Shown: piece by piece, positions 1 to 64,000 of the stretch | How the letters are laid out: every line of letters begins with the position of its first letter | Numbering within the stretch: position 1 is the stretch's first letter | Origin: Nostoc carneum NIES-2107 | Lineage (GTDB): Bacteria > Cyanobacteriota > Cyanobacteriia > Cyanobacteriales > Nostocaceae | Length of the DNA stretch: 64,000 nt | Assembly (NCBI GenBank): GCA_002368155.1 | Contig: AP018180.1 | Location: 6,342,908-6,406,907 of the forward strand | Reading direction: 5' to 3' | The notes under the pieces: generated by a model | The model's input: the letters and a program-made list of their open reading frames with translations, nothing else | Databases searched by the model: none | Told to the model about the DNA's origin: nothing | Made by a program: the position numbers and the translations under genes

Positions 1-108
1 GCCAAAGGGGAAACCTTCTTGTTTGAGAATCTCGAATTTACAGTAGTTTCCGTCATTGGCCCCCGCTTACACCAAATTCAACTCCGCCGCTTGCAAGAGG
101 ATAGGTAA
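1..108 (+). CDS. C-terminal end of CorC/HlyC-type (CNNM-like) membrane protein, partial
   Basis: An open frame runs from base 1 to a TAA at 106-108 and encodes 35 residues. The peptide contains GETFLFENLEFTVVSVIGPR, which resembles the last strands of the transporter-associated (CorC_HlyC) domain that closes CNNM/HlyC 'hemolysin-like' proteins. That family is membrane-bound and linked to divalent-cation transport. Only the tail is in the window, so the membrane and CBS domains cannot be seen and the assignment rests on this short stretch. Confidence 0.55.
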   Translation, partial: AKGETFLFENLEFTVVSVIGPRLHQIQLRRLQEDR

Positions 109-206
109 ATGGGTAATGGGTAATTGGTAATTGGTAATTGGGGTTTGATGTTGGTAATTTCCCCTTGTCCCCAATCCCTAATCCCCAGTCCCCAGTCCCC
201 AGTCCC
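108..206. repeat. Short tandem heptamer-like repeats (STRR type)
   Basis: The gap between the partial gene and queC holds GGTAATT-type repeats (about 110-150) and then CCCCAGT heptamers (about 184-205). CCCCA(A/G)T is a known short tandemly repeated sequence of heterocystous cyanobacteria. Similar runs recur at 9815-9845 and 35360-35410. Confidence 0.7.
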
Positions 207-880
207 TAAACATAAGCAACTGGGTCTTTCAAGCCTAATTCAGCAAAAGCTGCTAGCCTGAGGCGACAGGAATCACAGACTCCGCAGGCAACATTCGCGC
301 CAGCGTAACAAGACCAAGTGAGTTCCCAGGGAACGCCGAGTTGATTACCCAACTGGATAATTTCGGTCTTTTTCAGGTTAATTAAAGGTGCAGTGATGGT
401 AATGGGTTCGCCTTCTCGTCCTTGCTTGGTTCCCAGGTGAAAAACTTCTTGCATCGCTTGGATATAATCAGGGCGACAATCAGGATAACCAGAATAGTCT
501 AAGGCATTGACACCGATGTAAACGCGTTCAGCGGCGATCGCTTCGGCGTAGGCGAGGGCAAAACTTAAAAAGATGGTATTCCGGGCTGGTACATAGGTGA
601 CAGGAATGTTTTGCGACATCTCATCTAGGGAACGTTCTTCTGGTAAATCAATGCTACTGTCTGTCAGGGCAGAACCACCCCATTGCCGTAAATCGAAATT
701 TACTACCTGATGTTTAGCCACTCCAGCTTTTTGCGCCACTAACCGGGCTGACTCTAACTCGCGTTGATGTCGCTGTTGATAATCAAAGGAAAGAGCGTGA
801 CACTCATAGCCGTCAGCTTTGGCTTGGTACAGAATTGTGGAAGAGTCTAATCCCCCTGATAACAGAATTACAGCTTTCAT
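206..880 (-). CDS. queC: 7-cyano-7-deazaguanine synthase QueC
   Basis: QueC converts 7-carboxy-7-deazaguanine to preQ0 with ATP and ammonia, in queuosine precursor synthesis in the cytosol. The PP-loop SGGLDSS lies at residues 8-14, and the zinc-binding cysteines are C191, C199, C202 and C205 in the pattern [15 protein letters not shown]. The frame is open to 955, but the conserved family N-terminus [10 protein letters not shown] begins at the ATG at 880, giving 224 residues, a normal QueC length. It is transcribed away from the oxidoreductase gene to its right across a 0.6-kb AT-rich gap. No other queuosine gene is nearby. Confidence 0.95.
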
Positions 881-1469
881 CGTGGGTTTAATCTTGAGAT
901 TTTCAATCGCTAAATCTGCTTGCTTGAGCCTTTGCACTCCTGTTGGCGATCGCATCTCTCTTACGCCCTAAAAATTCAAAGGTCAATATCTACTACTAGT
1001 GTCGTGAAAATTCGCTTCACAATCTGCAATAGTTGCAGATAATTATGTAAAAATTATTAAAGTGTATCATTGGTGATCTTTATCAGTAAATTTTTTAAAT
1101 TTTTCTTCAGGCACAAGTTCAGTGTGGCATTTTCATTTTTTCGTAATTTTACTGAGAAAAAATTATTAACTTCAATTTATCAATCTCTGATTGATCCAAA
1201 TAATTATTACCTTTAGGTATTACTTAGGTTATTAAGTTAATAAAAAGACATCTGACATTTTGTGTAATGTGTAAAAAATTTATCAAGGGTGAATTGACTA
1301 TACAAAAGATACTCAGATTGCGGGAACCCATAACAAACTTTGAAATTCTTCATAAATAGAACCTCTATGTTACCATCTGGATGGTTTTAGACGGATCGTC
1401 ACTGGCAGTTAAGTATAAAGGCCAACGACCGTAGCGTCTCTAAATTTGGTGGTTGAGGAGAGAATCATA
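881..1469. other. AT-rich divergent intergenic region
   Basis: About 0.59 kb separates queC (minus) from the oxidoreductase gene (plus). It is very AT-rich, has no convincing reading frame, and must carry the promoters of both genes. I see no clear operator or structured RNA in it. Confidence 0.6.
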
Positions 1470-2552
1470 GTGCAGGATAGCATGTCAGTAGCAGAACCAA
1501 ATCTATATACACAGCGCAACCAACCACGACCAATTCGCATAGGCGTAATTGGGGTGGGTAACATGGGGCAACATCACGCCAGAGTCCTGAGTTCAATGAA
1601 AGATGTTGAACTGGTAGGTGTTTCAGATATTAATGTCGAGCGAGGATTAGAAACTGCTAGCAAATATAAGGTCAAATTTTTTGAAGATTATTGTGACCTT
1701 TTGCCCCATGTAGAAGCAGTTTGTGTTGCTGTTCCCACTCGCCTACATTACGCCGTGGGCATTAACTGTTTATTAGCGGGAATTCACGTTTTAATTGAAA
1801 AACCCATTGCTGCCAGTATTTCTGAGGCAGAATCCTTGGTCAATGCTGCTGCTGAATCGCAGTGTATTCTCCAAGTCGGTCACATTGAGCGCTTCAACCC
1901 AGCATTTCGCGAACTGAGCAAAGTGCTGAAAACTGAAGAGTTGCTAGCTGTAGAAGCTCATCGGATGAGTCCTTATTCAGACCGAGCCAACGATGTTTCT
2001 GTGGTTCTGGATTTAATGATCCATGACATTGACTTACTTCTAGAATTAGCTGCTTCCCCTGTAGTGAAGTTAACTGCTAGTGGTACTCGTGCCCTAGATT
2101 CTGGTTATTTAGATTACGTGACTGCTACCTTAGGATTTGCTAATGGGATTGTAGCTACTTTAACTGCCAGCAAAGTGACCCATAGGAAAATTCGTCGGAT
2201 TGTAGCCCATTGTAAAAATTCATTCACTGAGGCAGATTTTCTCAAGAATGAAATTTTAATTCATCGGCAAACAAATACCAACTCTTTAAACGATCATCGG
2301 CAAGTACTTTATCGCCAAGATGGTGTAATTGAAAAAGTGTACACCACTAATATTCAACCTCTCAGCGCAGAGTTAGAACATTTTGTTAACTGTGTACATG
2401 GAGGGAATCAACCTTCTGTTGGCGGAGAACAAGCTCTCAAAGCTTTAAGATTAGCTAGTTTAATTGAACAGATGGCTTTGGAAGAGCGGGTTTGGAACCC
2501 ATTAGATTGGCAATCGGAACCCAGAGTGCAATCACTCACCCCGACAGTCTAA
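1470..2552 (+). CDS. Gfo/Idh/MocA family NAD(P)-dependent oxidoreductase
   Basis: Members of this family oxidise or reduce sugars and related molecules with NAD(P). The N-terminal Rossmann fold shows GVIGVGNMGQHH, and the family's EKP motif (IEKPIAAS) follows; the C-terminal alpha/beta domain is complete. The frame opens at a TTG at 1446, but the best ribosome-binding site (GAGGAG at 1455-1460) is properly spaced from the GTG at 1470, so that start is preferred (360 residues); an ATG at 1482 is an alternative. The substrate cannot be predicted. A T-rich terminator follows the stop codon. Confidence 0.85.
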   Translation: MQDSMSVAEPNLYTQRNQPRPIRIGVIGVGNMGQHHARVLSSMKDVELVGVSDINVERGLETASKYKVKFFEDYCDLLPHVEAVCVAVPTRLHYAVGINCLLAGIHVLIEKPIAASISEAESLVNAAAESQCILQVGHIERFNPAFRELSKVLKTEELLAVEAHRMSPYSDRANDVSVVLDLMIHDIDLLLELAASPVVKLTASGTRALDSGYLDYVTATLGFANGIVATLTASKVTHRKIRRIVAHCKNSFTEADFLKNEILIHRQTNTNSLNDHRQVLYRQDGVIEKVYTTNIQPLSAELEHFVNCVHGGNQPSVGGEQALKALRLASLIEQMALEERVWNPLDWQSEPRVQSLTPTV

Positions 2553-2567
2553 AAATTAAACAAGATT

Positions 2568-2607
2568 CAAAAGTCAAAAGTCGCAAGATTTTTGACTTTT
2601 GTTTTTT
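2568..2607 (+). terminator. Rho-independent terminator after the Gfo/Idh gene
   Basis: CAAAAGTCAAAA at 2568-2579 pairs with the T-rich arm ending in TTTTTGACTTTTG at 2601, and six T residues follow. It lies 15 bases after the stop codon. Confidence 0.8.
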
Positions 2608-3016
2608 GTGTTCACCTTTACTCTTTTAATCCAAATTACCAGTGAAATTTCTAGTCTTACTAAGACTAAGTCTAGCTAGGTTCCAGCCAGCACAAATAAT
2701 TAAATAAATTTGGGCTTAAAGAACTGGCACATATATATTTTTTGATGATTTTTGTGAATCTAAATTCTCAATTTCTCAGTCCGATAATTTTGGCTTCTTG
2801 ACCCTTGAACGCGACTTCAACCGCTAACCAGCCCTTACAGTCGTAGGGGTAGGAGACGGCTGCACTGAAGTAAGCTACGCCCAATTAATTTAGGTAGCCA
2901 ATATCAGACTGCAGTAATTAAAGAAAAAAGCTACGCTCTTAAGTTCGGTAAAGTTTAAAAAAGTTAAAGCTGAATTGTGCCACCACACTGGTGTAGTATT
3001 TGCAGGAAGTAACCAA
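2608..3016. other. Intergenic region before the DedA gene
   Basis: About 0.4 kb of AT-rich sequence with no supported gene. It must hold the promoter of the DedA gene. I see no clear motif. Confidence 0.5.
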
Positions 3017-3640
3017 ATGCTCGAATGGATAACTAATACTATCAACTCCCTAGGCTATTGGGGAATTGCTCTATTAATGTTTTTAGAAAACCTTTTTCCG
3101 CCGATTCCTTCAGAGTTGATTATGCCACTGGCAGGATTTACAGCTAGTCCCTATCAGCCAGGAGGAGCAAAGCTAAATATCTTAGGTGTATTTGTTGCTG
3201 GACTGATTGGTTCTGTACTAGGCGCACTCATCTGGTACTACCCAGGAAAATTTTTAAGTGAAAAGCGCTTGAAATATTTAGCAGACAAACACGGTAAATG
3301 GATTTCTATTTCTGGTAAAGATATTACTAAAGCCAACAACTGGTTTTACAAGCAAGGTAATAAAGCTGTATTTATTGGTCGTCTAGTGCCGGGAATCCGT
3401 ACTTTAATCTCTGTACCGGCAGGGATGAGCAATATGAACTTGCTAAATTTCTTATTTTACACTACCTTAGGTAGCGCTGCTTGGGTAGGTTTGCTAACAT
3501 ACTCAGGATATTTGTTGGGTAGTCAGTATGAACTTGTGGACAAGTACCTTGCTCCTGTATCAAAAATTGTGCTTGGGAGCTTGGTGATCGCATTTTTCAT
3601 TTGGGTGTTCAAACGTAAGCAAAAAACTACTAGAAAATGA
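3017..3640 (+). CDS. DedA family membrane protein
   Basis: DedA/VTT-fold proteins are inner-membrane proteins linked to membrane-potential homeostasis and lipid-carrier flipping. The start reads MLEWITNTINSLGYWGIALL and continues with ENLFPPIPSELIMPLAG, a typical DedA signature. A conserved GRLVPGIRTLISVPAG segment follows, and a hydrophobic helix precedes the basic tail KRKQK. The frame is open to 2975, but the ATG at 3017 has an AGGAAG ribosome-binding site about eight bases upstream and gives 207 residues, the usual length. It is monocistronic by spacing. Confidence 0.9.
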   Translation: MLEWITNTINSLGYWGIALLMFLENLFPPIPSELIMPLAGFTASPYQPGGAKLNILGVFVAGLIGSVLGALIWYYPGKFLSEKRLKYLADKHGKWISISGKDITKANNWFYKQGNKAVFIGRLVPGIRTLISVPAGMSNMNLLNFLFYTTLGSAAWVGLLTYSGYLLGSQYELVDKYLAPVSKIVLGSLVIAFFIWVFKRKQKTTRK

Positions 3641-3851
3641 CATACATAAGCCTTTGTCCACAAAATTAGGTTTTAAAGATGCCTAAAATTGGCCTACACT
3701 ATCCCAAATAATGCTAAATTCGCGATCGCCTGACTTAATTTTTTGCGTATTTCTAGCTACACTTGACGCAGCTGGAAATTTTTGGTACCTCCCATTTTTG
3801 TAAGATTGAGCAGGATAAGTTTTTACAGTTAAGTTAGGACTAGGAGCTTTT

Positions 3852-5003
3852 ATGACAGACCAACCTTCCGCTGCCACCCCAATGAATGCCGCTGCTATTC
3901 CTATGAATAGAGTATCGGCATCTACCCCAATCAACGCTACTACTACTCCTAAGCCCAGTACCTCCTATTCAGGTAAGGCCATTCTCAGCGTTGATTTAGG
4001 TAGAACTTCTACTAAAACTTGTGTCAGCCGCGAACCAAACAATGTCGTTTTCGTACCTGCAAATGTCAAGCAAATGTCCATCGAACAGGTACGTGGTGGT
4101 GTGTTTGAAGCGCGTGCTACTGACCCTTTAATGGATTTGTGGTTGGAGTACCAAGGTAGTGGCTATGCTGTCGGTCAATTGGCAGCAGACTTTGGCGCTA
4201 ATTTAGGCGTAGGTCAATCTAAAGTAGAGGATGCACTGGTAAAAGTTTTAGCTAGTGCTGGCTATTTCAAACTCAAAGACGAAATTTCCGTTGTTCTGGG
4301 TCTACCTTTCCTGTCTTTAGAACAGTTTGAAAAAGAAAAAGCACAGTTGATCAGCGCGGTAACTGGGCCTCATGTTTTAAACTTCCGAGGTGAATCCGTC
4401 TCGCTCAACGTCACCAAGGTTTGGGTAATGCCAGAAGGCTACGGCAGTCTGCTGTGGACGGAAGCTCAACCGCAAAAAGGTGCAACACTTCCTGATTTTA
4501 CGAAAATTTCAGTTGCAATCGTTGATATTGGTCATCAAACCATCGATTTGCTGATGGTAGATAACTTCCGCTTCGCTCGTGGTGCTTCTAAGAGTGAAGA
4601 TTTTGGGATGAATAAGTTTTATGAATTGGTAGCTGCTGAAATCGAGGGCGCTGATAGTCAATCTCTAGCATTGATTTCTGCTGTCAATAAACCTAAGGGT
4701 GAAAGATTCTATCGTCCCAAAGGTGCAAGCAAGCCTACAAACCTAGATGATTTTCTCCCCAACCTAACAGAAATGTTTTCCCGTGAAATTTGTAGCCGCG
4801 TCCTAGCATGGTTGCCAGAGCGGGTTACAGATGTAATTATCACCGGAGGGGGTGGTCAATTCTTCTGGGAAGATGTACAACGTCTACTTAAGGAAGCTAA
4901 AATTAACGCTTATTTAGCTGCACCTTCCAGACAAGCCAATGCCTTGGGGCAATATATTTATGGAGAGGCGCAATTATCCGCCGTTCGCTCTTCTAGGGCT
5001 TAA
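3852..5003 (+). CDS. ParM/StbA-like actin-fold ATPase
   Basis: This 383-residue protein carries the three nucleotide-binding motifs of the actin/ParM superfamily: DLGRTSTK near residue 50 (phosphate 1), DIGHQTID near 225 (phosphate 2) and ITGGGGQFF near 330 (adenosine). ParM proteins polymerise to segregate low-copy plasmids; chromosomal relatives have varied or unknown roles. Residues 1-37 form a low-complexity Ser/Thr/Pro/Met/Asn leader with repeated PMN/PIN units, unusual for ParM. The ATG at 3852 has AGGAG at 3841-3845. Five bases separate its stop from the next gene, which looks like a ParR-type partner, so the two are almost certainly one operon. Confidence 0.8.
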   Translation: MTDQPSAATPMNAAAIPMNRVSASTPINATTTPKPSTSYSGKAILSVDLGRTSTKTCVSREPNNVVFVPANVKQMSIEQVRGGVFEARATDPLMDLWLEYQGSGYAVGQLAADFGANLGVGQSKVEDALVKVLASAGYFKLKDEISVVLGLPFLSLEQFEKEKAQLISAVTGPHVLNFRGESVSLNVTKVWVMPEGYGSLLWTEAQPQKGATLPDFTKISVAIVDIGHQTIDLLMVDNFRFARGASKSEDFGMNKFYELVAAEIEGADSQSLALISAVNKPKGERFYRPKGASKPTNLDDFLPNLTEMFSREICSRVLAWLPERVTDVIITGGGGQFFWEDVQRLLKEAKINAYLAAPSRQANALGQYIYGEAQLSAVRSSRA

Positions 5004-5008
5004 AACTG

Positions 5009-5518
5009 ATGTTCCAATGGTCAAAAAAAGTAGTGAAATCGGTCACGTTCAATCCAGGGGTCGCTGATGAAAGTTTGTTGGCGCTTGTAGAAAGCTATTT
5101 GGAGAAACAAGTCGATAAAACTTTCAGCGACCTTTGCAAAGAGGCTCTATGGCAGTCTTTATGTGTACCGGAATCAGTAAAACCTATTCCGCAAACAACA
5201 ACAGCAACAACAGATGCGGTTGAACAACAAATCGGTAAACTGCAAAATCAACTGGCTGACCTTGAGGAACGCTTTTTTGCCAAGGAATCTCATCGGTTGG
5301 AGGTAATGGAAAGCCAAATTCTGCAACTTACTCAACAAGTTGCCCATTTGGCAATCATGGTCGCTGAAAGACCAGTGATTCAGTATTCCGCGCCAACAAC
5401 ATCAGCCCCAGCAAGCCCAGTAGTGGAAGTAGTACATAATACTTATGCTCCACCTCCACCACCTCAAGAGGTTGATCCTGTCATCAGCCGACTTAGCCAG
5501 TTTCTCGATGATTTTTAA
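5009..5518 (+). CDS. ParR-like partner: RHH-type N-terminus, coiled coil, Pro-rich tail
   Basis: A 169-residue protein encoded five bases after the ParM-like ATPase. Residues 10-50 could form a ribbon-helix-helix: a strand (KSVTFNPG), a helix (DESLLALVESYLEK) and a second helix (TFSDLCKEALWQSL). This is the fold ParR adaptors use to bind centromere DNA. Residues 70-115 form a likely coiled coil, followed by an Ala/Pro/Ser linker, a PPPPP run and an acidic end (SRLSQFLDDF). In ParMR systems a C-terminal ParR tail binds the filament tip, and this ending could serve that role. The RHH call is from pattern only. Confidence 0.6.
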   Translation: MFQWSKKVVKSVTFNPGVADESLLALVESYLEKQVDKTFSDLCKEALWQSLCVPESVKPIPQTTTATTDAVEQQIGKLQNQLADLEERFFAKESHRLEVMESQILQLTQQVAHLAIMVAERPVIQYSAPTTSAPASPVVEVVHNTYAPPPPPQEVDPVISRLSQFLDDF

Positions 5519-5558
5519 AGTAACATCAGGGCTTTGAGCATCTTTTGCTGTTATGTAA

Positions 5559-5588
5559 AATCCTTAATAGGGAAAACTATTAAGGATT
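5559..5588. terminator. Perfect 11-bp hairpin after the ParMR-like operon
   Basis: AATCCTTAATA (5559-5569) and TATTAAGGATT (5578-5588) are exact reverse complements around an 8-base loop, 40 bases past the stop codon. The U-tract is weak, so it could also be an RNA-stabilising stem. Confidence 0.55.
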
Positions 5589-5699
5589 ATTAATATTTGT
5601 GTAGATTTATATATTGATTTAAAAGATGCGATCGCAGTTTTTCCCGAACTCAGAACGCCATCTTTTTTGTTCTATCAAGGGAATAAACCCATCCTTGAT

Positions 5700-5825
5700 C
5701 AATACTGCTCGGTTAAGGACTTTTATCTCTAAATTTGGTTTAGGGGAAAGGTGAAAGGGTAAGGGTGAAAGGTTTTTTCTTGCCCCTTTTCCCCTTACGC
5801 TTTTGCCCTTAACCGACAAGTATTG
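5700..5825. repeat. Candidate MITE-like element with ~19-bp imperfect terminal inverted repeats
   Basis: CAATACTGCTCGGTTAAGG at 5700-5718 is nearly the reverse complement of CCTTAACCGACAAGTATTG at 5807-5825 (two mismatches). Between them lie G/A-rich (about 5740-5772) and C/T-rich (about 5782-5806) stretches that also partly complement each other. The whole 126-bp unit could fold into one long hairpin. It has no reading frame of its own. The remaining gene gap (5519-5937) holds only AT-rich sequence and the promoter of the phosphohexomutase gene. Confidence 0.5.
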
Positions 5826-5937
5826 CATCCCTGATTTATGCTTAGTAGCAATTATACTTAGTAATACCCTAGAATTTTTTACACAGGATACTGTATAAAA
5901 TAGTAGAATCCGCAGGTAAAAAATTTAGGATACCTTC

Positions 5938-7377
5938 ATGCCAGTTGTAGCGAACTCCATCAAATTTGGTACAGACGGCTGGCGAGGCGTGATTGGTGAT
6001 GAGTTCACCTTTGAACGCCTCGCCTTAGTTGCACCAGTAGCAGCGAAAGTATTATATGATACGTATTTTCCTAGCGTTGGTAGCCGGACGATTGTTGTCG
6101 GTTATGATCGCCGATTTATGGCGGAAGACTTTGCCCGTGTTGTAGCCGATGCTGTTACCGCTGTTGGATTTGATGTGCTACTTAGCGAAACCTATGCACC
6201 CACTCCAGCTTTTAGTTGGGCGGCGAAACAACTCAATGCTTTGGGCGCATTGGTAATTACAGCTAGTCATAATCCTGGCTCTTACTTGGGGTTAAAAGTC
6301 AAAGGTTACTTTGGCGGGTCGGTATCACCGGAAGTTACCAAAGAGATAGAAGTGCTATTACCGCAAGGAATACCGACAAAAGCAGATACTCCAGGCAAAT
6401 TAGAGACATTTGACCCTTGGCCTAGTTACACCGCAGGTTTAGAGAAGAAAGTTGATATTAATAAACTGCGAGATGCCATAGCTTCTGGGAAACTCACCGT
6501 ATTTGCCGATGTGATGCATGGGGCGGCGGCGGGTGGATTAGCCAGATTACTGGGCGATCGCGTCCATGAAATTAACAGCAATCGCGACCCTTTATTTGGT
6601 GGTGGTGCACCAGAACCCTTGCCTAAATACCTGTCAAAGCTATTTGAGGTGATTAAAACTCATCAACAAACTAATAAAACAGCTTTAACAGTGGGATTAG
6701 TGTTTGATGGGGATAGCGATCGCATTGCAGCTGTAGACGGATCAGCCAATTTTTTGAGTTCTCAGGTGCTAATCCCGATATTAATTGACCATTTAACCTT
6801 AAGACGCAATTTTAGTGGTGAAATCGTCAAAACAGTCAGCGGTTCTGACTTAATTCCCCTGGTGGCAAAATTACACAACCTCTCAGTGTTTGAGACAGCA
6901 GTAGGTTACAAATACATTGCTGACAGAATGCTAGCTGCAGAGGTGTTGTTAGGGGGCGAAGAGTCAGGTGGAATTGGCTATGGTAGCCATATCCCCGAAC
7001 GGGACGCGCTGCTATCAGCCTTGTATGTTCTAGAAGCAATCGTGGAATCTGGAAAAGATTTAGGCGAATATTATCAGGACTTACAACAGCAAACTAATTT
7101 CATATCAGCCTATGATCGCATTGATTTACCCCTAGCGAGTATGGAAGTGCGATCGCGTCTTTTGCAACAACTGCAAACCCAACCTTTAACGGAAATTGCA
7201 GGACAAGCCGTAATTGACTGCAAAACTATTGACGGCTATAAATTCCGGTTGGCTGACAACAGTTGGTTAATGATTCGTTTTAGCGGGACTGAAACAGTAT
7301 TACGCCTGTACTGCGAAGCTGCAACAATCGAGCGAGTACATCAAACTCTTACGTGGGCGAAACACTGGGCAGAGTAA
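5938..7377 (+). CDS. Alpha-D-phosphohexomutase (phosphoglucomutase/phosphomannomutase family)
   Basis: This family moves phosphate between C1 and C6 of hexose phosphates through a phosphoserine. The catalytic loop TASHNPG is near residue 108, the metal-binding loop DGDSDR near 258, the sugar-specificity loop GGEESGG near 340 and the phosphate-binding RFSGTE near 450. All four family domains are present in 479 residues. The N-terminus starts directly with FGTDGWRG. The loop sequence does not tell glucose from mannose or glucosamine substrates. The rdgB-type gene follows on the same strand after 81 bases containing an inverted repeat. Confidence 0.85.
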   Translation: MPVVANSIKFGTDGWRGVIGDEFTFERLALVAPVAAKVLYDTYFPSVGSRTIVVGYDRRFMAEDFARVVADAVTAVGFDVLLSETYAPTPAFSWAAKQLNALGALVITASHNPGSYLGLKVKGYFGGSVSPEVTKEIEVLLPQGIPTKADTPGKLETFDPWPSYTAGLEKKVDINKLRDAIASGKLTVFADVMHGAAAGGLARLLGDRVHEINSNRDPLFGGGAPEPLPKYLSKLFEVIKTHQQTNKTALTVGLVFDGDSDRIAAVDGSANFLSSQVLIPILIDHLTLRRNFSGEIVKTVSGSDLIPLVAKLHNLSVFETAVGYKYIADRMLAAEVLLGGEESGGIGYGSHIPERDALLSALYVLEAIVESGKDLGEYYQDLQQQTNFISAYDRIDLPLASMEVRSRLLQQLQTQPLTEIAGQAVIDCKTIDGYKFRLADNSWLMIRFSGTETVLRLYCEAATIERVHQTLTWAKHWAE

Positions 7378-7383
7378 AATTAG

Positions 7384-7433
7384 TTTTTAGTCATTTGTCA
7401 TTTGTCCTTTGTCCTTTGACGAATGACTAAAAA
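7384..7433. repeat. Inverted repeat of TTAGTCATTTGTC units
   Basis: TTTTTAGTCATTTGTC (7384-7399) and GACGAATGACTAAAAA (7418-7433) are reverse complements with one mismatch. The intervening TTGTCCT units make this a heptamer-repeat cluster that may also form a hairpin between the two genes. Confidence 0.6.
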
Positions 7434-7458
7434 CAAATGACAAATAGCAGAATGACAC

Positions 7459-8043
7459 ATGACTAAACTACTTGTAGTAGCCACCGGAAATCCAGGTAAA
7501 TTGAAAGAAATGCAACAATACTTGGTTGATTCTGGTTGGCAATTAACTCTTAAACCAGAAGAATTAGAAATTGAAGAGACAGGCGATACCTTTGCGGCGA
7601 ATGCTTGTCTGAAAGCTTCCCAAGTGGCCAAAGCTACGCAAAGTTGGGCAATTGCGGATGATTCTGGCTTACAAGTAGATGCGTTAGATGGCGCACCGGG
7701 GGTGTATTCTGCACGTTATGGTAGAACCGACTCAGAACGTATTGCTAGGGTATTGAACGAATTGGGAAGCGAAGTCAACCGCAAAGCGCAATTTGTCTGT
7801 GCCGTGGCGATCGCTAATCCTCAGGGTGCGATCGTTTTAGAATCTGAAGGGGTTTGTCATGGCACAATACTCCATGCACCTCGCGGTAATCGTGGCTTTG
7901 GCTACGATCCCATTTTTTACTTTCCAGATAAGCAATTAACCTTTGCAGAAATGACACCGCAGTTGAAGAGGTCGATTAGCCATCGAGGTAAGGCTTTTGA
8001 ATCTTTACTGCCTAAATTGGCAGGATTGAGTACTAAATTTTGA
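7459..8043 (+). CDS. rdgB: Non-canonical purine NTP pyrophosphatase (RdgB/HAM1 family)
   Basis: RdgB/HAM1 enzymes hydrolyse ITP, dITP and XTP to monophosphates and keep deaminated purines out of DNA and RNA. The N-terminus shows VVATGNPGKLKEMQQ, the conserved ADDSGLQVDALDGAPGVYSA lies near residues 66-85, and the C-terminal SHRGKAF motif is present. At 194 residues it is full length. It lies downstream of the phosphohexomutase gene on the same strand and converges with glnB. Confidence 0.93.
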   Translation: MTKLLVVATGNPGKLKEMQQYLVDSGWQLTLKPEELEIEETGDTFAANACLKASQVAKATQSWAIADDSGLQVDALDGAPGVYSARYGRTDSERIARVLNELGSEVNRKAQFVCAVAIANPQGAIVLESEGVCHGTILHAPRGNRGFGYDPIFYFPDKQLTFAEMTPQLKRSISHRGKAFESLLPKLAGLSTKF

Positions 8044-8397
8044 GTGAGATAAATTCGTCAAATTTGACAATTTAAAGTCTTAAGTTATACCAATTTGAAA
8101 AAAGAATGCGACAGATTGTAGGGGCAAGGCAGTGCCTTGACCTCTAGAATAGATTGATGTGTCGCAAACATTATTTGATTTGGTCTTAGATTTATTTTGT
8201 GATTAAATGATGAAATCCTTGAATAAGTTGTGAATTTGAGTCTATTTAGTCAAATTATTAGCTTTTTTAGCTAACAACTCAGCAATGCCAGTTGCTGCAA
8301 ATGAGGATAACCTCAACGCCAGCTACCTACAACGGAAAAACTGTTTTCAGTGCTGGCTTTGCAACGCACTGGCTGAGAAAAACTAAATGTTCAGACT
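8044..8397. other. Convergent intergenic region with a hairpin repeat
   Basis: Between rdgB and glnB lies 354 bp without a gene. CAAGGC-AGT-GCCTTG at 8125-8139 is a perfect 6-bp hairpin inside a sequence (GTAGGGGCAAGGC...) that looks like a dispersed cyanobacterial repeat. CAGTGC/GCACTG arms near 8347-8372 could form a stem after glnB. Confidence 0.5.
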
Positions 8398-9072
<675 letters not shown>

Positions 9073-9693
9073 TTAACGACTTTGATGTTCAAAGAAGGGA
9101 CGCACAACCAAATACCCAGCACTAAAAGCAGTGAGCATAATTAATAAAATTGAGATTGCTAACCACCATCCGCTTATTTCCTTTGGTTCCGACTCAGTAG
9201 GGCCATAGTATCTGACCTCTTGCTCTTCTATTAATATTGTTTCCGGCATTGAGGGTAGCATTTCTGTTACAGGTACAGCAACATGAGTGCGATCGCCTTT
9301 AGCGCCTTTAGCGCCTTTAGCACTGCTGACTTCGGGTTTAGCGGTTGGACGGGGACGTGCTTCCTTGGCTGGAGGCTTCTTAGTCGCGGCTGTAGTTTTC
9401 GCCTCAGGAGTAGGTGCTGGGCGATCGCTTGGCTTAGTAGGTGGCGGAGTTGGTACATCCACCAACTTTTGCAAATGCAATAAAGACTCAACAACTTTGG
9501 TAATTTCTTGTCGCAGCAGTTGATTTTCTTGCACTAGTTTGTGATTTTTAGATGTCAGTGCATCTATCTGTATTTGTGCTGATTTTAACTCATCCGCCAA
9601 CTCCCGATATACGGAAAGTGGTACAGATGGCGGCTGCGCTGGAGCCTTCTCTGCATCTGGATTGTAATAAATAGAACTTGTAGTTGTTACCAT
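9073..9693 (-). CDS. Unknown protein: coiled coil, Pro/Ala/Lys linker, C-terminal membrane anchor
   Basis: I do not recognise a family. The 206-residue protein has an N-terminal region followed by a coiled coil at about residues 28-75 (YRELADELKSAQIQIDALTS and on). A Pro/Thr/Ala/Lys-rich linker (80-130) contains GAKGAKG repeats. A single transmembrane helix at about 180-200 (WWLAISILLIMLTAFSAGYL) lies just before the C-terminus, so it is probably tail-anchored with most of the protein in the cytoplasm. Overlapping frames here are shadows caused by the low-complexity linker. Confidence 0.75.
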   Translation of the reverse strand: MVTTTSSIYYNPDAEKAPAQPPSVPLSVYRELADELKSAQIQIDALTSKNHKLVQENQLLRQEITKVVESLLHLQKLVDVPTPPPTKPSDRPAPTPEAKTTAATKKPPAKEARPRPTAKPEVSSAKGAKGAKGDRTHVAVPVTEMLPSMPETILIEEQEVRYYGPTESEPKEISGWWLAISILLIMLTAFSAGYLVVRPFFEHQSR

Positions 9694-9885
9694 TTGTCGC
9701 CTGGTATTAAAAATCGAGGTAATTCATTATGTTGTAGAGATACTATCAGAGATAGTCAACTCTGAAACCATACTGAAGAATTATTGAAAAATTATTGAAT
9801 AGAGAAAAAAGTAGGGAATGGGTAATTGGTAATTGGTAATGGGTATTTTTTATTTCTCCCTCATCTTCCTCATCCCCCTTATCCC

Positions 9886-10710
9886 CTAGCCTCTCTGAAG
9901 CAAGGGGAAGAAATGACCCACAGGGCCTTGTCCTTTGCCAATATCAAGGGAATAAGTGAGTGCAGTTGTAACATAGTTTTTTGCTTGCTGCACTGCTGTT
10001 AAAAGGTCTTTATTCTGAGCTAGATTAGCTGCGATCGCAGCTGATAAAGTACAACCAGTACCGTGGGTATTTTTGGTCTCTACTACTTGGGTAGTTATAG
10101 TTTCTAGATTTTGCCCATCAAACCAGATATCAACACCACGTAAGTTTCCTTGCATACCTCCACCTTTGACTAAAACCGCTTTTGCACCTAATTTGCGGTG
10201 GATGGTTTCGGCGGCTGCTTGCATATCTTCTAGGGAATTAATCGCTAAACCACTCATAATTTGAGCTTCATAGCGGTTTGGTGTGACAATAGCTGCCTGG
10301 GGTACTAAAGCACTACAAAGAGTCTGGACTGCGTCATCATCAATTAATTGTGCCCCTGTGCGTGAAACCATTACTGGATCGACTACTAGATTATTGATTT
10401 TCCCAGCTTCTACTTGTTGAGCAACAGCTAAGATAATCTCCTTGTTGAGCAACATTCCTGTTTTTGCAGCTTGTACACCAATATCCTCTACCACCGCTTG
10501 AATTTGCGCTACTACAGCCTCAACAGGTATAGCATCAACTCGGCTTACCCCCAAGGTATTCTGCGCCGTGATGCAGGTAATAGCACTAGTTCCGTGGACA
10601 CAGTGAAAAGCAAAAGTGCGTAAATCAGTTTGAATTCCCGCACCACCGCCACTATCTGAGCCAGCAATGGTTAAAGCAACAGGTATATTTGATTGTGTAA
10701 CAGCGTTCAT
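9886..10710 (-). CDS. thiD: Hydroxymethylpyrimidine/phosphomethylpyrimidine kinase
   Basis: ThiD phosphorylates HMP and HMP-P in thiamine biosynthesis. The start PVALTIAGSDSGGGAGIQTDLRTF contains the substrate-binding GSDSGGGAG, VDPVMVSRTG follows, and the C-terminal ATP-binding motif NTHGTGCTLSAAIA carries the catalytic cysteine. The frame extends to 10746, but the first residues there come from TTAACCC-type repeat DNA. The ATG at 10710 gives 274 residues, normal for ThiD. No TPP riboswitch-like sequence is visible upstream. Confidence 0.93.
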   Translation of the reverse strand: MNAVTQSNIPVALTIAGSDSGGGAGIQTDLRTFAFHCVHGTSAITCITAQNTLGVSRVDAIPVEAVVAQIQAVVEDIGVQAAKTGMLLNKEIILAVAQQVEAGKINNLVVDPVMVSRTGAQLIDDDAVQTLCSALVPQAAIVTPNRYEAQIMSGLAINSLEDMQAAAETIHRKLGAKAVLVKGGGMQGNLRGVDIWFDGQNLETITTQVVETKNTHGTGCTLSAAIAANLAQNKDLLTAVQQAKNYVTTALTYSLDIGKGQGPVGHFFPLLQRG

Positions 10711-10807
10711 CTGATTTAAAGTCAAGGGTTCAGGGTTCAGGGTCAAGAGTTAAGTATATTTATTTATCTTGAATTTTAAATGTTTTGTTCCCATTACCCA
10801 TTACCTA

Positions 10808-11224
10808 TTACCTAGTCTCTAATTGACTTTGTAAATACTTCCCCCATTCTGCTGCTAAAGGGATTTCGGTAAAAGGAACTTTCACAGATTTAGCAGGTTC
10901 GGGAAAGAGAAATTCTAATTCAATCTGACGACCTTTTTCTGGTGGTGATTCTAAATTAGATAATTTGTCATCGACTAAAAGATTGATTGTTTGGACATCA
11001 TCTAAAGAAAAGGTTTCCAGTTTAATTGGCCCCTTGGGTGTAGGTTTTCCCCAAGTTATATTGTTATCTTTTTGACCCAATACTGCATAGATATCATACT
11101 TTGCCCGTTCAAATTGCTCGGCCCAGGTGCGGTAAGCTTCAACTTTTTGATATTCTTTTGAGCCTTGCCAAGCCAACCAGAAAAACATCGCTAACAAAGG
11201 CAACCACAATAGACCATGTTCCAT
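10808..11224 (-). CDS. Unknown small membrane-anchored protein
   Basis: A 138-residue protein of no family known to me. It begins with one hydrophobic segment (LLWLPLLAMFFWLAW, about residues 5-20), probably a signal anchor. A soluble part rich in charged residues and short strands follows. It stands alone between thiD (same strand, about 100 bp downstream) and the divergently transcribed protease gene. Confidence 0.7.
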   Translation of the reverse strand: MEHGLLWLPLLAMFFWLAWQGSKEYQKVEAYRTWAEQFERAKYDIYAVLGQKDNNITWGKPTPKGPIKLETFSLDDVQTINLLVDDKLSNLESPPEKGRQIELEFLFPEPAKSVKVPFTEIPLAAEWGKYLQSQLETR

Positions 11225-11341
11225 TGTTTCAACAGTCCTGAGTGCTAAGTGAAAGTTTTAACTTAAGTGCAAAATACACCAACTAGGGGCACAGATAAGT
11301 TATCGTAGTGAGCAACTGGCAAAAAGCGGTGATGACTTTAT

Positions 11342-13192
11342 ATGAGAAGGCTTATAATATTTTGCTTGTTTCTCATTGGGCTGGGGGCTGCTGTATTTGG
11401 GTTCCTCAATTTTCAGGGACTAGCAGCCAAAGGTGAATTTGAGACGATTCTGCTTGATTTTCGTGAAGATATACCTAAAGAGGTAGTAGAGAAAAACTTA
11501 CAAGCGATCGCTCAACAATACCAGGTTACACCCCAACTCGATAATAAATTTTCAGCAAAAGATAATGTGTATATTATCAAAGGCGATCGCCAAAGGCTGA
11601 AAGAACTGCAAAAATCACAATTCAATTCAGCTACAGAATTTATCGAGCCAAATTATATTTACAAGATTCCCCAACCGGGTAAAGCTGCTTTTTTGGGAGA
11701 ATTTTTAAAACCCAATGAAGATGAGGAGAATGTAACTCCCTCATTAACTGGCCCTAATGACCAGTATTACAGTAAGCAGTGGAATTTACATAATATTGGC
11801 ATTGAAGGTGCGTGGAGTCAAACCAAGGGCAGTGGCATTACAGTTGCTGTCATTGACACTGGTATTACTCGCGTACGCGACTTATATGAAACGAAATTTG
11901 TCAAAGGCTACGATTTCGTTAACGATAGAGAAGAAGCCAAAGACGATAATGGACATGGTACCCATGTTGCAGGTACTATCGCCCAAGCTACCAATAATAA
12001 ATATGGTGTAGCTGGTATTGCCTACGAAGCCAATCTCATGCCTTTAAAGGTATTGAATGATTATGGTGGTGGTACAGTTGCCGATATTGCCGAAGCGATT
12101 AAATTTGCGGCTGATAAAGGCGCAGATGTCATTAATATGAGCTTGGGTGGTGGCGGTGAAAGCCAGTTAATGAAGCAAGCTATTGACTATGCTCACAATA
12201 AAGGTGTTGTGATTGTGGCGGCGGCTGGTAACGAAAACGCGAATGGTGCTAGTTATCCAGCGCGTTATCCCCATGTTATTGGCGTTTCGGCATACGGCCC
12301 AGACAGTGAAAAAGCCCCATATTCTAACTTTGGTGCTGGGGTTGATATTTCCGCCCCTGGTGGTAGCGAAGCTGGCAAGATTCTCCAAGAAACCATCAAT
12401 GAGCAAGGTGAAGGCGTGTTCCTTGGCTTCCAAGGTACAAGTATGGCATCTCCCCACGTTGCTGGTGTAGCTGCATTAATCAGAGCTAAAGGTATCACAG
12501 ACCCCGATGAAGTTTTAAAAGTCCTCAAACAGTCTTCACGGGTTATCCAAGAAGATGGTTTAAACTACTACGGTTCTGGACTGCTAAATGCCGAAGCTGC
12601 TGTTAAACTTGCCACTGAAGGTCAAATTAGCTTCTCTGATTTCTTCCGTTGGTTAAGGGATAACGGCTATCTCAACCCTGGGTTTTGGATTGATGGCGGT
12701 GCTGTAGCGCTGTTACCCAAAATTTTGATGGTACTTGGTTCTTATCTATTAGCTTGGTTTTTACGAGTTTACTTTCCTTTCACTTGGAGTTGGTCTTTAT
12801 CCAGCGGTTTAATTGCTGGTAGTTCAGGACTATTCTTCCTCAAGGGAATTTATATCTTTGACCTTCCTCAATGGCCTTTCCGGCTTTTGGGTAGTTCCAT
12901 TCCCGAATTAGGTAACAGTCTACAAGGAACTGGTGATTTAAATCCCTTGTTTGCCAGTGTATTAATTCCCATAGTTCTCGTTGCCTTACTACTGGGACAT
13001 CCTAGCGGCAAATGGTTTGCCATTGGCTCTACCCTTGGTGTGGCAGCTTGTTTGACAGTCAGCGCCCTTTACGATCCTGCTGTTTGGGGTTTGGGCAGTA
13101 GCTACTTAGCTCGCGTTTTCTTGATTGCTAATGCCCTGCTTTGTTATGGATTAGCTCGGTTAGCGTTAAAAAACGAAAGACAAGTAGCGTAG
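11342..13192 (+). CDS. Subtilisin-like serine protease (S8) with C-terminal membrane region
   Basis: The catalytic triad is intact: D172 in AVIDTGI, H205 in NGHGTHVAG and S367 in GTSMASPHVAG, with oxyanion N297 in AAGNENA. Residues 1-30 form a signal peptide or anchor and 31-110 resemble an inhibitor-like propeptide. The peptidase domain covers about 140-420. From about 450 to 600 there are several hydrophobic segments (LLPKILMVLGSYLLAWFLRV and others), so the mature enzyme is probably tethered to a membrane with its catalytic domain outside the cytoplasm. That C-terminal membrane block is unusual for plain subtilases. Substrates are unknown. Confidence 0.88.
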   Translation: MRRLIIFCLFLIGLGAAVFGFLNFQGLAAKGEFETILLDFREDIPKEVVEKNLQAIAQQYQVTPQLDNKFSAKDNVYIIKGDRQRLKELQKSQFNSATEFIEPNYIYKIPQPGKAAFLGEFLKPNEDEENVTPSLTGPNDQYYSKQWNLHNIGIEGAWSQTKGSGITVAVIDTGITRVRDLYETKFVKGYDFVNDREEAKDDNGHGTHVAGTIAQATNNKYGVAGIAYEANLMPLKVLNDYGGGTVADIAEAIKFAADKGADVINMSLGGGGESQLMKQAIDYAHNKGVVIVAAAGNENANGASYPARYPHVIGVSAYGPDSEKAPYSNFGAGVDISAPGGSEAGKILQETINEQGEGVFLGFQGTSMASPHVAGVAALIRAKGITDPDEVLKVLKQSSRVIQEDGLNYYGSGLLNAEAAVKLATEGQISFSDFFRWLRDNGYLNPGFWIDGGAVALLPKILMVLGSYLLAWFLRVYFPFTWSWSLSSGLIAGSSGLFFLKGIYIFDLPQWPFRLLGSSIPELGNSLQGTGDLNPLFASVLIPIVLVALLLGHPSGKWFAIGSTLGVAACLTVSALYDPAVWGLGSSYLARVFLIANALLCYGLARLALKNERQVA

Positions 13193-13347
13193 TTAATTAG
13201 CTGATATGCAGTAGAGAAAATCTTCTCGCATTCAGGCTATTCAGGCTCAGGGAGGATGATAACAGGGGATAAACAATTCAAAATTCACAATTATCCCCTA
13301 TTTCCTCCAAACAAACACCCAACACCAAATAACAATCAGCAATTATT

Positions 13348-13581
13348 ATGAGTACTACAGTTACAGGCACTATTGAACACCGCAACATTGGTATGGGCGC
13401 TTGGGCGCTAGTTACCGATGAAGGCGTTACTTATGAACTTCCTAGAAGTGTAGATAAAAAATTATTAAAAGCAGGACAAAAAGCCAAAGTTACAGGCAAG
13501 GTGCGAGAAGATATCATGACTACTGCCATGATTGGCCCTGTCCTGGAAGTAAAATCTTTTGATGTAATTAGTTCTGATTAG
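13348..13581 (+). CDS. Small conserved-looking protein of unknown function
   Basis: A 77-residue protein, MSTTVTGTIEHRNIGMGAWA and on, with alternating strand-like segments that suggest a small beta-barrel (OB- or SH3-like). This is inference from pattern; no catalytic motif is visible. Its 3' end overlaps that of the thioredoxin-like gene by 14 bases, tail to tail. Confidence 0.7.
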   Translation: MSTTVTGTIEHRNIGMGAWALVTDEGVTYELPRSVDKKLLKAGQKAKVTGKVREDIMTTAMIGPVLEVKSFDVISSD

Positions 13582-13891
13582 CTGCGGAAGCTAAAACTTC
13601 TTGTAAACGGCTTCTAAATTCACCTTTGGGATGGCCTCCTTTAACTTCACCAATAATCTGGAACTCTCCTTCAGGAGAATCGCAGAGAATGTAGGTAGGC
13701 CATCCCATTTCTGATTTATCAGGATATTGCGTTAACAAAATTTTACGATACTTGCGATAAGTAGCCGTATCCTGCATTTTGACATCAATGAATTGCAAAC
13801 CGAGTTCTTCAGCTACCTTTTGGTCATAAAATGACATTTTGTGGCAAATGCCGCATTCTTCCGAAGAGAACTTAATTACTGCTAAATTCAT
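13568..13891 (-). CDS. Thioredoxin-fold protein with CGIC motif
   Basis: A 107-residue thioredoxin-like protein. The redox pair is C13 and C16 in EECGICHKM, at the end of the first strand as the fold requires. A cis-proline-like region (WPTYILCD) follows near residue 65. The CGIC pair differs from the CGPC of true thioredoxins, so its redox potential and partners may differ. It converges with the small protein gene and lies upstream, on the opposite strand, of the NsiR1 array. Confidence 0.8.
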   Translation of the reverse strand: MNLAVIKFSSEECGICHKMSFYDQKVAEELGLQFIDVKMQDTATYRKYRKILLTQYPDKSEMGWPTYILCDSPEGEFQIIGEVKGGHPKGEFRSRLQEVLASAANQN

Positions 13892-14280
13892 TTGACTGTG
13901 CGACTATTTGGACATAGGCAAATTATTGTAGCAGAAAACCTTGGATATCAGCCGCATCGCATGGCAAATAGTAATAAATACTAACTCTTATTCAGCTAAA
14001 TTCTTGAAAAATCATTAAAAATTATGCCAATTTGGCAGATATATTGTGGAATAACAATATGTACCTGCCTGATAGCCCATAAAAAGGTAGAAATTTAGTC
14101 AGGGAAAGGCATAACGAGTATCGAAAAATAATGATAAGATAAATGTAATTAACGATGACAGCAAGATAAGCGATCGCTAAGACACAAATATCAAAAATTT
14201 CATTTCAGAGTGCAACTTTTGTGCTAGAATATATGCCTCATCAACTATCAGTGGGCAGCTAGAGGCAAACTATCTCCTCA
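13892..14280. other. AT-rich region upstream of the NsiR1 array
   Basis: About 390 bp without a gene between the thioredoxin-like gene and the first NsiR1 copy. It has one HIP1 octamer near 14170 but no TCCGGA motif. It must hold the promoter of the thioredoxin-like gene and of any transcript covering copy 1. Confidence 0.5.
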
Positions 14281-14345
14281 AAAAAACCCCTAGTATGTAT
14301 GAGCCTACCAGGGGAGTTAGTTATCAGGGTGCATCTACCAATTTA
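14281..14345 (+). ncRNA. nsiR1: NsiR1 copy 1 (no upstream TCCGGA)
   Basis: Hairpin CCCC...GGGG at 14287-14314 followed by the standard tail. No TCCGGA precedes it, so it either lacks the DIF+ promoter or depends on another promoter. Ends of all copies are estimated from the repeat pattern. Confidence 0.75.
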
Positions 14346-14414
14346 TTGTTCTTAGTTTAAATACAATCTTCCGGAGAATTTTTGATAGAGGGAGATTGTT
14401 GTTTTTTCGATAAC

Positions 14415-14480
14415 AAAAAAACCCCCAGTAGGCATGAGCCTACCAGGGGAGTGAGTTATCAGGGTGCATCTACCATTTGA
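14415..14480 (+). ncRNA. nsiR1: NsiR1 copy 2
   Basis: Canonical hairpin CCCCCAGTAGG...CCTACCAGGGG and tail. TCCGGA at 14370-14375 lies 45 bases before the estimated start. Confidence 0.85.
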
Positions 14481-14547
14481 TTGTTCCAGAATAAATCTAG
14501 ATGCTCCGGATAAATTCGTGATGCATCGTCAAATATTGTTAAAAAAC

Positions 14548-14610
14548 AAAAACCCCTAGAGGCTGTAGCCAACTAGGGGAGTGAGTTATCAGGGTGCATC
14601 TACCATTTAA
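14548..14610 (+). ncRNA. nsiR1: NsiR1 copy 3
   Basis: Hairpin CCCCTAGAGGC...AACTAGGGG and canonical tail. TCCGGA at 14505-14510, 43 bases before the estimated start. Confidence 0.85.
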
Positions 14611-14667
14611 TACTTCTTGTGCAGCTACCCCTATCCGGATAAATTTTTGACTGATTTACTAAAAAAT

Positions 14668-14730
14668 AAAAAACTCCACCGATTGTCATCAACCAGAGGA
14701 GTGAGTTATCAGGGTGCATCTACCATTTAA
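14668..14730 (+). ncRNA. nsiR1: NsiR1 copy 4 (variant ACTCC/GGAGT stem)
   Basis: Both arms are changed together: ACTCC on the left and GGAGT on the right, keeping the stem. TCCGGA at 14634-14639, 34 bases before the estimated start. Confidence 0.82.
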
Positions 14731-14787
14731 TTCTTCTTGTGCATCTACCCTCATCCGGATAAATTTTTGACCGATTCGCTAAAAAAT

Positions 14788-14850
14788 AAAAAACTCCACC
14801 GATTGTCATCAACCAGAGGAGTGAGTTATCAGGGTGCATCTACCATTTAA
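14788..14850 (+). ncRNA. nsiR1: NsiR1 copy 5 (variant stem)
   Basis: Nearly identical to copy 4, including the spacer. TCCGGA at 14754-14759. Confidence 0.82.
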
Positions 14851-14907
14851 TTCTTCTTGTGCAGCTACCTGTATCCGGATAAATTTTTGACCGATTCGCT
14901 AAAAAAT

Positions 14908-14970
14908 AAAAAACTCCACCGATTGCCATCAACCAGAGGAGTGAGTTATCAGGGTGCATCTACCATTTAA
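14908..14970 (+). ncRNA. nsiR1: NsiR1 copy 6 (variant stem)
   Basis: Same variant stem as copies 4 and 5, with GCCATC in place of GTCATC in the loop. TCCGGA at 14874-14879. Confidence 0.82.
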
Positions 14971-15027
14971 TTCTTCTTGTGCAGCTACCTGTATCCGGAT
15001 AAATTTTTGACCGATTCGCTAAAAAAT

Positions 15028-15091
15028 AAAAAACCCCCGCCGATTGCCATCAACCAGGGGAGTGAGTTATCAGGGTGCATCTACCATTTAA
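15028..15091 (+). ncRNA. nsiR1: NsiR1 copy 7 (intermediate stem)
   Basis: It has the loop of copies 4-6 but CCCCC/GGGG arms, so it links the two stem types. TCCGGA at 14994-14999. Confidence 0.83.
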
Positions 15092-15148
15092 CTTTTCTTG
15101 TGCAGCTACCCTCATCCGGATAAATTTTTGACCGATTCGCTAAAAAAT

Positions 15149-15212
15149 AAAAAACCCCCAGTGGTGGCAGCCAACTAGGGGAGTGGATTATCAGGGTGCA
15201 TCTACCAGTTAA
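15149..15212 (+). ncRNA. nsiR1: NsiR1 copy 8
   Basis: Hairpin CCCCCAGTGG...CCAACTAGGGG; the tail has GTGGATTATC in place of GTGAGTTATC. TCCGGA at 15115-15120, in the short-spaced class. Confidence 0.83.
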
Positions 15213-15277
15213 CTATTCTGAGTGCAACTACCCTCATCCGGATAAGATTCTCATATAGGTGTATTAGTATTAACCAC

Positions 15278-15343
15278 AAAAAATCCCCTAGTGGGTACCA
15301 GCCAGCTAGGGGAGTTAGTTATCAGGGTGCATCTACCGTTTAA
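15278..15343 (+). ncRNA. nsiR1: NsiR1 copy 9
   Basis: Hairpin CCCCTAGTGGG...CCAGCTAGGGG and canonical tail. TCCGGA at 15237-15242, 41 bases before the estimated start. Confidence 0.85.
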
Positions 15344-15411
15344 TTGTTCTAGAAGAAATAAGTAAGCTCCGGATGAAATTGTCACAATAGTGACTATCTG
15401 TTTTCTGAAGC

Positions 15412-15476
15412 AAAAAACCCCCAGTAGGTATGAGCCTACTAGGGGAGTTAGTTATCAGGGTGCATCTACCGTTTAA
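15412..15476 (+). ncRNA. nsiR1: NsiR1 copy 10
   Basis: Canonical hairpin and tail. TCCGGA at 15368-15373, 44 bases before the estimated start. Its downstream spacer is almost identical to that of copy 9. Confidence 0.86.
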
Positions 15477-15543
15477 TTGTTCTAGAAGAAATAAGTAAGC
15501 TCCGGATGAAATTGTCACAATAGTGATTATTCGTTTTCTTAAG

Positions 15544-15608
15544 AAAAAACCCCCAGTAAGTGTTAGCCTACCAGGGGAGTTAGTTATCAGGGTGCATCTA
15601 CCATTTAA
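15544..15608 (+). ncRNA. nsiR1: NsiR1 copy 11
   Basis: Canonical hairpin (CCCCCAGTAAG...CCTACCAGGGG) and tail. TCCGGA at 15501-15506. Confidence 0.86.
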
Positions 15609-15682
15609 TTGTTCTCTAGATAACAAGCATCATCCGGATAAAATTCACTATGTATTGGTTTTATTGTCATTTGTCGTCCTAG

Positions 15683-15748
15683 AAAAAAACCCCCAGTAAG
15701 CATTAGCCTACCAGGGGAGTTAGTTATCAGGGTGCATCTACCATTTAA
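15683..15748 (+). ncRNA. nsiR1: NsiR1 copy 12
   Basis: Canonical hairpin and tail. TCCGGA at 15633-15638, the longest spacing in the array (50 bases). Confidence 0.85.
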
Positions 15749-15813
15749 TTGTTCCCCAGAGAACCCTCAAGCTCCGGATAAATTTACTAAAATGTGTATT
15801 CTAGTTATGTGTC

Positions 15814-15877
15814 AAAACAAACCCAAAGGATGCTAGGCAAAGAATCACAGGAAAGCGGTTTGATCTACCACGTTCTC
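15814..15877 (+). ncRNA. nsiR1: Degenerate NsiR1 copy 13
   Basis: It sits at the expected place, 41 bases after TCCGGA at 15773-15778, but the hairpin and tail have decayed: ACCCAAAGGATGCTAGGC and then TTTGATCTACCACG in place of GGTGCATCTACC. It may still be transcribed, but it would lack the normal stem. Confidence 0.55.
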
Positions 15878-15922
15878 CAGTTAATAATGCTTGTGTCTGA
15901 GGATGTTGTTATTTGCCAACAT

Positions 15923-15988
15923 AAAAAAATCCCCTAATTGGCGAATGCCCATTAGGGGAGTCGAAGATCAAGGTGCATCTACCAATAA
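15923..15988 (+). ncRNA. nsiR1: NsiR1 copy 14 (divergent, nearest hetF)
   Basis: Good stem CCCCTAATTGG...CCCATTAGGGG, with a changed tail (GTCGAAGATCAAGGTGCATC). No TCCGGA lies in the preceding 110 bases, so its own DIF+ promoter is missing. Transcription may come from upstream. Confidence 0.7.
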
Positions 15989-16013
15989 ACTGTTCTACTC
16001 AGATGTCAACTAA

Positions 16014-16342
16014 TCCGGATAAAGTTGTAAAAGCCTAAGGGACTTCCAATTAAACAATATCCTATTGCCTTGTAGGCACAGGAGCAGGGAGCAGGTGAAC
16101 CAGCAAAGTCTTCTGTGCAAGAAGCTGCACGTTGGTGTTAGCCTCTCGTAGATTAAGAGTAGGAAGAAAAAGATTATCTGAGTAATTGGATAATTTATTT
16201 TCTATCAGTCCCTAAAAAAGCAAAATCACGAGTATTCAGAAACATTCAGTGGCAAGATGCATCTAAGGTATCAGAAGAAGCGAAAAATCGACTTGAAACT
16301 TTCGCGTTTCAAACCTGATTTAGGAGGCGAAGAGGAGAAGTT
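16014..16342 (+). promoter_or_regulatory. hetF promoter/leader with DIF+ motif and NsiR1-complementary site
   Basis: The last TCCGGA (16014-16019) lies about 320 bases before hetF and could drive a DIF+ hetF transcript. Within the leader, AGATGCATCT at 16255-16264 can pair with the TGCATCT of the NsiR1 tail: seven Watson-Crick pairs, extendable by about three pairs including G-U. Immediately before the gene, GGAGG at 16323-16327 and GAGGAG at 16332-16337 form the ribosome-binding region. The rest holds no reading frame I would support. Confidence 0.6.
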
Positions 16343-18829
16343 GTGACCCAGGAATTTCATATTTCCGTAACCCCAGTAGGGCAAAATGACTACTTGGTGC
16401 GGACGGAACAAGTCGCGCCTGGGGTGCCATTAGCAGAAGAACTGGTGACTTGGCCTGTAGCTGATTGGTTAGCTGCTGCTGGGCATTTGATGAACGATCC
16501 GTTGATGTCAGTGTTGCAAGGAGATGCGATCGCCTTTGGTGGACGTGAAAGCGACATTGCCAGAAACTCAGTCAATCTAGTAGCTTTGGGTCAGCAACTA
16601 TATAATGCACTGTTTCAAGGCACTCTTAGAGATAGTTGGATTACAGCACAAGGTATCGCCCAGAATCACCAACAGGTGTTGCGTCTACGCTTAGGGTTGA
16701 AAGATACTAGGTTAGCGCGGCTACCTTGGGAAGTTATGCACGCAGGCGATCGCCCTCTCGCCACCGGGCCTTATGTCGCTTTTTCTCGCTACCAAAGTGG
16801 AATTCTGCCAGCATCTCGGTTGCCATCAAAAAATATACCGCAACCCTTAGAAGAAGGTGGTATCAAAGTATTAATGGTGATTGCCTCACCTACAGATCAA
16901 GTCCGTCTGGATTTGCTCAAACATGAGGCTATTAAACTGCAAGCCGAACTACAACGCCACATACCACGTGCCGCAGAAAGTGGTAATTATCTACCAGATA
17001 TTGAACTTAAAGTTTTAGATCAGCCAGGGCGGGAAGAATTGACGCAAGCCCTAGAACAAGGGCGATATCATGTTCTACACTACTCCGGCCATAGTAATCT
17101 TGGTGCCAATGGTGGCGAAATTTATCTAGTTAATAACAGAACTGGCTTAACAGAAACCTTAAGTGGCGACGATTTGGCAGGTTTGCTTGTCAATAATAAT
17201 ATCCAAATGGCGGTATTTAACTCCTGTTTGGGAGCATACAGCGCTAACAGCGATACTGGTGAGGACACTGGAGAACGTAACCTGACAGAAAGCTTAGTTA
17301 AGCGCGGTATTAGAAGCGTCTTAGCTATGTCAGAACGCATTCCTGATGAAGTAGCGCTGACGCTGACACAATTGTTTTACCGCAACCTCAATCAAGGATA
17401 TCCTGTGGATTTGTGTGTGAGTCGAGTACGCCAAGGGCTAATATCTGCCTATGGTTCTCACCACATGTATTGGGCGTTACCAATTTTATATCTCCAACCG
17501 GAATTTGACGGTTTTCTTAGCCCAGAAATCCCTGATAGTGCAGAAGCACTCAATGAGTATAATCCCGCTTTCAGGGGAAATCCCGCAGCTATGTACTCTG
17601 ATGTCGCCGAGGAGAGTGATCTGTCTTTAATGGAGGACATGATCCCTTCGGGTTTAGCGCGTGACTCATCAGGGCTGGATTGGTTAGGAGAAGATACTTG
17701 GGGCGATTTGGTTGATGAAATCGAGTATGATGATGACCCCAGCTATGCAGAAGATTCCGCACTGGTTTCAGATTTGTTTCGTCAACTTGATAGCCAAAAA
17801 GGGATATCTGAGCAATCATCTTCCATGACGGCGGAACTTGTACCCCACGACAATAGCCTGCGGGGAAGACAACTTTCTTCAGAATTGACTACACCTGATC
17901 AAGAAGCTAGCTTTTGGGAAGAAGAACCAGAACCTGCAAATGAAACTTCTACAAGTTTTGATGGTAATTGGAATCATAATTCCTATGGCAGCTCACAAAC
18001 ATATCCCTCAAAACGCCGCCAGCGTCGGCAGATTTGGCCGATTGTAGGTATTGTAGGAGCAAGTGCGATCGCAGTTGTTGTGTGTGTCAATTTGTGGCAA
18101 AATCATCAAGCGAAAAAATTACCTCCCATACCACCAATTCCTATTCAGTCGATTACCGCCCAACCTCCTGTAGATTTAAAGACGGCTGCAACTGGAATTG
18201 TCACTGCTACCGCTACGGAAAAATTGAGCCAAGGCGACTTACAAGCAGGGCTAGAGGCTGTAGAAGAATTACTTAACCGTGGCGCGCTTCCTCCCGCCCA
18301 AGCCGCGTTAAAACTTGTCCCGCCAAAGCAAGCTGATAATCCATCTGTCAACTTTTTCAAAGGAAGATTAGCTTGGCAATTTGTGCAGATAAAAGATAAA
18401 AAATACAGTATTGATGATGCCCGCCGTTATTGGGAAAGTGCTGTAAAAGCAGATCCAGAATCGTTTTTATATAATAATGCTTTGGGATTTGCTTATTATG
18501 CAGAGGATAACTTAAATCGAGCTAATGATTCTTGGTTTAAAGCTTTAAATTTAGCACTTAAGCAACAAGCAACTACTAAGAATACTACATCTAAAGATGC
18601 TTTAACTTCTTATGCTGGATTGGCTTTAGGGCTTTATAAATCTGCTTATAATCAACCATCTGAAAAACAGTATCAATATATGAATGAAGCGCTAAAATTG
18701 CGCCAAATGGTCATTAAGGACGATCCGATAGATTTCCAGGTAGATAAATTAAGCCAAAATTGGCTATGGACAGAAAAGGCTATTGCTGATTGGCGATCGC
18801 TACTGCAAGAAAAAGCTCAAAAACAGTAA
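16343..18829 (+). CDS. hetF: HetF, CHAT-domain heterocyst differentiation protease
   Basis: HetF is required for heterocyst differentiation and correct cell size in Anabaena/Nostoc, where it acts as a caspase-like CHAT protease (reported substrate PatU3). This 828-residue protein has a CHAT domain at about 120-390. The likely dyad is a histidine in VLHYSGHSNLG (H246 or H250) and C295 in MAVFNSCLGA. An acidic Ser-rich linker covers 400-555, a single membrane helix 563-584 (WPIVGIVGASAIAVVVCVNL), and a helical TPR-like region 600-828. The GTG start is chosen from the strong GAGGAG upstream. Position right after the NsiR1 array matches PCC 7120. Confidence 0.95.
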   Translation: MTQEFHISVTPVGQNDYLVRTEQVAPGVPLAEELVTWPVADWLAAAGHLMNDPLMSVLQGDAIAFGGRESDIARNSVNLVALGQQLYNALFQGTLRDSWITAQGIAQNHQQVLRLRLGLKDTRLARLPWEVMHAGDRPLATGPYVAFSRYQSGILPASRLPSKNIPQPLEEGGIKVLMVIASPTDQVRLDLLKHEAIKLQAELQRHIPRAAESGNYLPDIELKVLDQPGREELTQALEQGRYHVLHYSGHSNLGANGGEIYLVNNRTGLTETLSGDDLAGLLVNNNIQMAVFNSCLGAYSANSDTGEDTGERNLTESLVKRGIRSVLAMSERIPDEVALTLTQLFYRNLNQGYPVDLCVSRVRQGLISAYGSHHMYWALPILYLQPEFDGFLSPEIPDSAEALNEYNPAFRGNPAAMYSDVAEESDLSLMEDMIPSGLARDSSGLDWLGEDTWGDLVDEIEYDDDPSYAEDSALVSDLFRQLDSQKGISEQSSSMTAELVPHDNSLRGRQLSSELTTPDQEASFWEEEPEPANETSTSFDGNWNHNSYGSSQTYPSKRRQRRQIWPIVGIVGASAIAVVVCVNLWQNHQAKKLPPIPPIPIQSITAQPPVDLKTAATGIVTATATEKLSQGDLQAGLEAVEELLNRGALPPAQAALKLVPPKQADNPSVNFFKGRLAWQFVQIKDKKYSIDDARRYWESAVKADPESFLYNNALGFAYYAEDNLNRANDSWFKALNLALKQQATTKNTTSKDALTSYAGLALGLYKSAYNQPSEKQYQYMNEALKLRQMVIKDDPIDFQVDKLSQNWLWTEKAIADWRSLLQEKAQKQ

Positions 18830-18867
18830 AAGGGAACATAAAAAGGCTGTGATGATAGTGTATAGCA

Positions 18868-19125
18868 ATGTCGAAGAAGCGTAAATTGTTAGAGAAAGTC
18901 CTTTCTGGTTCTAAAAATATCCAATTTAATGAACTAGTTCTTCTCGTCGAGGCATTTGGATTCTCTCTATCAAGGGTTAATGGCAGTCACCATATTTTTA
19001 CTCATCCAGATATTGCTGAGATTCTCAACCTACAAAATCGTAATGGTCAAGCTGTTCCCTACCAAATTCGCCAATTTTTGATTTTGATAGAAGAATATGC
19101 ACTGACTTTGGAGGATGAAAAGTGA
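18868..19125 (+). CDS. HicA-like mRNA interferase toxin
   Basis: An 85-residue protein with the HicA double-stranded-RNA-binding-like fold. It contains the signature GSHHIFTHPD with the catalytic histidine region, preceded by LVEAFGFSLSRVN. It begins 38 bases after hetF on the same strand. Its last four bases overlap the GTG start of the HicB-like gene (GTGA), the coupling typical of hicAB pairs. HicA toxins cleave mRNA, and the partner neutralises them. The pair is complete and plausible, but activity is not shown by sequence. Confidence 0.85.
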   Translation: MSKKRKLLEKVLSGSKNIQFNELVLLVEAFGFSLSRVNGSHHIFTHPDIAEILNLQNRNGQAVPYQIRQFLILIEEYALTLEDEK

Positions 19126-19343
19126 ATCACTATCATATTAATATCTTCTACAGTGAAGAAGATAATGGCTACATTGCTGATATTCCCGATTTAAAATACT
19201 GTTCCGCATTTGGTGCGACTGAGCAAGAGGCATTGTTTGAAGTATTACAAGCCAAAGAAGCATGGTTAGAAGCTGCTAAAATGCAAGGAAAACCCATTCC
19301 TGAACCGAGATATAGACCAGCTATTTATCAGATAGCTTCATAA
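19122..19343 (+). CDS. HicB-like antitoxin
   Basis: A 73-residue HicB-type protein: YHINIFYSEEDNGYIADIPD followed by the conserved SAFGATEQEALFEVLQAKEA and a C-terminal PIPEPRYRPA. This is the partial RNase H-like HicB fold without an extra DNA-binding domain, so autoregulation by this protein alone is uncertain. The GTG start overlaps the toxin stop by four bases, so translation is probably coupled. Confidence 0.85.
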   Translation: MNHYHINIFYSEEDNGYIADIPDLKYCSAFGATEQEALFEVLQAKEAWLEAAKMQGKPIPEPRYRPAIYQIAS

Positions 19344-19527
19344 ATTAATTGATAAAATACAAGCTACTTAATTCGTAATTAATAGCCCATAACAAAATAG
19401 GTGTCTAGGAATATGATGTTCCGCATCTGTTGGGTTTTCCATAACTGAAGTTGAGGGCTTGAAACGGAAATGAATTAATTATTAATTTTGTTCATAATTA
19501 CGAATTAGGAATTATTTAATCAGGGTA

Positions 19528-20511
19528 ATGGCTATCATTTTACGAAATACTAAACCGATTATCATAGCTCATAGAGGGGCTAGCGGCTATCGTCCCGAAC
19601 ATACATTAGCGGCTTATGAGTTAGCAATTGATTTAGGGGCTGACTATATTGAACCTGATTTAGTTGCTACTAAAGACGGGATATTAATTGCGCGTCACGA
19701 AAATGAAATTTCGGAAACTACTGATGTTGCTAGCCACGCAGAATTTGCTGAACGCCAAACTACCAAAATCATTGATGGGGAAAGTAAGACAGGCTGGTTT
19801 ACCGAAGACTTTACCCTAGCCGAACTGAAAACCCTACGGGCAAAAGAGCGAATTCCCGAAGTGCGATCGCAAAATACAAAATTTGATGGTTTATTTGCAA
19901 TTCCTACACTCCAAGAAATCATTGATTTAGCTCAAACTAAAAGTATTGCAGTTAATCGGACTATTGGCATTTATCCAGAAACCAAGCATCCAACCTATTT
20001 TCAATCGATTGGTTTACCCCTAGAAGAACCACTATTAGAAACTTTAGCAGCTAACGGTTATCAAGGCGCAAATGCACCTGTTTTTATTCAGTCTTTTGAA
20101 GTTAGCAACCTCAAATATTTATCAACAAAAACTGATTTACCTTTAGTGCAATTAATTAATAATACTGGTAAACCTTATGATTTTATCGTTAGTGATGATG
20201 AGCGCACATATAGCGATTTAATTACAGCTTCAGGTTTAAGAGAAATTGCAGAATATGCACAGGCGATAGGAATTCATAAAAATCTCCTGGTTCCTAGAGA
20301 TAGCACAGGTAAATTACTGCCGCCTACATCCTTAGTTACAGATGCTCATGCAGCTTCTTTACTGGTTCATGCTTGGACTTTTCGCAATGAAGATTTATTT
20401 TTACCTCTAGATTTCCAAGGTAATCCAAAACAAGAATATGAACTATTTTTTAGCTTAGAAATTGATGGCGTTTTTAGCGATTTTCCGGATATAGCTATTT
20501 TAAATTTTTGA
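19528..20511 (+). CDS. Glycerophosphodiester phosphodiesterase
   Basis: GDPD enzymes release glycerol-3-phosphate from deacylated phospholipids. The N-terminal HRGASGYRPEHTLAAYELAI carries the catalytic HR and PEHT residues, followed by GADYIEPDLVATKDGILIAR with the metal-binding E and D. The second histidine lies in RHENEI. At 327 residues it covers the whole TIM barrel. No signal peptide is visible, so it is probably cytoplasmic. It stands alone, convergent with the gamma-glutamyltransferase gene. Confidence 0.93.
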   Translation: MAIILRNTKPIIIAHRGASGYRPEHTLAAYELAIDLGADYIEPDLVATKDGILIARHENEISETTDVASHAEFAERQTTKIIDGESKTGWFTEDFTLAELKTLRAKERIPEVRSQNTKFDGLFAIPTLQEIIDLAQTKSIAVNRTIGIYPETKHPTYFQSIGLPLEEPLLETLAANGYQGANAPVFIQSFEVSNLKYLSTKTDLPLVQLINNTGKPYDFIVSDDERTYSDLITASGLREIAEYAQAIGIHKNLLVPRDSTGKLLPPTSLVTDAHAASLLVHAWTFRNEDLFLPLDFQGNPKQEYELFFSLEIDGVFSDFPDIAILNF

Positions 20512-20579
20512 TTACTCAATCTGTCAAAATCATTTTCAAAATGGGTATGAAAGTGCGATCGCTCTCAAATCATTCTCAT

Positions 20580-22175
20580 TTACCAAGCGATAGCTAAACC
20601 ATCAGCACGAGACTCAGAAGCAGCAATGAATACTTGATTATGCTTGTAAATAATTTGACCGCGCCCAAAGAAATTATCTGCATTTTGCAATACATCATGA
20701 CTGCGTTTAGCTAGTCTATCAACTATTTCTGGTGATACAGTTTGCTCTAATAACACGGTAGCATTAGAGACAAATTGCCATCTAGGAGCATCTAAAGCAG
20801 CTTGGGGATTTAAGCCGTAGTCCGCTAAATTCACCACTACTTGCAAATGTCCTTGCGGTTGCATAGCTCCCCCCATTACGCCAAATGGCCCTATCGGCTG
20901 ATTATCTTGAGTTAAAAAGCCAGGGATAATTGTATGGAAGGGGCGTTTACCTGGGGCAAAATGGTTAGGATGCTGGGAGTCAAGAATAAATCCATAGCCG
21001 CGATTTTGCAAAGCTATGCCAGTATCAGCAGGAAGAATACCACTACCAAAACCTGTGAAATTGGATTGAATAAAAGATACCATTAATTCGCCATCGGCGG
21101 CGGCGAGATAGACTGTTCCTCCTTTTGGTAATCCAGGTTGAGCTAGAGCGATCGCTTGTTCTGCGATCAAAGCACGGCGTTGGGCAGCATAATCTAAAGA
21201 AAGGAGATGCTCTGTGGGTAGTTTTAGAAAAGGCTTGTCGGCGATGTACTTATAAACATCAGCAAAAGCGAGTTTCATCGCCTCAATTTGCAAATGATAA
21301 CTTTCTGCTGATTCTCGTTGATAACGAGACAATTCAAAGCCTGATAGGATATTTAAGGCAATTAAAGTTGCAATTCCTTGGGTATTGGGTGGAATTTCCC
21401 AAACTGTGAAATCACGATAGTTTGTAGAGATGGGTGCAACCCATTCAGCATGATGAGATGCTAAGTCATCTTTAGTTAAGTATCCACCAGTATCGGCGGC
21501 AAAGTCTGCGATACGTTGCGCGATATCACCACGATAAAAGCTTTCACCACCAGTCGCCGCAATTTCTCTGAGGGTTTGCGCGTGTGCGGGAGAATGCCAA
21601 ATTTCGCCAGCGTTCGGCGCTCTATTATTAGGGAAAAAGACTTGTTTAAAAAAGTCGAATTCCTTACCTACAAGGGAAAGATAATTTTGTTCCAAGCGTT
21701 TCCAAGCCAGTGAAACCATTGGCGATACAGGAAACCCTTCTTCAGCGTAGCGAATTGCAGGGGCAAATAAATTCTCAAAAGGTAACTTTCCCCAACGTTC
21801 CCATAAAGTTCGCCATGCGGAAACAGCACCCGGTACGGTAACAGCACGCCAATCATATTTTGGTACAGCATTCAGCCCAGCAAACTGTTCTAAAGTCAAT
21901 TTTCGTGGGCTTTTACCCGAGCCATTTAAACCGTGCAGTTTACCATCCCAAACTAAAGCAAAAGCATCAGCACCAATACCATTAGCTGTAGGCTCAACTA
22001 CAGTAAGTGCGATCGCACTAGCTATAGCAGCATCAACAGCACTACCACCTGCCCATAACATTTCCATACCTGCTAGAGTCGCCAATGGTTGACTAGCTGT
22101 GATCGCGCCGCGACTACCCATAATCACGCGTCGGGTACTAGGGTAGGGATAGTTGGTAAGGTTTCCCAAACTCAT
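20580..22175 (-). CDS. Gamma-glutamyltransferase family protein
   Basis: GGTs are Ntn hydrolases that cleave gamma-glutamyl bonds, for example of glutathione, after self-processing at a threonine. The N-terminal half shows GSRGAITASQPLATLAGMEMLWAGG (residues shown in part: GSRGAITASQPLA). The processing site is probably T in PKGGTVYLAAADGE, followed by SFIQSNFTGFGSGI and later PFGVMGGAMQPQGHLQV. The frame is open to 22349, but the upstream 58 codons are hydrophobic and AT-rich. The ATG at 22175 gives 531 residues and a usual GGT start. No signal peptide remains, so the location is uncertain. Confidence 0.88.
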   Translation of the reverse strand: MSLGNLTNYPYPSTRRVIMGSRGAITASQPLATLAGMEMLWAGGSAVDAAIASAIALTVVEPTANGIGADAFALVWDGKLHGLNGSGKSPRKLTLEQFAGLNAVPKYDWRAVTVPGAVSAWRTLWERWGKLPFENLFAPAIRYAEEGFPVSPMVSLAWKRLEQNYLSLVGKEFDFFKQVFFPNNRAPNAGEIWHSPAHAQTLREIAATGGESFYRGDIAQRIADFAADTGGYLTKDDLASHHAEWVAPISTNYRDFTVWEIPPNTQGIATLIALNILSGFELSRYQRESAESYHLQIEAMKLAFADVYKYIADKPFLKLPTEHLLSLDYAAQRRALIAEQAIALAQPGLPKGGTVYLAAADGELMVSFIQSNFTGFGSGILPADTGIALQNRGYGFILDSQHPNHFAPGKRPFHTIIPGFLTQDNQPIGPFGVMGGAMQPQGHLQVVVNLADYGLNPQAALDAPRWQFVSNATVLLEQTVSPEIVDRLAKRSHDVLQNADNFFGRGQIIYKHNQVFIAASESRADGLAIAW

Positions 22176-22504
22176 TTTTTTGTGGAGAAGACTGAACAGA
22201 ATTTTGCATTTCTGTGAGAGAAGATACAATATTTTTGCAAATGCTGTTGTGTTATTAAACACATATAGGAATAGGATTTGATTTGTGAAATTATTGGTGT
22301 AGAGAGGGAATAGGGAAGAACTAATAAAAGTGTACTTAGATTGTTTCAAAAATCAAAAATATTTTTGTATTAGGGCTGTCCAAGGTCAAAAGTTCAAGTA
22401 GGTCTTTGAGCCTGTAGCCTTGACTATTGATCATCTCAACGCGTAAAAGCTTAACGCTGTCTATATTTTCTATGTCTATACTTGTTTTATCTTACTGAGT
22501 ATGA
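22176..22504. other. Intergenic region between GGT and TetR genes
   Basis: About 330 bp, AT-rich. The GGT gene's promoter must lie here, since that gene reads leftwards. No structured element is seen. Confidence 0.5.
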
Positions 22505-23092
22505 TCACGGACTACAAAACTCCTCGATTACTTGCGCCTTCACCTCATCCAAAGGAAAAGTATTCGGATAAGTAGAAAACATCAGCATGATGCCTTGTAA
22601 GGTTGAGGAAAAATAGATGGATCGCTTGCGTGGATTTGCTACCCCCAGCTTTGTGAACATTTCCGTCTGCACCTCAAACTGCTTTTCTTGCTCATCCATT
22701 AACCTCTGGCTGTATTTAGCTACAACTGGATCGAGCCTGGGTTGGGTAAACAGGTTGAGATAAAAACGGAAAACTTCAGGTTTTTGGCGGACATCTTCTA
22801 AAGCACCTTCAGCAATGTGCCGGATTTGTTCAGCAGGTGTCGGTTTTGCAGCCGCGGCTTCCATGACAAACAATAAATCGTGGAGTCGCAGATCAACCAG
22901 TGCCGCAATCAAATCTTCTTTGCCTTTGAAATAATGATAAAGAAGTCCCTTGGATATCTTCGCCGTTTTCGCAACGTCGTCAATTGAGGTGGCGTGATAG
23001 CCTTTGCTGAAAAAAAGCTCCATCGCCGCTTTTAAGATTTGCTCCTTGGTAGCCTGACGGATACGTTCATTTTCTGCTGGGGTGCGGGGCAT
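22505..23092 (-). CDS. TetR/AcrR family transcriptional regulator
   Basis: A 195-residue regulator with the TetR helix-turn-helix at about residues 15-60: ILKAAMELFFSKGYHATSID, then DVAKTAKISKGLLYHYFKGKEDL. The C-terminal ligand domain is variable as usual. It starts nine bases after the alpha/beta hydrolase gene on the same strand, so the two form an operon. A palindrome upstream of the hydrolase gene is a likely operator, which would make this an autoregulated pair. Confidence 0.92.
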   Translation of the reverse strand: MPRTPAENERIRQATKEQILKAAMELFFSKGYHATSIDDVAKTAKISKGLLYHYFKGKEDLIAALVDLRLHDLLFVMEAAAAKPTPAEQIRHIAEGALEDVRQKPEVFRFYLNLFTQPRLDPVVAKYSQRLMDEQEKQFEVQTEMFTKLGVANPRKRSIYFSSTLQGIMLMFSTYPNTFPLDEVKAQVIEEFCSP

Positions 23093-23101
23093 CTTTGATT
23101 A

Positions 23102-23851
23102 TTACTCGTTCAAAAAATCGCTAATCAGGTTAGTTACCTCTGCTGGATGTGTCAGCGTCGGTAGATGATCCGCGCCTTCAATCTCTGCAAAGCGAATATC
23201 AGGAACCTGTTTAAACAACTCTACTATGCGGAAGAGGTCTTCACTGTCCTTTGTGCCAATCATAAATAAGGTCTTGGTTTTGAGTTCGTGCAATCTGGAA
23301 ATTGCAGGTGGTTGGGGCCAGACTTGCTCGAAGCTTTGCCACTCAAAGTAGCGCTCTATATTGTGCTTGAACATTTGATAGAGTAAATCGCGCTGGGGAC
23401 TAGCTACGGTGGTTTGGTAGATTGAGTGTTCCAAATTTAGCTTGACCATTTTCTCCACATCTGGAGCTGCGGCTCTAATTTCCTCAAACCACTGCTGCAG
23501 CTGGGGCGAGAATTCAAAGCCTGTTAATCCCGGAGCTACTAACACTAGTTTGGAGACTCTCTGAGGATAGGTTAAGGCAAAATCAGTGGCGATTTCACCA
23601 CCAATGGAATGCCCTACGAGAGTAACTTGATAAATACCGAGATGATCGAGGAGTTTTCTTAAATCTTCAACATAATTTGCAGGTTCCAATGGCGGTGGTG
23701 ACTTGCCTGCACCACGTCCATCAAAGGTGATTACCTGATATTTCTTCGCTAATTCTGGGGCGATAAATATCCAATCACGTAAATCTGCACCACCACTATG
23801 AATGAGAGCGATCGCATCGCCCTTTCCTTGGATTTCGTAATGTAGATCCAT
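23102..23851 (-). CDS. Alpha/beta hydrolase
   Basis: A 249-residue alpha/beta-hydrolase. The oxyanion HSGG is near residue 22, the nucleophile elbow GHSIGG near 93, and a late GADHLP carries the catalytic histidine. The substrate is not predictable. The ATG at 23851 has AAGGAGG ten bases upstream, a very strong ribosome-binding site, so the earlier TTG is not used. It is first in an operon with the TetR gene, suggesting an inducible detoxification or small-molecule role. Confidence 0.9.
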   Translation of the reverse strand: MDLHYEIQGKGDAIALIHSGGADLRDWIFIAPELAKKYQVITFDGRGAGKSPPPLEPANYVEDLRKLLDHLGIYQVTLVGHSIGGEIATDFALTYPQRVSKLVLVAPGLTGFEFSPQLQQWFEEIRAAAPDVEKMVKLNLEHSIYQTTVASPQRDLLYQMFKHNIERYFEWQSFEQVWPQPPAISRLHELKTKTLFMIGTKDSEDLFRIVELFKQVPDIRFAEIEGADHLPTLTHPAEVTNLISDFLNE

Positions 23852-23938
23852 TTGCAAATCCTCCTTGTAGCTGCCAATTGCAGCCCTATATGAGGTGATG
23901 GCGTTGTTTTAGTGAATGCGATCGCCACCACTATCTTC

Positions 23939-23968
23939 AATATATTTTATGACTGACTATACAGTCAA
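23939..23968 (-). promoter_or_regulatory. Promoter and candidate TetR operator of the hydrolase-tetR operon
   Basis: TGACT-ATAC-AGTCA at 23954-23967 is a perfect 5-bp inverted repeat. It overlaps a minus-strand -35 TTGACT (23968-23963), and TATATT (23944-23939) lies 18 bases further as -10. An operator overlapping the -35 box is the expected arrangement for repression by the TetR protein of this operon. Confidence 0.6.
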
Positions 23969-23984
23969 TAATAAAATCACACAA

Positions 23985-24010
23985 AAATAGCCCTCCGTAA
24001 AATAGGAGGG
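23985..24010 (-). terminator. Terminator after the HAD hydrolase gene
   Basis: On the minus strand CCCTCC-TATTTTAC-GGAGGG is followed by CTATTTTT. It lies about 145 bases past the HAD gene's stop. Tandem TTGACTC heptamers occupy 24115-24147 between them. Confidence 0.65.
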
Positions 24011-24154
24011 TCAAGGACTTTCAAATAAAAAATATCCCATTACTTTTAAAGCTGGGGAAGTTAAAGCAAAAAGGGGGACAAGCAATGCAAAATTCAAAAT
24101 TCAGAAATTTATTTGACTCTTGACTCTTGACTCTTGACTCTTGACTCAACACTC

Positions 24155-24823
24155 CTAAATATTGAGTCCTGACTTTTGCTCACGATTGATCAAAATCCCT
24201 CTCAAGCCAGCAGCTTTAGCACCTTGATAGTCTTCTTCTGGGCTGTCGCCAATGTGCCATGCAGCCTCAGGTGGACACTTATGTTTTTCTAAGGCTATAG
24301 CAAAAATTTGCGGATCGGGTTTAGCGGCACGTGCTTCAGTAGAAATGGTGATGGAGGTGAAAAAGTCCCTGAGTCCTAAACTTTGCAGAACTGAATAAAT
24401 GCGGGAATCGAAATTAGACAACACACCTAATTCGATTCCCATCCGTCGCCAGTTAATCAAAGCTGGTAGGACATCAGGATAAACAAACCACGGTTCAGCA
24501 GTGCCAAAGTGGATATAAAGTTCACTAAAAAAAGCCGAAAAGTCAGAAAATTGCTTGAGAACGCCTGCGCTTTCAAAAGTATTGAGGGAAATTATTCGCC
24601 ACCAATCAAATTCGCGCTGGAGAATGTCTTGGTTGTCTGCATCAGGAAATATTGGCGGTGGTGCGGCTTTAAAGCTTTCGATAAATGTTTTATTTAATGT
24701 ATCAGCGGAAACTTCCACATCAAATTCCTGGGCTAGCTTACTATAAACTTCGCCCACACTACCTTTGACCCCGATGAGTGTGCCTACAGCATCTAAAAAA
24801 ATAACTTTCGGTCGTTCCATCAA
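24155..24823 (-). CDS. HAD superfamily (subfamily IA) hydrolase-like protein
   Basis: A 222-residue HAD protein. Motif I reads IFLDAVGTL (D11), motif II LSNFDSR, motif III the lysine in ARAAKPDPQIF, and motif IV HIGDSPEEDYQGAKAAG. The usual second aspartate of motif I (DxD) is valine here (DAV). DxVGT is known in some HAD-IA groups, but it can mean altered or no phosphatase activity. The substrate is unknown. It is the gene after NDH-2 on the same strand, 80 bases away, and may be cotranscribed. Confidence 0.85.
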   Translation of the reverse strand: MMERPKVIFLDAVGTLIGVKGSVGEVYSKLAQEFDVEVSADTLNKTFIESFKAAPPPIFPDADNQDILQREFDWWRIISLNTFESAGVLKQFSDFSAFFSELYIHFGTAEPWFVYPDVLPALINWRRMGIELGVLSNFDSRIYSVLQSLGLRDFFTSITISTEARAAKPDPQIFAIALEKHKCPPEAAWHIGDSPEEDYQGAKAAGLRGILINREQKSGLNI

Positions 24824-24902
24824 ACTGTTATGCTTTTGAGTCCTGGATTTGAGATTATGCCTGATCGAGCTTCAGTGCATAGTTATATTTACGCACTATT
24901 TG

Positions 24903-26096
24903 CTACTGAGAAAGCGTTTCTATAATAGGACGTACTAGCCAATTAAAACCAACTCTGAGTTGATGATCGAAAGTGGGCAACCGATAAAGATAAGCAAGAC
25001 GACGTGCTAAATATGCCAATGGCCCTTCTAGTTTAATTCCCAAACCCGTTAAAGTAGCATTGTCTACTCCCAGAGCCAGCATTTCTCCTAGCTTTTGATA
25101 TTGGAAGGGAAGCAAAGGGCGATTTGTCAGAGAAGCCCAAATATTCCAAGCAGTGTAATCAGCTTGTTGAAAAGCAGCTTGAGCTGTAGCGGGGACTTGC
25201 TGACCTTGAGCATCAACACAATCTACTAAATCCCCCAAAGCAAAAATTTCTGGATGATCTAGAACTTGTAGAGTAGCTGTAGCTGTAATTTGACCGCGTT
25301 GATTTTGCTTCAGAGGTAGGGATCTAACTACAGGAGTGACTCGCGTTCCGACAGTCCAAATCACCAAATCTACAGGAATTGTATCAACTTGATTTTTATA
25401 TTCTAGGGAAATAGTATCTTGAGCAATAGACTCTACATTGGTTTCTAAATCAATAAATATACCTCGCGCTTCCAAAGCTTTCTTCGCCGCTTCACGGTTA
25501 AAGTCTGGGGAAGTTCGTAAAATTTGGTCGCTGAGTTCTATCAGCCGGAAGCGTCCTCTTTCTCCTAATCTGTCGGCTAACTTACAGGCTAACTCGACAC
25601 CGCTATAACCTGCGCCCACAATTGCTACCCGAATTTTATCAGCCTCGGATTCTTCTAAAACTCGCAAGCGTTCTTCTAAACGGTACACATCAGGGATAGT
25701 GCGGAAGGGGAAAGCATAGGATGTTGCACCAGGAACCAAATCTAGGGGTGTTTCTCCACCTAGCGCCAGCACTAATCTGTCGTATGTGATTTCCGGCCCA
25801 TCTTGTAAATGTACTCGTTGCTGGTCGATATCAATGCTAGACACCACAGCTTGATAAAAGCGTATACCTGTACCTTGTAATAATTCTGCAAATGGTGGGG
25901 CAATTTCCCAAGTTTGGAGTTCGCCAGTCAGCAATTCGTAGAGTAGGGGAGAAAACAAAAAGCGATCGCTTTGATCTACTAGGACAATTTCGGGTTTTTC
26001 TGTAGACTCCCAAGGTAACTGGCTCAAGCGTAAGGCAGTATAGAGACCACCAAAGCCGCCACCCAGGATCACAATTCTATTAGTTCGTTGAGTCAT
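24903..26096 (-). CDS. Type II NADH dehydrogenase-like FAD oxidoreductase (NDH-2)
   Basis: A 397-residue two-dinucleotide-fold enzyme. The FAD motif RIVILGGGFGGLYTALRL is at the N-terminus, the NAD motif VAIVGAGYSGVELACKLADR near residue 160, and FALGDLVDC near 285 closes the FAD site. NDH-2 passes electrons from NAD(P)H to quinone without proton pumping. Cyanobacteria hold several paralogues (NdbA/B/C) with redox-sensing or quinone-modifying roles, and I cannot assign which this is. There is no obvious membrane helix, consistent with peripheral attachment. Confidence 0.88.
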   Translation of the reverse strand: MTQRTNRIVILGGGFGGLYTALRLSQLPWESTEKPEIVLVDQSDRFLFSPLLYELLTGELQTWEIAPPFAELLQGTGIRFYQAVVSSIDIDQQRVHLQDGPEITYDRLVLALGGETPLDLVPGATSYAFPFRTIPDVYRLEERLRVLEESEADKIRVAIVGAGYSGVELACKLADRLGERGRFRLIELSDQILRTSPDFNREAAKKALEARGIFIDLETNVESIAQDTISLEYKNQVDTIPVDLVIWTVGTRVTPVVRSLPLKQNQRGQITATATLQVLDHPEIFALGDLVDCVDAQGQQVPATAQAAFQQADYTAWNIWASLTNRPLLPFQYQKLGEMLALGVDNATLTGLGIKLEGPLAYLARRLAYLYRLPTFDHQLRVGFNWLVRPIIETLSQ

Positions 26097-26282
26097 TTGT
26101 TCTTAGGGAATATCCATCCCAATTGGGCAACTATCATTCAGTGTAATGATTTATTTCTGCCTATTGCATGGGAACAATAAACTTAGGCCCACAAAGGCTG
26201 CTCAATTTACTCATATCACCTAGTAATGTTTCCAGGTGAGTTAAAAAACAGCAATACTGTGAACTGGTAGTGCCACACTTAG

Positions 26283-27983
26283 ATGACTCCAATCAATTTT
26301 CGTAAGTTAGTCACCCAAAAAGAATTTCTGGCCATCCTCAATCACCTGGAAAGGGAGATGGGCACTACTATTTGTATTGAAGATATCAAGGGTACAGCAC
26401 TAATAGGTATTAAAAGTGATGCCAGCCTGTCTAGATACCCAGTGCTACTGCTAGAAGAAGTAATTGGTTGGGTAGTTGGGGATCAAAAAGCAGCTAGTAT
26501 TGCTACGCTCATTTCCTACCTAGCACAACAGCAATCTGAGAAAAAGTCATTAGCTAAGGAATTGTTAGAAAAGTATCAAGAAATAGACTTATTTCAAGAC
26601 CTTTCTACACAAGTTACCGCCAGCTTAGATGTGCAAGAAATTGCCCGACTGGTGATTGAGGAAGCGAGAACATGCATTCCTTCTAGCTGTGGTGCAATTT
26701 TATGGTTAGATGACAAAACTAGTTGGCTGAAAATTCTCTGGGAATATGGCGAACTTAGCTCATGGTCAGAACCCCTCAAACTAGGTCAAGGAATCATCGG
26801 TACAATTCTGCGATCGCGTAAAGGTGAAATACTCAACAATTTGCTTGCAGATCCCAGATTTGTGGAGATGGAACCTAAAGTTAGCTCTCTGATTTGCGTA
26901 CCCTTACTGTCTAAAAAGCAGCTAACTGGGGCGATCGTTATGTGTAATCAGAGTCATACTACCTACTCTACTAAAGACTGGAAACTGCTGAGTATTTTGG
27001 CATTGCAAGCAGCAGGTGCAATTGAAAAAGCGCTGCTTTACGAGCAAAGTTGTAGTGCTGCACAAGTCGCTCAAGAACAAGCGCAGCAACTCCAGCTAAC
27101 TCTGTTTGAACTTCAGCAAACCCAGAGAAAGCTGATTCAAAGTGAGAAAATGTCTTCTCTAGGTAACTTGGTTGCAGAAGTTGCTCACGACATGAATAAT
27201 CCCATTAACTATGTCAGTGGTAACCTCAGCCATATTCAACAATCTACGCAAGACATTTTAGATTTATTACAACTTTATCAACATCACTATCCCAAGCCAG
27301 TACCAGAAATTCAAACTGTTATCGAAAATCTCGATTTAGACTTTCTCATCGAAGATTTGACGAAAATGCTATCCTCCATGATTGTAGGAGTGGGGCGAAT
27401 GCGCCAACTGGCCTTAACTCTGAGAAACTTCTCCCGCTTAGATCAGGCAAAGATGAAGCCAGTTGACATTCATGAAGGAATCGAAAGTACCCTGCTCATC
27501 TTACAAGGACGATTTAAGCCCAGAGAAAGAAACTTAGGTATTCAGATTATTAAAGAATATGGTGATATACCCTTGGTTGAAGGCTACGCCAATCAGCTCA
27601 ACCAGGTATTTATGAATTTAATTGCCAATGCGATCGATGCTTTAGAGGAGTCAATGATCAGTTGTCCGTGGCCAGCTATGGCGGCGAAAACACCTGAGAA
27701 TTACCAAATTCGCATTTCTACTGAGATAGTTAACTCGAATTGGCTAAAAATTCAAATTGGTGATAACGGCCCAGGTATTCCAGAAAATATTCAAGAGCGA
27801 TTATTTGAGCCATTTTTTACTACTAAACCTATTGGTAAAGGTACTGGATTAGGTCTATCTATCAGCTACCAAATTATCGAAAAACATGGTGGTTTCTTGC
27901 GTTGTATATCTCAGATGGGAAAGGGAACTACCTTTAGTATTGAAATTCCGATTATGCACAATACTGATATCTCTACTGATTAA
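26283..27983 (+). CDS. GAF-domain sensor histidine kinase
   Basis: A 566-residue soluble kinase. Residues 1-100 are an unassigned sensor-like region and 115-255 a GAF domain. A coiled linker (255-290) leads to the dimerisation/phosphoacceptor helix, SEKMSSLGNLVAEVAHDMNN with H302. The ATPase domain shows NLIANAIDAL (N box), GDNGPGIPENI, FEPFFTTKPIGKGTGLGLSI (G boxes). The GAF lacks an obvious bilin-binding cysteine context, so the ligand is unknown. No membrane helices are present. The single-domain response regulator 0.5 kb downstream is a possible partner. Confidence 0.9.
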   Translation: MTPINFRKLVTQKEFLAILNHLEREMGTTICIEDIKGTALIGIKSDASLSRYPVLLLEEVIGWVVGDQKAASIATLISYLAQQQSEKKSLAKELLEKYQEIDLFQDLSTQVTASLDVQEIARLVIEEARTCIPSSCGAILWLDDKTSWLKILWEYGELSSWSEPLKLGQGIIGTILRSRKGEILNNLLADPRFVEMEPKVSSLICVPLLSKKQLTGAIVMCNQSHTTYSTKDWKLLSILALQAAGAIEKALLYEQSCSAAQVAQEQAQQLQLTLFELQQTQRKLIQSEKMSSLGNLVAEVAHDMNNPINYVSGNLSHIQQSTQDILDLLQLYQHHYPKPVPEIQTVIENLDLDFLIEDLTKMLSSMIVGVGRMRQLALTLRNFSRLDQAKMKPVDIHEGIESTLLILQGRFKPRERNLGIQIIKEYGDIPLVEGYANQLNQVFMNLIANAIDALEESMISCPWPAMAAKTPENYQIRISTEIVNSNWLKIQIGDNGPGIPENIQERLFEPFFTTKPIGKGTGLGLSISYQIIEKHGGFLRCISQMGKGTTFSIEIPIMHNTDISTD

Positions 27984-28469
27984 TATGAAAACAAAGTAAG
28001 AAATCTATTATTGACTTTATTCTAATTTTTTTAAGAAAAAATTAATTAGTAATTTCACAGGACTTTATTTATTAATATGAAATCCTTATTAATTCTTAGT
28101 TGTAAATAAAGTAATTATTACTATTATCTCTTGTGCATCAGCTAAGTAATAATTTATTGTCATCTTGTAATAGTTTTTAGGGGATTGCCACATATAGCAG
28201 GCTTCACAATTAATATTTTAGTAGTAAATAAAAACTTCTAAACCTTATAAATACTGACAGACATATTAAATACACAGGTATACAATGTTATTGGCACATC
28301 TGTAAGTAAAGCAAAGATGCCAATATTGCTAACAAGTAATTCAAGGAGGATGATTGTTTGAGTTTGATTTTATCATTGTTCAATTCAGGGAAAATAATTA
28401 CACAAGGGTTCATCTAAATATTTATTAGTTATTTTATCTGGAAGTTATCAGGGAAAAAATTGATTTTAT
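27984..28469. other. AT-rich intergenic region between kinase and response regulator
   Basis: About 490 bp, more than 70% A+T by eye, with no supported gene. An AAGGAGG at 28343-28349 precedes a TTG, but the following frame stops quickly. The long gap makes a simple kinase-regulator operon less certain. Confidence 0.5.
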
Positions 28470-28880
28470 ATGAACAAGAAGCTACTAATTGTTGATGATG
28501 ACGCTAGTATGCGTTTGCTAATGGAGGAAGTTCTAGAAAGCCTAGAAGATGAACAAGTAGAATTATTGACGGCTAAAAATGGTGAAGAAGCATTAGAAAT
28601 TATTCAAACAGAAAAGCCCAAACTGGTCTTTTTGGACATAATTATGCCGAAAATGGATGGGTTAGAAGTTTGTAATACTGTTAAGAACAAACTAGCAATA
28701 TCAGATATTTACATTGTCATGCTGACTGCCAATGGTCAGGAATACGATAAACAACAAGGTATTGATGTCGGCGCAGATTTATATATAACCAAGCCTTTTC
28801 GCCCTAATATAGTACTAAATATTTCTAGAGAGGTATTAGGTTTACCCGTTGCTGTGGAATTGGCAAAAGACGGTTTGTAA
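28470..28880 (+). CDS. Single-domain response regulator (CheY-like)
   Basis: A 136-residue receiver domain alone. The acidic pocket is in LIVDDDAS, the phosphoacceptor Asp in LVFLDIIMPKMDGLE (about D53), the conserved Thr in VMLTANG and the Lys in ITKPFRP. There is no output domain, so it acts by protein contact or in a phosphorelay. It follows the GAF kinase on the same strand. Confidence 0.92.
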   Translation: MNKKLLIVDDDASMRLLMEEVLESLEDEQVELLTAKNGEEALEIIQTEKPKLVFLDIIMPKMDGLEVCNTVKNKLAISDIYIVMLTANGQEYDKQQGIDVGADLYITKPFRPNIVLNISREVLGLPVAVELAKDGL

Positions 28881-28923
28881 CAAAGACAAACCGCCTGGAA
28901 TTTAAACTTTAAGAAAAAGGCAA

Positions 28924-29169
28924 TTAATTGCCCCCAGTGGTGATAGCTTTATTATGTATGGGGGGATCTTCTGGTTTTCTCTGCCATTGACCACCGTTAC
29001 CTTGTTGGTATTCATTCCTGACGCTATTCCAAGCAACTTCACGCGCTCCATTTTCACTCATACCGTCTTTTTGAGCCGCATTGAATGCTGCAAAGAAAAT
29101 CTGTTGAGCGTGTTCAGGAAGTTGCTCTCTGATATCCTCTGGTAATTCGTCTATCTTGTTATAAGACAT
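28924..29169 (-). CDS. ChaB-family small protein
   Basis: An 81-residue protein resembling ChaB: YNKIDELPEDIREQLPEHAQ, then IFFAAFNAAQKDG and AREVAWNSVRNEYQQGNGGQW. ChaB was named as a regulator of the ChaA cation antiporter, but its role outside enterobacteria is unclear, and no chaA is in this window. The C-terminal 20 residues are low complexity. It stands alone. Confidence 0.85.
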   Translation of the reverse strand: MSYNKIDELPEDIREQLPEHAQQIFFAAFNAAQKDGMSENGAREVAWNSVRNEYQQGNGGQWQRKPEDPPIHNKAITTGGN

Positions 29170-29514
29170 AAACCTACTCCAGTTATCTATTCTTTAGGTT
29201 TATGTTAAAAACTGAATAATTACATTTCCTCTGCTAGCAGAGATATACGAATACTATACTTTTGGCTGAGTCAGAAGATGTGCAAATCAACCCTAGAAGA
29301 TATCACCTAAACGGTTTATTGTGAGGGTGGGAAAGATGCTCACAATAAATTGATATACCTATAGTTGTTCTCATATTGCTGAGGTACAGCAATAAAAATT
29401 TAACAGCCGTTCGCGTAGCGTTCCGCAGGAATGAAAGAGGATTAACGCAGATACACGCCGATAATTTTGTATTTTACTAGGCTATAAAAGCCTATAATAT
29501 TTCAATATTATAGG
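29170..29514. other. Intergenic region with dispersed repeat fragment
   Basis: About 345 bp. GTTCGCGTAGCGTTCCGCAG near 29409-29428 is a motif I know as a dispersed cyanobacterial repeat. No gene is supported. The right end carries the PLD gene's terminator. Confidence 0.5.
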
Positions 29515-29516
29515 CT
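29486..29516 (-). terminator. Terminator overlapping the PLD-like gene stop
   Basis: AGCCTATAATATT (29489-29501) and AATATTATAGGCT (29504-29516) are perfect 13-base complements with a 2-base centre. On the minus strand TTTTAT follows. The hairpin includes the last bases of the gene's stop codon. Confidence 0.75.
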
Positions 29517-31143
29517 AAAAAGTGACAGTATCTTGCCATTTATTTATCATTTTGGTACTAATACCAGAGACTTTTTCTAAATCATTTAAAGATGTAAACT
29601 TTTGTTGTTGACGAGCAATAATTATTCGCTGTGCTAATTTTTTACCAACACCAGGTAGCGTAGCTAATTCTTCTAAGCTAGCGGTATTGAGATTGATTTT
29701 AGGAGCTATTTGACTTGGACTGGATGTTGGAGATTTAATTTGCGGACATTGTTTAGCTTCGGTTGTAATTTTTTGTTGAATAGTAAGTGGTAAACCAAGT
29801 TTTACCTTTGTATAAAGACGACCAAATTCACGTACATAATGAGCAGCAACCTTAGGATTTTCAATTACTAGTAGGGTTTCATCGTTACCATTATTAGCGG
29901 CTTCTGACCAATTATGAGAACCTGTAATTACTGTATTACCATCAATTACAGCAAATTTGTGATGCAATAAATCGCCTTTTGGTAAAGTTGGTACACCAAC
30001 AGTAGTAATAGGATTTTTCCAAGGGCGGTTATCTACTTCATATTTACATTCTTCAGCTAGTGCAAATCCCATCATATCTAAGCCTTCGCTGTAAGAACGA
30101 TAGGCAAATTGTGGTTCAATTAAAGCGCGAATATTGACTTTGTTTTGATGGCGACTTTCGAGGATATTAGCTAGTTGTTGATCGGAAAATACAAACAATG
30201 CCATATCCACATACTTTGTAGCTGATTCTAATGTATTAGCTATTAAACCATTTGTACTCTGACTCCAAGGTTGAGTAGGAGAAGTTGGCGAAAACTGTAC
30301 AGTAATTTTAGTTTCACCTAAAGTAATAGTTTTTGGCGATCGCACTGGTTTTTGCAAACCAAATCGGCTATCTGGCTTACCACCTGGGCCATCACCCCAC
30401 ATGGTGTTAAACTCTTCTGTAAATAAAGCTGCTAGTTCTGGACTCTCAATTTTTAAGAAGTTATTGGTATTGCCTAAACTACTAGGATTGCTGTAGTCTC
30501 CAAAAACGTCGCTCAACGTGAAATTCGCAGAAGTAACAATCACAATACTATTATCTACAATCACAAATTTGTGATGCATTAAACTGCTACCTGCTGTCCC
30601 ATCGGCTTTGTCATCTATTAAAGAAACTTTGGCATTTTGCAAGATAATTAAAGCATCTCTTTGATTAGTTTCTTCAGGACTGAGTTGATTATCCTGGTTA
30701 ATATCTATAAATTTCCGAAATTCTTGATAGCGTTCTTGTTCTCTTTTTTCTAACTTGCTAATTTCCTCGCTTGTAAAGCTACTCCAAGGACGACTATAGG
30801 TATTTTCTAAAATTAATCTGACTTTGACTCCAGCTTTTTGTCTGTCTACTAAAGCTTGAGCAACTTTGGGTAAACGTAATTCTTGAACGGCGACATCGAC
30901 AGTAGATTTCGCTTGAGAAATTGTATCGACAATCTGCTGTTCTAAATTATCTCCCAAACGGACTTGCCGACGATAAGGTTCGGTAAATTCTGAGGATTCG
31001 GAATGGTTAAAGTAAACCTGTACTAATGGATCTTGCGGTAGGGGTGCGGGAAGTTTATTGAATGACTGCACTTTTTGACAACCAGCAAGAGCCAGAATCA
31101 GCAAGCAAATACAATAATTATAGGGACGAGAGAAACAAGACAC
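29515..31143 (-). CDS. Phospholipase D-like lipoprotein with EF-hand-like loop and C-terminal HhH
   Basis: A 542-residue protein with two HKD motifs, MHHKFVIVDNS (H190, K192, D197) and LHHKFAVIDGN, each followed by a conserved Ser/Asn segment. This is the full bipartite active site of the PLD/nuclease superfamily. It begins with a lipoprotein signal, LLILALAGC with C22 as lipidation site. Between them lies DINQDNQLSPEE (147-158), a good EF-hand calcium loop. The last 60 residues, LNTASLEELATLPGVGKKLA and on, form a ComEA-like helix-hairpin-helix DNA-binding domain. The combination points to an extracytoplasmic, possibly calcium-dependent nuclease more than a lipase. Confidence 0.88.
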   Translation of the reverse strand: MSCFSRPYNYCICLLILALAGCQKVQSFNKLPAPLPQDPLVQVYFNHSESSEFTEPYRRQVRLGDNLEQQIVDTISQAKSTVDVAVQELRLPKVAQALVDRQKAGVKVRLILENTYSRPWSSFTSEEISKLEKREQERYQEFRKFIDINQDNQLSPEETNQRDALIILQNAKVSLIDDKADGTAGSSLMHHKFVIVDNSIVIVTSANFTLSDVFGDYSNPSSLGNTNNFLKIESPELAALFTEEFNTMWGDGPGGKPDSRFGLQKPVRSPKTITLGETKITVQFSPTSPTQPWSQSTNGLIANTLESATKYVDMALFVFSDQQLANILESRHQNKVNIRALIEPQFAYRSYSEGLDMMGFALAEECKYEVDNRPWKNPITTVGVPTLPKGDLLHHKFAVIDGNTVITGSHNWSEAANNGNDETLLVIENPKVAAHYVREFGRLYTKVKLGLPLTIQQKITTEAKQCPQIKSPTSSPSQIAPKINLNTASLEELATLPGVGKKLAQRIIIARQQQKFTSLNDLEKVSGISTKMINKWQDTVTF

Positions 31144-31288
31144 AGGAATTTGGCTAGATATGCTTTAAAGGTGAATAGATAATATTATTCCCACAATTGA
31201 GTATGTCCGGTGCTTATAAAGACACTAACGAAAGCTTTTGCTAAGATTGGTTACATAATTTAACATTTTGTTTTTTATTTAGAAATTT

Positions 31289-32593
31289 ATGCAGACTGTT
31301 CTCAAGTCAAATCAAGAACAAGTCACTCGATTGTTTTCTAATTTGGAATTTGATGGCAATCAGTTAAGTCATCAACCAGGTAGCTTGTTGGGAAGTACGG
31401 CGCTGATTGCTGGAACAACGGTTGGTGCAGGAATATTGGCATTACCTGCGGTGACTTTACCCTCTGGGGTTGTACCATCAACAGTCTTGCTGGTTGGTGT
31501 ATGGTTATACACCTTAATCTCAGGATTATTAATTGCTGAAGCTACCGTCAATACTATGCGTGTTGCTGGCCGTCCCAGTGTGGGGATGTTGGCAATGATT
31601 GAAAATACCCTCGGCGTTGTGGGTGGGCGCATTGCTGGTGGGACTTACTTATTGCTACACTATGCCCTTTTGGTAGCATACACTACCCAAGGCGGTGAGA
31701 TTTTAGGTTCTGCGATCGCCAATTTATTGGGCATACCCCACCAATTACCTGCATGGTTAGGCACAATTGTTTTCACCCTGATATTTGGCGGGATTATGTA
31801 TCTGGGGCGCGAAAAGTTTGTGGAAAAACTCAATAGCGTATTTGTCGCCATTGTTTTAGTATCATTTCTCGGATTATTGCTGCTAGCTGGCGAACAGGTG
31901 AAAACCACGCAATTATTATTTCAAAATTGGAGTGCTTTAGGTAGCGCTGTTTCTGTGATGGCTGTAGCGCTGTTTTACCATAACGTTGTGCCAGTGGTGG
32001 TGACACAGCTAGAAGGCGACACCCGCAAAATTCGGCAGTCTATTGTGATTGGTTCTCTGATTCCCTTAATTATGTTCTTGGCGTGGAATGCGGTAATTTT
32101 GGGCAGCGTCAATCCCGAGATACTTCAGAAGACTGTCGATGGTAGAACTATATTTGACCCTTTGCAAATTCTGCGCTCTGGTAGTGCTGGAGAATGGTTA
32201 GGCGTGTTAGTTTCGATTTTCTCAGAATTTGCGATCGCCACATCATTCATTGGATTTGTCTATGGCTTGCTAGATTTCTTGCAAGAAATATTCTTTGTTA
32301 CCCAAGTACAATTTTCTAGCCGTCTACCGCTTTATTCGGTGATTCTTTTACCTGCTATGAGTTTAGGGGCAATTAATCCCAAAATTTTCTTTATTGCTCT
32401 AGATTATGTCGGCACATTCAACATTACAGTTTTAGCAGGTATAATTCCCGCGCTGATGACTTGGAAGCAACGCCACAATTTAGAACATTCACATAAAATT
32501 CACCAACCACTCGTCCCTGGCGGGAAGGTGACACTAATAGCGATGATTGGGATTGCATTAGCAATTATTGGCAAGGAAATTTGGGCGCTGTAA
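31289..32593 (+). CDS. Aromatic amino-acid/tyrosine permease family transporter (HAAAP)
   Basis: A 434-residue membrane protein with about eleven hydrophobic helices. The first reads LLGSTALIAGTTVGAGILAL, the G-rich unwound helix typical of TyrP/Mtr-type aromatic amino-acid transporters. A hydrophilic N-terminus of about 30 residues precedes it. Substrate choice among Tyr, Trp and Phe cannot be read from sequence. It converges with the hybrid kinase gene, with a perfect hairpin repeat between them. Confidence 0.88.
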   Translation: MQTVLKSNQEQVTRLFSNLEFDGNQLSHQPGSLLGSTALIAGTTVGAGILALPAVTLPSGVVPSTVLLVGVWLYTLISGLLIAEATVNTMRVAGRPSVGMLAMIENTLGVVGGRIAGGTYLLLHYALLVAYTTQGGEILGSAIANLLGIPHQLPAWLGTIVFTLIFGGIMYLGREKFVEKLNSVFVAIVLVSFLGLLLLAGEQVKTTQLLFQNWSALGSAVSVMAVALFYHNVVPVVVTQLEGDTRKIRQSIVIGSLIPLIMFLAWNAVILGSVNPEILQKTVDGRTIFDPLQILRSGSAGEWLGVLVSIFSEFAIATSFIGFVYGLLDFLQEIFFVTQVQFSSRLPLYSVILLPAMSLGAINPKIFFIALDYVGTFNITVLAGIIPALMTWKQRHNLEHSHKIHQPLVPGGKVTLIAMIGIALAIIGKEIWAL

Positions 32594-32608
32594 AGTTCTG
32601 AGTTGCAA

Positions 32609-32630
32609 CAGACGCGATTCATCGCGTCTG
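32609..32630. repeat. CAGACGCGAT hairpin repeat between convergent genes
   Basis: CAGACGCGAT-TC-ATCGCGTCTG is a perfect 10-bp hairpin. A second copy of the AGACGCGAT core lies at 37925-37944, so this is a dispersed palindrome. Here it may also end both convergent transcripts. Confidence 0.7.
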
Positions 32631-32660
32631 TACAAGAGTGCTGAGTAAAAATGCTAGCTT

Positions 32661-34988
32661 CTAGTTCCTGGCTACTAAGCTGGCTACCACATCAGCCAAG
32701 TGTGTTGGCTCTAGGGGTTTAGGGATGTGCATTTGATAGCCGGAAGCGATCGCTTTAATTTTATCTTCTTCGCGGGCAAAGGCTGTCACTGCTATAGCTG
32801 GAATATGCACATCTACGTCACTTTCCCAATCTCGGACTTTGCGGATAAAATCGTAACCGTCTTCTAGCGGCATACCGATATCGCAAAGAATGACGGCGGG
32901 TTTCCAGTCAAATACTTTGTTGAGTGCTTGTGCTGCAGAGGCGCAAGTGCATACTTCTGCCCCCTGTTGCATGAGTATTGCGGAAACTAAATCGCGTGCG
33001 TCAGGATCGTCATCCACCACCAGCACCCGTACATTCTTAAGTTTGTCAGAGTTTTTGTAAGTGCCATTTGCAGATGTGATCGGTGGGGTGCTAATGCTTT
33101 CCTGACGCGCAATCACAGGAAGTTTCATAGTGAAAGTTGCCCCCTTCCCTTCTCCATCACTATCAGCTTGCACTGTCCCACCATGAAGCTCAACCAAATG
33201 ACGGACAATCGCCAAACCCAGGCCTAAGCCGCCATATTCCCTGGTGGTTGAGCCGTCGGCTTGACGGAAGCGCTCAAAGACGTATGGCAGGAATTCTGCT
33301 TTGATACCTACACCAGTGTCACGCACTCTCACCTCAACTAGTGAGTCAACTTGCTGAAGTTGCACTTCCACCCATCCACCTTGAGGTGTGAATTTAACCG
33401 CATTGGCGAGCAGATTCCATACTACCTGCTGAAGTCGATTTTGGTCTCCTAAAACAGGTTCAACATTGGTAAGTTGTACTTGTAAATCGATGTCTTTGAC
33501 TTCCGCCGCGTGGCGCATCGAATCGATAGCACTAATAATTACGGTAGCTAAATTTAACGGCTGTGTTTCCAGGCGGAGTTTTCCCAGAATAATCCGCGAT
33601 GTGTCGAGGAGGTCATTGACTAATTGTGCTTGAGCTTTGGCATTTCGCTCGATAGTAGCGATCGCATTTTTTGTCTTTTCTGGATTAAGCTTCCCCCCAC
33701 GTAGCAACTGAGCCCAGCCAAAGATGGCGTTGAGAGGGGTTCTCAGTTCGTGAGAGACAGTAATTAAGAACTCATCTTTGAGACGGTTAGCCGCCTCAGC
33801 TTCAGCTCGCGCTGCTTCCACCTGCATCAAATGTTCGTTCCGCTCACGTTCCCGTTGCAACAGCAGGTTAGCTGAAAATTCTAAGGCTTCGCCTAACAAG
33901 GCCACTTCCTGAATGCTTGAGGGATTGATGCGAGGATATTCACCATTAGCGAGCGCTTCTGCGGCACCAGCCGCCTCAGTGATGCCTTGAGAAATCCGCT
34001 GCGAGAGAACCAAAGCACCTACACCACTGACTAAGAGCAACGCCAAACCAGAGCCAATTACTAGCCACATTGCACGACGAGCCGGACTTTCAATTATTTC
34101 CACGGGAACGACAACGGCGGTCGTCCAGTTCGAGAAATTTGCTCGACTGAAGGCAACATACACAGGCACTCCTTCCAAAGTAGTCTCGCGGTAAACACCC
34201 TCATTTGTTGCTGCGATTCGCTGGCGAAAAGACGGGGTACCTGGCTTGCCCACAAAGCGCTCAGGATGAAGAGTCCGAGCCACAACAATTCCATGACCAT
34301 CAATGACAGTACGTGTCCATTCCCCATCCACAGTTGTTTGGGTCTTGATAGTGTGAATGAGCGATTCTGAGGAGATGAGAGCAGTCAGCACATATAGTAG
34401 TTTGCCGTTCCGCACTACTGGAACACGCACAGGAAATGCCCATTGCCGCTTGAAAGGTGCAAAGGCGAGGTAGCCCACTTTTGGCTGCTGTGTTTCCACA
34501 ACACGCTGTACACTTTCAGGCTCATTTGTAAAAGGTAGTGCGCTGCCAAAGGGACGAAAAGTATTCAATATCTGGCGTTTGTTTGGCGTGAGCAGGATCA
34601 CACCCAACCAAGTTGGCTGCGTCTCTAATGTACGCTGCGCCTCGTTATAAAAGACTTTTAAGTCATTGTTGTCAAGTCGGTCAGAGGCAGCCAGTGCTTG
34701 TAGTGTTCTGGTTGTGCTAGAAACCTCACGCTCTACATTTTGTGTAAGATTGCGTGCTGCTAGCAGCAAGCGGCGCTCTGATGACGCACGTTCATTCAAC
34801 GTGAGTTTTTGTACAATCGCAACAGCAAATAGGACAACAGGGAGTAAGACCCCTGCCACAAGTAATACCAGGTGCCATTTGAGAGCAAGTGTACGTCCAC
34901 CGCAAGCATTCAAGCTGTAATTTCTACTTGTTGTACGCAAACTGACTCCCTGATGTGAAGGAAGTTTGGTTCGATTTGTTCTTGTCAC
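32661..34988 (-). CDS. Hybrid sensor histidine kinase with extracytoplasmic Cache-like domain
   Basis: A 775-residue protein. Membrane helices lie at about 38-61 and 308-330 and enclose an extracytoplasmic domain of about 245 residues that looks like a double Cache sensor. A HAMP-like segment and a coil lead to the kinase core, ITVSHELRTPLNAIFGWAQL. The ATPase domain has NLLANAVKFT, RDTGVGI and GLGLGLAIVRHL. A C-terminal receiver (VLVVDDDPDARDLV, acceptor Asp in ILCDIGMP) makes it a hybrid. The ligand is unknown; Cache domains often bind amino acids or organic acids, and an amino-acid permease is the neighbour. Confidence 0.92.
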   Translation of the reverse strand: MTRTNRTKLPSHQGVSLRTTSRNYSLNACGGRTLALKWHLVLLVAGVLLPVVLFAVAIVQKLTLNERASSERRLLLAARNLTQNVEREVSSTTRTLQALAASDRLDNNDLKVFYNEAQRTLETQPTWLGVILLTPNKRQILNTFRPFGSALPFTNEPESVQRVVETQQPKVGYLAFAPFKRQWAFPVRVPVVRNGKLLYVLTALISSESLIHTIKTQTTVDGEWTRTVIDGHGIVVARTLHPERFVGKPGTPSFRQRIAATNEGVYRETTLEGVPVYVAFSRANFSNWTTAVVVPVEIIESPARRAMWLVIGSGLALLLVSGVGALVLSQRISQGITEAAGAAEALANGEYPRINPSSIQEVALLGEALEFSANLLLQRERERNEHLMQVEAARAEAEAANRLKDEFLITVSHELRTPLNAIFGWAQLLRGGKLNPEKTKNAIATIERNAKAQAQLVNDLLDTSRIILGKLRLETQPLNLATVIISAIDSMRHAAEVKDIDLQVQLTNVEPVLGDQNRLQQVVWNLLANAVKFTPQGGWVEVQLQQVDSLVEVRVRDTGVGIKAEFLPYVFERFRQADGSTTREYGGLGLGLAIVRHLVELHGGTVQADSDGEGKGATFTMKLPVIARQESISTPPITSANGTYKNSDKLKNVRVLVVDDDPDARDLVSAILMQQGAEVCTCASAAQALNKVFDWKPAVILCDIGMPLEDGYDFIRKVRDWESDVDVHIPAIAVTAFAREEDKIKAIASGYQMHIPKPLEPTHLADVVASLVARN

Positions 34989-35412
34989 GCTCTTTTACTG
35001 ACAGCACACCAAGTGATTTATGCGTTGTCATCATTGGAATTATAACTATCTATGAATTTTGTCATCTTGGCAATCATAAAATATTTTCTCTTCAGGCATT
35101 TATTGCCGCTTAAGCATACATTTAAGCGGCAATAAAAGTATATTAAACTCCGTATTCAGCACTTTACTCTATCGCTCCAGCTATTAACCCAAGTTGCGGC
35201 ACTTTTAGCTCAAATAAGTTGCCGAAAATGTTGGACTATTTTGCGATAGTTTCAGCCAGCAATTTTAGTAAGGTAAATTATTACCTAAATCAGCTTTTTC
35301 AGTCAAAAGTACTGATATTTACCTTGAAAATACTGTTAATTTACCTCAACAGAAATCTTATTTTCCCCTTCCCCATTCCCCAGTCCCCAGCCCCCAGTCC
35401 CCAGTCCCCAAC
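34989..35412. other. Intergenic region with a perfect 12-bp hairpin and STRR repeats
   Basis: ATTGCCGCTTAA (35102-35113) and TTAAGCGGCAAT (35122-35133) are exact complements around an 8-base loop. CCCCAGT-type heptamers fill 35365-35410. A short frame at 35219-35434 runs into these repeats and is not credible as a gene. Confidence 0.6.
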
Positions 35413-36732
35413 CTATACAAAAGTTAACGCTTGACCGCGAACTTCTGTATTTAACTTGCCTTTGTCATAGACAATTTCACCGGCAACAATAGTAGTAACA
35501 GCCCATCCAGTCAGATCCCAGCCTTCAAAAGGACTCCAACCGCACTTAGTTAATAGTTCTTCGCGGCGGACTGGGCGGTAGGTATTTAAATCTACCAAAA
35601 CTAAATCAGCATCATACCCAGGTGCGATCGCACCTTTGTTAGGAATACCATAAGCTGCAGCCACAGCTTTTGACATCCACTGGACTACTTGGGCAACGGT
35701 ACATTTCCCTTCCATCGCTGCAGTTAACATCACCGCCAGGGAAGTTTCCACCCCAGGCATACCAGAGGGAGTATTGGGATATTCTTGGGCTTTTTCGGCT
35801 AAAGTGTGGGGTGCGTGGTCTGTAGCGATAAAATCAATTACACCATCGCGCAAAGCTTGCCACAGAACTTCATTATCGTGGGGCGATCGCAAAGGTGGAT
35901 TCATCTGTGCTAAAGTACCAATCTTTTCATAAGCGCTGGTATTTAACACTAAATGCTGTGGTGTCACCTCTGCAGTTACCCAACTAGGTTTTTCTTGACG
36001 CAGCAAATCGGCTTCTTCCGCAGTAGACATATGCAGAATATGCAGCCGCCGTTGGTATTTTTTAGAAAGTTTTAATGCCAGCTTTGTTGCCAATAGTGCG
36101 GCTTCATTATCTTGAATTTGCGAGTGAATTGCTGGGTCGTGAATACCTGCAAATTCTTGCCGTCGTTGGTTAATTCTAGCTTGGTCTTCAGCATGAACCG
36201 CAATCAAGCGATCGCCTTGAGCAAATATTGCCTCTAGGGCAGTTTCTTGGTCAACTAATAACTGACCATGCATTGACCCCATAAAAATTTTAATTCCTGG
36301 TGTCGGCTTAGCAGTCAGTAAATCGGGCAAATTCTCTGCCGTTGCCCCAATAAAAAAGCCATAATTAACTAAGCACTTAGTGGAGGCACGTTGTAACTTA
36401 TCGTCTAAAGCGGCTTGATTAGTTGTGAGAGGACGTGTGTTCGGCATTTCTAAAAAGGAAGTTACTCCCCCTTTAGCGCAGGCACAACTAGCGGTAAACA
36501 AGTCTTCCTTGTGTTCCAGTCCTGGTTCACGGAAATGTACTTGCGGATCGATGACTCCTGGCAACAAAGTTAACCCATCTGCGTCAATTTCTGTAGTGGG
36601 CGCGGGTGTAGATATTTCTGGTGCAACTTCGACAATTTGGCGATCGCGCGTCAGCACATCCCCAACCATCAATTCACCATTAGGTAGAATGATACGGGCG
36701 CGGCGAATCAGTAAACTTTTGGGAGATGACAT
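35413..36732 (-). CDS. Dihydroorotase-like amidohydrolase, QxH in place of HxH
   Basis: A 439-residue class I dihydroorotase-type protein (pyrimidine synthesis). Most metal-site residues are present: carbamylated lysine K148 (PGIKIFMGS), H180 (AVHAED), H231/H234 (HILHMST) and D305 (ATDHAPHT). However, the first motif reads DPQVHFREPG, with Q64 where catalytic members have the first His of HxH. I recall this variant in other cyanobacterial proteins annotated as dihydroorotase, but it could mark altered metal binding or a non-catalytic homologue. I therefore leave the symbol blank. It stands alone, divergent from signal peptidase. Confidence 0.82.
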   Translation of the reverse strand: MSSPKSLLIRRARIILPNGELMVGDVLTRDRQIVEVAPEISTPAPTTEIDADGLTLLPGVIDPQVHFREPGLEHKEDLFTASCACAKGGVTSFLEMPNTRPLTTNQAALDDKLQRASTKCLVNYGFFIGATAENLPDLLTAKPTPGIKIFMGSMHGQLLVDQETALEAIFAQGDRLIAVHAEDQARINQRRQEFAGIHDPAIHSQIQDNEAALLATKLALKLSKKYQRRLHILHMSTAEEADLLRQEKPSWVTAEVTPQHLVLNTSAYEKIGTLAQMNPPLRSPHDNEVLWQALRDGVIDFIATDHAPHTLAEKAQEYPNTPSGMPGVETSLAVMLTAAMEGKCTVAQVVQWMSKAVAAAYGIPNKGAIAPGYDADLVLVDLNTYRPVRREELLTKCGWSPFEGWDLTGWAVTTIVAGEIVYDKGKLNTEVRGQALTFV

Positions 36733-36975
36733 GGAGTTAACAATATTAAGACAGAGGACTATACATAACAGAGAACTATCTTTTTAGGTTAAACTTGGTT
36801 GCACTCTTAAGAGTCAATTTTTGCCGCGGGTGAGAAAAAAGTTTATTTTTACCTATGTATCTGATTGTAAATATGGCAACATAACTACAATATCAAAGTT
36901 CTCCTGTTAAGATTCAAAAATATAGTTCCCCTTGGCGAGTTAAGTAGCTGCATCTTTTTTAACTTCAGTAATTTC

Positions 36976-37617
36976 ATGCAAAATCAAGTGTCTGATAAAA
37001 ATTCTAGTCAACAACCCGATCATTCTTGGATTGCAGAGCTAGGTAGAACAGTAGTATTAAGTATAGTTCTAGCCTTAGGTATTCGTACTTTTGTTGCCGA
37101 AGCTCGCTGGATTCCGTCTGGTTCAATGGAACCCACGCTGCATGGGACTCCAAATCAGTGGGAAGCAGACAAGATCATTGTGGATAAATTGAAGTACAAG
37201 TTTTCCGAGCCGCAGCGAGGGGACATTGTGGTCTTTTCGCCCACAGATGAGTTACAAAAAGAACAATACCACGATGCTTTTATTAAACGTGTAATTGGCT
37301 TGCCTGGTGAAAAAGTAGAACTGAAAAATGGCAAAGTCTTTATTAACAATAAACCCCTGCCAGAAGCAAATTATCTGAGTTCCCAACAACGTACTGTAAT
37401 TGACGTTTGCACATCTGGACAGCAGCCACCATTTTTAGCACAGCCTCAAACAATACCCCAAAACTCATACTTAGTGCTGGGTGATAACCGTAACAGTAGC
37501 TACGATAGCCGTTGCTGGGGTGTGGTTCCTCGCCAAAATATCATTGGTCGTGCTGTGTTGCGTTTTTGGCCTTTAAATCACGTTGGTGGTATTGATAAAT
37601 CACCACTATATCCATAA
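36976..37617 (+). CDS. lepB: Signal peptidase I
   Basis: A 213-residue S26 signal peptidase. One N-terminal membrane anchor (about 24-40) is followed by the catalytic serine S50 in PSGSMEPTL and the general-base lysine K104 in AFIKRVIGLPGE. The conserved GDNRNSSYDSR block lies near 175. It removes signal peptides from exported proteins at the plasma or thylakoid membrane; cyanobacteria often have two paralogues and I cannot tell which this is. Monocistronic. Confidence 0.93.
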   Translation: MQNQVSDKNSSQQPDHSWIAELGRTVVLSIVLALGIRTFVAEARWIPSGSMEPTLHGTPNQWEADKIIVDKLKYKFSEPQRGDIVVFSPTDELQKEQYHDAFIKRVIGLPGEKVELKNGKVFINNKPLPEANYLSSQQRTVIDVCTSGQQPPFLAQPQTIPQNSYLVLGDNRNSSYDSRCWGVVPRQNIIGRAVLRFWPLNHVGGIDKSPLYP

Positions 37618-38066
37618 TTGCCTAGTACCCTTATTTCCAAATTTATGTAACCTTAGTGCTAGCAAATCTTGGTTCAAACCCCAGTGTTTAAGTTGTTAGC
37701 AGTACCAACCTAGTACCACGAGACAGAATTCAAAATTTCAAATCAACACAGCATCAGCTTTTTGTTGATTCAGAATGGATGATTTATTTACGCCTTGTTG
37801 TACTAGGTTTATTGAGAATTCTGCCGCATATTACAGCTTATTTCAGGTAAATAAAATACCTCGTTAGGCGCACAATCAATAAAAGTTCTGATAAAACAAA
37901 TCAATTGACATTTACATCTTGTAGAGACGCGATAAATCGCGTCTTTCCAACCCCAAAATCATCACGAAAAATTCCTAACCAAACCGTATTAGGGGCACAA
38001 TATTTTGTACTCCTAAGGTTTTAAATAGCCATCACAAACCCTGATTGCATCCACCTGATTCCGCAA
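37618..38066. other. Intergenic region with AGACGCGAT palindrome
   Basis: About 450 bp between convergent lepB and the kinase-FGE gene. AGACGCGAT-AA-ATCGCGTCT at 37925-37944 is a perfect 9-bp hairpin and a second copy of the repeat at 32609. Nothing else is supported. Confidence 0.6.
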
Positions 38067-40094
38067 CTAACCCAGCACAACGCGAAACCCAACATTGATG
38101 TATTTATTATCTCTGGCGTTACAATTGCGGACTGCTGAACGACAATTCCAGGGATTGATATTCCATGACCCACCACGCAGCAGACGAGTATGATTATCAC
38201 TCATCCACACACTGCCATCTGCTGGCGCTCCTTTATAATTTTTATGCCAGCTATCTTGGCACCATTCCCATGTATTACCATGCATATCATATAAACCAAA
38301 GGGGTTGGCGGGAAATGCGCCCACATCAGTTGTTTGCCCACGATATTCGCCCTTTGGCCCAGCACCATAACAGTATTTACCGTTGTAATTAGCTAAATCA
38401 GTTGTAATAGTTTCACCAAAACAAAACGGTGTAGTCGTTCCTGCGCGACAGGCATATTCCCATTCTGCCTCAGTTGGTAAGCGATAAGGTTTTCCTGTTT
38501 CTTGAGCCAGTCGGGCACAAAACTCCATCGCCTCATCCCAAGATACTTGCTCAACAGGTCGATTAGCCCCTTTAAAATGGGAAGCTTCGGGATTTAATTG
38601 AATATTTACCCTTTCCAGTGCAGCTACAGCTTTCCATTGGCTTTGGGTAACAGGATATTTTCCGATGAAAAAAGGTTGAATCGTCACTAAATGTTGTGGA
38701 CTTTCAGAGTTATATCTTTCTGTTTCATCTCTGGGGGAACCCATCATAAATTGACCCCCAGGAATGGCAACCATTTCTAAAACTAAGCCATTATTTAAGT
38801 TTTCGATAAAAAGCTTAGATACTCCCCGAATGCGGTTAATTTCCCAAGTTTTTGTAGTATCCAAAAATCCAGATTTGTAAGTTAAGGTAGCAAACTCAAA
38901 CTCAAAAATCTCAGTTTGAATTTGCTCTTTTTTTGACTGTGACTTTTGGGGAAATACCTTTAGTTCTATTGCTGCAATATCTTCTTGCCGTAATCCTAAA
39001 TACTGCTGATAGTCTTGTAAATCTTTTTGAGTAGTGGTGTTGAAGGGATATTGATGCTTAACTGCATCAATTAAAGCCTGTTCATACTCCTGTAATTTTT
39101 GCTGATATTCGCGATAGGGTTGGAGAACTTGTTCATGAATTTCTTCAGCTTCTTCCTCTGATAAACCCAACTCGATTTGCTTAGATTCTAGTATTTTTAA
39201 AGCAAAAATCGAAAACGTTCCTTGACCTTGTTGCGCGCGACTTCTAGCTTCTTGAAAATATATTTGCTTGGCAGATGGATTCAGCAAAATCGTTGGTGGT
39301 AACCTTAACGCTTCCAAAGCCTCTGATGCTTGGCTATAACGCAAACTAAAGTGACGGCGCACCATTTGAGTTAACACCTCAGCCAAATGGTCATTCACCT
39401 GTACTTTATTTCGCCAGATGATTTCACCTGTCAGTGGGTCTTCTTGTAATTGTGAAGGTACAATACCAGTTAAAGCTTGAATTACTGTCATCCCCACAGC
39501 ATAGACATCGCTACCTAAGCAAGGTCTACCATTTTTCTGCTCCGACGGCATATACCCGGAAGTACCGATGACCACGCTGGTATATACTTCCCCTTGGGAA
39601 TTCACCATCAAAGAACCAAGTTCTTTCACCGCCCCAAAATCAATGAGAAAAATCTGACCATCTCGATGTCGCCGCATCAAATTTTGGGGTTTTATATCGC
39701 GGTGAACCACTCCTTTACTATGTATAAAAGACAAAACTTCTAAAATATCTTGCAACAATTTAGTTGCATAATCTTCACTTAGTGGCTTCCCAGGAATGAT
39801 TTCTTGGCTTAAGTCCTGTCCTTCAATAAATTCCTGAACTATGTAAAGATTTTCTCTTTCGCTAAAATGTGCTAGTAATCGGGGTATTTGGGGATTTTGA
39901 CCCAGTTTTTCGAGAATAGCCGCTTCTTTTTCAAAAAATTCTACAACACGAGGATGGGTTTGGTTAGGGCGCAGTTGCTTAACTACACACAAAGGTCTGC
40001 TAGGTTGCAAATTATCCCTAGCCAGAAATGTTACAGCGAAACCACCGCCGCCTAATTGCCGAATGATTTCGTAGCGTCCAGCCAGTGTGTTCAA
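38067..40094 (-). CDS. Ser/Thr protein kinase fused to a formylglycine-generating-enzyme-like domain
   Basis: A 675-residue fusion. The N-terminal Hanks-type kinase has the glycine loop LGGGGFAVTF, the catalytic loop VVHRDIKPQNLM and DFGAVKE. A helical middle part (about 275-420) follows. The C-terminal FGE-sulfatase (C-type-lectin-like) domain reads VAIPGGQFMMGSPRDE, then RLPTEAEWEYACRAG, GNTWEWCQDSW and LLRGGSW. The final 30 residues are Asn-rich and end in VGFRVV, as in variable proteins diversified by DGRs in cyanobacteria. Such kinase-FGE fusions are frequent in filamentous cyanobacteria; their targets are unknown. Confidence 0.9.
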   Translation of the reverse strand: MNTLAGRYEIIRQLGGGGFAVTFLARDNLQPSRPLCVVKQLRPNQTHPRVVEFFEKEAAILEKLGQNPQIPRLLAHFSERENLYIVQEFIEGQDLSQEIIPGKPLSEDYATKLLQDILEVLSFIHSKGVVHRDIKPQNLMRRHRDGQIFLIDFGAVKELGSLMVNSQGEVYTSVVIGTSGYMPSEQKNGRPCLGSDVYAVGMTVIQALTGIVPSQLQEDPLTGEIIWRNKVQVNDHLAEVLTQMVRRHFSLRYSQASEALEALRLPPTILLNPSAKQIYFQEARSRAQQGQGTFSIFALKILESKQIELGLSEEEAEEIHEQVLQPYREYQQKLQEYEQALIDAVKHQYPFNTTTQKDLQDYQQYLGLRQEDIAAIELKVFPQKSQSKKEQIQTEIFEFEFATLTYKSGFLDTTKTWEINRIRGVSKLFIENLNNGLVLEMVAIPGGQFMMGSPRDETERYNSESPQHLVTIQPFFIGKYPVTQSQWKAVAALERVNIQLNPEASHFKGANRPVEQVSWDEAMEFCARLAQETGKPYRLPTEAEWEYACRAGTTTPFCFGETITTDLANYNGKYCYGAGPKGEYRGQTTDVGAFPANPFGLYDMHGNTWEWCQDSWHKNYKGAPADGSVWMSDNHTRLLRGGSWNINPWNCRSAVRNCNARDNKYINVGFRVVLG

Positions 40095-40484
40095 GATTAC
40101 TGCTAACCCCCAGAAACCTCATGAGTTTTAGTGTAATTGTTAATGATTGAATAGGACAAGTCAACTTAAATTAATGGTAAGTACAATCTACTGCTATATA
40201 AGCACGGAGATAAAATTGTACCTATAGCTCAGACACACTGACTTTTGCTTTTAAATTATGGTTTCCCAGTATTCAGGATTTAAGACTTAGCTGTAACGTG
40301 TCATCTATGCAGCGGTGTGTTAGGCACTAGGATAGTTATTTCGTGATAAATAATCTTTGATTTATCTATTCTGAGAAATCAGTTTTTTACATTTAGCTAG
40401 CAGTAAGCATAGTAGACCGAAATATATAAATGTTATAACCAAAAAAGGAAAAGGTTTTTATCATTTATCCCTTCCCCTTTTTTG
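40095..40484. other. Intergenic region
   Basis: About 390 bp, AT-rich. It must hold the kinase-FGE promoter on the minus strand, and it carries the terminator of the Uma2 gene at its right end. I see no other element. Confidence 0.5.
40441..40483 (-). terminator. Terminator of the Uma2 gene
   Basis: AAAAAAGGAAAAGG (40441-40454) faces CCTTCCCCTTTTTT (40470-40483). On the minus strand the two differing positions become G-U pairs, on the plus strand A-C mismatches, so the minus strand is the functional one. Confidence 0.7.
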
Positions 40485-41207
40485 TTAAGCTAAAGTTTCT
40501 GGTTCCACACCTAAAGCTCTTAATCTGTCTTCTAGTATTCGCGCTCTTTGTTCTGCTGCCAAGCGCCTTTGTACTTCAACATTTGCTCTTTCTTCCGCCT
40601 CTTCGATGCATTCTTCTAATGTGAGCAACCTTTGCCCTTCTTCGTCATACCAATACAACCATTCCCGTGCAATTCCTTGATAAATTCCTCGATGTCTTCC
40701 AATTCCTAAACCAATTTCTGGTAACCAAACAGGACTTCCTGACATGATGACATATTCGCCATCAACGAGGCGATAAACTTCTAAAGGTGATTTTTTTCGC
40801 CGCAGAGGATTATAGATAACATAGTATAAAATCCCTAATTTTCTAGCATAAAGCTCTTTTTTAGTACTATATTCTCCTCGATGTATTTGCGAAACAACTT
40901 CTAATGCCAAAATTGGCAATTCTTTTTCTTCCCATAGCACATAACTCAAGCGTAAGTATTCATCAACGAAGCGCTTCACTCCTAAGCTTAGAAATCCATC
41001 AGGGACAAGGGCTGGCTGGTTTGGGTCATAATAAATACCCATATTGACACCAAAAAACCAATCCCAACGTTCTGACCAAATCATAGCCAGGTTACTTTCA
41101 AGCAAGGCAGGGATGAGATGCTGTAATTGATTATCCACAGGGGTATCGTCAGAGTTGAGTAATTCTTCGGAAGATGGCAAACAATGCAACGGGTTGTAGT
41201 TTAACAT
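40485..41207 (-). CDS. Uma2-family (DUF820) putative endonuclease
   Basis: A 240-residue member of the Uma2/DUF820 group, which is very abundant in cyanobacteria and related to the PD-(D/E)XK nuclease fold. The likely catalytic series is D in YYDPNQPALVPDGFLSLG, E in ALEVVSQIHRGEY and K in STKKELYARKLGI. The last 45 residues form a charged coiled coil (EECIEEAEERANVEVQRRLA), common in this group. Its cellular role is not known. It stands alone. Confidence 0.85.
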   Translation of the reverse strand: MLNYNPLHCLPSSEELLNSDDTPVDNQLQHLIPALLESNLAMIWSERWDWFFGVNMGIYYDPNQPALVPDGFLSLGVKRFVDEYLRLSYVLWEEKELPILALEVVSQIHRGEYSTKKELYARKLGILYYVIYNPLRRKKSPLEVYRLVDGEYVIMSGSPVWLPEIGLGIGRHRGIYQGIAREWLYWYDEEGQRLLTLEECIEEAEERANVEVQRRLAAEQRARILEDRLRALGVEPETLA

Positions 41208-41555
41208 GAGCGGTATGCTAAATACTGACTCTAGATAGATTGTAGGAAAAGAATGTAGTGATATTTGTAAATATTTCGTCGTCTTATTGCTGATATTCTC
41301 AGCAATATTCAGGTTTTAGCTAAAATCACAATATATATAGGAATCCGATTTGATTATTGAAAAAATCTAAGTATGTGTAGGGTACGTTATCACGAATAAC
41401 GCATCCTATTTTGGGCTTTGGTGTGTTGCGGTGCGCGACAACATACCCTACATTTATGTTTAATCTTATAGCGATGTTCTTGTTTCATAAATAAAAAAGG
41501 GCGGGTTACATACCCGCCCTAAAATTAATAGTCATATCAACTATCAATCTTGAAT
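41208..41555. other. Intergenic region with nested inverted repeat
   Basis: About 350 bp. TGTAGGGTA (41376-41384) and TACCCTACA (41444-41452) are exact complements, and a smaller hairpin TAGGGTACGTTAT/AATAACGCATCCTA (41378-41408) lies inside. The sequence resembles the dispersed GTAGGGTGCGTTA repeat of Nostoc genomes. The ndhD terminator is at the right. Confidence 0.6.
41492..41520 (-). terminator. Terminator of ndhD
   Basis: AGGGCGGGT (41498-41506) and ACCCGCCCT (41512-41520) form a perfect 9-bp stem. On the minus strand it is followed by a run of T residues, 36 bases past the ndhD stop. Confidence 0.85.
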
Positions 41556-43130
41556 TTAGTTACCAATTTGTGGCGCAGCTAAAGAAACCTTTGGTACTTC
41601 TTTGTGCTGTGCTAATGTTGGTACTGAATCACGCAATCTTTCTGTTAGCTGTACTGTTGTAGAGTCATACATTTGAGTTAGCAGCTTGGGATAAAAACCA
41701 ATCCCAATAATTGGTACTAACAAACAGGCAATGATAAAGACTTCACGAGGTTCGGCATCAATCAATGCTTGGTGAGAAACTAACTCTTCGTTTTCTTGAC
41801 CGTAGAAAATTTCACGTAACATTGAGAGCAAATAAATTGGAGTTAAAATCACCCCAACTGCCATCAAGAATACCACGATGACTTTAAATGTGGAGCTATA
41901 TGCATCGCTGGTAGCAAAGCCAACAAATATCATTAATTCTGCTACGAAACCGCTCATTCCTGGCAATGCTAAAGAAGCCATAGAACAGGTGGTAAACATG
42001 GCGAAAATCTTCCGCATTCTCTTACCTACACCACCCATTTCATCCAACATGAGGGTATGTGTGCGGTCATAAGTTGCACCCACGAGGAAGAATAAACTTG
42101 CCCCAATTAAACCGTGAGACACCATTTGTAATACTGCCCCACTCAATCCTAAATCTGTGAAGGAGGCAATACCAATGGTGACAAAACCCATGTGCGAAAT
42201 TGAAGAGTAGGCAATTTTTCGCTTCAGGTTACGTTGGGCAAATGATGTCAGGGCGGCGTAGATGATATTTACGACCCCCAAAATCACTAACACAGGTGCA
42301 AAATAAGCATGGGCATCAGGCAGCATTTGAGCATTCATGCGAATTAAGGCGTAACCGCCCATTTTTAGCAGAATACCTGCCAGCAACATATGCACTGGCG
42401 CTGTCGCTTCACCGTGGGCATCTGGTAGCCAGGTGTGCAGAGGGATAATAGGCAACTTAACAGCGTAGGCAATTAAGAAGCCGCCATACAGTAAAAGTTG
42501 AAAATTGAGAGCGATGTCTTTTAAGGCGAGCGATCGCATATCAAATGTGACTGTATCGCCATAAAAGGCCATTGTCAAAGCGCCCAGTAAAATAAACAGC
42601 GAACCGCCAGCGGTATACAAAATAAATTTGGTCGCTGCATATTGCCGTTTTTTACCACCCCAAATCGCCAGCAGTAGGTAAACCGGAATCAATTCCAGTT
42701 CCCACACCAGGAAAAACAACAGCATATCCTGGACGGCAAACACGGCGATTTGACCGCCATACATCGCCAATAGCAAAAAGTAAAATAGCCTGGGTTTAAG
42801 TGTCACAGGCCAAGCTGCTAAGGTCGCCAGGGTGGTAATGAATCCAGTCAAAATAATCAGGGGCATAGATAAGCCATCAGCCCCGACTGACCATTTCAAA
42901 TCTAATTGCGGTACCCAGGCGTAACTCTCCACCAACTGCAAATCGGGGTTGGAGAAGTCATAGCCTGTATAAAAAGCGTAAACAATCAGTGCAAAATCAA
43001 TCAATCCCACAATTAAGGCATACCAGCGTATGGTTTTGCCGTCTTTATCTGGGATGATGGGAATCAGTAGCGACGCGGCTATCGGTAACAAGATAATCGT
43101 CGTCAGCCACGGGAAGTTAGCTGTATTCAT
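41556..43130 (-). CDS. ndhD: NAD(P)H-quinone oxidoreductase subunit 4 (NdhD)
   Basis: A 524-residue proton-pumping membrane subunit of photosynthetic complex I (NDH-1), with about fourteen helices. Conserved family parts are visible: [40 protein letters not shown] with the conserved proton-channel region, and [16 protein letters not shown]. It lies 267 bp downstream of ndhF on the same strand, the usual ndhF-ndhD pair. The pairing with ndhF1-like sequence and the nearby rbcR/NnrU genes suggests the respiratory/cyclic NDH-1L form (NdhD1), which is inference. Confidence 0.95.
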
Positions 43131-43397
43131 CGCCGTTCGCCTGCAATCAAAATCATGTTTGGCAAAAAGTCACTAGCTATTAAGTAGCAGCTTTTTTGAG
43201 ATTTAGTCTCCCTTGTTAGGTTGATTTAACAAAAATGAAGAAAGATGAAGGTAGGTCAATCGATTCACCCGCCTTCATCTCTATTAAACATACTATTTGG
43301 CTATTCACTAGAAACTCAGATGATGAATTATCGAAGGAGTGCTGAATCTGAATTATTTTCTGACTTCAAACTCAGAATTCAGCACTCAGGATGGCAC

Positions 43398-45500
<2,103 letters not shown>

Positions 45501-46057
45501 TGACGCGTACTTTTAGGATTCTTGACTAAGTTAAAACAGTGCTGCTGACGGTCTTCAGAGGAGTAGAACAGAGAAAGAAGTTGAGAGACACTGCTGTGGC
45601 TTCCCCCAGGATGGGTCTGAACCGCAGGGACTTGTAGACATGATCCAGGGGGCTTCCCAAAGAGTAGCAAACAAGTTGCATTTTCCCAACCCAGGCAACT
45701 GCATTGAGTGCTAGGTTTCTCGTAGTTTCCCGAATGGCTTGCCGTAGGTTAGGGTAAACATCTTAACTTTCAAGCAATCTCCGTTACGGTCAACTGTCCG
45801 TCCTCAGGCAACTGTCAGGTCGAACTGTTAATAATTGTGACACACACCCTTTAGCATAAAATACCCCACCGGTAGGGATTGCGGTGGGGTGTTAAGCTTG
45901 GTTTTAGATTTGCTTGATCAAATTAATCATTAATAGTCAACAGTCAATTAACTTTGGATTTGGTATTTGGGATTTTCGATTGATTCCCAGAATTAATCCT
46001 GAGGCTTTTACCTCAGAAGTGAAAAATTTTGCATTAATTAAAGTTTAGCGACTAGAC
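45501..46057. other. ndhF upstream region with long imperfect hairpin
   Basis: About 560 bp. CCCCCAGGAT (45603-45612) and ATCCAGGGGG (45643-45652) pair with one A-A mismatch, with inner GTCT/AGAC pairing, so the ndhF leader or promoter region could be structured. GCTTCCC occurs directly repeated on both sides. The terminator of the thioredoxin-like gene lies at 45856-45890. Confidence 0.55.
45856..45890 (-). terminator. Terminator after the thioredoxin-like gene
   Basis: ACCCCACCG (45863-45871) and CGGTGGGGT (45882-45890) form a perfect 9-bp stem, followed on the minus strand by ATTTTAT. It separates this gene from ndhF. Confidence 0.75.
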
Positions 46058-46438
46058 TTAGCGACAGCCTAAGTCTACAGTTGTGGAGCTATTGTAACTA
46101 ACAGAGCGATCGCTATAGCTCACTTTAATTTCTTCTAGCGCTCGGCGTAAATCGTCTCTGCCACGAAAACCCTCAAGACGATGCTGGATGGTGCCATTCT
46201 CAATCAACAGTAAAGTGGGCAGCGACTTTAAGCGATAAGTGGTAGAAAGCTTAAAATTTTGGTCAGCATTCACACCAACTAATTTTATTTGCTCCTGGCA
46301 TTGGTCTTGAAATTGCAATAACAAGGGGTGGATAATGCGGCATAAGCCACACCAGGGTGCTTCAAAATTTACTAAAACCGGAATTGGAGATTCTAAAACT
46401 TCTTGAGTAAATGTCCGCTCACTAACCGACAACACCAT
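46058..46438 (-). CDS. Thioredoxin-like protein with WCGLC motif
   Basis: A 126-residue thioredoxin-fold protein. The active site is APWCGLCRIIHP (C30, C33), with Leu in place of the usual Pro of WCGPC. The cis-proline region is SLPTLLLI. The C-terminal 20 residues extend past the fold. The changed dipeptide should shift redox potential relative to classical thioredoxins. It lies between ndhF and the NnrU gene with its own terminator. Confidence 0.88.
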   Translation of the reverse strand: MVLSVSERTFTQEVLESPIPVLVNFEAPWCGLCRIIHPLLLQFQDQCQEQIKLVGVNADQNFKLSTTYRLKSLPTLLLIENGTIQHRLEGFRGRDDLRRALEEIKVSYSDRSVSYNSSTTVDLGCR

Positions 46439-46843
46439 GATGCCTCTAGAATTATAGGGTTTTTAATCAAACTAATTATCAGCAGTAGTGGCATGGGCAA
46501 GCAAGTTACTGCCGATAGACGCTCTATTGGATACAAAATATTTAGACAAAATTGAGCGCGTTGATTGCGGCGCTGAGATCAAAGCCAGCGCGACATTCTC
46601 GGTTACTTTTTTGGATTTTTAAGTCTTAATAGCCACTATTATCTGGCAATTTAGACGAGAAATGCTATTTCTTTCCTAGCACAATTTATTTTTTAGCAAC
46701 TACCTATTTCAAATCTCAAACCGACTCCATACACCCCCACTCGCTGCTATTTGAATTTATCGTACATTGATTTGGTAGCAATGGATAATTTGATATTTTC
46801 ATCTATTTGAGCAGTATCTTCTGATATCGGGGATCATCTAAAG
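46439..46843. other. Intergenic region
   Basis: About 405 bp between the NnrU and thioredoxin-like genes (both minus). No gene or clear motif is supported; it must hold the thioredoxin-like gene's promoter. Confidence 0.45.
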
Positions 46844-47560
46844 CTACCATGTTAACTTACTAGTTGCTGCCAATAACAGGGGGTGCGACCACCAAAGCAA
46901 TGCCACAAAAATTGCTACTCCTAAATAGGCAGGACGGAGAAATTCTTGCAATTTCAGAGATTGACGACCGTCAATAATTGCTAACAAGGGAATAATTGAA
47001 GTCCGTTGTTTCACAATTTCAAAAGCTTCACCATAGCGTTGAGTGAGACGGCGATCCCCGTGCCAAACACCAAACAAGTGATGCAGCACCAAACCAATCG
47101 AGGTAACTAGAGTAAAGGTGGTACCTAACCAGAGGGTATGGGCAACACACCAAATTATTTGTCCTACCATTTGGGGATGACGGGAGATGCGAATAATTCC
47201 TGTTTCGTAAAGATGAACCTCAGGCTTTTGGATAGCGGCAATTTCTAGTAGATTGAAGGTAGCAGGATATAAAAATATAAAAGAAATCGCCGACAGCACC
47301 CAAACTAAAATTTGTACCCCAGGTACATCTTGCACCTGCCAAAGTTGCAAACCATCATAACGGTGATTAAAAAAGTAAATAATTAATATTACAGCCAAAG
47401 GCAGGCTGACTAAGGCAAATAAAATCCGATAAAGCCTTGGGCCAATGTATTTTTCTGCCACAGGCCGTAAAGCAGCACCACCACTGTGCGCGATCGCAAA
47501 AACTAACTGTAACCCCAATATGACAAAATGACTGGGGGTTAACCAAGAAGTCAGCATCAT
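46844..47560 (-). CDS. NnrU-family membrane protein (Z-ISO-like)
   Basis: A 238-residue integral membrane protein with about six helices. NnrU features include a histidine in the first helix (FAIAHSGGAALRPVAE) and RISRHPQMVGQIIWCVAHTL with further histidines able to bind haem. Plant 15-cis-zeta-carotene isomerase (Z-ISO) belongs to this family, and cyanobacterial homologues have been considered candidates for that role. Denitrification-linked NnrU is less likely in this organism. It is divergent from rbcR across about 220 bp. Confidence 0.82.
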   Translation of the reverse strand: MMLTSWLTPSHFVILGLQLVFAIAHSGGAALRPVAEKYIGPRLYRILFALVSLPLAVILIIYFFNHRYDGLQLWQVQDVPGVQILVWVLSAISFIFLYPATFNLLEIAAIQKPEVHLYETGIIRISRHPQMVGQIIWCVAHTLWLGTTFTLVTSIGLVLHHLFGVWHGDRRLTQRYGEAFEIVKQRTSIIPLLAIIDGRQSLKLQEFLRPAYLGVAIFVALLWWSHPLLLAATSKLTW

Positions 47561-47777
47561 AACTTATACGTAGGTGAAGTAAATTAAAGAAAACTTAGAT
47601 CAGTACCACAAATACCACAAAGTATTCAAAAGGGGACTTTAGTCAAGATGTTGTGCTACTGTCTGTTTCGAGTCAATCTTCCCAGTTTAAGATGCAATTA
47701 ATCACACTGATCAAGGTCAGTGTGCAATGCCGATTTCTTGCTAAAGCCGCTCCTTTCTTGTTTGTAGGTTTAGCCTT

Positions 47778-48791
47778 ATGTCTGACCTTCCTTTCACTTT
47801 AGATCAGTTACGTATCCTCAAAGCGATCGCCCTAGAAGGGAGCTTCAAGCGCGCCGCTGATAGTCTTTATGTCTCTCAACCTGCTGTCAGTTTACAAGTG
47901 CAAAACTTAGAACGGCAGCTAGATGTACCTTTATTTGACCGTGGAGGACGACGTGCTCAATTAACAGAAGCTGGACATTTACTTCTCAGTTATGGGGAAA
48001 AAATCCTGAGCCTGTGTCAAGAAACCTGTCGCGCTATTGAAGATTTGCAAAATCTCCAGGGTGGCACTTTGATTGTCGGTGCTTCTCAAACCACCGGTAC
48101 CTACCTGCTACCGAAGATGATTGGGATGTTTAGACAAAAATATCCTGATGTGGCAGTACAATTACATGTCCATTCAACGCGGCGCACTGCTTGGAGTGTC
48201 GCTAACGGACAGGTGGATTTAGCAATTATTGGTGGCGAGATTCCTGGGGAATTAGCCGAGTCTTTGGAAATTCTTCCCTACGCCGAAGATGAACTGGTGC
48301 TGATATTACCTGTCTTTCATCCCTTAACCAAACTGGAAACTATTCAAAAAGAAGACCTTTATAAACTCCAATTCATTGCTCTAGATTCCCAATCCACGAT
48401 CCGCAAAGTTATTGACCAAGTACTAGCACGCTGTGAGATTGATACTAGGCGGTTTAAAATCGAAATGGAATTAAATTCCATAGAAGCCATTAAGAATGCC
48501 GTGCAATCGGGTTTAGGGGCAGCTTTTGTTTCCACCTCCGCCATTGCAAAAGAGTTACAAATGGGCGTATTGCACTGTGCCCCGATTGAAGGGGTGGTTG
48601 TCAAGCGCACACTTTGGCTGATTTTTAATCCTAATCGCTATCGCTCGAAGGCAGCAGAGGCATTTAGTCAGGAAATCTTGCCCCAGTTTGCTACCCCAGG
48701 ATGGAACCACAATATGTTAAAATTGGCACAAAAAAATTTAATGGTCAATACATTGGATGCAGTAATACCAAACTCCACTGACGAAGACTAA
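47778..48791 (+). CDS. rbcR: LysR-type regulator RbcR/PacR
   Basis: A 337-residue LysR regulator. The helix-turn-helix reads [20 protein letters not shown], then [19 protein letters not shown]; the effector domain follows. The sequence matches what I remember of cyanobacterial RbcR (plastid Ycf30), which controls Calvin-cycle genes; the Anabaena form (All3953) was named PacR, a global regulator of photosynthetic carbon assimilation. Context agrees: ndhF/ndhD and NnrU on one side and a devH-like gene on the other, as in PCC 7120. The effector is probably a Calvin-cycle metabolite, by analogy. Confidence 0.88.
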
Positions 48792-48796
48792 CCTCT

Positions 48797-48836
48797 GGTC
48801 ATTAGTTATTAGTCATTAGTCATTAGTCATTAGTTA
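48797..48836. repeat. Tandem TTAGTCA heptamers
   Basis: Four to five TTAGTCA-like units (GTCATTAGTTATTAGTCATT and on) follow the rbcR stop. They are of the STRR type seen elsewhere in the window. Confidence 0.75.
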
Positions 48837-49015
48837 AAAAGACTATTACCGCTGCCTGAGAAATCCAAAGAGCCAGTGCGTTAGGTCACTTAATTTGGAA
48901 AAACTGACACTCACAAGACTTTGATTCTAGGCTCTACCACTGTGTTGAAAAATAACTTGATTGACGCACGCTGTACTATGGACTACTGACTATGGACTAT
49001 TGACAAATAACTAAA

Positions 49016-50413
49016 ATGGAAGTTTACTGCACTCGTCCACGCTGTCCACGTCCTCAAAACTATTTTGCGGATTTGGATGATCACACGACGCTCAAAACAG
49101 CACAACAAAAATACTGCACTGCCTGTGGAATGCCATTGATGCTAGATGGCCGCTATGTGCCCATCAAGTTGTTAGGCAGAGGCGGTTTCGGAGCAGCATT
49201 TTTGGCACTCGACCGCCGGATTCCTGGAATGCGTCAATGTGTAGTTAAGCAGTTTCAACCTACAGGGAATTTAACATCGACTCAACTGCATCTAGCACAA
49301 CAGTTATTTGAAAGAGAAGCAGAAGTTTTAGCCCATATAGGCAACGAACACGACCAAATACCGGATTTATTTGCTTTTTTTCCGATTACAGTTCAAGGCT
49401 TGCAACCAGGACAGCAAGACCAGTTCTTTTATTTAGTACAAGAATATATTAATGGAGAAAATCTTGAGGAAGAATTAATTAAAAAAAGTAAATTCTCCGA
49501 ACAAGAAGTTTTCGAGGTACTGCAAGAAATTCTCAAGGTACTGAAGTTTGTTCATGAACGAGGCATTATCCACAGAGATATTAAACCCTCTAACATTATG
49601 CGCCGTCGTGACGGCAAACTTTTTTTATTAGATTTTGGTGCAGTTAAGCAAGTAACTAATTCTCCAGCTGGTGCTTCCACAGGAATTTATTCTATGGGAT
49701 TTGCACCACCTGAGCAGATGGCTGGGAATCAGGTTTTCCCCTCTACAGATTTATATGCTTTAGCTGTAACTGTTCTGACTTTACTGACTGGTCAAGAAGC
49801 AACTAAGTTATTTGATGGCTATAGTAATCAGTGGATCTGGCGCACGCTAGTCAATGTGCAACCGCGTCTAGCGGAGATTTTAGATAAGATGTTACTACCT
49901 GCTGCCAATCAACGCTTTCAGTCAGCACAAGAAGTTTTAGATGCACTGGCTGGAATTAACACATCAAAGTTAACGCCACCAACACAAATTTCACCCAAAT
50001 TGCGGAAATCACCGCCAGGCAAAAGTTCGCGTGCTGCTGTTTCACAATCGCTACCACCAGTAGCAGCTTTTTCGACCTGGGAATTATTGGCAGGAGCAGC
50101 CTTTAGCGGGTTTGAAGGTGCATTAATTGCGATCGCTGTTTTTAGTTTGTTAAATAACTTAATCACTACTCTCAGTATTTCTGCTTTGATTTTGGGGATG
50201 CTAATTTTCGCCCAAACTAGAAGGTGGATTGAAAAATTAGATTTATTAATTATTCCCGGAATTACTTTTGCGATTATCTTTTTTCTGCCTTTATTACGCA
50301 GTGAACTTGGTATTCAGCAAGTAGTTGTATTAGCAGTTGCTGCTGCCTTAGTCAGTATTGCCTTAACAGCTTTATTTCGGTTGATTTACAAATTACTTTC
50401 CTTAATTCTGTAA
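49016..50413 (+). CDS. Ser/Thr protein kinase with N-terminal Cys-rich motif and C-terminal membrane helices
   Basis: A 465-residue Hanks-type kinase. Residues 5-43 hold cysteines CTRPRC and CTACG, a probable zinc ribbon common in cyanobacterial kinases. The kinase core has LLGRGGFGAAF, catalytic IIHRDIKPSNIM and LDFGAVKQ. After a Pro/Ser linker, about four hydrophobic helices (residues 345-460) anchor it in a membrane. No sensor domain is visible outside. It lies between rbcR and two PstS-like genes on the same strand, and may phosphorylate a local target, but nothing shows this. Confidence 0.9.
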   Translation: MEVYCTRPRCPRPQNYFADLDDHTTLKTAQQKYCTACGMPLMLDGRYVPIKLLGRGGFGAAFLALDRRIPGMRQCVVKQFQPTGNLTSTQLHLAQQLFEREAEVLAHIGNEHDQIPDLFAFFPITVQGLQPGQQDQFFYLVQEYINGENLEEELIKKSKFSEQEVFEVLQEILKVLKFVHERGIIHRDIKPSNIMRRRDGKLFLLDFGAVKQVTNSPAGASTGIYSMGFAPPEQMAGNQVFPSTDLYALAVTVLTLLTGQEATKLFDGYSNQWIWRTLVNVQPRLAEILDKMLLPAANQRFQSAQEVLDALAGINTSKLTPPTQISPKLRKSPPGKSSRAAVSQSLPPVAAFSTWELLAGAAFSGFEGALIAIAVFSLLNNLITTLSISALILGMLIFAQTRRWIEKLDLLIIPGITFAIIFFLPLLRSELGIQQVVVLAVAAALVSIALTALFRLIYKLLSLIL

Positions 50414-51091
50414 ACCATTAGCAGTCTGATGAAATTCATTTCAGCGGTTAGCTATTTTACAATTTATTACACTTTATTAAAGCAGCTTAATAAGCTGCAA
50501 ATTATTTATTTTTTAATATTTAATGCAGCGAATAACAATCAAAGCTTAACCTTCTGTTAACCTCTAAACATCTTCAAAATGGGACATTGCCTGTATATCC
50601 ACAAATCAAAACTACAACTATGTCGCCACGGAACGGAACGAATGAAACTGGTGTTTTGGTTTTAGCTTTGACCATCACACTAGGGTTAGTGGGTGTTGTA
50701 TTTTGGTGGTTGGCTAACAAATCTGGTGTAATTGAGAGTTTTAGGAATACTTCCCACCAAGTTGTTCAGCCGCAGAATGACATTGCTCAAACAAAAAATG
50801 CTTTTCCTTCCGGATTATTTAGTTATGGGGGAAGTACGACTTGGGCTCCCATTCGCAAAGAAGTAGAACCAAAGATGCAAAAGCTATGGCCCCAGTTTCA
50901 ATTACGTTACACAGATCCCACTACTGGTGCGCCTGGATCTGGTACTGGGATTAAAATGCTGTTGGATAACCAACTGGCTTTTTCTCAGTCATCTCGCTCA
51001 TTGAAAGATGAGGAATACCAGAAGGCTCAACAACGGGGATTTAAACTCAAAGAAATTCCAGTAGCAATTGATGGGATTGCGATCGCAGTTC

Positions 51092-52500
51092 ACCCCAGGT
51101 TCACCATCACCCTTGCGACCTAAAAAGCCACCAAGACTGGCAATCATCCGTACTGCTTGGCGTAAAGATGGTGGCTGAACTGGTGGAATAGGATTTTTAT
51201 TGATAGTGGCACATAAAGATTGCCATTCGTTCGGTTCTAAAACTGTGTCACAAGGCGGGTCGGGATGAACTCGTGCTTCATAAGTCAGCCATAATAAACG
51301 CCATGCCACAATTGAGTAGGTGGCTAATGCCATATTTATGCGCCGAGCAGTTTCGAGTTGTAATTTTTCAATTCCACAGCCACTTTTTAAAGCATAGTGA
51401 TAGCGTTCTATTAACCAACGATATGTGTACCATTTCACACAACGGGCTGCATCTTCTAAATCATTAATCTTCAGACTAGTAATCAACAACCAACTAATTG
51501 GATCAATCCCCGCTGGCGGGTTTTCTTCAAGTGCCAGAATCACTTGTAACTTCACAGGTTTTAGCTGCTGCCGACCGATGTGATGTAATGGTACTTGAAT
51601 ATCAAAAGTTGCGAACCTAATTGTTAAATTTGCGCTTCTAGCGCTATGTTCTGGATTGCGTTTAACTTCTACTGTTAGAGTACCGCAGGCTTCGGTTTGT
51701 CTGATGGCAAGGTGTAGATATTTTGCACAATGGTCTACTTTACGATTGTGAGTACCACGAATCAGTAAATCTGAGTTTTCTGGGCGTTTGAGGCTGAATA
51801 AGTCAAATATATCTGCCTCGGAATCTCCTATTGTTACTATTTGAATTTCTTTTGGTATCAACGTTTGTGTTGCTGATAATCCATCTAACCAACGTTGACT
51901 TTCTTTTTCTTGTGTTTCTCGTTGACGGCGTTTTTTCGCAATTCCTAGATTTTCTGCTTCTCTAGACCAAACCTGTTGATCAATAATTCCCAGTGGTACT
52001 CCTTTAATTGTCGCTGCAAATGTTGAATGTACCTTTAAGCCTGATGATTTCCTATGGTCGAGATAACCAATACCACTTGTTGCTGGATGGTTTGTTAAGT
52101 CTATATTTGTTGTGTCTTGAATTGCCAATATTACTTGATGTTCTTTAATTCTTTCAATTGTACTTTTGATGTGGGCATTCCGGATATCTGATGGCTGAAA
52201 ATATGGTGAATTCCAAAAATCATACGCTGCACTTGTCGCCGCTATATCTCCACAAGCTTGAGGTACGCTACTAGCTGGCTGGGATGCTAAGTCTTCCACA
52301 ATACGTATTAGCCGTTTGTTTCTCCTTGCATCCCCTAAGTCTGCCTGTTGTAATTCTGACTCTGCCCATTTTTGCATGATGCGTCATCACCCACAACTAT
52401 ATTTTCCCTCAAAACTATACCCATCAACCGTTTCGGTCTAATTTTAAGTATTTTGTCTGTTTGTTAAGAAAGATCCGGGTAATGGATAGGTTTAGAAGAG
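51092..52500 (-). mobile_element. IS4-family (Tn5/IS50-like) insertion sequence, 3'-truncated
   Basis: The element is marked by its transposase gene. The left boundary (51091-51098) is where PstS-like sequence switches to transposase sequence; the transposase is cut there, so that IS end and its inverted repeat are lost. The right boundary is placed near 52480-52500 by where PstS homology resumes. No target duplication can be shown. It is probably immobile on its own. Confidence 0.8.
51098..52377 (-). pseudogene. Tn5-like transposase, C-terminally truncated
   Basis: A DDE transposase of the IS4 family. The N-terminal Tn5-type DNA-binding region is QKWAESELQQADLGDARRNK. Catalytic aspartates are in AIQDTTNIDL and IGDSEADIFD. 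The Y-R-E-K signature is intact: YTYRWLIERYHYALK. The protein is complete to GGFLGRKGDGEPG. The reading frame then runs on to 50998, but those last 33 residues are antisense of the PstS-like gene, so the true C-terminus (some 25-45 residues) is missing. Confidence 0.88.
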
Positions 52501-52935
52501 GGAGGCACTATCGAATTTTTCGATCAGAATGTTATGGCAGGTGAAAAATTTGCTGCCAATGTCAAGTTTATCGCCACTACAACTCAAGCTTTAAAGGAAG
52601 TCGCCAAGAATCCAGGCGCAATTTATTATGCTTCTGCTCCGGAAGTAGTTGGACAATGTAGTGTTCAACCTTTACCCCTGGGACGGACATCAGATCAACT
52701 CATTCCACCTTACAAAAAACCTTTTGTTCCTCTAGAACAGTGTCCGCAACAGCGTAACCAGATAAATGCCACTGCCTTTCAAAAAGCTGAATACCCGATT
52801 ACTAGGCGGTTATTTGTAATTGTGAAACAAAATGGACAAGGCGATCAGCAAGCTGGAGAAGCTTATGCTAATTGGCTACTGACACCTCAAGGTCAAGAAT
52901 TAATTGCTAAAGCTGGATTTGTCAGAATTCGCTAA

Positions 52936-53390
52936 TAAAATATTTGTTATTGATTACACTCTCAAACAGCTAATAAATTTTGGATATTAGATTTACGCTC
53001 AGCCTTCTTCAAGCTTTGAAGCCCAAAATATTAAATTATATTTCAGTGATTTCCCCAGTTAAAAATATAGCGGTTCTCACTTCCGTGCCATACAATCTGG
53101 CAAGGACAAGGAATTAGTGCAGTAGGGATTATTCAACCCAAAATCACGCCACTGGCTACAACGCGGGAAATCTCCGCCACACAGTGGCTCAAAAATCTTA
53201 CAATTTTCTCCTACCTATTCCCTAAAATTCAACAACACATTAAAACTTAAAAACTCAGATTCTGTCAAAGCTTCTTAATTTTGAATTGTGTTTGCCTTTG
53301 GTATTCCCTTAGCGTCGCTTCTTTGTCAGGAGAAGAGTATTTTGAATTGGTATCACACTTGTATTTAATCGACATACAGGCTAATGTGCT
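52936..53390. other. Intergenic region with a start-less open stretch
   Basis: About 455 bp. An uninterrupted 60-codon stretch at 53071-53250 reads IWQGQGISAVGIIQPKITPL and so on but has no start codon and a stop directly before it. It may be a gene remnant; I cannot name the family. The promoter of the intact PstS-like gene must lie after it. Confidence 0.4.
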
Positions 53391-54437
53391 ATGTCTCAAA
53401 AAAATGAAACACCTATTCTGGTTTTATCTCTATTAATTACCGTTGGGTTAGTAGCTGGCGGTTTTTGGTGGTTTACCAGAAATAATAATTTTAAGCTTAA
53501 TCAAAGTATTTCTAAAAATACAAATCAGCCCCAGGCGGCAACAGAAAAACCTAGTGGCAAAACTTTTGCTAATGTTCAAAATGTCCCTACAGGATTATTT
53601 AACTATGGAGGCAGCACATCTTGGGCACCAATTCGGCTGACGGTTGACTCAGCAATTACAGCTACCAAACCTGAGTTTCGCTTGCGTTATGTAGAGCCTA
53701 GCAATGCAGCTCCTGGTACTGGTACTGGTATACAGTCACTCATTGATGGTCAACTAGCTTTTGCTCAATCCTCTAGACCACTTTTAGATCAAGAGTTAAG
53801 CCGTGCTCAACAACGGGGTTTTAGCCTCAATCAAATTCCCGTGGCAATCGATGGGTTAGCTGTAGCAGTTAATGCCAACCTCAATATACCAGGTCTGACT
53901 TTAGACCAACTGAAGTCTATTTACACAGGCAAGATTAATAATTGGAGCCAGGTTGGGGGGCCAAATCTTCCCATTAAGCCTTACTCTCGCCGCATAAATG
54001 ATGGCGGGACAGTAGAGCTTTTTGTCCAAGACATCTTGGGTGGTCAATCTTTCGGATCGCAGGTGGAATTTGTCTCCACAACCACCCAAGCCTTGCAAAA
54101 ACTGGCTGGTAGTCCTGGCGGTATCTATTACGCTTCTGCCCCAGAGGTGGTTACTCAATGCTCAATTAGACCCTTGCCGTTGGGGCGGACGCAAGGGGCA
54201 TACGTTGCTCCTTACCAAGAACCATTTGTCCTCCCGACTGAATGTCCTGGTAAACGAAACAAATTGAACATTGAGGCTTTCCAATCCGGAAAATACCCGA
54301 TTACACGCAATCTGTTTGTGGTGGTCAAACAGACTGGTCAAACCGAGCAGCAAGCAGGTGTTGCTTATGCCAACTTACTTTTAACTGAGCAGGGGCAGGA
54401 ATTGATTACCCAAGCTGGGTTTGTCAGAATTCGCTGA
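53391..54437 (+). CDS. PstS-like (PBP type II) substrate-binding protein
   Basis: A 348-residue protein of the phosphate-binding-protein family. It starts with a membrane anchor (ILVLSLLITVGLVAGGFWWF, residues 9-28) and a polar linker. The binding domain follows: FNYGGSTSWAPIR, GTGTGIQSLIDGQLAFAQSS, VAIDGLAVAV, IYTGKINNWSQVGG and SRRINDGGTVELF. These are typical anion-contact segments of PstS/SphX-like proteins. It is a close paralogue of the disrupted gene upstream. No permease or ATPase gene is here, so a sensor or scavenging role is as likely as transport. Confidence 0.88.
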   Translation: MSQKNETPILVLSLLITVGLVAGGFWWFTRNNNFKLNQSISKNTNQPQAATEKPSGKTFANVQNVPTGLFNYGGSTSWAPIRLTVDSAITATKPEFRLRYVEPSNAAPGTGTGIQSLIDGQLAFAQSSRPLLDQELSRAQQRGFSLNQIPVAIDGLAVAVNANLNIPGLTLDQLKSIYTGKINNWSQVGGPNLPIKPYSRRINDGGTVELFVQDILGGQSFGSQVEFVSTTTQALQKLAGSPGGIYYASAPEVVTQCSIRPLPLGRTQGAYVAPYQEPFVLPTECPGKRNKLNIEAFQSGKYPITRNLFVVVKQTGQTEQQAGVAYANLLLTEQGQELITQAGFVRIR

Positions 54438-54465
54438 CACCTGCTATTGATAGCAGATCTGAGCT

Positions 54466-55224
54466 TTAGCTAGCTCGATTAATCGACTCTGCTGGTAAGC
54501 AAATCAAATTATCCCCTTGGGTCAGGATTAAGCCACGCTGACGTAATTTGCCCATCAACCGGGTAACAGTAACACGAGTTGAACCGATGGCACTACCAAT
54601 TTGGGCATGGGTCAAGGGGAAAGGCAGGCAATAGCCACGAATGACATCGGGGTCAGTTTCGCTCATTGCTGGCTCGCCGTATTCCTCAATTAACAAGGTG
54701 AGGAATCCTAAGAGACGGTCAATTGTGCGGCGTTGTCCCAAAGCACTCAGCCACAACAACTTACGTTGGTGCTGATAGCGGAAGGCATCCATAACTTCGC
54801 GACGGAAGTGGGGCCAGTTATCTAGGTCGTGCCAGTACATCCACAGCACCGCTGTTTGGTCTACATGAGCGTAAGCCTGGAGTGTGAATGGAGATTGAGC
54901 AACAATTTCAAACGGTTGTCCGGCTCCAACAAAACCCAAGAAAGCTTCTTCTGGGGTTCTGTTAATGCGTCGAGATGTTAACTGACTAGCAGTAGCGCTG
55001 ACTTGGGCGGTTCCTACCATCCGGATCGCACCCCTTTGCACCAAATATAGCAATCCAGGGCGAGCTGGAATGCGCTCATCTTTGCTGAAGGTGCGGCAGC
55101 GGTAGTGTTCTTGAGCCCAATCAAGAATTCGTTGCCAAGTCAAAAACGGACGTGAAGCCTCGGAAAAAGAGGATGGAGATTGCATAGGTAACAAAGAGCG
55201 TTCGGCTGAAGACAAAGACGACAT
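54466..55224 (-). CDS. devH: CRP/FNR-family regulator, probably DevH
   Basis: A 252-residue CRP-type protein: a cNMP-fold N-terminal domain (ARPGLLYLVQRGAIRMVG) and a C-terminal winged helix with HAQIGSAIGSTRVTVTRLMG, the same recognition helix type as NtcA. It is not NtcA itself, whose N-terminus differs. In PCC 7120, devH (alr3952), needed for the heterocyst glycolipid layer, lies tail-to-tail with pacR (all3953). Here the same orientation is kept with a kinase and PstS-like genes between, so DevH is the best name. The ATG at 55224 is preferred over the upstream TTG. Confidence 0.78.
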   Translation of the reverse strand: MSSLSSAERSLLPMQSPSSFSEASRPFLTWQRILDWAQEHYRCRTFSKDERIPARPGLLYLVQRGAIRMVGTAQVSATASQLTSRRINRTPEEAFLGFVGAGQPFEIVAQSPFTLQAYAHVDQTAVLWMYWHDLDNWPHFRREVMDAFRYQHQRKLLWLSALGQRRTIDRLLGFLTLLIEEYGEPAMSETDPDVIRGYCLPFPLTHAQIGSAIGSTRVTVTRLMGKLRQRGLILTQGDNLICLPAESINRAS

Positions 55225-55444
55225 AAAAAGGTGCAAGGAGTGTCTTTGTGTTGGCGAGTTCGGCTTAACGCCTAATAGCGCCAGCCATTCAAAGAATAGA
55301 AAGGAAATTACTCCCTACTCTTTTGTTATACTTCTTACTGTACAATGATGGTAGTAAAGTTTACCCTCTATTCATTGAATATTCATCAAATTTTATTCTA
55401 CTCTCATTTTTCTTTATCTAGAAGAAACTTATAACTTTTGATAG

Positions 55445-56404
55445 ATGACAGAAAATCGATACATTGGCGATAAAGCTGTCTTCATCGATAATTACGTGCA
55501 TTTGAATTTACTAGTTAGCAAATACACAGCTATAAAACAGTTAATATACAGTCATCTGCGGAAATCACTGAGTGTTTATACCTGTAACAAAGAATTAGAA
55601 AGCATAAAAGATGCGAAATTTCCTCTATATAAAGGTAGAGATGATAAAAGAATTTTATATATTTCGGGTGTAGCACTCAAGTTAGAAAAATCTCAGAATC
55701 AAAAATCTTTAGATATAGCTCAGGCGATCGCTGCTAATTTATCAGAGTCTGGCGGAGACGTTTTTCATGTCCAAATTGTTCCCCCTGGCTGGATTCATTT
55801 TGAATTAACTCATCCTGCTTTAGCAGCTTGGTTACAAAATCTGGCTATGGGAATTTTTCGGGAACGCAAAATCGCCAGCAATGAAAATCTTCCCGTTAGC
55901 AATTCAAGACGCTTATTTGCTGTACAATATGCCCATGCACGCTGTTGTTCGATGTTGCAACAGGCGCAGCGAGAAGGATTAATTAAACTGCAAGAAGTGC
56001 TTTTAGATACAGAAAAAAATATTGACCTGCAAAAAACATCACTCAGCAATTCAACATCAGCTTATTGGAGTGTTAGCTTTCCTAGTCCCATACCTTGGCT
56101 AGATAGCGAACAAAAACTTCGCCTCAATCACTCAGCTGAAGGTCGTCTGATTAATGAGTTAGTGCAAGTGGTAGATGATTTAGAGTGTCATGCTATTAAC
56201 AGCACAGTTAACTGGGAACAAGCTGCGCTGAATTTAAGCCAAGCCTGGGAAAACTTCTGGCGCGAGTGCCGCATTTGGGGCAAAGTCAAAACTACCTCAC
56301 CAGAACTAGCCCAAGCCAGATTGGGATTATTGATGGTGACTCAATCTGTGTTCAGGTTATTACTAGAAGAAAAACTGGGGTTGTTTGCTCCCAGAGAATT
56401 ATGA
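55445..56404 (+). CDS. Arginyl-tRNA-synthetase-derived protein without catalytic domain (DALR protein)
   Basis: A 319-residue protein built from the two ends of ArgRS. Residues about 85-130 resemble the ArgRS N-terminal domain (LDIAQAIAANLSESG, then VPPGWIHFELTHPALAAWLQ). Residues 165-319 resemble the DALR anticodon-binding domain: RLFAVQYAHARCCSMLQQAQ and the final LLLEEKLGLFAPREL. The HIGH and KMSKS catalytic core between these is absent. It cannot charge tRNA; binding tRNA-Arg or a regulatory role is possible. It is divergent from the devH-like gene. Confidence 0.82.
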   Translation: MTENRYIGDKAVFIDNYVHLNLLVSKYTAIKQLIYSHLRKSLSVYTCNKELESIKDAKFPLYKGRDDKRILYISGVALKLEKSQNQKSLDIAQAIAANLSESGGDVFHVQIVPPGWIHFELTHPALAAWLQNLAMGIFRERKIASNENLPVSNSRRLFAVQYAHARCCSMLQQAQREGLIKLQEVLLDTEKNIDLQKTSLSNSTSAYWSVSFPSPIPWLDSEQKLRLNHSAEGRLINELVQVVDDLECHAINSTVNWEQAALNLSQAWENFWRECRIWGKVKTTSPELAQARLGLLMVTQSVFRLLLEEKLGLFAPREL

Positions 56405-56583
56405 GAAAGTTTTCTTAATAAACTGTTAGGAAAAAATAAAGGTTAAAAGGCTCAGATATAAAGTTTTTCGCTGTTTCTCAAGCACAAAGTTATTCAGAAT
56501 AGGATTAAGATTTGAAAATGATCAATGGATGGATTTCTCAGTAAACCCACTAACAAAATCAATAAAAATTTACAAAGCAAATA

Positions 56584-56690
56584 TTGACTCAATCAATGCC
56601 ATCAGCTATATTATCTGGTGTGTGAGGAGCGAACCAGCAGGGGCACCGAGACGAAACACGGCCAGTCGTCGGTGTCCTTTCTGATTTTAT
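56584..56690 (+). ncRNA. Candidate ~65-nt small RNA with promoter and terminator
   Basis: TTGACT (56584-56589), 17 bases and TATATT (56607-56612) form a near-consensus promoter. The predicted start is about 56617-56620. A first stem CTGGT/ACCAG (56615-56619/56632-56636) presents GTGTGAGGAGCGA in its loop. A second stem GGGCACCGA/TCGGTGTCC (56641-56649/56669-56677) has nine pairs including one G-U, followed by TTTCTGATTTT. That wobble would be an A-C mismatch on the other strand, so the plus strand is the RNA. The loop is the reverse complement of the CUCCUCACAC core I recall from Yfr1. Family not identified. Confidence 0.6.
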
Positions 56691-56717
56691 ATAGAGTTAC
56701 GTTTTAAAGATTGGCTC

Positions 56718-57605
56718 TTAGGATAGTAGAAATTGTTCAATTGCTACAGCAGCGCCATCTTCCTCTACAGTAGGCGCTACCCATTGGGCGATCGCTTGCA
56801 CTCCAGCAGGAGCATTACCCATAGCGACACCAATGCCAGCATACTCTAACATTTCCACATCATTGAAGTTATCTCCAATAGTCATGACATTATCCGCTTG
56901 TAATCCTAGTAATTCTTCGGCTAGGTAACGCACCGCAGTTCCCTTATTTACAGAGGCGTGAGTCGCCTCAAAGAAGGTTGCAACTGATGTTGTGAGGTAA
57001 AGTTCAGCCGGGGTGTATTGGCTGCGTAAATTGCCTAATATGGTGTCGATCACATCGGTGTCATCACACAAAGCCAAAACTTTTGTAGGTTCATTTGTTA
57101 AGACTTGACGTAAATCACCCACAGGAGTAGCGGTAATTCCAGAACGTTGAGCGTAGATTTTAGTTTCTCTGGTTAATTCCCGCACATAAAGTTGGTCATT
57201 GATATAAAAATGCACAGACAACAGCGATCGCAACTCTGGCTGTTCAAAATAATCTAGTAGCTGGTGAGCAATTTCCCGAGAAACAGTCAAATGACGATGA
57301 ATTTTTTGGGTAGCGGGGTCTTGAATCCAAGCACCCTGATAAGCTGCTAAGGGTAACACAGAACCAATAGTTTCGTGAAAGCGCAAAGCTGAACGATACA
57401 TTCGACCAGTTGCGATCGCCACTTGAATTCCTCTTGCTTGTGCGGCGGCGATCGCGCGCTTTACAGGTTTACTGATATTGTTAGACTTGCCAGAAATCGT
57501 ACCATCGATATCTAAAACCAGTAGTTTAATTTTTGCTTGAGCTACAGCCTGATGATCGCTAGATACAAAATTCTGAGCAGATGCTTTAGACATAAAAATC
57601 CCCAA
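56718..57605 (-). CDS. Cof-type HAD phosphatase
   Basis: A 295-residue HAD subfamily IIB (Cof-like) protein. Motif I is LLVLDIDGTISG with both aspartates, motif II VAIATGRMY, and motif III/IV TIGDNFNDVEMLEYAGIGVA. A C2-type cap lies between. Cof-like enzymes act on sugar phosphates or cofactor phosphates; the substrate cannot be told. The Lys of motif III lies near ASVNKGTAVRYLAEEL. It is monocistronic. Confidence 0.9.
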   Translation of the reverse strand: MGIFMSKASAQNFVSSDHQAVAQAKIKLLVLDIDGTISGKSNNISKPVKRAIAAAQARGIQVAIATGRMYRSALRFHETIGSVLPLAAYQGAWIQDPATQKIHRHLTVSREIAHQLLDYFEQPELRSLLSVHFYINDQLYVRELTRETKIYAQRSGITATPVGDLRQVLTNEPTKVLALCDDTDVIDTILGNLRSQYTPAELYLTTSVATFFEATHASVNKGTAVRYLAEELLGLQADNVMTIGDNFNDVEMLEYAGIGVAMGNAPAGVQAIAQWVAPTVEEDGAAVAIEQFLLS

Positions 57606-58238
57606 GATTTGAAATTCTCATCAGACATTTTGGCATTGTATTAAAATCTTCACCTAATTCTGCTCAATATTTGGCATCTAATTTGTATGGAATTCTTCAA
57701 GATTAAATTTCTGGCAAGAATTTTTGGGAACAAGAATTTTAAGCCTCTCGCATACTGCAAAGCCGAACTTGCAGAGTCGGTACAAAAATGCCAAGAGTCA
57801 CAAACTGTTTAGTCAGCATAATCTCATGGAAGCAGGAGGTCTATTGAAGTTCGGTGTTTAATGGCAGGCAATATTAATGCTCTTACATCCTAAATAATTA
57901 GATAAAAATATTTTAATTTGTCGTAATTGCGCTACGAAAATATAATTTTTTATATTCAAAATTATATTTTATGAAGTATTTGGAAAACCGTAAAATTTAA
58001 AACAATATTGAAAAGCTGAATGATAAAAACGGTAAAATTTATGAATTAGTCATATCAGAAAACGTTAAATTTTCAGTTTTTATAATTTTTGTTTTACTAG
58101 AAGCGCTGATACAATAATTGCTCCTGCTTAAAAACAGCCATGTCTACGCCGCACTGTACTTAATTGTACAAGCAATCGTTTTGATGCTGAAGCTGCGTCG
58201 TCGGTACTTGGATGTAAGCTTCTAGCTAGAATAAGGCT
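57606..58238. other. polA upstream region with an NtcA-type palindrome
   Basis: About 630 bp, very AT-rich in the centre (57890-58080). No gene is supported. TGTACTTAATTGTACA at 58155-58170 is a palindrome containing GTA-N8-TAC, the NtcA consensus, 69 bases before polA. Confidence 0.55.
58155..58170. promoter_or_regulatory. Possible NtcA-binding site (GTA-N8-TAC)
   Basis: GTA at 58156-58158 and TAC at 58167-58169 are separated by eight bases within a 16-base near-perfect palindrome. NtcA class II sites lie about 22 bases before a TAN3T -10 box; no convincing one is seen here, so the site may be fortuitous or repressive. Its spacing does not fit the LexA box. Confidence 0.4.
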
Positions 58239-61166
58239 ATGTCTCAAACTTCTTCTACAACAACACGCCCCACATTTATCCTCGTAGATGGACACTCACT
58301 GGCGTTTCGTTCTTACTTTGCTTTTGCCAAAGGACGAGATGGCGGGTTACGTACAAAAACGGGGATTCCTACCAGTGTATGTTTTGGCTTTATCAAGTCC
58401 CTACTGGAAGTCATGACAACACAACAGCCACAAGCAATGGCGATCGCGTTTGATTTGGGCTTACCGACTTTCCGTCATGAAGCAGACGATACCTATAAAG
58501 CCGATCGCCCTGGGACACCAGAAGATTTCGTCCCCGATTTGAAAAATTTACATGAGTTGCTTGCAGGCTTCAATCTGCCGATTTTCACGGCTCCTGGTTA
58601 CGAAGCAGATGATGTGCTGGGGACTTTAGCACAGTTAGCCACTGCAGCTGGCTATAAAGTGAAAATTCTTACAGGCGATCGCGATTTATTTCAACTCATT
58701 GACACTGAAAAACAAATTACCGTTTTAAATTTTACTCCAGATGCCTGGAAGCGCTCTACAAATGGCATCACAGAATTTGGCCCAGAACAAGTTCAAGAAA
58801 AGCTGGGTGTTTTACCTACACAAATCGTTGATTTCAAAGCTCTGTGTGGTGATAAATCAGATAATATCCCTGGTGTAAAAGGAATTGGAGAAAAAACCGC
58901 AGTACAGCTACTTAGTACTTACGGTTCCTTGGAAAAAATTTATGCTGCATTGGATGAAATTAAAGGAGCAACTCATAAGAAACTCGTAGAAGGACAAGAA
59001 GATGCTCAAAAGTCACACTATTTAGCCAAAATAGTTATTGATGTTCCTTTAGAAGTTAATTTAGAAGATTGTAAATTAACAGGATTTGATCAAAATGTCC
59101 TTGTACCAATTTTAGAAAAATTAGAATTTAATCGCTTCTTAAAACAAATCAATGAACTTCAGCAAAAATTTGGCGGACAAGTTGTAGAAGTTGTAGCATC
59201 AACACCGGAAACAACAGCACAAAATAATAGTAATGATGAAGATGATGGTGATTTGTGGTTTTTTAGTGCTGCTGATACAGCAGCAGCTAAACAAAAGCCA
59301 GATTCCACAATTCAACCACGCATTATTGATAGTGAAGCCAAACTTAGCGAGTTAGTAAATCTCTTACAACAATTTACCAATCCAGAGACACCCGTTGCTT
59401 GGGATACTGAAACCACTGATTTAGAACCACGAGACGCTGCTTTAGTAGGGATTGGTTGTTGTTGGGGAAGCAACCAGGATTACATGGCCTATATTCCTGT
59501 TGGACACAAAACAGGGAACAATTTAGAGCTAGATAAAGTATTAGCAGCACTACGTCCAATTCTCGAAAGTGCTGATTATCCAAAAGCTTTGCAAAATGCT
59601 AAATTTGATCGCTTAGTTCTGCGGTGTCAAGGCATAAAATTGGCAGGAGTGGTTTTTGATACCATGTTAGCCAGTTACTTGCTAAATCCAGATGGTAGTC
59701 ACAATTTGAGTGATTTAGCTTATAGATATTTAGGTTTAACTGCTAAAAGTTATGTAGATTTAGTTCCTAAAGGCAAAAATATTGCTGACTTAGATATTCC
59801 TACTGTGGCAGATTACTGCGGGATGGATGTCTATTCTACATTTGGATTAGTAACAAAATTACGTGAAGAACTCGAACAACTACCAAATTTATATCAGTTA
59901 TTGCTAGAAGTAGAGCAGCCACTAGAAGCAGTTTTAGCGGAAATGGAATACACAGGTATTCGTATTGATTCTGCTTATCTCAAAGAACTTTCGCAGCAGT
60001 TAGAAACTGATTTAACCAAGTTAGAAGCAACAGCGACAGAAATTGCTGGCGAAAAATTTAATTTAGGTTCTCCTAAACAATTGAGTCATATATTGTTTGA
60101 AAAATTAGGATTAAGTACTAAGTATTCACGCAAAATTCAAACAGGTTACTCTACAGATGCAGCAACGTTAGAGAAACTGCAAGAAATTGATAAAACTGGT
60201 TTTGTGGATGCTTTAATTGAGTATCGTACTTTATCTAAATTAAAGTCTACTTATGTAGATGCATTACCAGCATTGGTAAGCGAAAAGACTCAGAGAGTGC
60301 ATACAGATTTTAACCAAGCAGCAACATCTACTGGTCGCTTATCTTCCTCTAACCCTAATTTACAAAATATTCCTATTCGCACAGCTTTTAGCCGTCAAAT
60401 TCGCAAAGCATTTTTGCCAGAGCCAGGCTGGTTAATGGTAGCGGCTGATTACTCACAAATCGAATTAAGAATATTGGCTCATTTAAGCCAAGAACCAGTT
60501 TTAGTCCAAGCCTATCAGCAGAATGAAGATATTCATACTGTAACGGCGCGGTTGGTGTTTGAAAAAGAAGATGTCACATCAGATGAACGCAGATTAGCAA
60601 AAACCATCAACTTCGGCGTAATTTATGGCATGGGTTCTTTAAAATTTGCCCGTTCAACTGGAGTAGATAAAGCCAACGCCAGCGAATTTATTAAGCGATT
60701 TAACGAACGCTATGCACAAGTATTTACATACTTAGAGCGTGTCAAAAAAGAAGCGATCGCCCAAGGTTATGTAGAAACAATTCTCGGTCGTCGTCGTTAT
60801 GTTGAGTTTACCAGCAATAATTTACGCAAATTAAAAGGTAGCAATCCAGATGATATTGATTTGAGTAAATTGAAGAATCTGGGTGCTTATGATGCTGGGT
60901 TACTGCGTTCTGCTGCGAATGCACCAATTCAAGGTTCTAGTGCCGATATTATCAAAATTGCTATGGTCAAACTCCATGAGATTTTAGGTAAATATCAAGC
61001 GCGATTGTTATTACAAGTTCACGATGAGTTAGTGTTTGAAGTTCCACCCCAAGAATGGGCAGAATTACAACCACAAATTAAGTCAGCAATGGAAGGTGCA
61101 GTCAAGTTGAGCGTGCCATTATTAGTAGATGTACGCGCAGGTGAGAACTGGATGGAAACTAAATAG
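58239..61166 (+). CDS. polA: DNA polymerase I
   Basis: A 975-residue full-length Pol I. Residues 10-310 are the 5'-3' exonuclease (FILVDGHSLAFRSYFAF, LTGDRDLFQL, CGDKSDNIPGVKGIGEKTA). A 3'-5' exonuclease domain follows with AWDTETTDLEPR retaining the metal-binding D and E, so proofreading is probably active. The polymerase domain has STGRLSSSNPNLQNIPIR, AADYSQIELRILAHLS (motif A), KTINFGVIYGM (motif B, O helix) and LLQVHDELVFE (motif C). A Glu/Asp-rich linker near 330-345 is mildly unusual. It acts in Okazaki-fragment processing and repair. Confidence 0.97.
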   Translation: MSQTSSTTTRPTFILVDGHSLAFRSYFAFAKGRDGGLRTKTGIPTSVCFGFIKSLLEVMTTQQPQAMAIAFDLGLPTFRHEADDTYKADRPGTPEDFVPDLKNLHELLAGFNLPIFTAPGYEADDVLGTLAQLATAAGYKVKILTGDRDLFQLIDTEKQITVLNFTPDAWKRSTNGITEFGPEQVQEKLGVLPTQIVDFKALCGDKSDNIPGVKGIGEKTAVQLLSTYGSLEKIYAALDEIKGATHKKLVEGQEDAQKSHYLAKIVIDVPLEVNLEDCKLTGFDQNVLVPILEKLEFNRFLKQINELQQKFGGQVVEVVASTPETTAQNNSNDEDDGDLWFFSAADTAAAKQKPDSTIQPRIIDSEAKLSELVNLLQQFTNPETPVAWDTETTDLEPRDAALVGIGCCWGSNQDYMAYIPVGHKTGNNLELDKVLAALRPILESADYPKALQNAKFDRLVLRCQGIKLAGVVFDTMLASYLLNPDGSHNLSDLAYRYLGLTAKSYVDLVPKGKNIADLDIPTVADYCGMDVYSTFGLVTKLREELEQLPNLYQLLLEVEQPLEAVLAEMEYTGIRIDSAYLKELSQQLETDLTKLEATATEIAGEKFNLGSPKQLSHILFEKLGLSTKYSRKIQTGYSTDAATLEKLQEIDKTGFVDALIEYRTLSKLKSTYVDALPALVSEKTQRVHTDFNQAATSTGRLSSSNPNLQNIPIRTAFSRQIRKAFLPEPGWLMVAADYSQIELRILAHLSQEPVLVQAYQQNEDIHTVTARLVFEKEDVTSDERRLAKTINFGVIYGMGSLKFARSTGVDKANASEFIKRFNERYAQVFTYLERVKKEAIAQGYVETILGRRRYVEFTSNNLRKLKGSNPDDIDLSKLKNLGAYDAGLLRSAANAPIQGSSADIIKIAMVKLHEILGKYQARLLLQVHDELVFEVPPQEWAELQPQIKSAMEGAVKLSVPLLVDVRAGENWMETK

Positions 61167-61239
61167 TAATATGGGAACTCAACACAATAAATTATTCCGC
61201 GAACCCTCAACTTTTTGATTTCATCAGAAGTTATAAAAG

Positions 61240-61275
61240 AACAATAAAAAAGCTCTTGTTGAAAAACAAGAGCTT
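61240..61275 (-). terminator. Terminator between polA and psbC
   Basis: AAGCTCTTGTT (61250-61260) and AACAAGAGCTT (61265-61275) form a perfect 11-bp stem with a GAAA loop. On the minus strand TTTTTATTGTT follows, so it ends psbDC transcripts. It may also serve polA. Confidence 0.85.
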
Positions 61276-61315
61276 GAAATTATGTGATTGTCAGTGATGA
61301 AAGAAAGCTTGAGAA

Positions 61316-62704
61316 CTAGTCAAGTTCGGTCATGGACATTACTGGCTCATTCTCACGGTCAATACCTTTCTCAAAACCACCTGCTGCTGCTCTAGCGCGA
61401 CCAGCGTGCCACAAGTGACCAATGAGGAAGAAGAAACCTAAAACGAAGTGAGAAGTTGCCAACCATGCACGAGGAGATACATAGTTGAAGGAGTTGATTT
61501 CTGTTGCTACACCACCTACGGAGTTCAGAGAACCCAGAGGCGCGTGGGTCATATATTCAGCAGCGCGACGAGCTTGCCAAGGCTGAATATCGTTCTTGAT
61601 TTTGTTTAAGTCGAGACCGTTAGGCCCACGTAGAGGCTCCAACCAAGGGCCACGGAAATCCCAGAAGCGCATGGTTTCACCACCAAAGATGATTTCACCA
61701 CTAGGAGAGCGCATCAAGTATTTACCTAGACCAGTGGGGCCTTGAGCAGAACCAACGTTAGCACCTAAGCGTTGGTCACGAATCAAGAAGGTTAAAGCTT
61801 GAGCTTGAGAAGCTTCAGGTCCAGTAGGTCCGTAGAATTCGCTGGGGTAAACGGTGTTGTTGTACCAAACCATACAGGAAGCAATAAAGCCCATCAAGGA
61901 CAGAGCGCCCAAGCTGTAGGAGAGGTAAGCTTCACCAGACCAGATGGATGCACGACGTGACCAAGCGAAAGGCTTAGTAAAGATGTGCCAAATACCACCA
62001 GCAATACAGATGAAAGCAATCCAGATGTGACCACCGATAACATCTTCCATGTTATCGACGCTGACGATCCAGCCTTCGCCACCAAAAGGAGACTTGATGA
62101 GATAACCAAAGATAATGGCTGGGTTCAGTGTTGGGTTAGTGATCACACGAACATCACCACCACCAGGTGCCCAAGTGTCATAAACACCACCGAAGAACAT
62201 AGCCTTCAGCACCAACAACAGCGCACCGCATCCTAAGATGATTAGGTGAAAGCCGATGATATTGGTCATTTTGTTCTTGTCTTTCCAGTCATAACCAAAG
62301 AAGGAAGAATATTCTTCTAAGGTTTCTGGGCCACGAACGGCATGATAAATACCACCAAAACCTAGTACCGCTGAGGAAATCAGGTGAAGTACACCAACAA
62401 CAAAGTAGGGGAATGTGTCGATGACTTCGCCACCAGCACCAACGCCCCATCCCAAGGTAGCGATGTGAGGTAACAAGATTAAGCCTTGCTCATACATAGG
62501 CTTTTCAGGGATGAAGTGAGCGACTTCAAACAAAGTCATCGCTCCAGCCCAGAATACGATCAAACCAGCATGGGCAACGTGAGCACCAAGCAGTTTGCCA
62601 GATAGGTTAATCAAACGAGCGTTACCAGACCACCAGGCAAAACCTGTTGATTCTATATCGCGTCCACCGCCCAGGACGGCCGATCTATTAGAGAGCGTTA
62701 CCAC
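61316..62704 (-). CDS. psbC: Photosystem II CP43 chlorophyll-binding protein
   Basis: CP43 is the inner antenna of photosystem II and a ligand of the Mn4Ca cluster. The protein begins [20 protein letters not shown], and the loop motif [20 protein letters not shown] holds the conserved Glu and Arg next to the cluster. The frame is open to 62731, but psbC in cyanobacteria and plastids starts at a GTG inside psbD. That GTG is at 62704, giving 462 residues and a 17-base overlap with psbD. The two are cotranscribed. Confidence 0.97.
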
Positions 62705-63743
62705 GAGGTAATACCTCCTCAGGGAATACAAATTGTTCGTGGGGCTGATCTTGAGGAGCCATCCAAGCGCGGATACCCTCGTTCAGCAAAATGTTTTTGG
62801 TATAGAATGTTTCAAATTCTGGGTCTTCAGCCGCCCGTAATTCCTGCGATACGAAGTCGTAAGCCCGCAGGTTGAGAGCGATACCGACGATACCCACTGC
62901 TGCCATCCACAGACCTGTGACTGGCACAAACAGCATGAAGAAGTGTAACCAGCGTTTGTTGGAGAAGGCAATCCCGAAAATCTGTGACCAGAAACGGTTT
63001 GCAGTCACCATTGAGTAGGTTTCTTCTGATTGGGTGGGGTTGAAGGCGCGGAAGGTGTTAGCCGCTTCACCGTCTTCAAACAGGGTATTTTCCACTGTGG
63101 CACCGTGAATCGCACACAGCAATGCACCACCCAACACACCTGCTACTCCCATCATGTGGAAGGGGTTGAGGGTGAAGTTATGGAATCCTTGTACAAATAA
63201 GATGAAGCGGAAAATTCCTGCTACTCCAAAGCTCGGTGCAAAGAACCAGCTTGATTGTCCCAAGGGGTACATCAAGAACACGCTGACAAACACTGCAATT
63301 GGTGCAGAAAATGCCAAGGCGTTATAGGGGCGGATTCCTACTAGACGAGCAATTTCAAACTGCCGCAACATGAAGCCAATTAATCCAAAGGCTCCGTGTA
63401 GCGCCACGAATGTCCATAAGCCACCTAGCTGACACCACCGAGTGAAGTCTCCTTGTGCTTCTGGCCCCCACAGCAGTAATAGGGAATGTCCCAAACTATC
63501 GGCTGGGGTGGATACAGCTACTGTGATAAAGTTACAGCCTTCTAAATAAGAAGATGCTAAACCGTGGGTGTACCATGACGTGACGAAGGTTGTGCCTGTG
63601 AGCCAACCGCCTAGTGCTAGGAAAGCGCAGGGGAATAACAATATTCCTGACCAACCTACGAATACAAAGCGATCGCGCTTCAACCAGTCGTCTAGAACGT
63701 CAAACCACCCTCTACTGGGGGCGCGCCCAACTGCGATGGTCAT
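62688..63743 (-). CDS. psbD: Photosystem II D2 protein
   Basis: D2 forms the photosystem II reaction-centre heterodimer with D1. The 351-residue sequence starts [20 protein letters not shown]. Tyr159 is the equivalent of redox-active TyrD, and His196 (NPFHMMGV) is the P680 ligand. The C-terminus [11 protein letters not shown] overlaps psbC. GAGG lies about 10-12 bases before the ATG. It has five membrane helices in the thylakoid. It is one residue shorter than the common 352. Confidence 0.98.
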
Positions 63744-64000
63744 TGAACTAAAATCCTCTTTTTTACTAAAATTGCAACGTTTCTAAAGCAGTGCTGTAGG
63801 TGATTTTCCCTATTTAAAGCAACTACCGCGAGGAATTAACGTTTTTTTTGACAAGTTCTCGTAACTTGATAGCTACTGAGATTCTGAGAAATTACCGCCT
63901 AGTTCAGTCAGCGTTTCTCAGAGTTATGCCATTACCCGTACCATTGGCTAGTGTTCTAGTTGGTGGTAACTTAATGATTCTTAACTTATCACATCGGTTC
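63744..64000 (-). promoter_or_regulatory. psbD upstream region
   Basis: The last 257 bases must hold the psbD promoter and leader on the minus strand. A run of eight T (63842-63849) precedes GACAAGTTCTC. I cannot fix the -35/-10 pair. A 25-codon plus-strand frame from 63926 is open to the window edge but is not supported. Confidence 0.5.

Follow-up and report, generated by a model that had tools for sequence, protein, structure and literature searches.

The NsiR1 array upstream of hetF

The stretch of Nostoc carneum NIES-2107 DNA analysed here, a window of 64 kb, contains at positions 14279-16019 a tandem array of NsiR1 small RNA genes (Rfam RF02399) next to hetF. Thirteen of these genes are intact and one is decayed. 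The intact units all exceed the Rfam gathering score (45.6-74.8 bits, cut-off 39), which bears out the original prediction, made from the letters of the DNA, that the repeats are NsiR1; its naming of the adjacent gene as hetF is confirmed too. Strand was absent from that prediction; the array points away from hetF, with 13/13 intact units on the minus strand. The features are as follows, the motifs being given without strand.

16343..18829, plus strand: hetF, 828 aa, divergent from the array; NCBIfam NF045509, 1489.7 bits (cut-off 1200)
16014..16019: DIF1 motif TCCGGA of unit 1, at -35
15923..15984, minus strand: NsiR1 unit 1, hetF-proximal class (CACCTTGATCTTC), RF02399 58.5 bits; class conserved beside hetF
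~15811..15870, minus strand: decayed NsiR1 unit (relic, unit 2), GGTAGATC start kept
15773..15778: DIF1 motif of unit 3, at -35
15682..15743, minus strand: NsiR1 unit 3, RF02399 72.0 bits
15633..15638: DIF1 motif of unit 4, at -35
15542..15603, minus strand: NsiR1 unit 4, RF02399 74.8 bits
15501..15506: DIF1 motif of unit 5, at -35
15410..15471, minus strand: NsiR1 unit 5, RF02399 68.0 bits
15368..15373: DIF1 motif of unit 6, at -35
15277..15338, minus strand: NsiR1 unit 6, RF02399 64.3 bits
15237..15242: DIF1 motif of unit 7, at -35
15147..15207, minus strand: NsiR1 unit 7, RF02399 67.5 bits
15115..15120: DIF1 motif of unit 8, at -34
15026..15086, minus strand: NsiR1 unit 8, RF02399 54.6 bits
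14994..14999: DIF1 motif of unit 9, at -34
14908..14965, minus strand: NsiR1 unit 9, variant stem, RF02399 46.2 bits
14874..14879: DIF1 motif of unit 10, at -34
14788..14845, minus strand: NsiR1 unit 10, variant stem, RF02399 45.6 bits
14754..14759: DIF1 motif of unit 11, at -34
14668..14725, minus strand: NsiR1 unit 11, variant stem, RF02399 45.6 bits
14634..14639: DIF1 motif of unit 12, at -34
14545..14605, minus strand: NsiR1 unit 12, RF02399 62.4 bits
14505..14510: DIF1 motif of unit 13, at -35
14414..14475, minus strand: NsiR1 unit 13, RF02399 70.7 bits
14370..14375: DIF1 motif of unit 14, at -35
14279..14340, minus strand: NsiR1 unit 14, RF02399 68.5 bits

The unit starts are 120-140 bp apart, with the single exception of a gap of 241 in which the relic lies, and this explains why 14 units, 13 motifs and a shortest spacing of 109 had been reported. 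The count of 14 holds for the 13 intact genes; the fourteenth, unit 2, has no TCCGGA and is below Rfam's reach, a permissive scan of the array (E<=1) having returned the same 13 units and no match to it. The gap at unit 2 is conserved in three other genomes (G002, G004 and G006) and also in G012, there with insertions. In Nostoc PCC 7120 the position corresponding to the decayed unit holds the hetF start site.

TCCGGA occurs 19 times in the window, against a chance expectation of 7.5, and none of 100 shuffles reached 19. Thirteen of these motifs are inside the array, as had been predicted, and on the minus strand the motif has its first base at -35 in 8 units and at -34 in 5, counted from the first base of the RNA. 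The 13 intact units are predicted to have their 5' ends, on the minus strand, where [TC]GGTAGATG begins: the RNA starts with UGGUAGAUGCACCCUGAU in 10 units, has C as its first base in 2, and begins with UGGUAGAUGCACCUUGAU in unit 1. A terminator, comprised of a hairpin of <= -14.1 kcal/mol and a T-run, is present in all 13. CRISPR and transposon repeats were considered and set aside, as conservation here extends to promoter motif, 5' sequence and hairpin as one unit.

The central units have at least two different stems. Three overlapping 240-nt copies are 90-100% alike, there are blocks of near-identical 120-bp repeats, and the promoters of units 5 and 6 are identical. The array had been described as many promoters for one small RNA; there is indeed a promoter motif for each intact unit, but unit 1 is a separate class and the central stems differ.

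Comparison with known arrays

In Nostoc sp. PCC 7120 there are 12 copies of NsiR1 upstream of hetF (PMC9045159, PMC8406250); the original prediction put the number at about 12. The two arrays share the tandem arrangement divergent from hetF, a DIF1 motif for each unit, a distinct hetF-proximal unit, and an RNA of ~60 nt with a 3' hairpin, which is predicted here. They differ in that this array has 13 intact units and one relic, and in its central units, which have several stem types rather than the seven identical copies described in the available part of the PCC 7120 account (PMC9045159). The array of Nodularia spumigena CCY9414 is also upstream of hetF and has a different copy number, with 12 repeats (PMC3610870). 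By itself, then, the array is a known arrangement confirmed in one more genome. Its copy number had been expected to be among the larger, which is weakly true: there are 2-16 Rfam matches per genome in 23 genomes of the same family, this one included, and 9-15 in 8 of the genus, among which 13 is not exceptional.

Unit 1 and hetF

Unit 1 is a distinct class that is conserved in several genera. Its sequence, CACCTTGATCTTC, is present in 7 of the 8 other same-family loci examined (L010, L011, L015 and L032-L035; not L036), and hetF adjoins it in all seven loci that have the class. Unit 1 begins 359 nt upstream of the hetF ORF, and this geometry fits antisense pairing with the hetF leader. Nostoc PCC 7120 has its hetF start site 256 nt before the ORF, within nsiR1.2, and there removal of the nsiR1.1 -10 box has little effect on a hetF reporter (PMC8406250). 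The difference between 359 and 256 nt, and the small effect on the reporter, count against taking an antisense effect on hetF as established for this array. In the available part of another PCC 7120 study, NsiR1.1 acts on hetF and NsiR1.4 on alr3234, the targets of unit 1 and the central units being partly different (PMC9045159).

A solitary copy and the distribution of NsiR1

This genome has 14 Rfam NsiR1 matches, 13 of them within the array. A solitary NsiR1, with TCCGGA, lies between lgt and cobM, a site that is conserved into non-heterocystous genera; among the 118 loci analysed for context, cobM is a neighbour in 40 and lgt in 35. Among 291 genomes, all 150 that are HetR-positive have an NsiR1 match, 148 of them above the Rfam cut-off, and 4 genomes have NsiR1 above the cut-off with HetR not detected. 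The E. coli control also matches RF02399 below the cut-off, and weak matches of <39 bits were therefore counted apart. NsiR1 thus tracks HetR rather than heterocysts. Almost every HetR-carrying cyanobacterium examined has the common 5' sequence, and among them are genera that do not form heterocysts.

A hairpin of <= -10 kcal/mol before a T-run is present in 106 of 130 distinct units, against 20 of 390 shuffles, and several of the 24 failures visibly have a hairpin that was missed by the T-run rule. This test replaced a global-folding terminator test (61/139 units against 69/695 shuffles) in which the T-run paired with other bases. One locus labelled Clostridia (L040) was rejected as a chance match, having neither motif nor hairpin; it is counted in the 142-unit promoter count and excluded from the context and hairpin counts.

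An NsiR1-like RNA outside the heterocyst formers has already been published, RNA162 of the non-heterocystous Limnospira indica PCC 8005; in the available part of that report it is one RNA in one strain, and neither a promoter motif nor a HetR link spanning many genomes is given (PMC8400943). In viruses, motif-plus-seed scans of at least 120 + 24 stretches (158 viral loci in all, including 14 from the exact-seed scan) gave what are apparently chance matches. Among the matches listed, a single locus from the exact-seed scan (L277) combines the motif with the full seed, a hairpin and a T-run. BLAST of its unit against phages gave no match, nor did BLAST of a piece of the array against phages and plasmids.

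A second class with a HetR-type palindrome

In a second class of units, which has the same 14-nt 5' sequence, a HetR-type palindrome (GGGN5CCC) takes the place of TCCGGA. This genome has two such units near argJ (L260:5170-5225 and 5644-5699). They have no RF02399 match at E<=1, and share with NsiR1 the 14-nt 5' sequence and the hairpin rather than the whole profile; relatives that were scanned score 26.3-37.2 bits, below 39. The class is present in 127 of 243 genomes, with 0 for a reversed-pattern control, and the arrangement occurs in 124 of 138 HetR-positive against 3 of 105 HetR-negative genomes. GGGN5CCC is present in 55 of 56 distinct bodies, most of which were chosen by a pattern requiring it, and TCCNGA is in the -35 region of none of the 56. 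When members were found without requiring the box, the palindrome was present in 13 of 14 HetR-positive and 0 of 7 HetR-negative genomes. The commonest locus is gatB/argJ.

The palindrome before the argJ-linked units fits the potential HetR-binding site GGGN5CCC, although here, unlike at the HetR-regulated genes in the available part of the publication, it precedes small RNAs with the NsiR1 5' sequence (PMC7377430). A literature search joining HetR, sRNA and 'HetR-binding site' found no paper.

Proposed function and origin of the NsiR1 genes

We are confident in identifying this locus as the NsiR1 array of a heterocyst-type cyanobacterium, with a DIF1 motif for each intact unit, and as one of three sets of such genes found in the genome. 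Each of the 13 units would give an RNA of ~60 nt from its own DIF1 promoter (TCCGGA at -35), transcribed away from hetF, in which a terminator hairpin comes after a fixed 5' end. The most likely role of unit 1 is that of an antisense RNA to the leader of hetF, whose counterparts, the central units, probably act in trans, base pairing through their 5' sequence. The other two sets are the solitary DIF1-driven lgt-cobM copy and the pair near argJ. All three probably report HetR activity, whether through DIF1 or directly; the HetR gene is present in this genome, and DIF1 control through HetZ has reportedly been published for other genes. One HetP-family gene was found, on contig C2, and the published alr3234 target may therefore be missing here. 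There are 22 off-array sites in the genome with one mismatch to the 5' sequence, and among the 16 examined there was no convincing target.

Is the array instead a pure gene-dosage device, in which interchangeable copies of one RNA provide high early output? The near-identical repeat blocks and the identical promoters of units 5 and 6 show recent copying, as selection for dosage would give, but copying can arise without such selection. With unit 1 kept as a distinct class across several genera, differing stems in the central units, and different effects of unit 1 and the central units in the available part of the PCC 7120 study (PMC9045159), we think this unlikely. Alternatively, the units could work on the plus strand, as a series of terminators or attenuators within a long leader of hetF, the minus-strand RNAs being by-products. 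The stems are inverted repeats able to form on either strand, and the PCC 7120 hetF start site is inside nsiR1.2 (PMC8406250). However, the T-run is 3' of the stem on the minus strand, Rfam scores that strand only, TCCGGA keeps a constant distance from the minus-strand 5' end, and units of this kind also occur at sites remote from hetF, lgt-cobM among them; a plus-strand function is highly improbable.

For the relationship between the two classes, we favour a reading in which an ancient small RNA superfamily, older than heterocysts, reports HetR and has NsiR1 as one of its arms, with AGAUGCACCCUGAU predicted to be expressed in nearly all HetR-carrying cyanobacteria from DIF1 or HetR-bound promoters. 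The DIF1 arm would comprise hetF, lgt-cobM and other loci, and the direct-HetR arm the gatB/argJ side and dispersed copies. Upon loss of HetR the palindrome could go while the RNA stays. It is also conceivable, if the less probable case, that the palindrome class is unrelated to NsiR1 and that the 14-nt sequence is shared through convergence on one target. Its 3' stem is unlike that of NsiR1, its body is below the RF02399 cut-off or without a score in the loci scanned, and its commonest locus, gatB/argJ, differs from those of NsiR1. Against this, AGATGCACCCTGAT is a long stretch to have in common, it sits close to the 5' end in the two classes, and both classes track HetR. The target would be the same under descent as under convergence, so the choice matters little for the functional claim.

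If the superfamily reading is true, much of what HetR does in non-heterocystous filaments would go through the AGAUGCACCCUGAU RNA and a target that is conserved, and the hetF array would be an expansion of the DIF1 arm that came with the heterocyst programme. Finding which mRNA pairs with AGAUGCACCCUGAU in a model without heterocysts would then give a concrete handle, for example in Leptolyngbya BL0902, for which hetR deletion mutants exist; in the published RNA-seq of its hetR and patX deletions, protein-coding genes were the features on which reads were counted (PMC11298460). The 'heterocyst-specific' RNA would have been recruited into heterocyst development, not invented for it.

The NsiR1 array beside hetF

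The window carries an array of NsiR1, a small RNA reportedly described by Ionescu in 2010. The Rfam scan found 13 units matching RF02399, all on the minus strand, and a permissive scan returned the identical 13 units and added none. Successive units start 120–140 bp apart with the single exception of a gap of 241 bp, which contains a decayed unit 2 (the relic; unit 1 is the unit closest to hetF). All 13 intact units have a hairpin followed by a T-run and the DIF1 motif TCCGGA ahead of the RNA, starting at -35 in 8 of them and at -34 in the remaining 5.

Window 14279-15984, minus strand: array of 13 NsiR1 units
Window ~15811-15870: decayed NsiR1 unit (relic) inside the 241 bp gap, without TCCGGA
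Window 62101-62287, plus strand: IsrR, the antisense RNA of isiA (174.6 bits)

The original prediction of NsiR1 is upheld by the match to Rfam. Its 13 motifs stand, but its 14 units resolve into 13 intact ones and a relic lacking the motif. The CHAT-protein gene that it noted was identified as hetF, which adjoins the array; the array is directed away from it. Between TCCGGA and the RNA start, the spacers of units 7–12 contain GGTAGCTGCAC-like stretches resembling the RNA's own 5' sequence, that of unit 11 being GGTAGATGCAC.

Unit 1 carries CACCTTGATCTTC, the corresponding stretch in the other array units being CACCCTGATAAC or CACCCTGATAATC. The unit 1 class is present in seven of the eight other same-family loci examined (L010, L011, L015 and L032-L035; absent from L036), and hetF adjoins it in all seven. 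Genomes G002, G004 and G006 retain the relic-bearing gap, as does G012, though with insertions. In Nostoc PCC 7120 the nsiR1.2 unit, reported to contain the hetF start site (PMC8406250), has the position of the relic in the window array, and we infer that the relic may carry the hetF promoter. hetF is reported to be repressed by NsiR1.1 and alr3234 by NsiR1.4 (PMC9045159); as counter-evidence, a transcriptional reporter of hetF was described as little changed after removal of the nsiR1.1 -10 box (PMC8406250). A second target of the alr3234 type is not assured here because the genome of N. carneum yielded just one HetP-family gene. This gene lies on the 553,734 bp contig C2, not on the 8.35-Mb contig C1.

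C2:190657-190842: sole HetP-family gene found

Copy number and the solitary lgt–cobM copy

The N. carneum genome has 14 Rfam NsiR1 matches, 13 of them within the array. Across 23 same-family genomes, this one included, there are 2–16 matches per genome. In the class sample, the median is 9 and the maximum 14 for same-family genomes (n=17, N. carneum included), and the median is 5 and the maximum 16 for the other genomes above cut-off (n=135). The array's copy number of 13, expected to be among the larger, is high but not a record. The fourteenth match is solitary, lying between lgt (TIGR00544, 266.6 bits) and cobM (TIGR01465, 340.8 bits).

C1:1268944-1268995: solitary NsiR1 (53.2 bits; cut-off 39) with its own TCCGGA

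At least 119 loci in named genomes match TGGTAGATGCACCCTGRTB, a pattern picked to exclude GATA-type array units. Among the matches listed are 142 units, whose 5' sequence is itself fixed by the search pattern, and 133 of these have TCCNGA within -42 to -23 (87 TCCGGA, 38 TCCTGA, 6 TCCCGA and 2 TCCAGA); the nearest lies at -36 to -34 in 132 units. For 359 rearranged control words the mean was 2.2 units, and the highest (up to 111) were shifted forms of TCCNGA. No TCCNGA was found in this interval in 9 of the 142 listed units, one being the chance match L040, a locus labelled Clostridia. Among the matches listed, cobM is the promoter-side neighbour in 40 of 118 loci analysed (in 2 of which the called gene overlaps), and the terminator-side neighbour is lgt in 35. 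hetF with its N-terminus is found in 19 listed loci (two being one and the same contig), always divergent from the RNA and 154–975 nt away (distances calculated by hand).

Many of the 119 listed loci belong to genera generally known as non-heterocystous, including Leptolyngbya PCC 7375 and PCC 6406, Microcoleus, Moorena, Symploca, Spirulina and Coleofasciculus. An NsiR1-like RNA has already been published for the non-heterocystous Limnospira (PMC8400943), and a figure in PMC4734099 maps homologs of predicted sRNAs across non-heterocystous genomes.

A DIF1-spaced unit with TCCGGA, GTAGATGCACCCTGATAAACTAACT, hairpin and T-run was also seen on a phage contig (L277:3637-3735; IMG/VR IMGVR_UViG_3300021392_000003) with genes for terminase, portal, head-protease and capsid. 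Possibly a phage has copied or mimicked NsiR1 here. Another contig, L270, has a nearly identical unit without TCCGGA.

NsiR1 and HetR

One sample of 291 genomes of the class was used for both NsiR1 and HetR. Of these genomes, 160 match NsiR1, 152 of them above cut-off; 150 have HetR at E<=0.001, and 133 of those exceed HetR's own cut-off. All 150 HetR-positive genomes have an NsiR1 match, below cut-off in two (G195 and G267). NsiR1 occurs without HetR in ten genomes. Six of these have weak below-cut-off matches alone (three checked directly, three judged by E-values and the overall tally); the matches in G044, G059, G128 (62% complete) and G272 exceed the cut-off. With NsiR1 above cut-off the table is 148 with both, 2 with HetR alone, 4 with NsiR1 alone and 137 with neither (Fisher p ~1e-75, overstated since the genomes are related). 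HetR is present in 37 of 40 named genomes picked from the pattern scan; it is missing from two Chamaesiphon genomes and from L040, the chance match. Motifs are retained where HetR is absent, TCCCGA or TCCTGA in Chamaesiphon and TCCGGA or TCCTGA in G044 and G059. The RNA and motif can thus be present in genomes lacking HetR.

A putative second promoter type

In the weak matches of G195 and G267 the RNA begins TAGTAGATGCACCCTGATGA; TCCGGA is missing, and there is GGGGN5CCCC upstream, together with TATATT. GGGN5CCC has been described as a potential HetR-binding site (PMC7377430). A box-free seed-plus-stem pattern, the seed being the 14-nt 5' sequence of the RNA, matched 19 of 243 genomes of the order. 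With G195 and G267 added to this set, 13 of 14 HetR-positive genomes carry the box and 0 of 7 HetR-negative ones do, the seven being a single genus. These HetR-negative loci (L213-L219; genus g44, family f8) retain the seed RNA [CT]AGTAGATGCACCCTGATGA with neither TCCGGA nor GGGN5CCC and with a conserved TACTCTRGGGAGTAACC upstream.

The joint pattern (exact seed, box, gap 15–42) matched 127 of the 243 genomes, and a reversed-pattern control matched 0 of 243. HetR is present in 138 of the 243 at E<=0.001 (135 above cut-off): 124 have both, 14 HetR alone (11 from the window's own family), 3 the pattern alone (G030, G468 and G519) and 102 neither. The palindrome centre lies 37 nt from the seed in 36 of 56 occurrences counted. 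GGGN5CCC is upstream of 3 of 142 DIF1-type units among the matches listed, all in locus L071, and of 0 of 13 window array units. The hairpin is retained in an alignment of 44 of 55 distinct box-carrying units (11 near-duplicates omitted), with pair-preserving double changes at 7 of 7 predicted pairs, a count to which four rows with another stem contribute. Carriers named by matching HetR coordinates include Moorena SIO3I8 (G506), Symploca SIO1C2 (G533), ESFC-1 (G448), Spirulina CS-785/01 (G368) and Microseira wollei (G421). Tandem copies also occur (L242, L240), 8 at ~200 bp in Symploca SIO1C2 and 4 at 132 bp in G471.

N. carneum has two units of this class upstream of argJ (TIGR00120, 550.8 bits); Rfam gave no match to them even at E<=1.

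C1:789169-789224: palindrome-class unit
C1:789643-789698: palindrome-class unit

The gatB side holds a VapC-like gene, whose 78.8 bits fall short of the model's threshold of 140, with a small gene next to it. Elsewhere the class is often found between gatB and argJ. Among 57 loci with clustered neighbours, some mutually overlapping and seven from the HetR-negative genus, gatB is near 27, argJ near 17 and both near 15, including the same-family G234 and G274.

Proposed function

The array is most likely an early small-RNA supply in differentiating cells. HetZ-dependent DIF1 promoters have been published for patS, patX and hetR (PMC7377430). HetR would activate hetZ, the HetZ-dependent DIF1 promoters of the array would fire, and the 5' sequence would base-pair with mRNAs close to their start codons, unit 1 blocking hetF. 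The argJ-linked units would respond to HetR without HetZ. Steps beyond promoter and RNA anatomy are proposed by inference, and a search of the N. carneum genome for off-array 5'-sequence sites found no common target.

The array itself is one further example of a known arrangement. Together the lgt–cobM lineage, the palindrome class and the HetR link beyond heterocyst formers make up a wider finding that, checked against the open-access literature, appears to be a new variation on a known type. Its interest, moderate to high, is that it opens HetR's role in filaments lacking heterocysts to testing.
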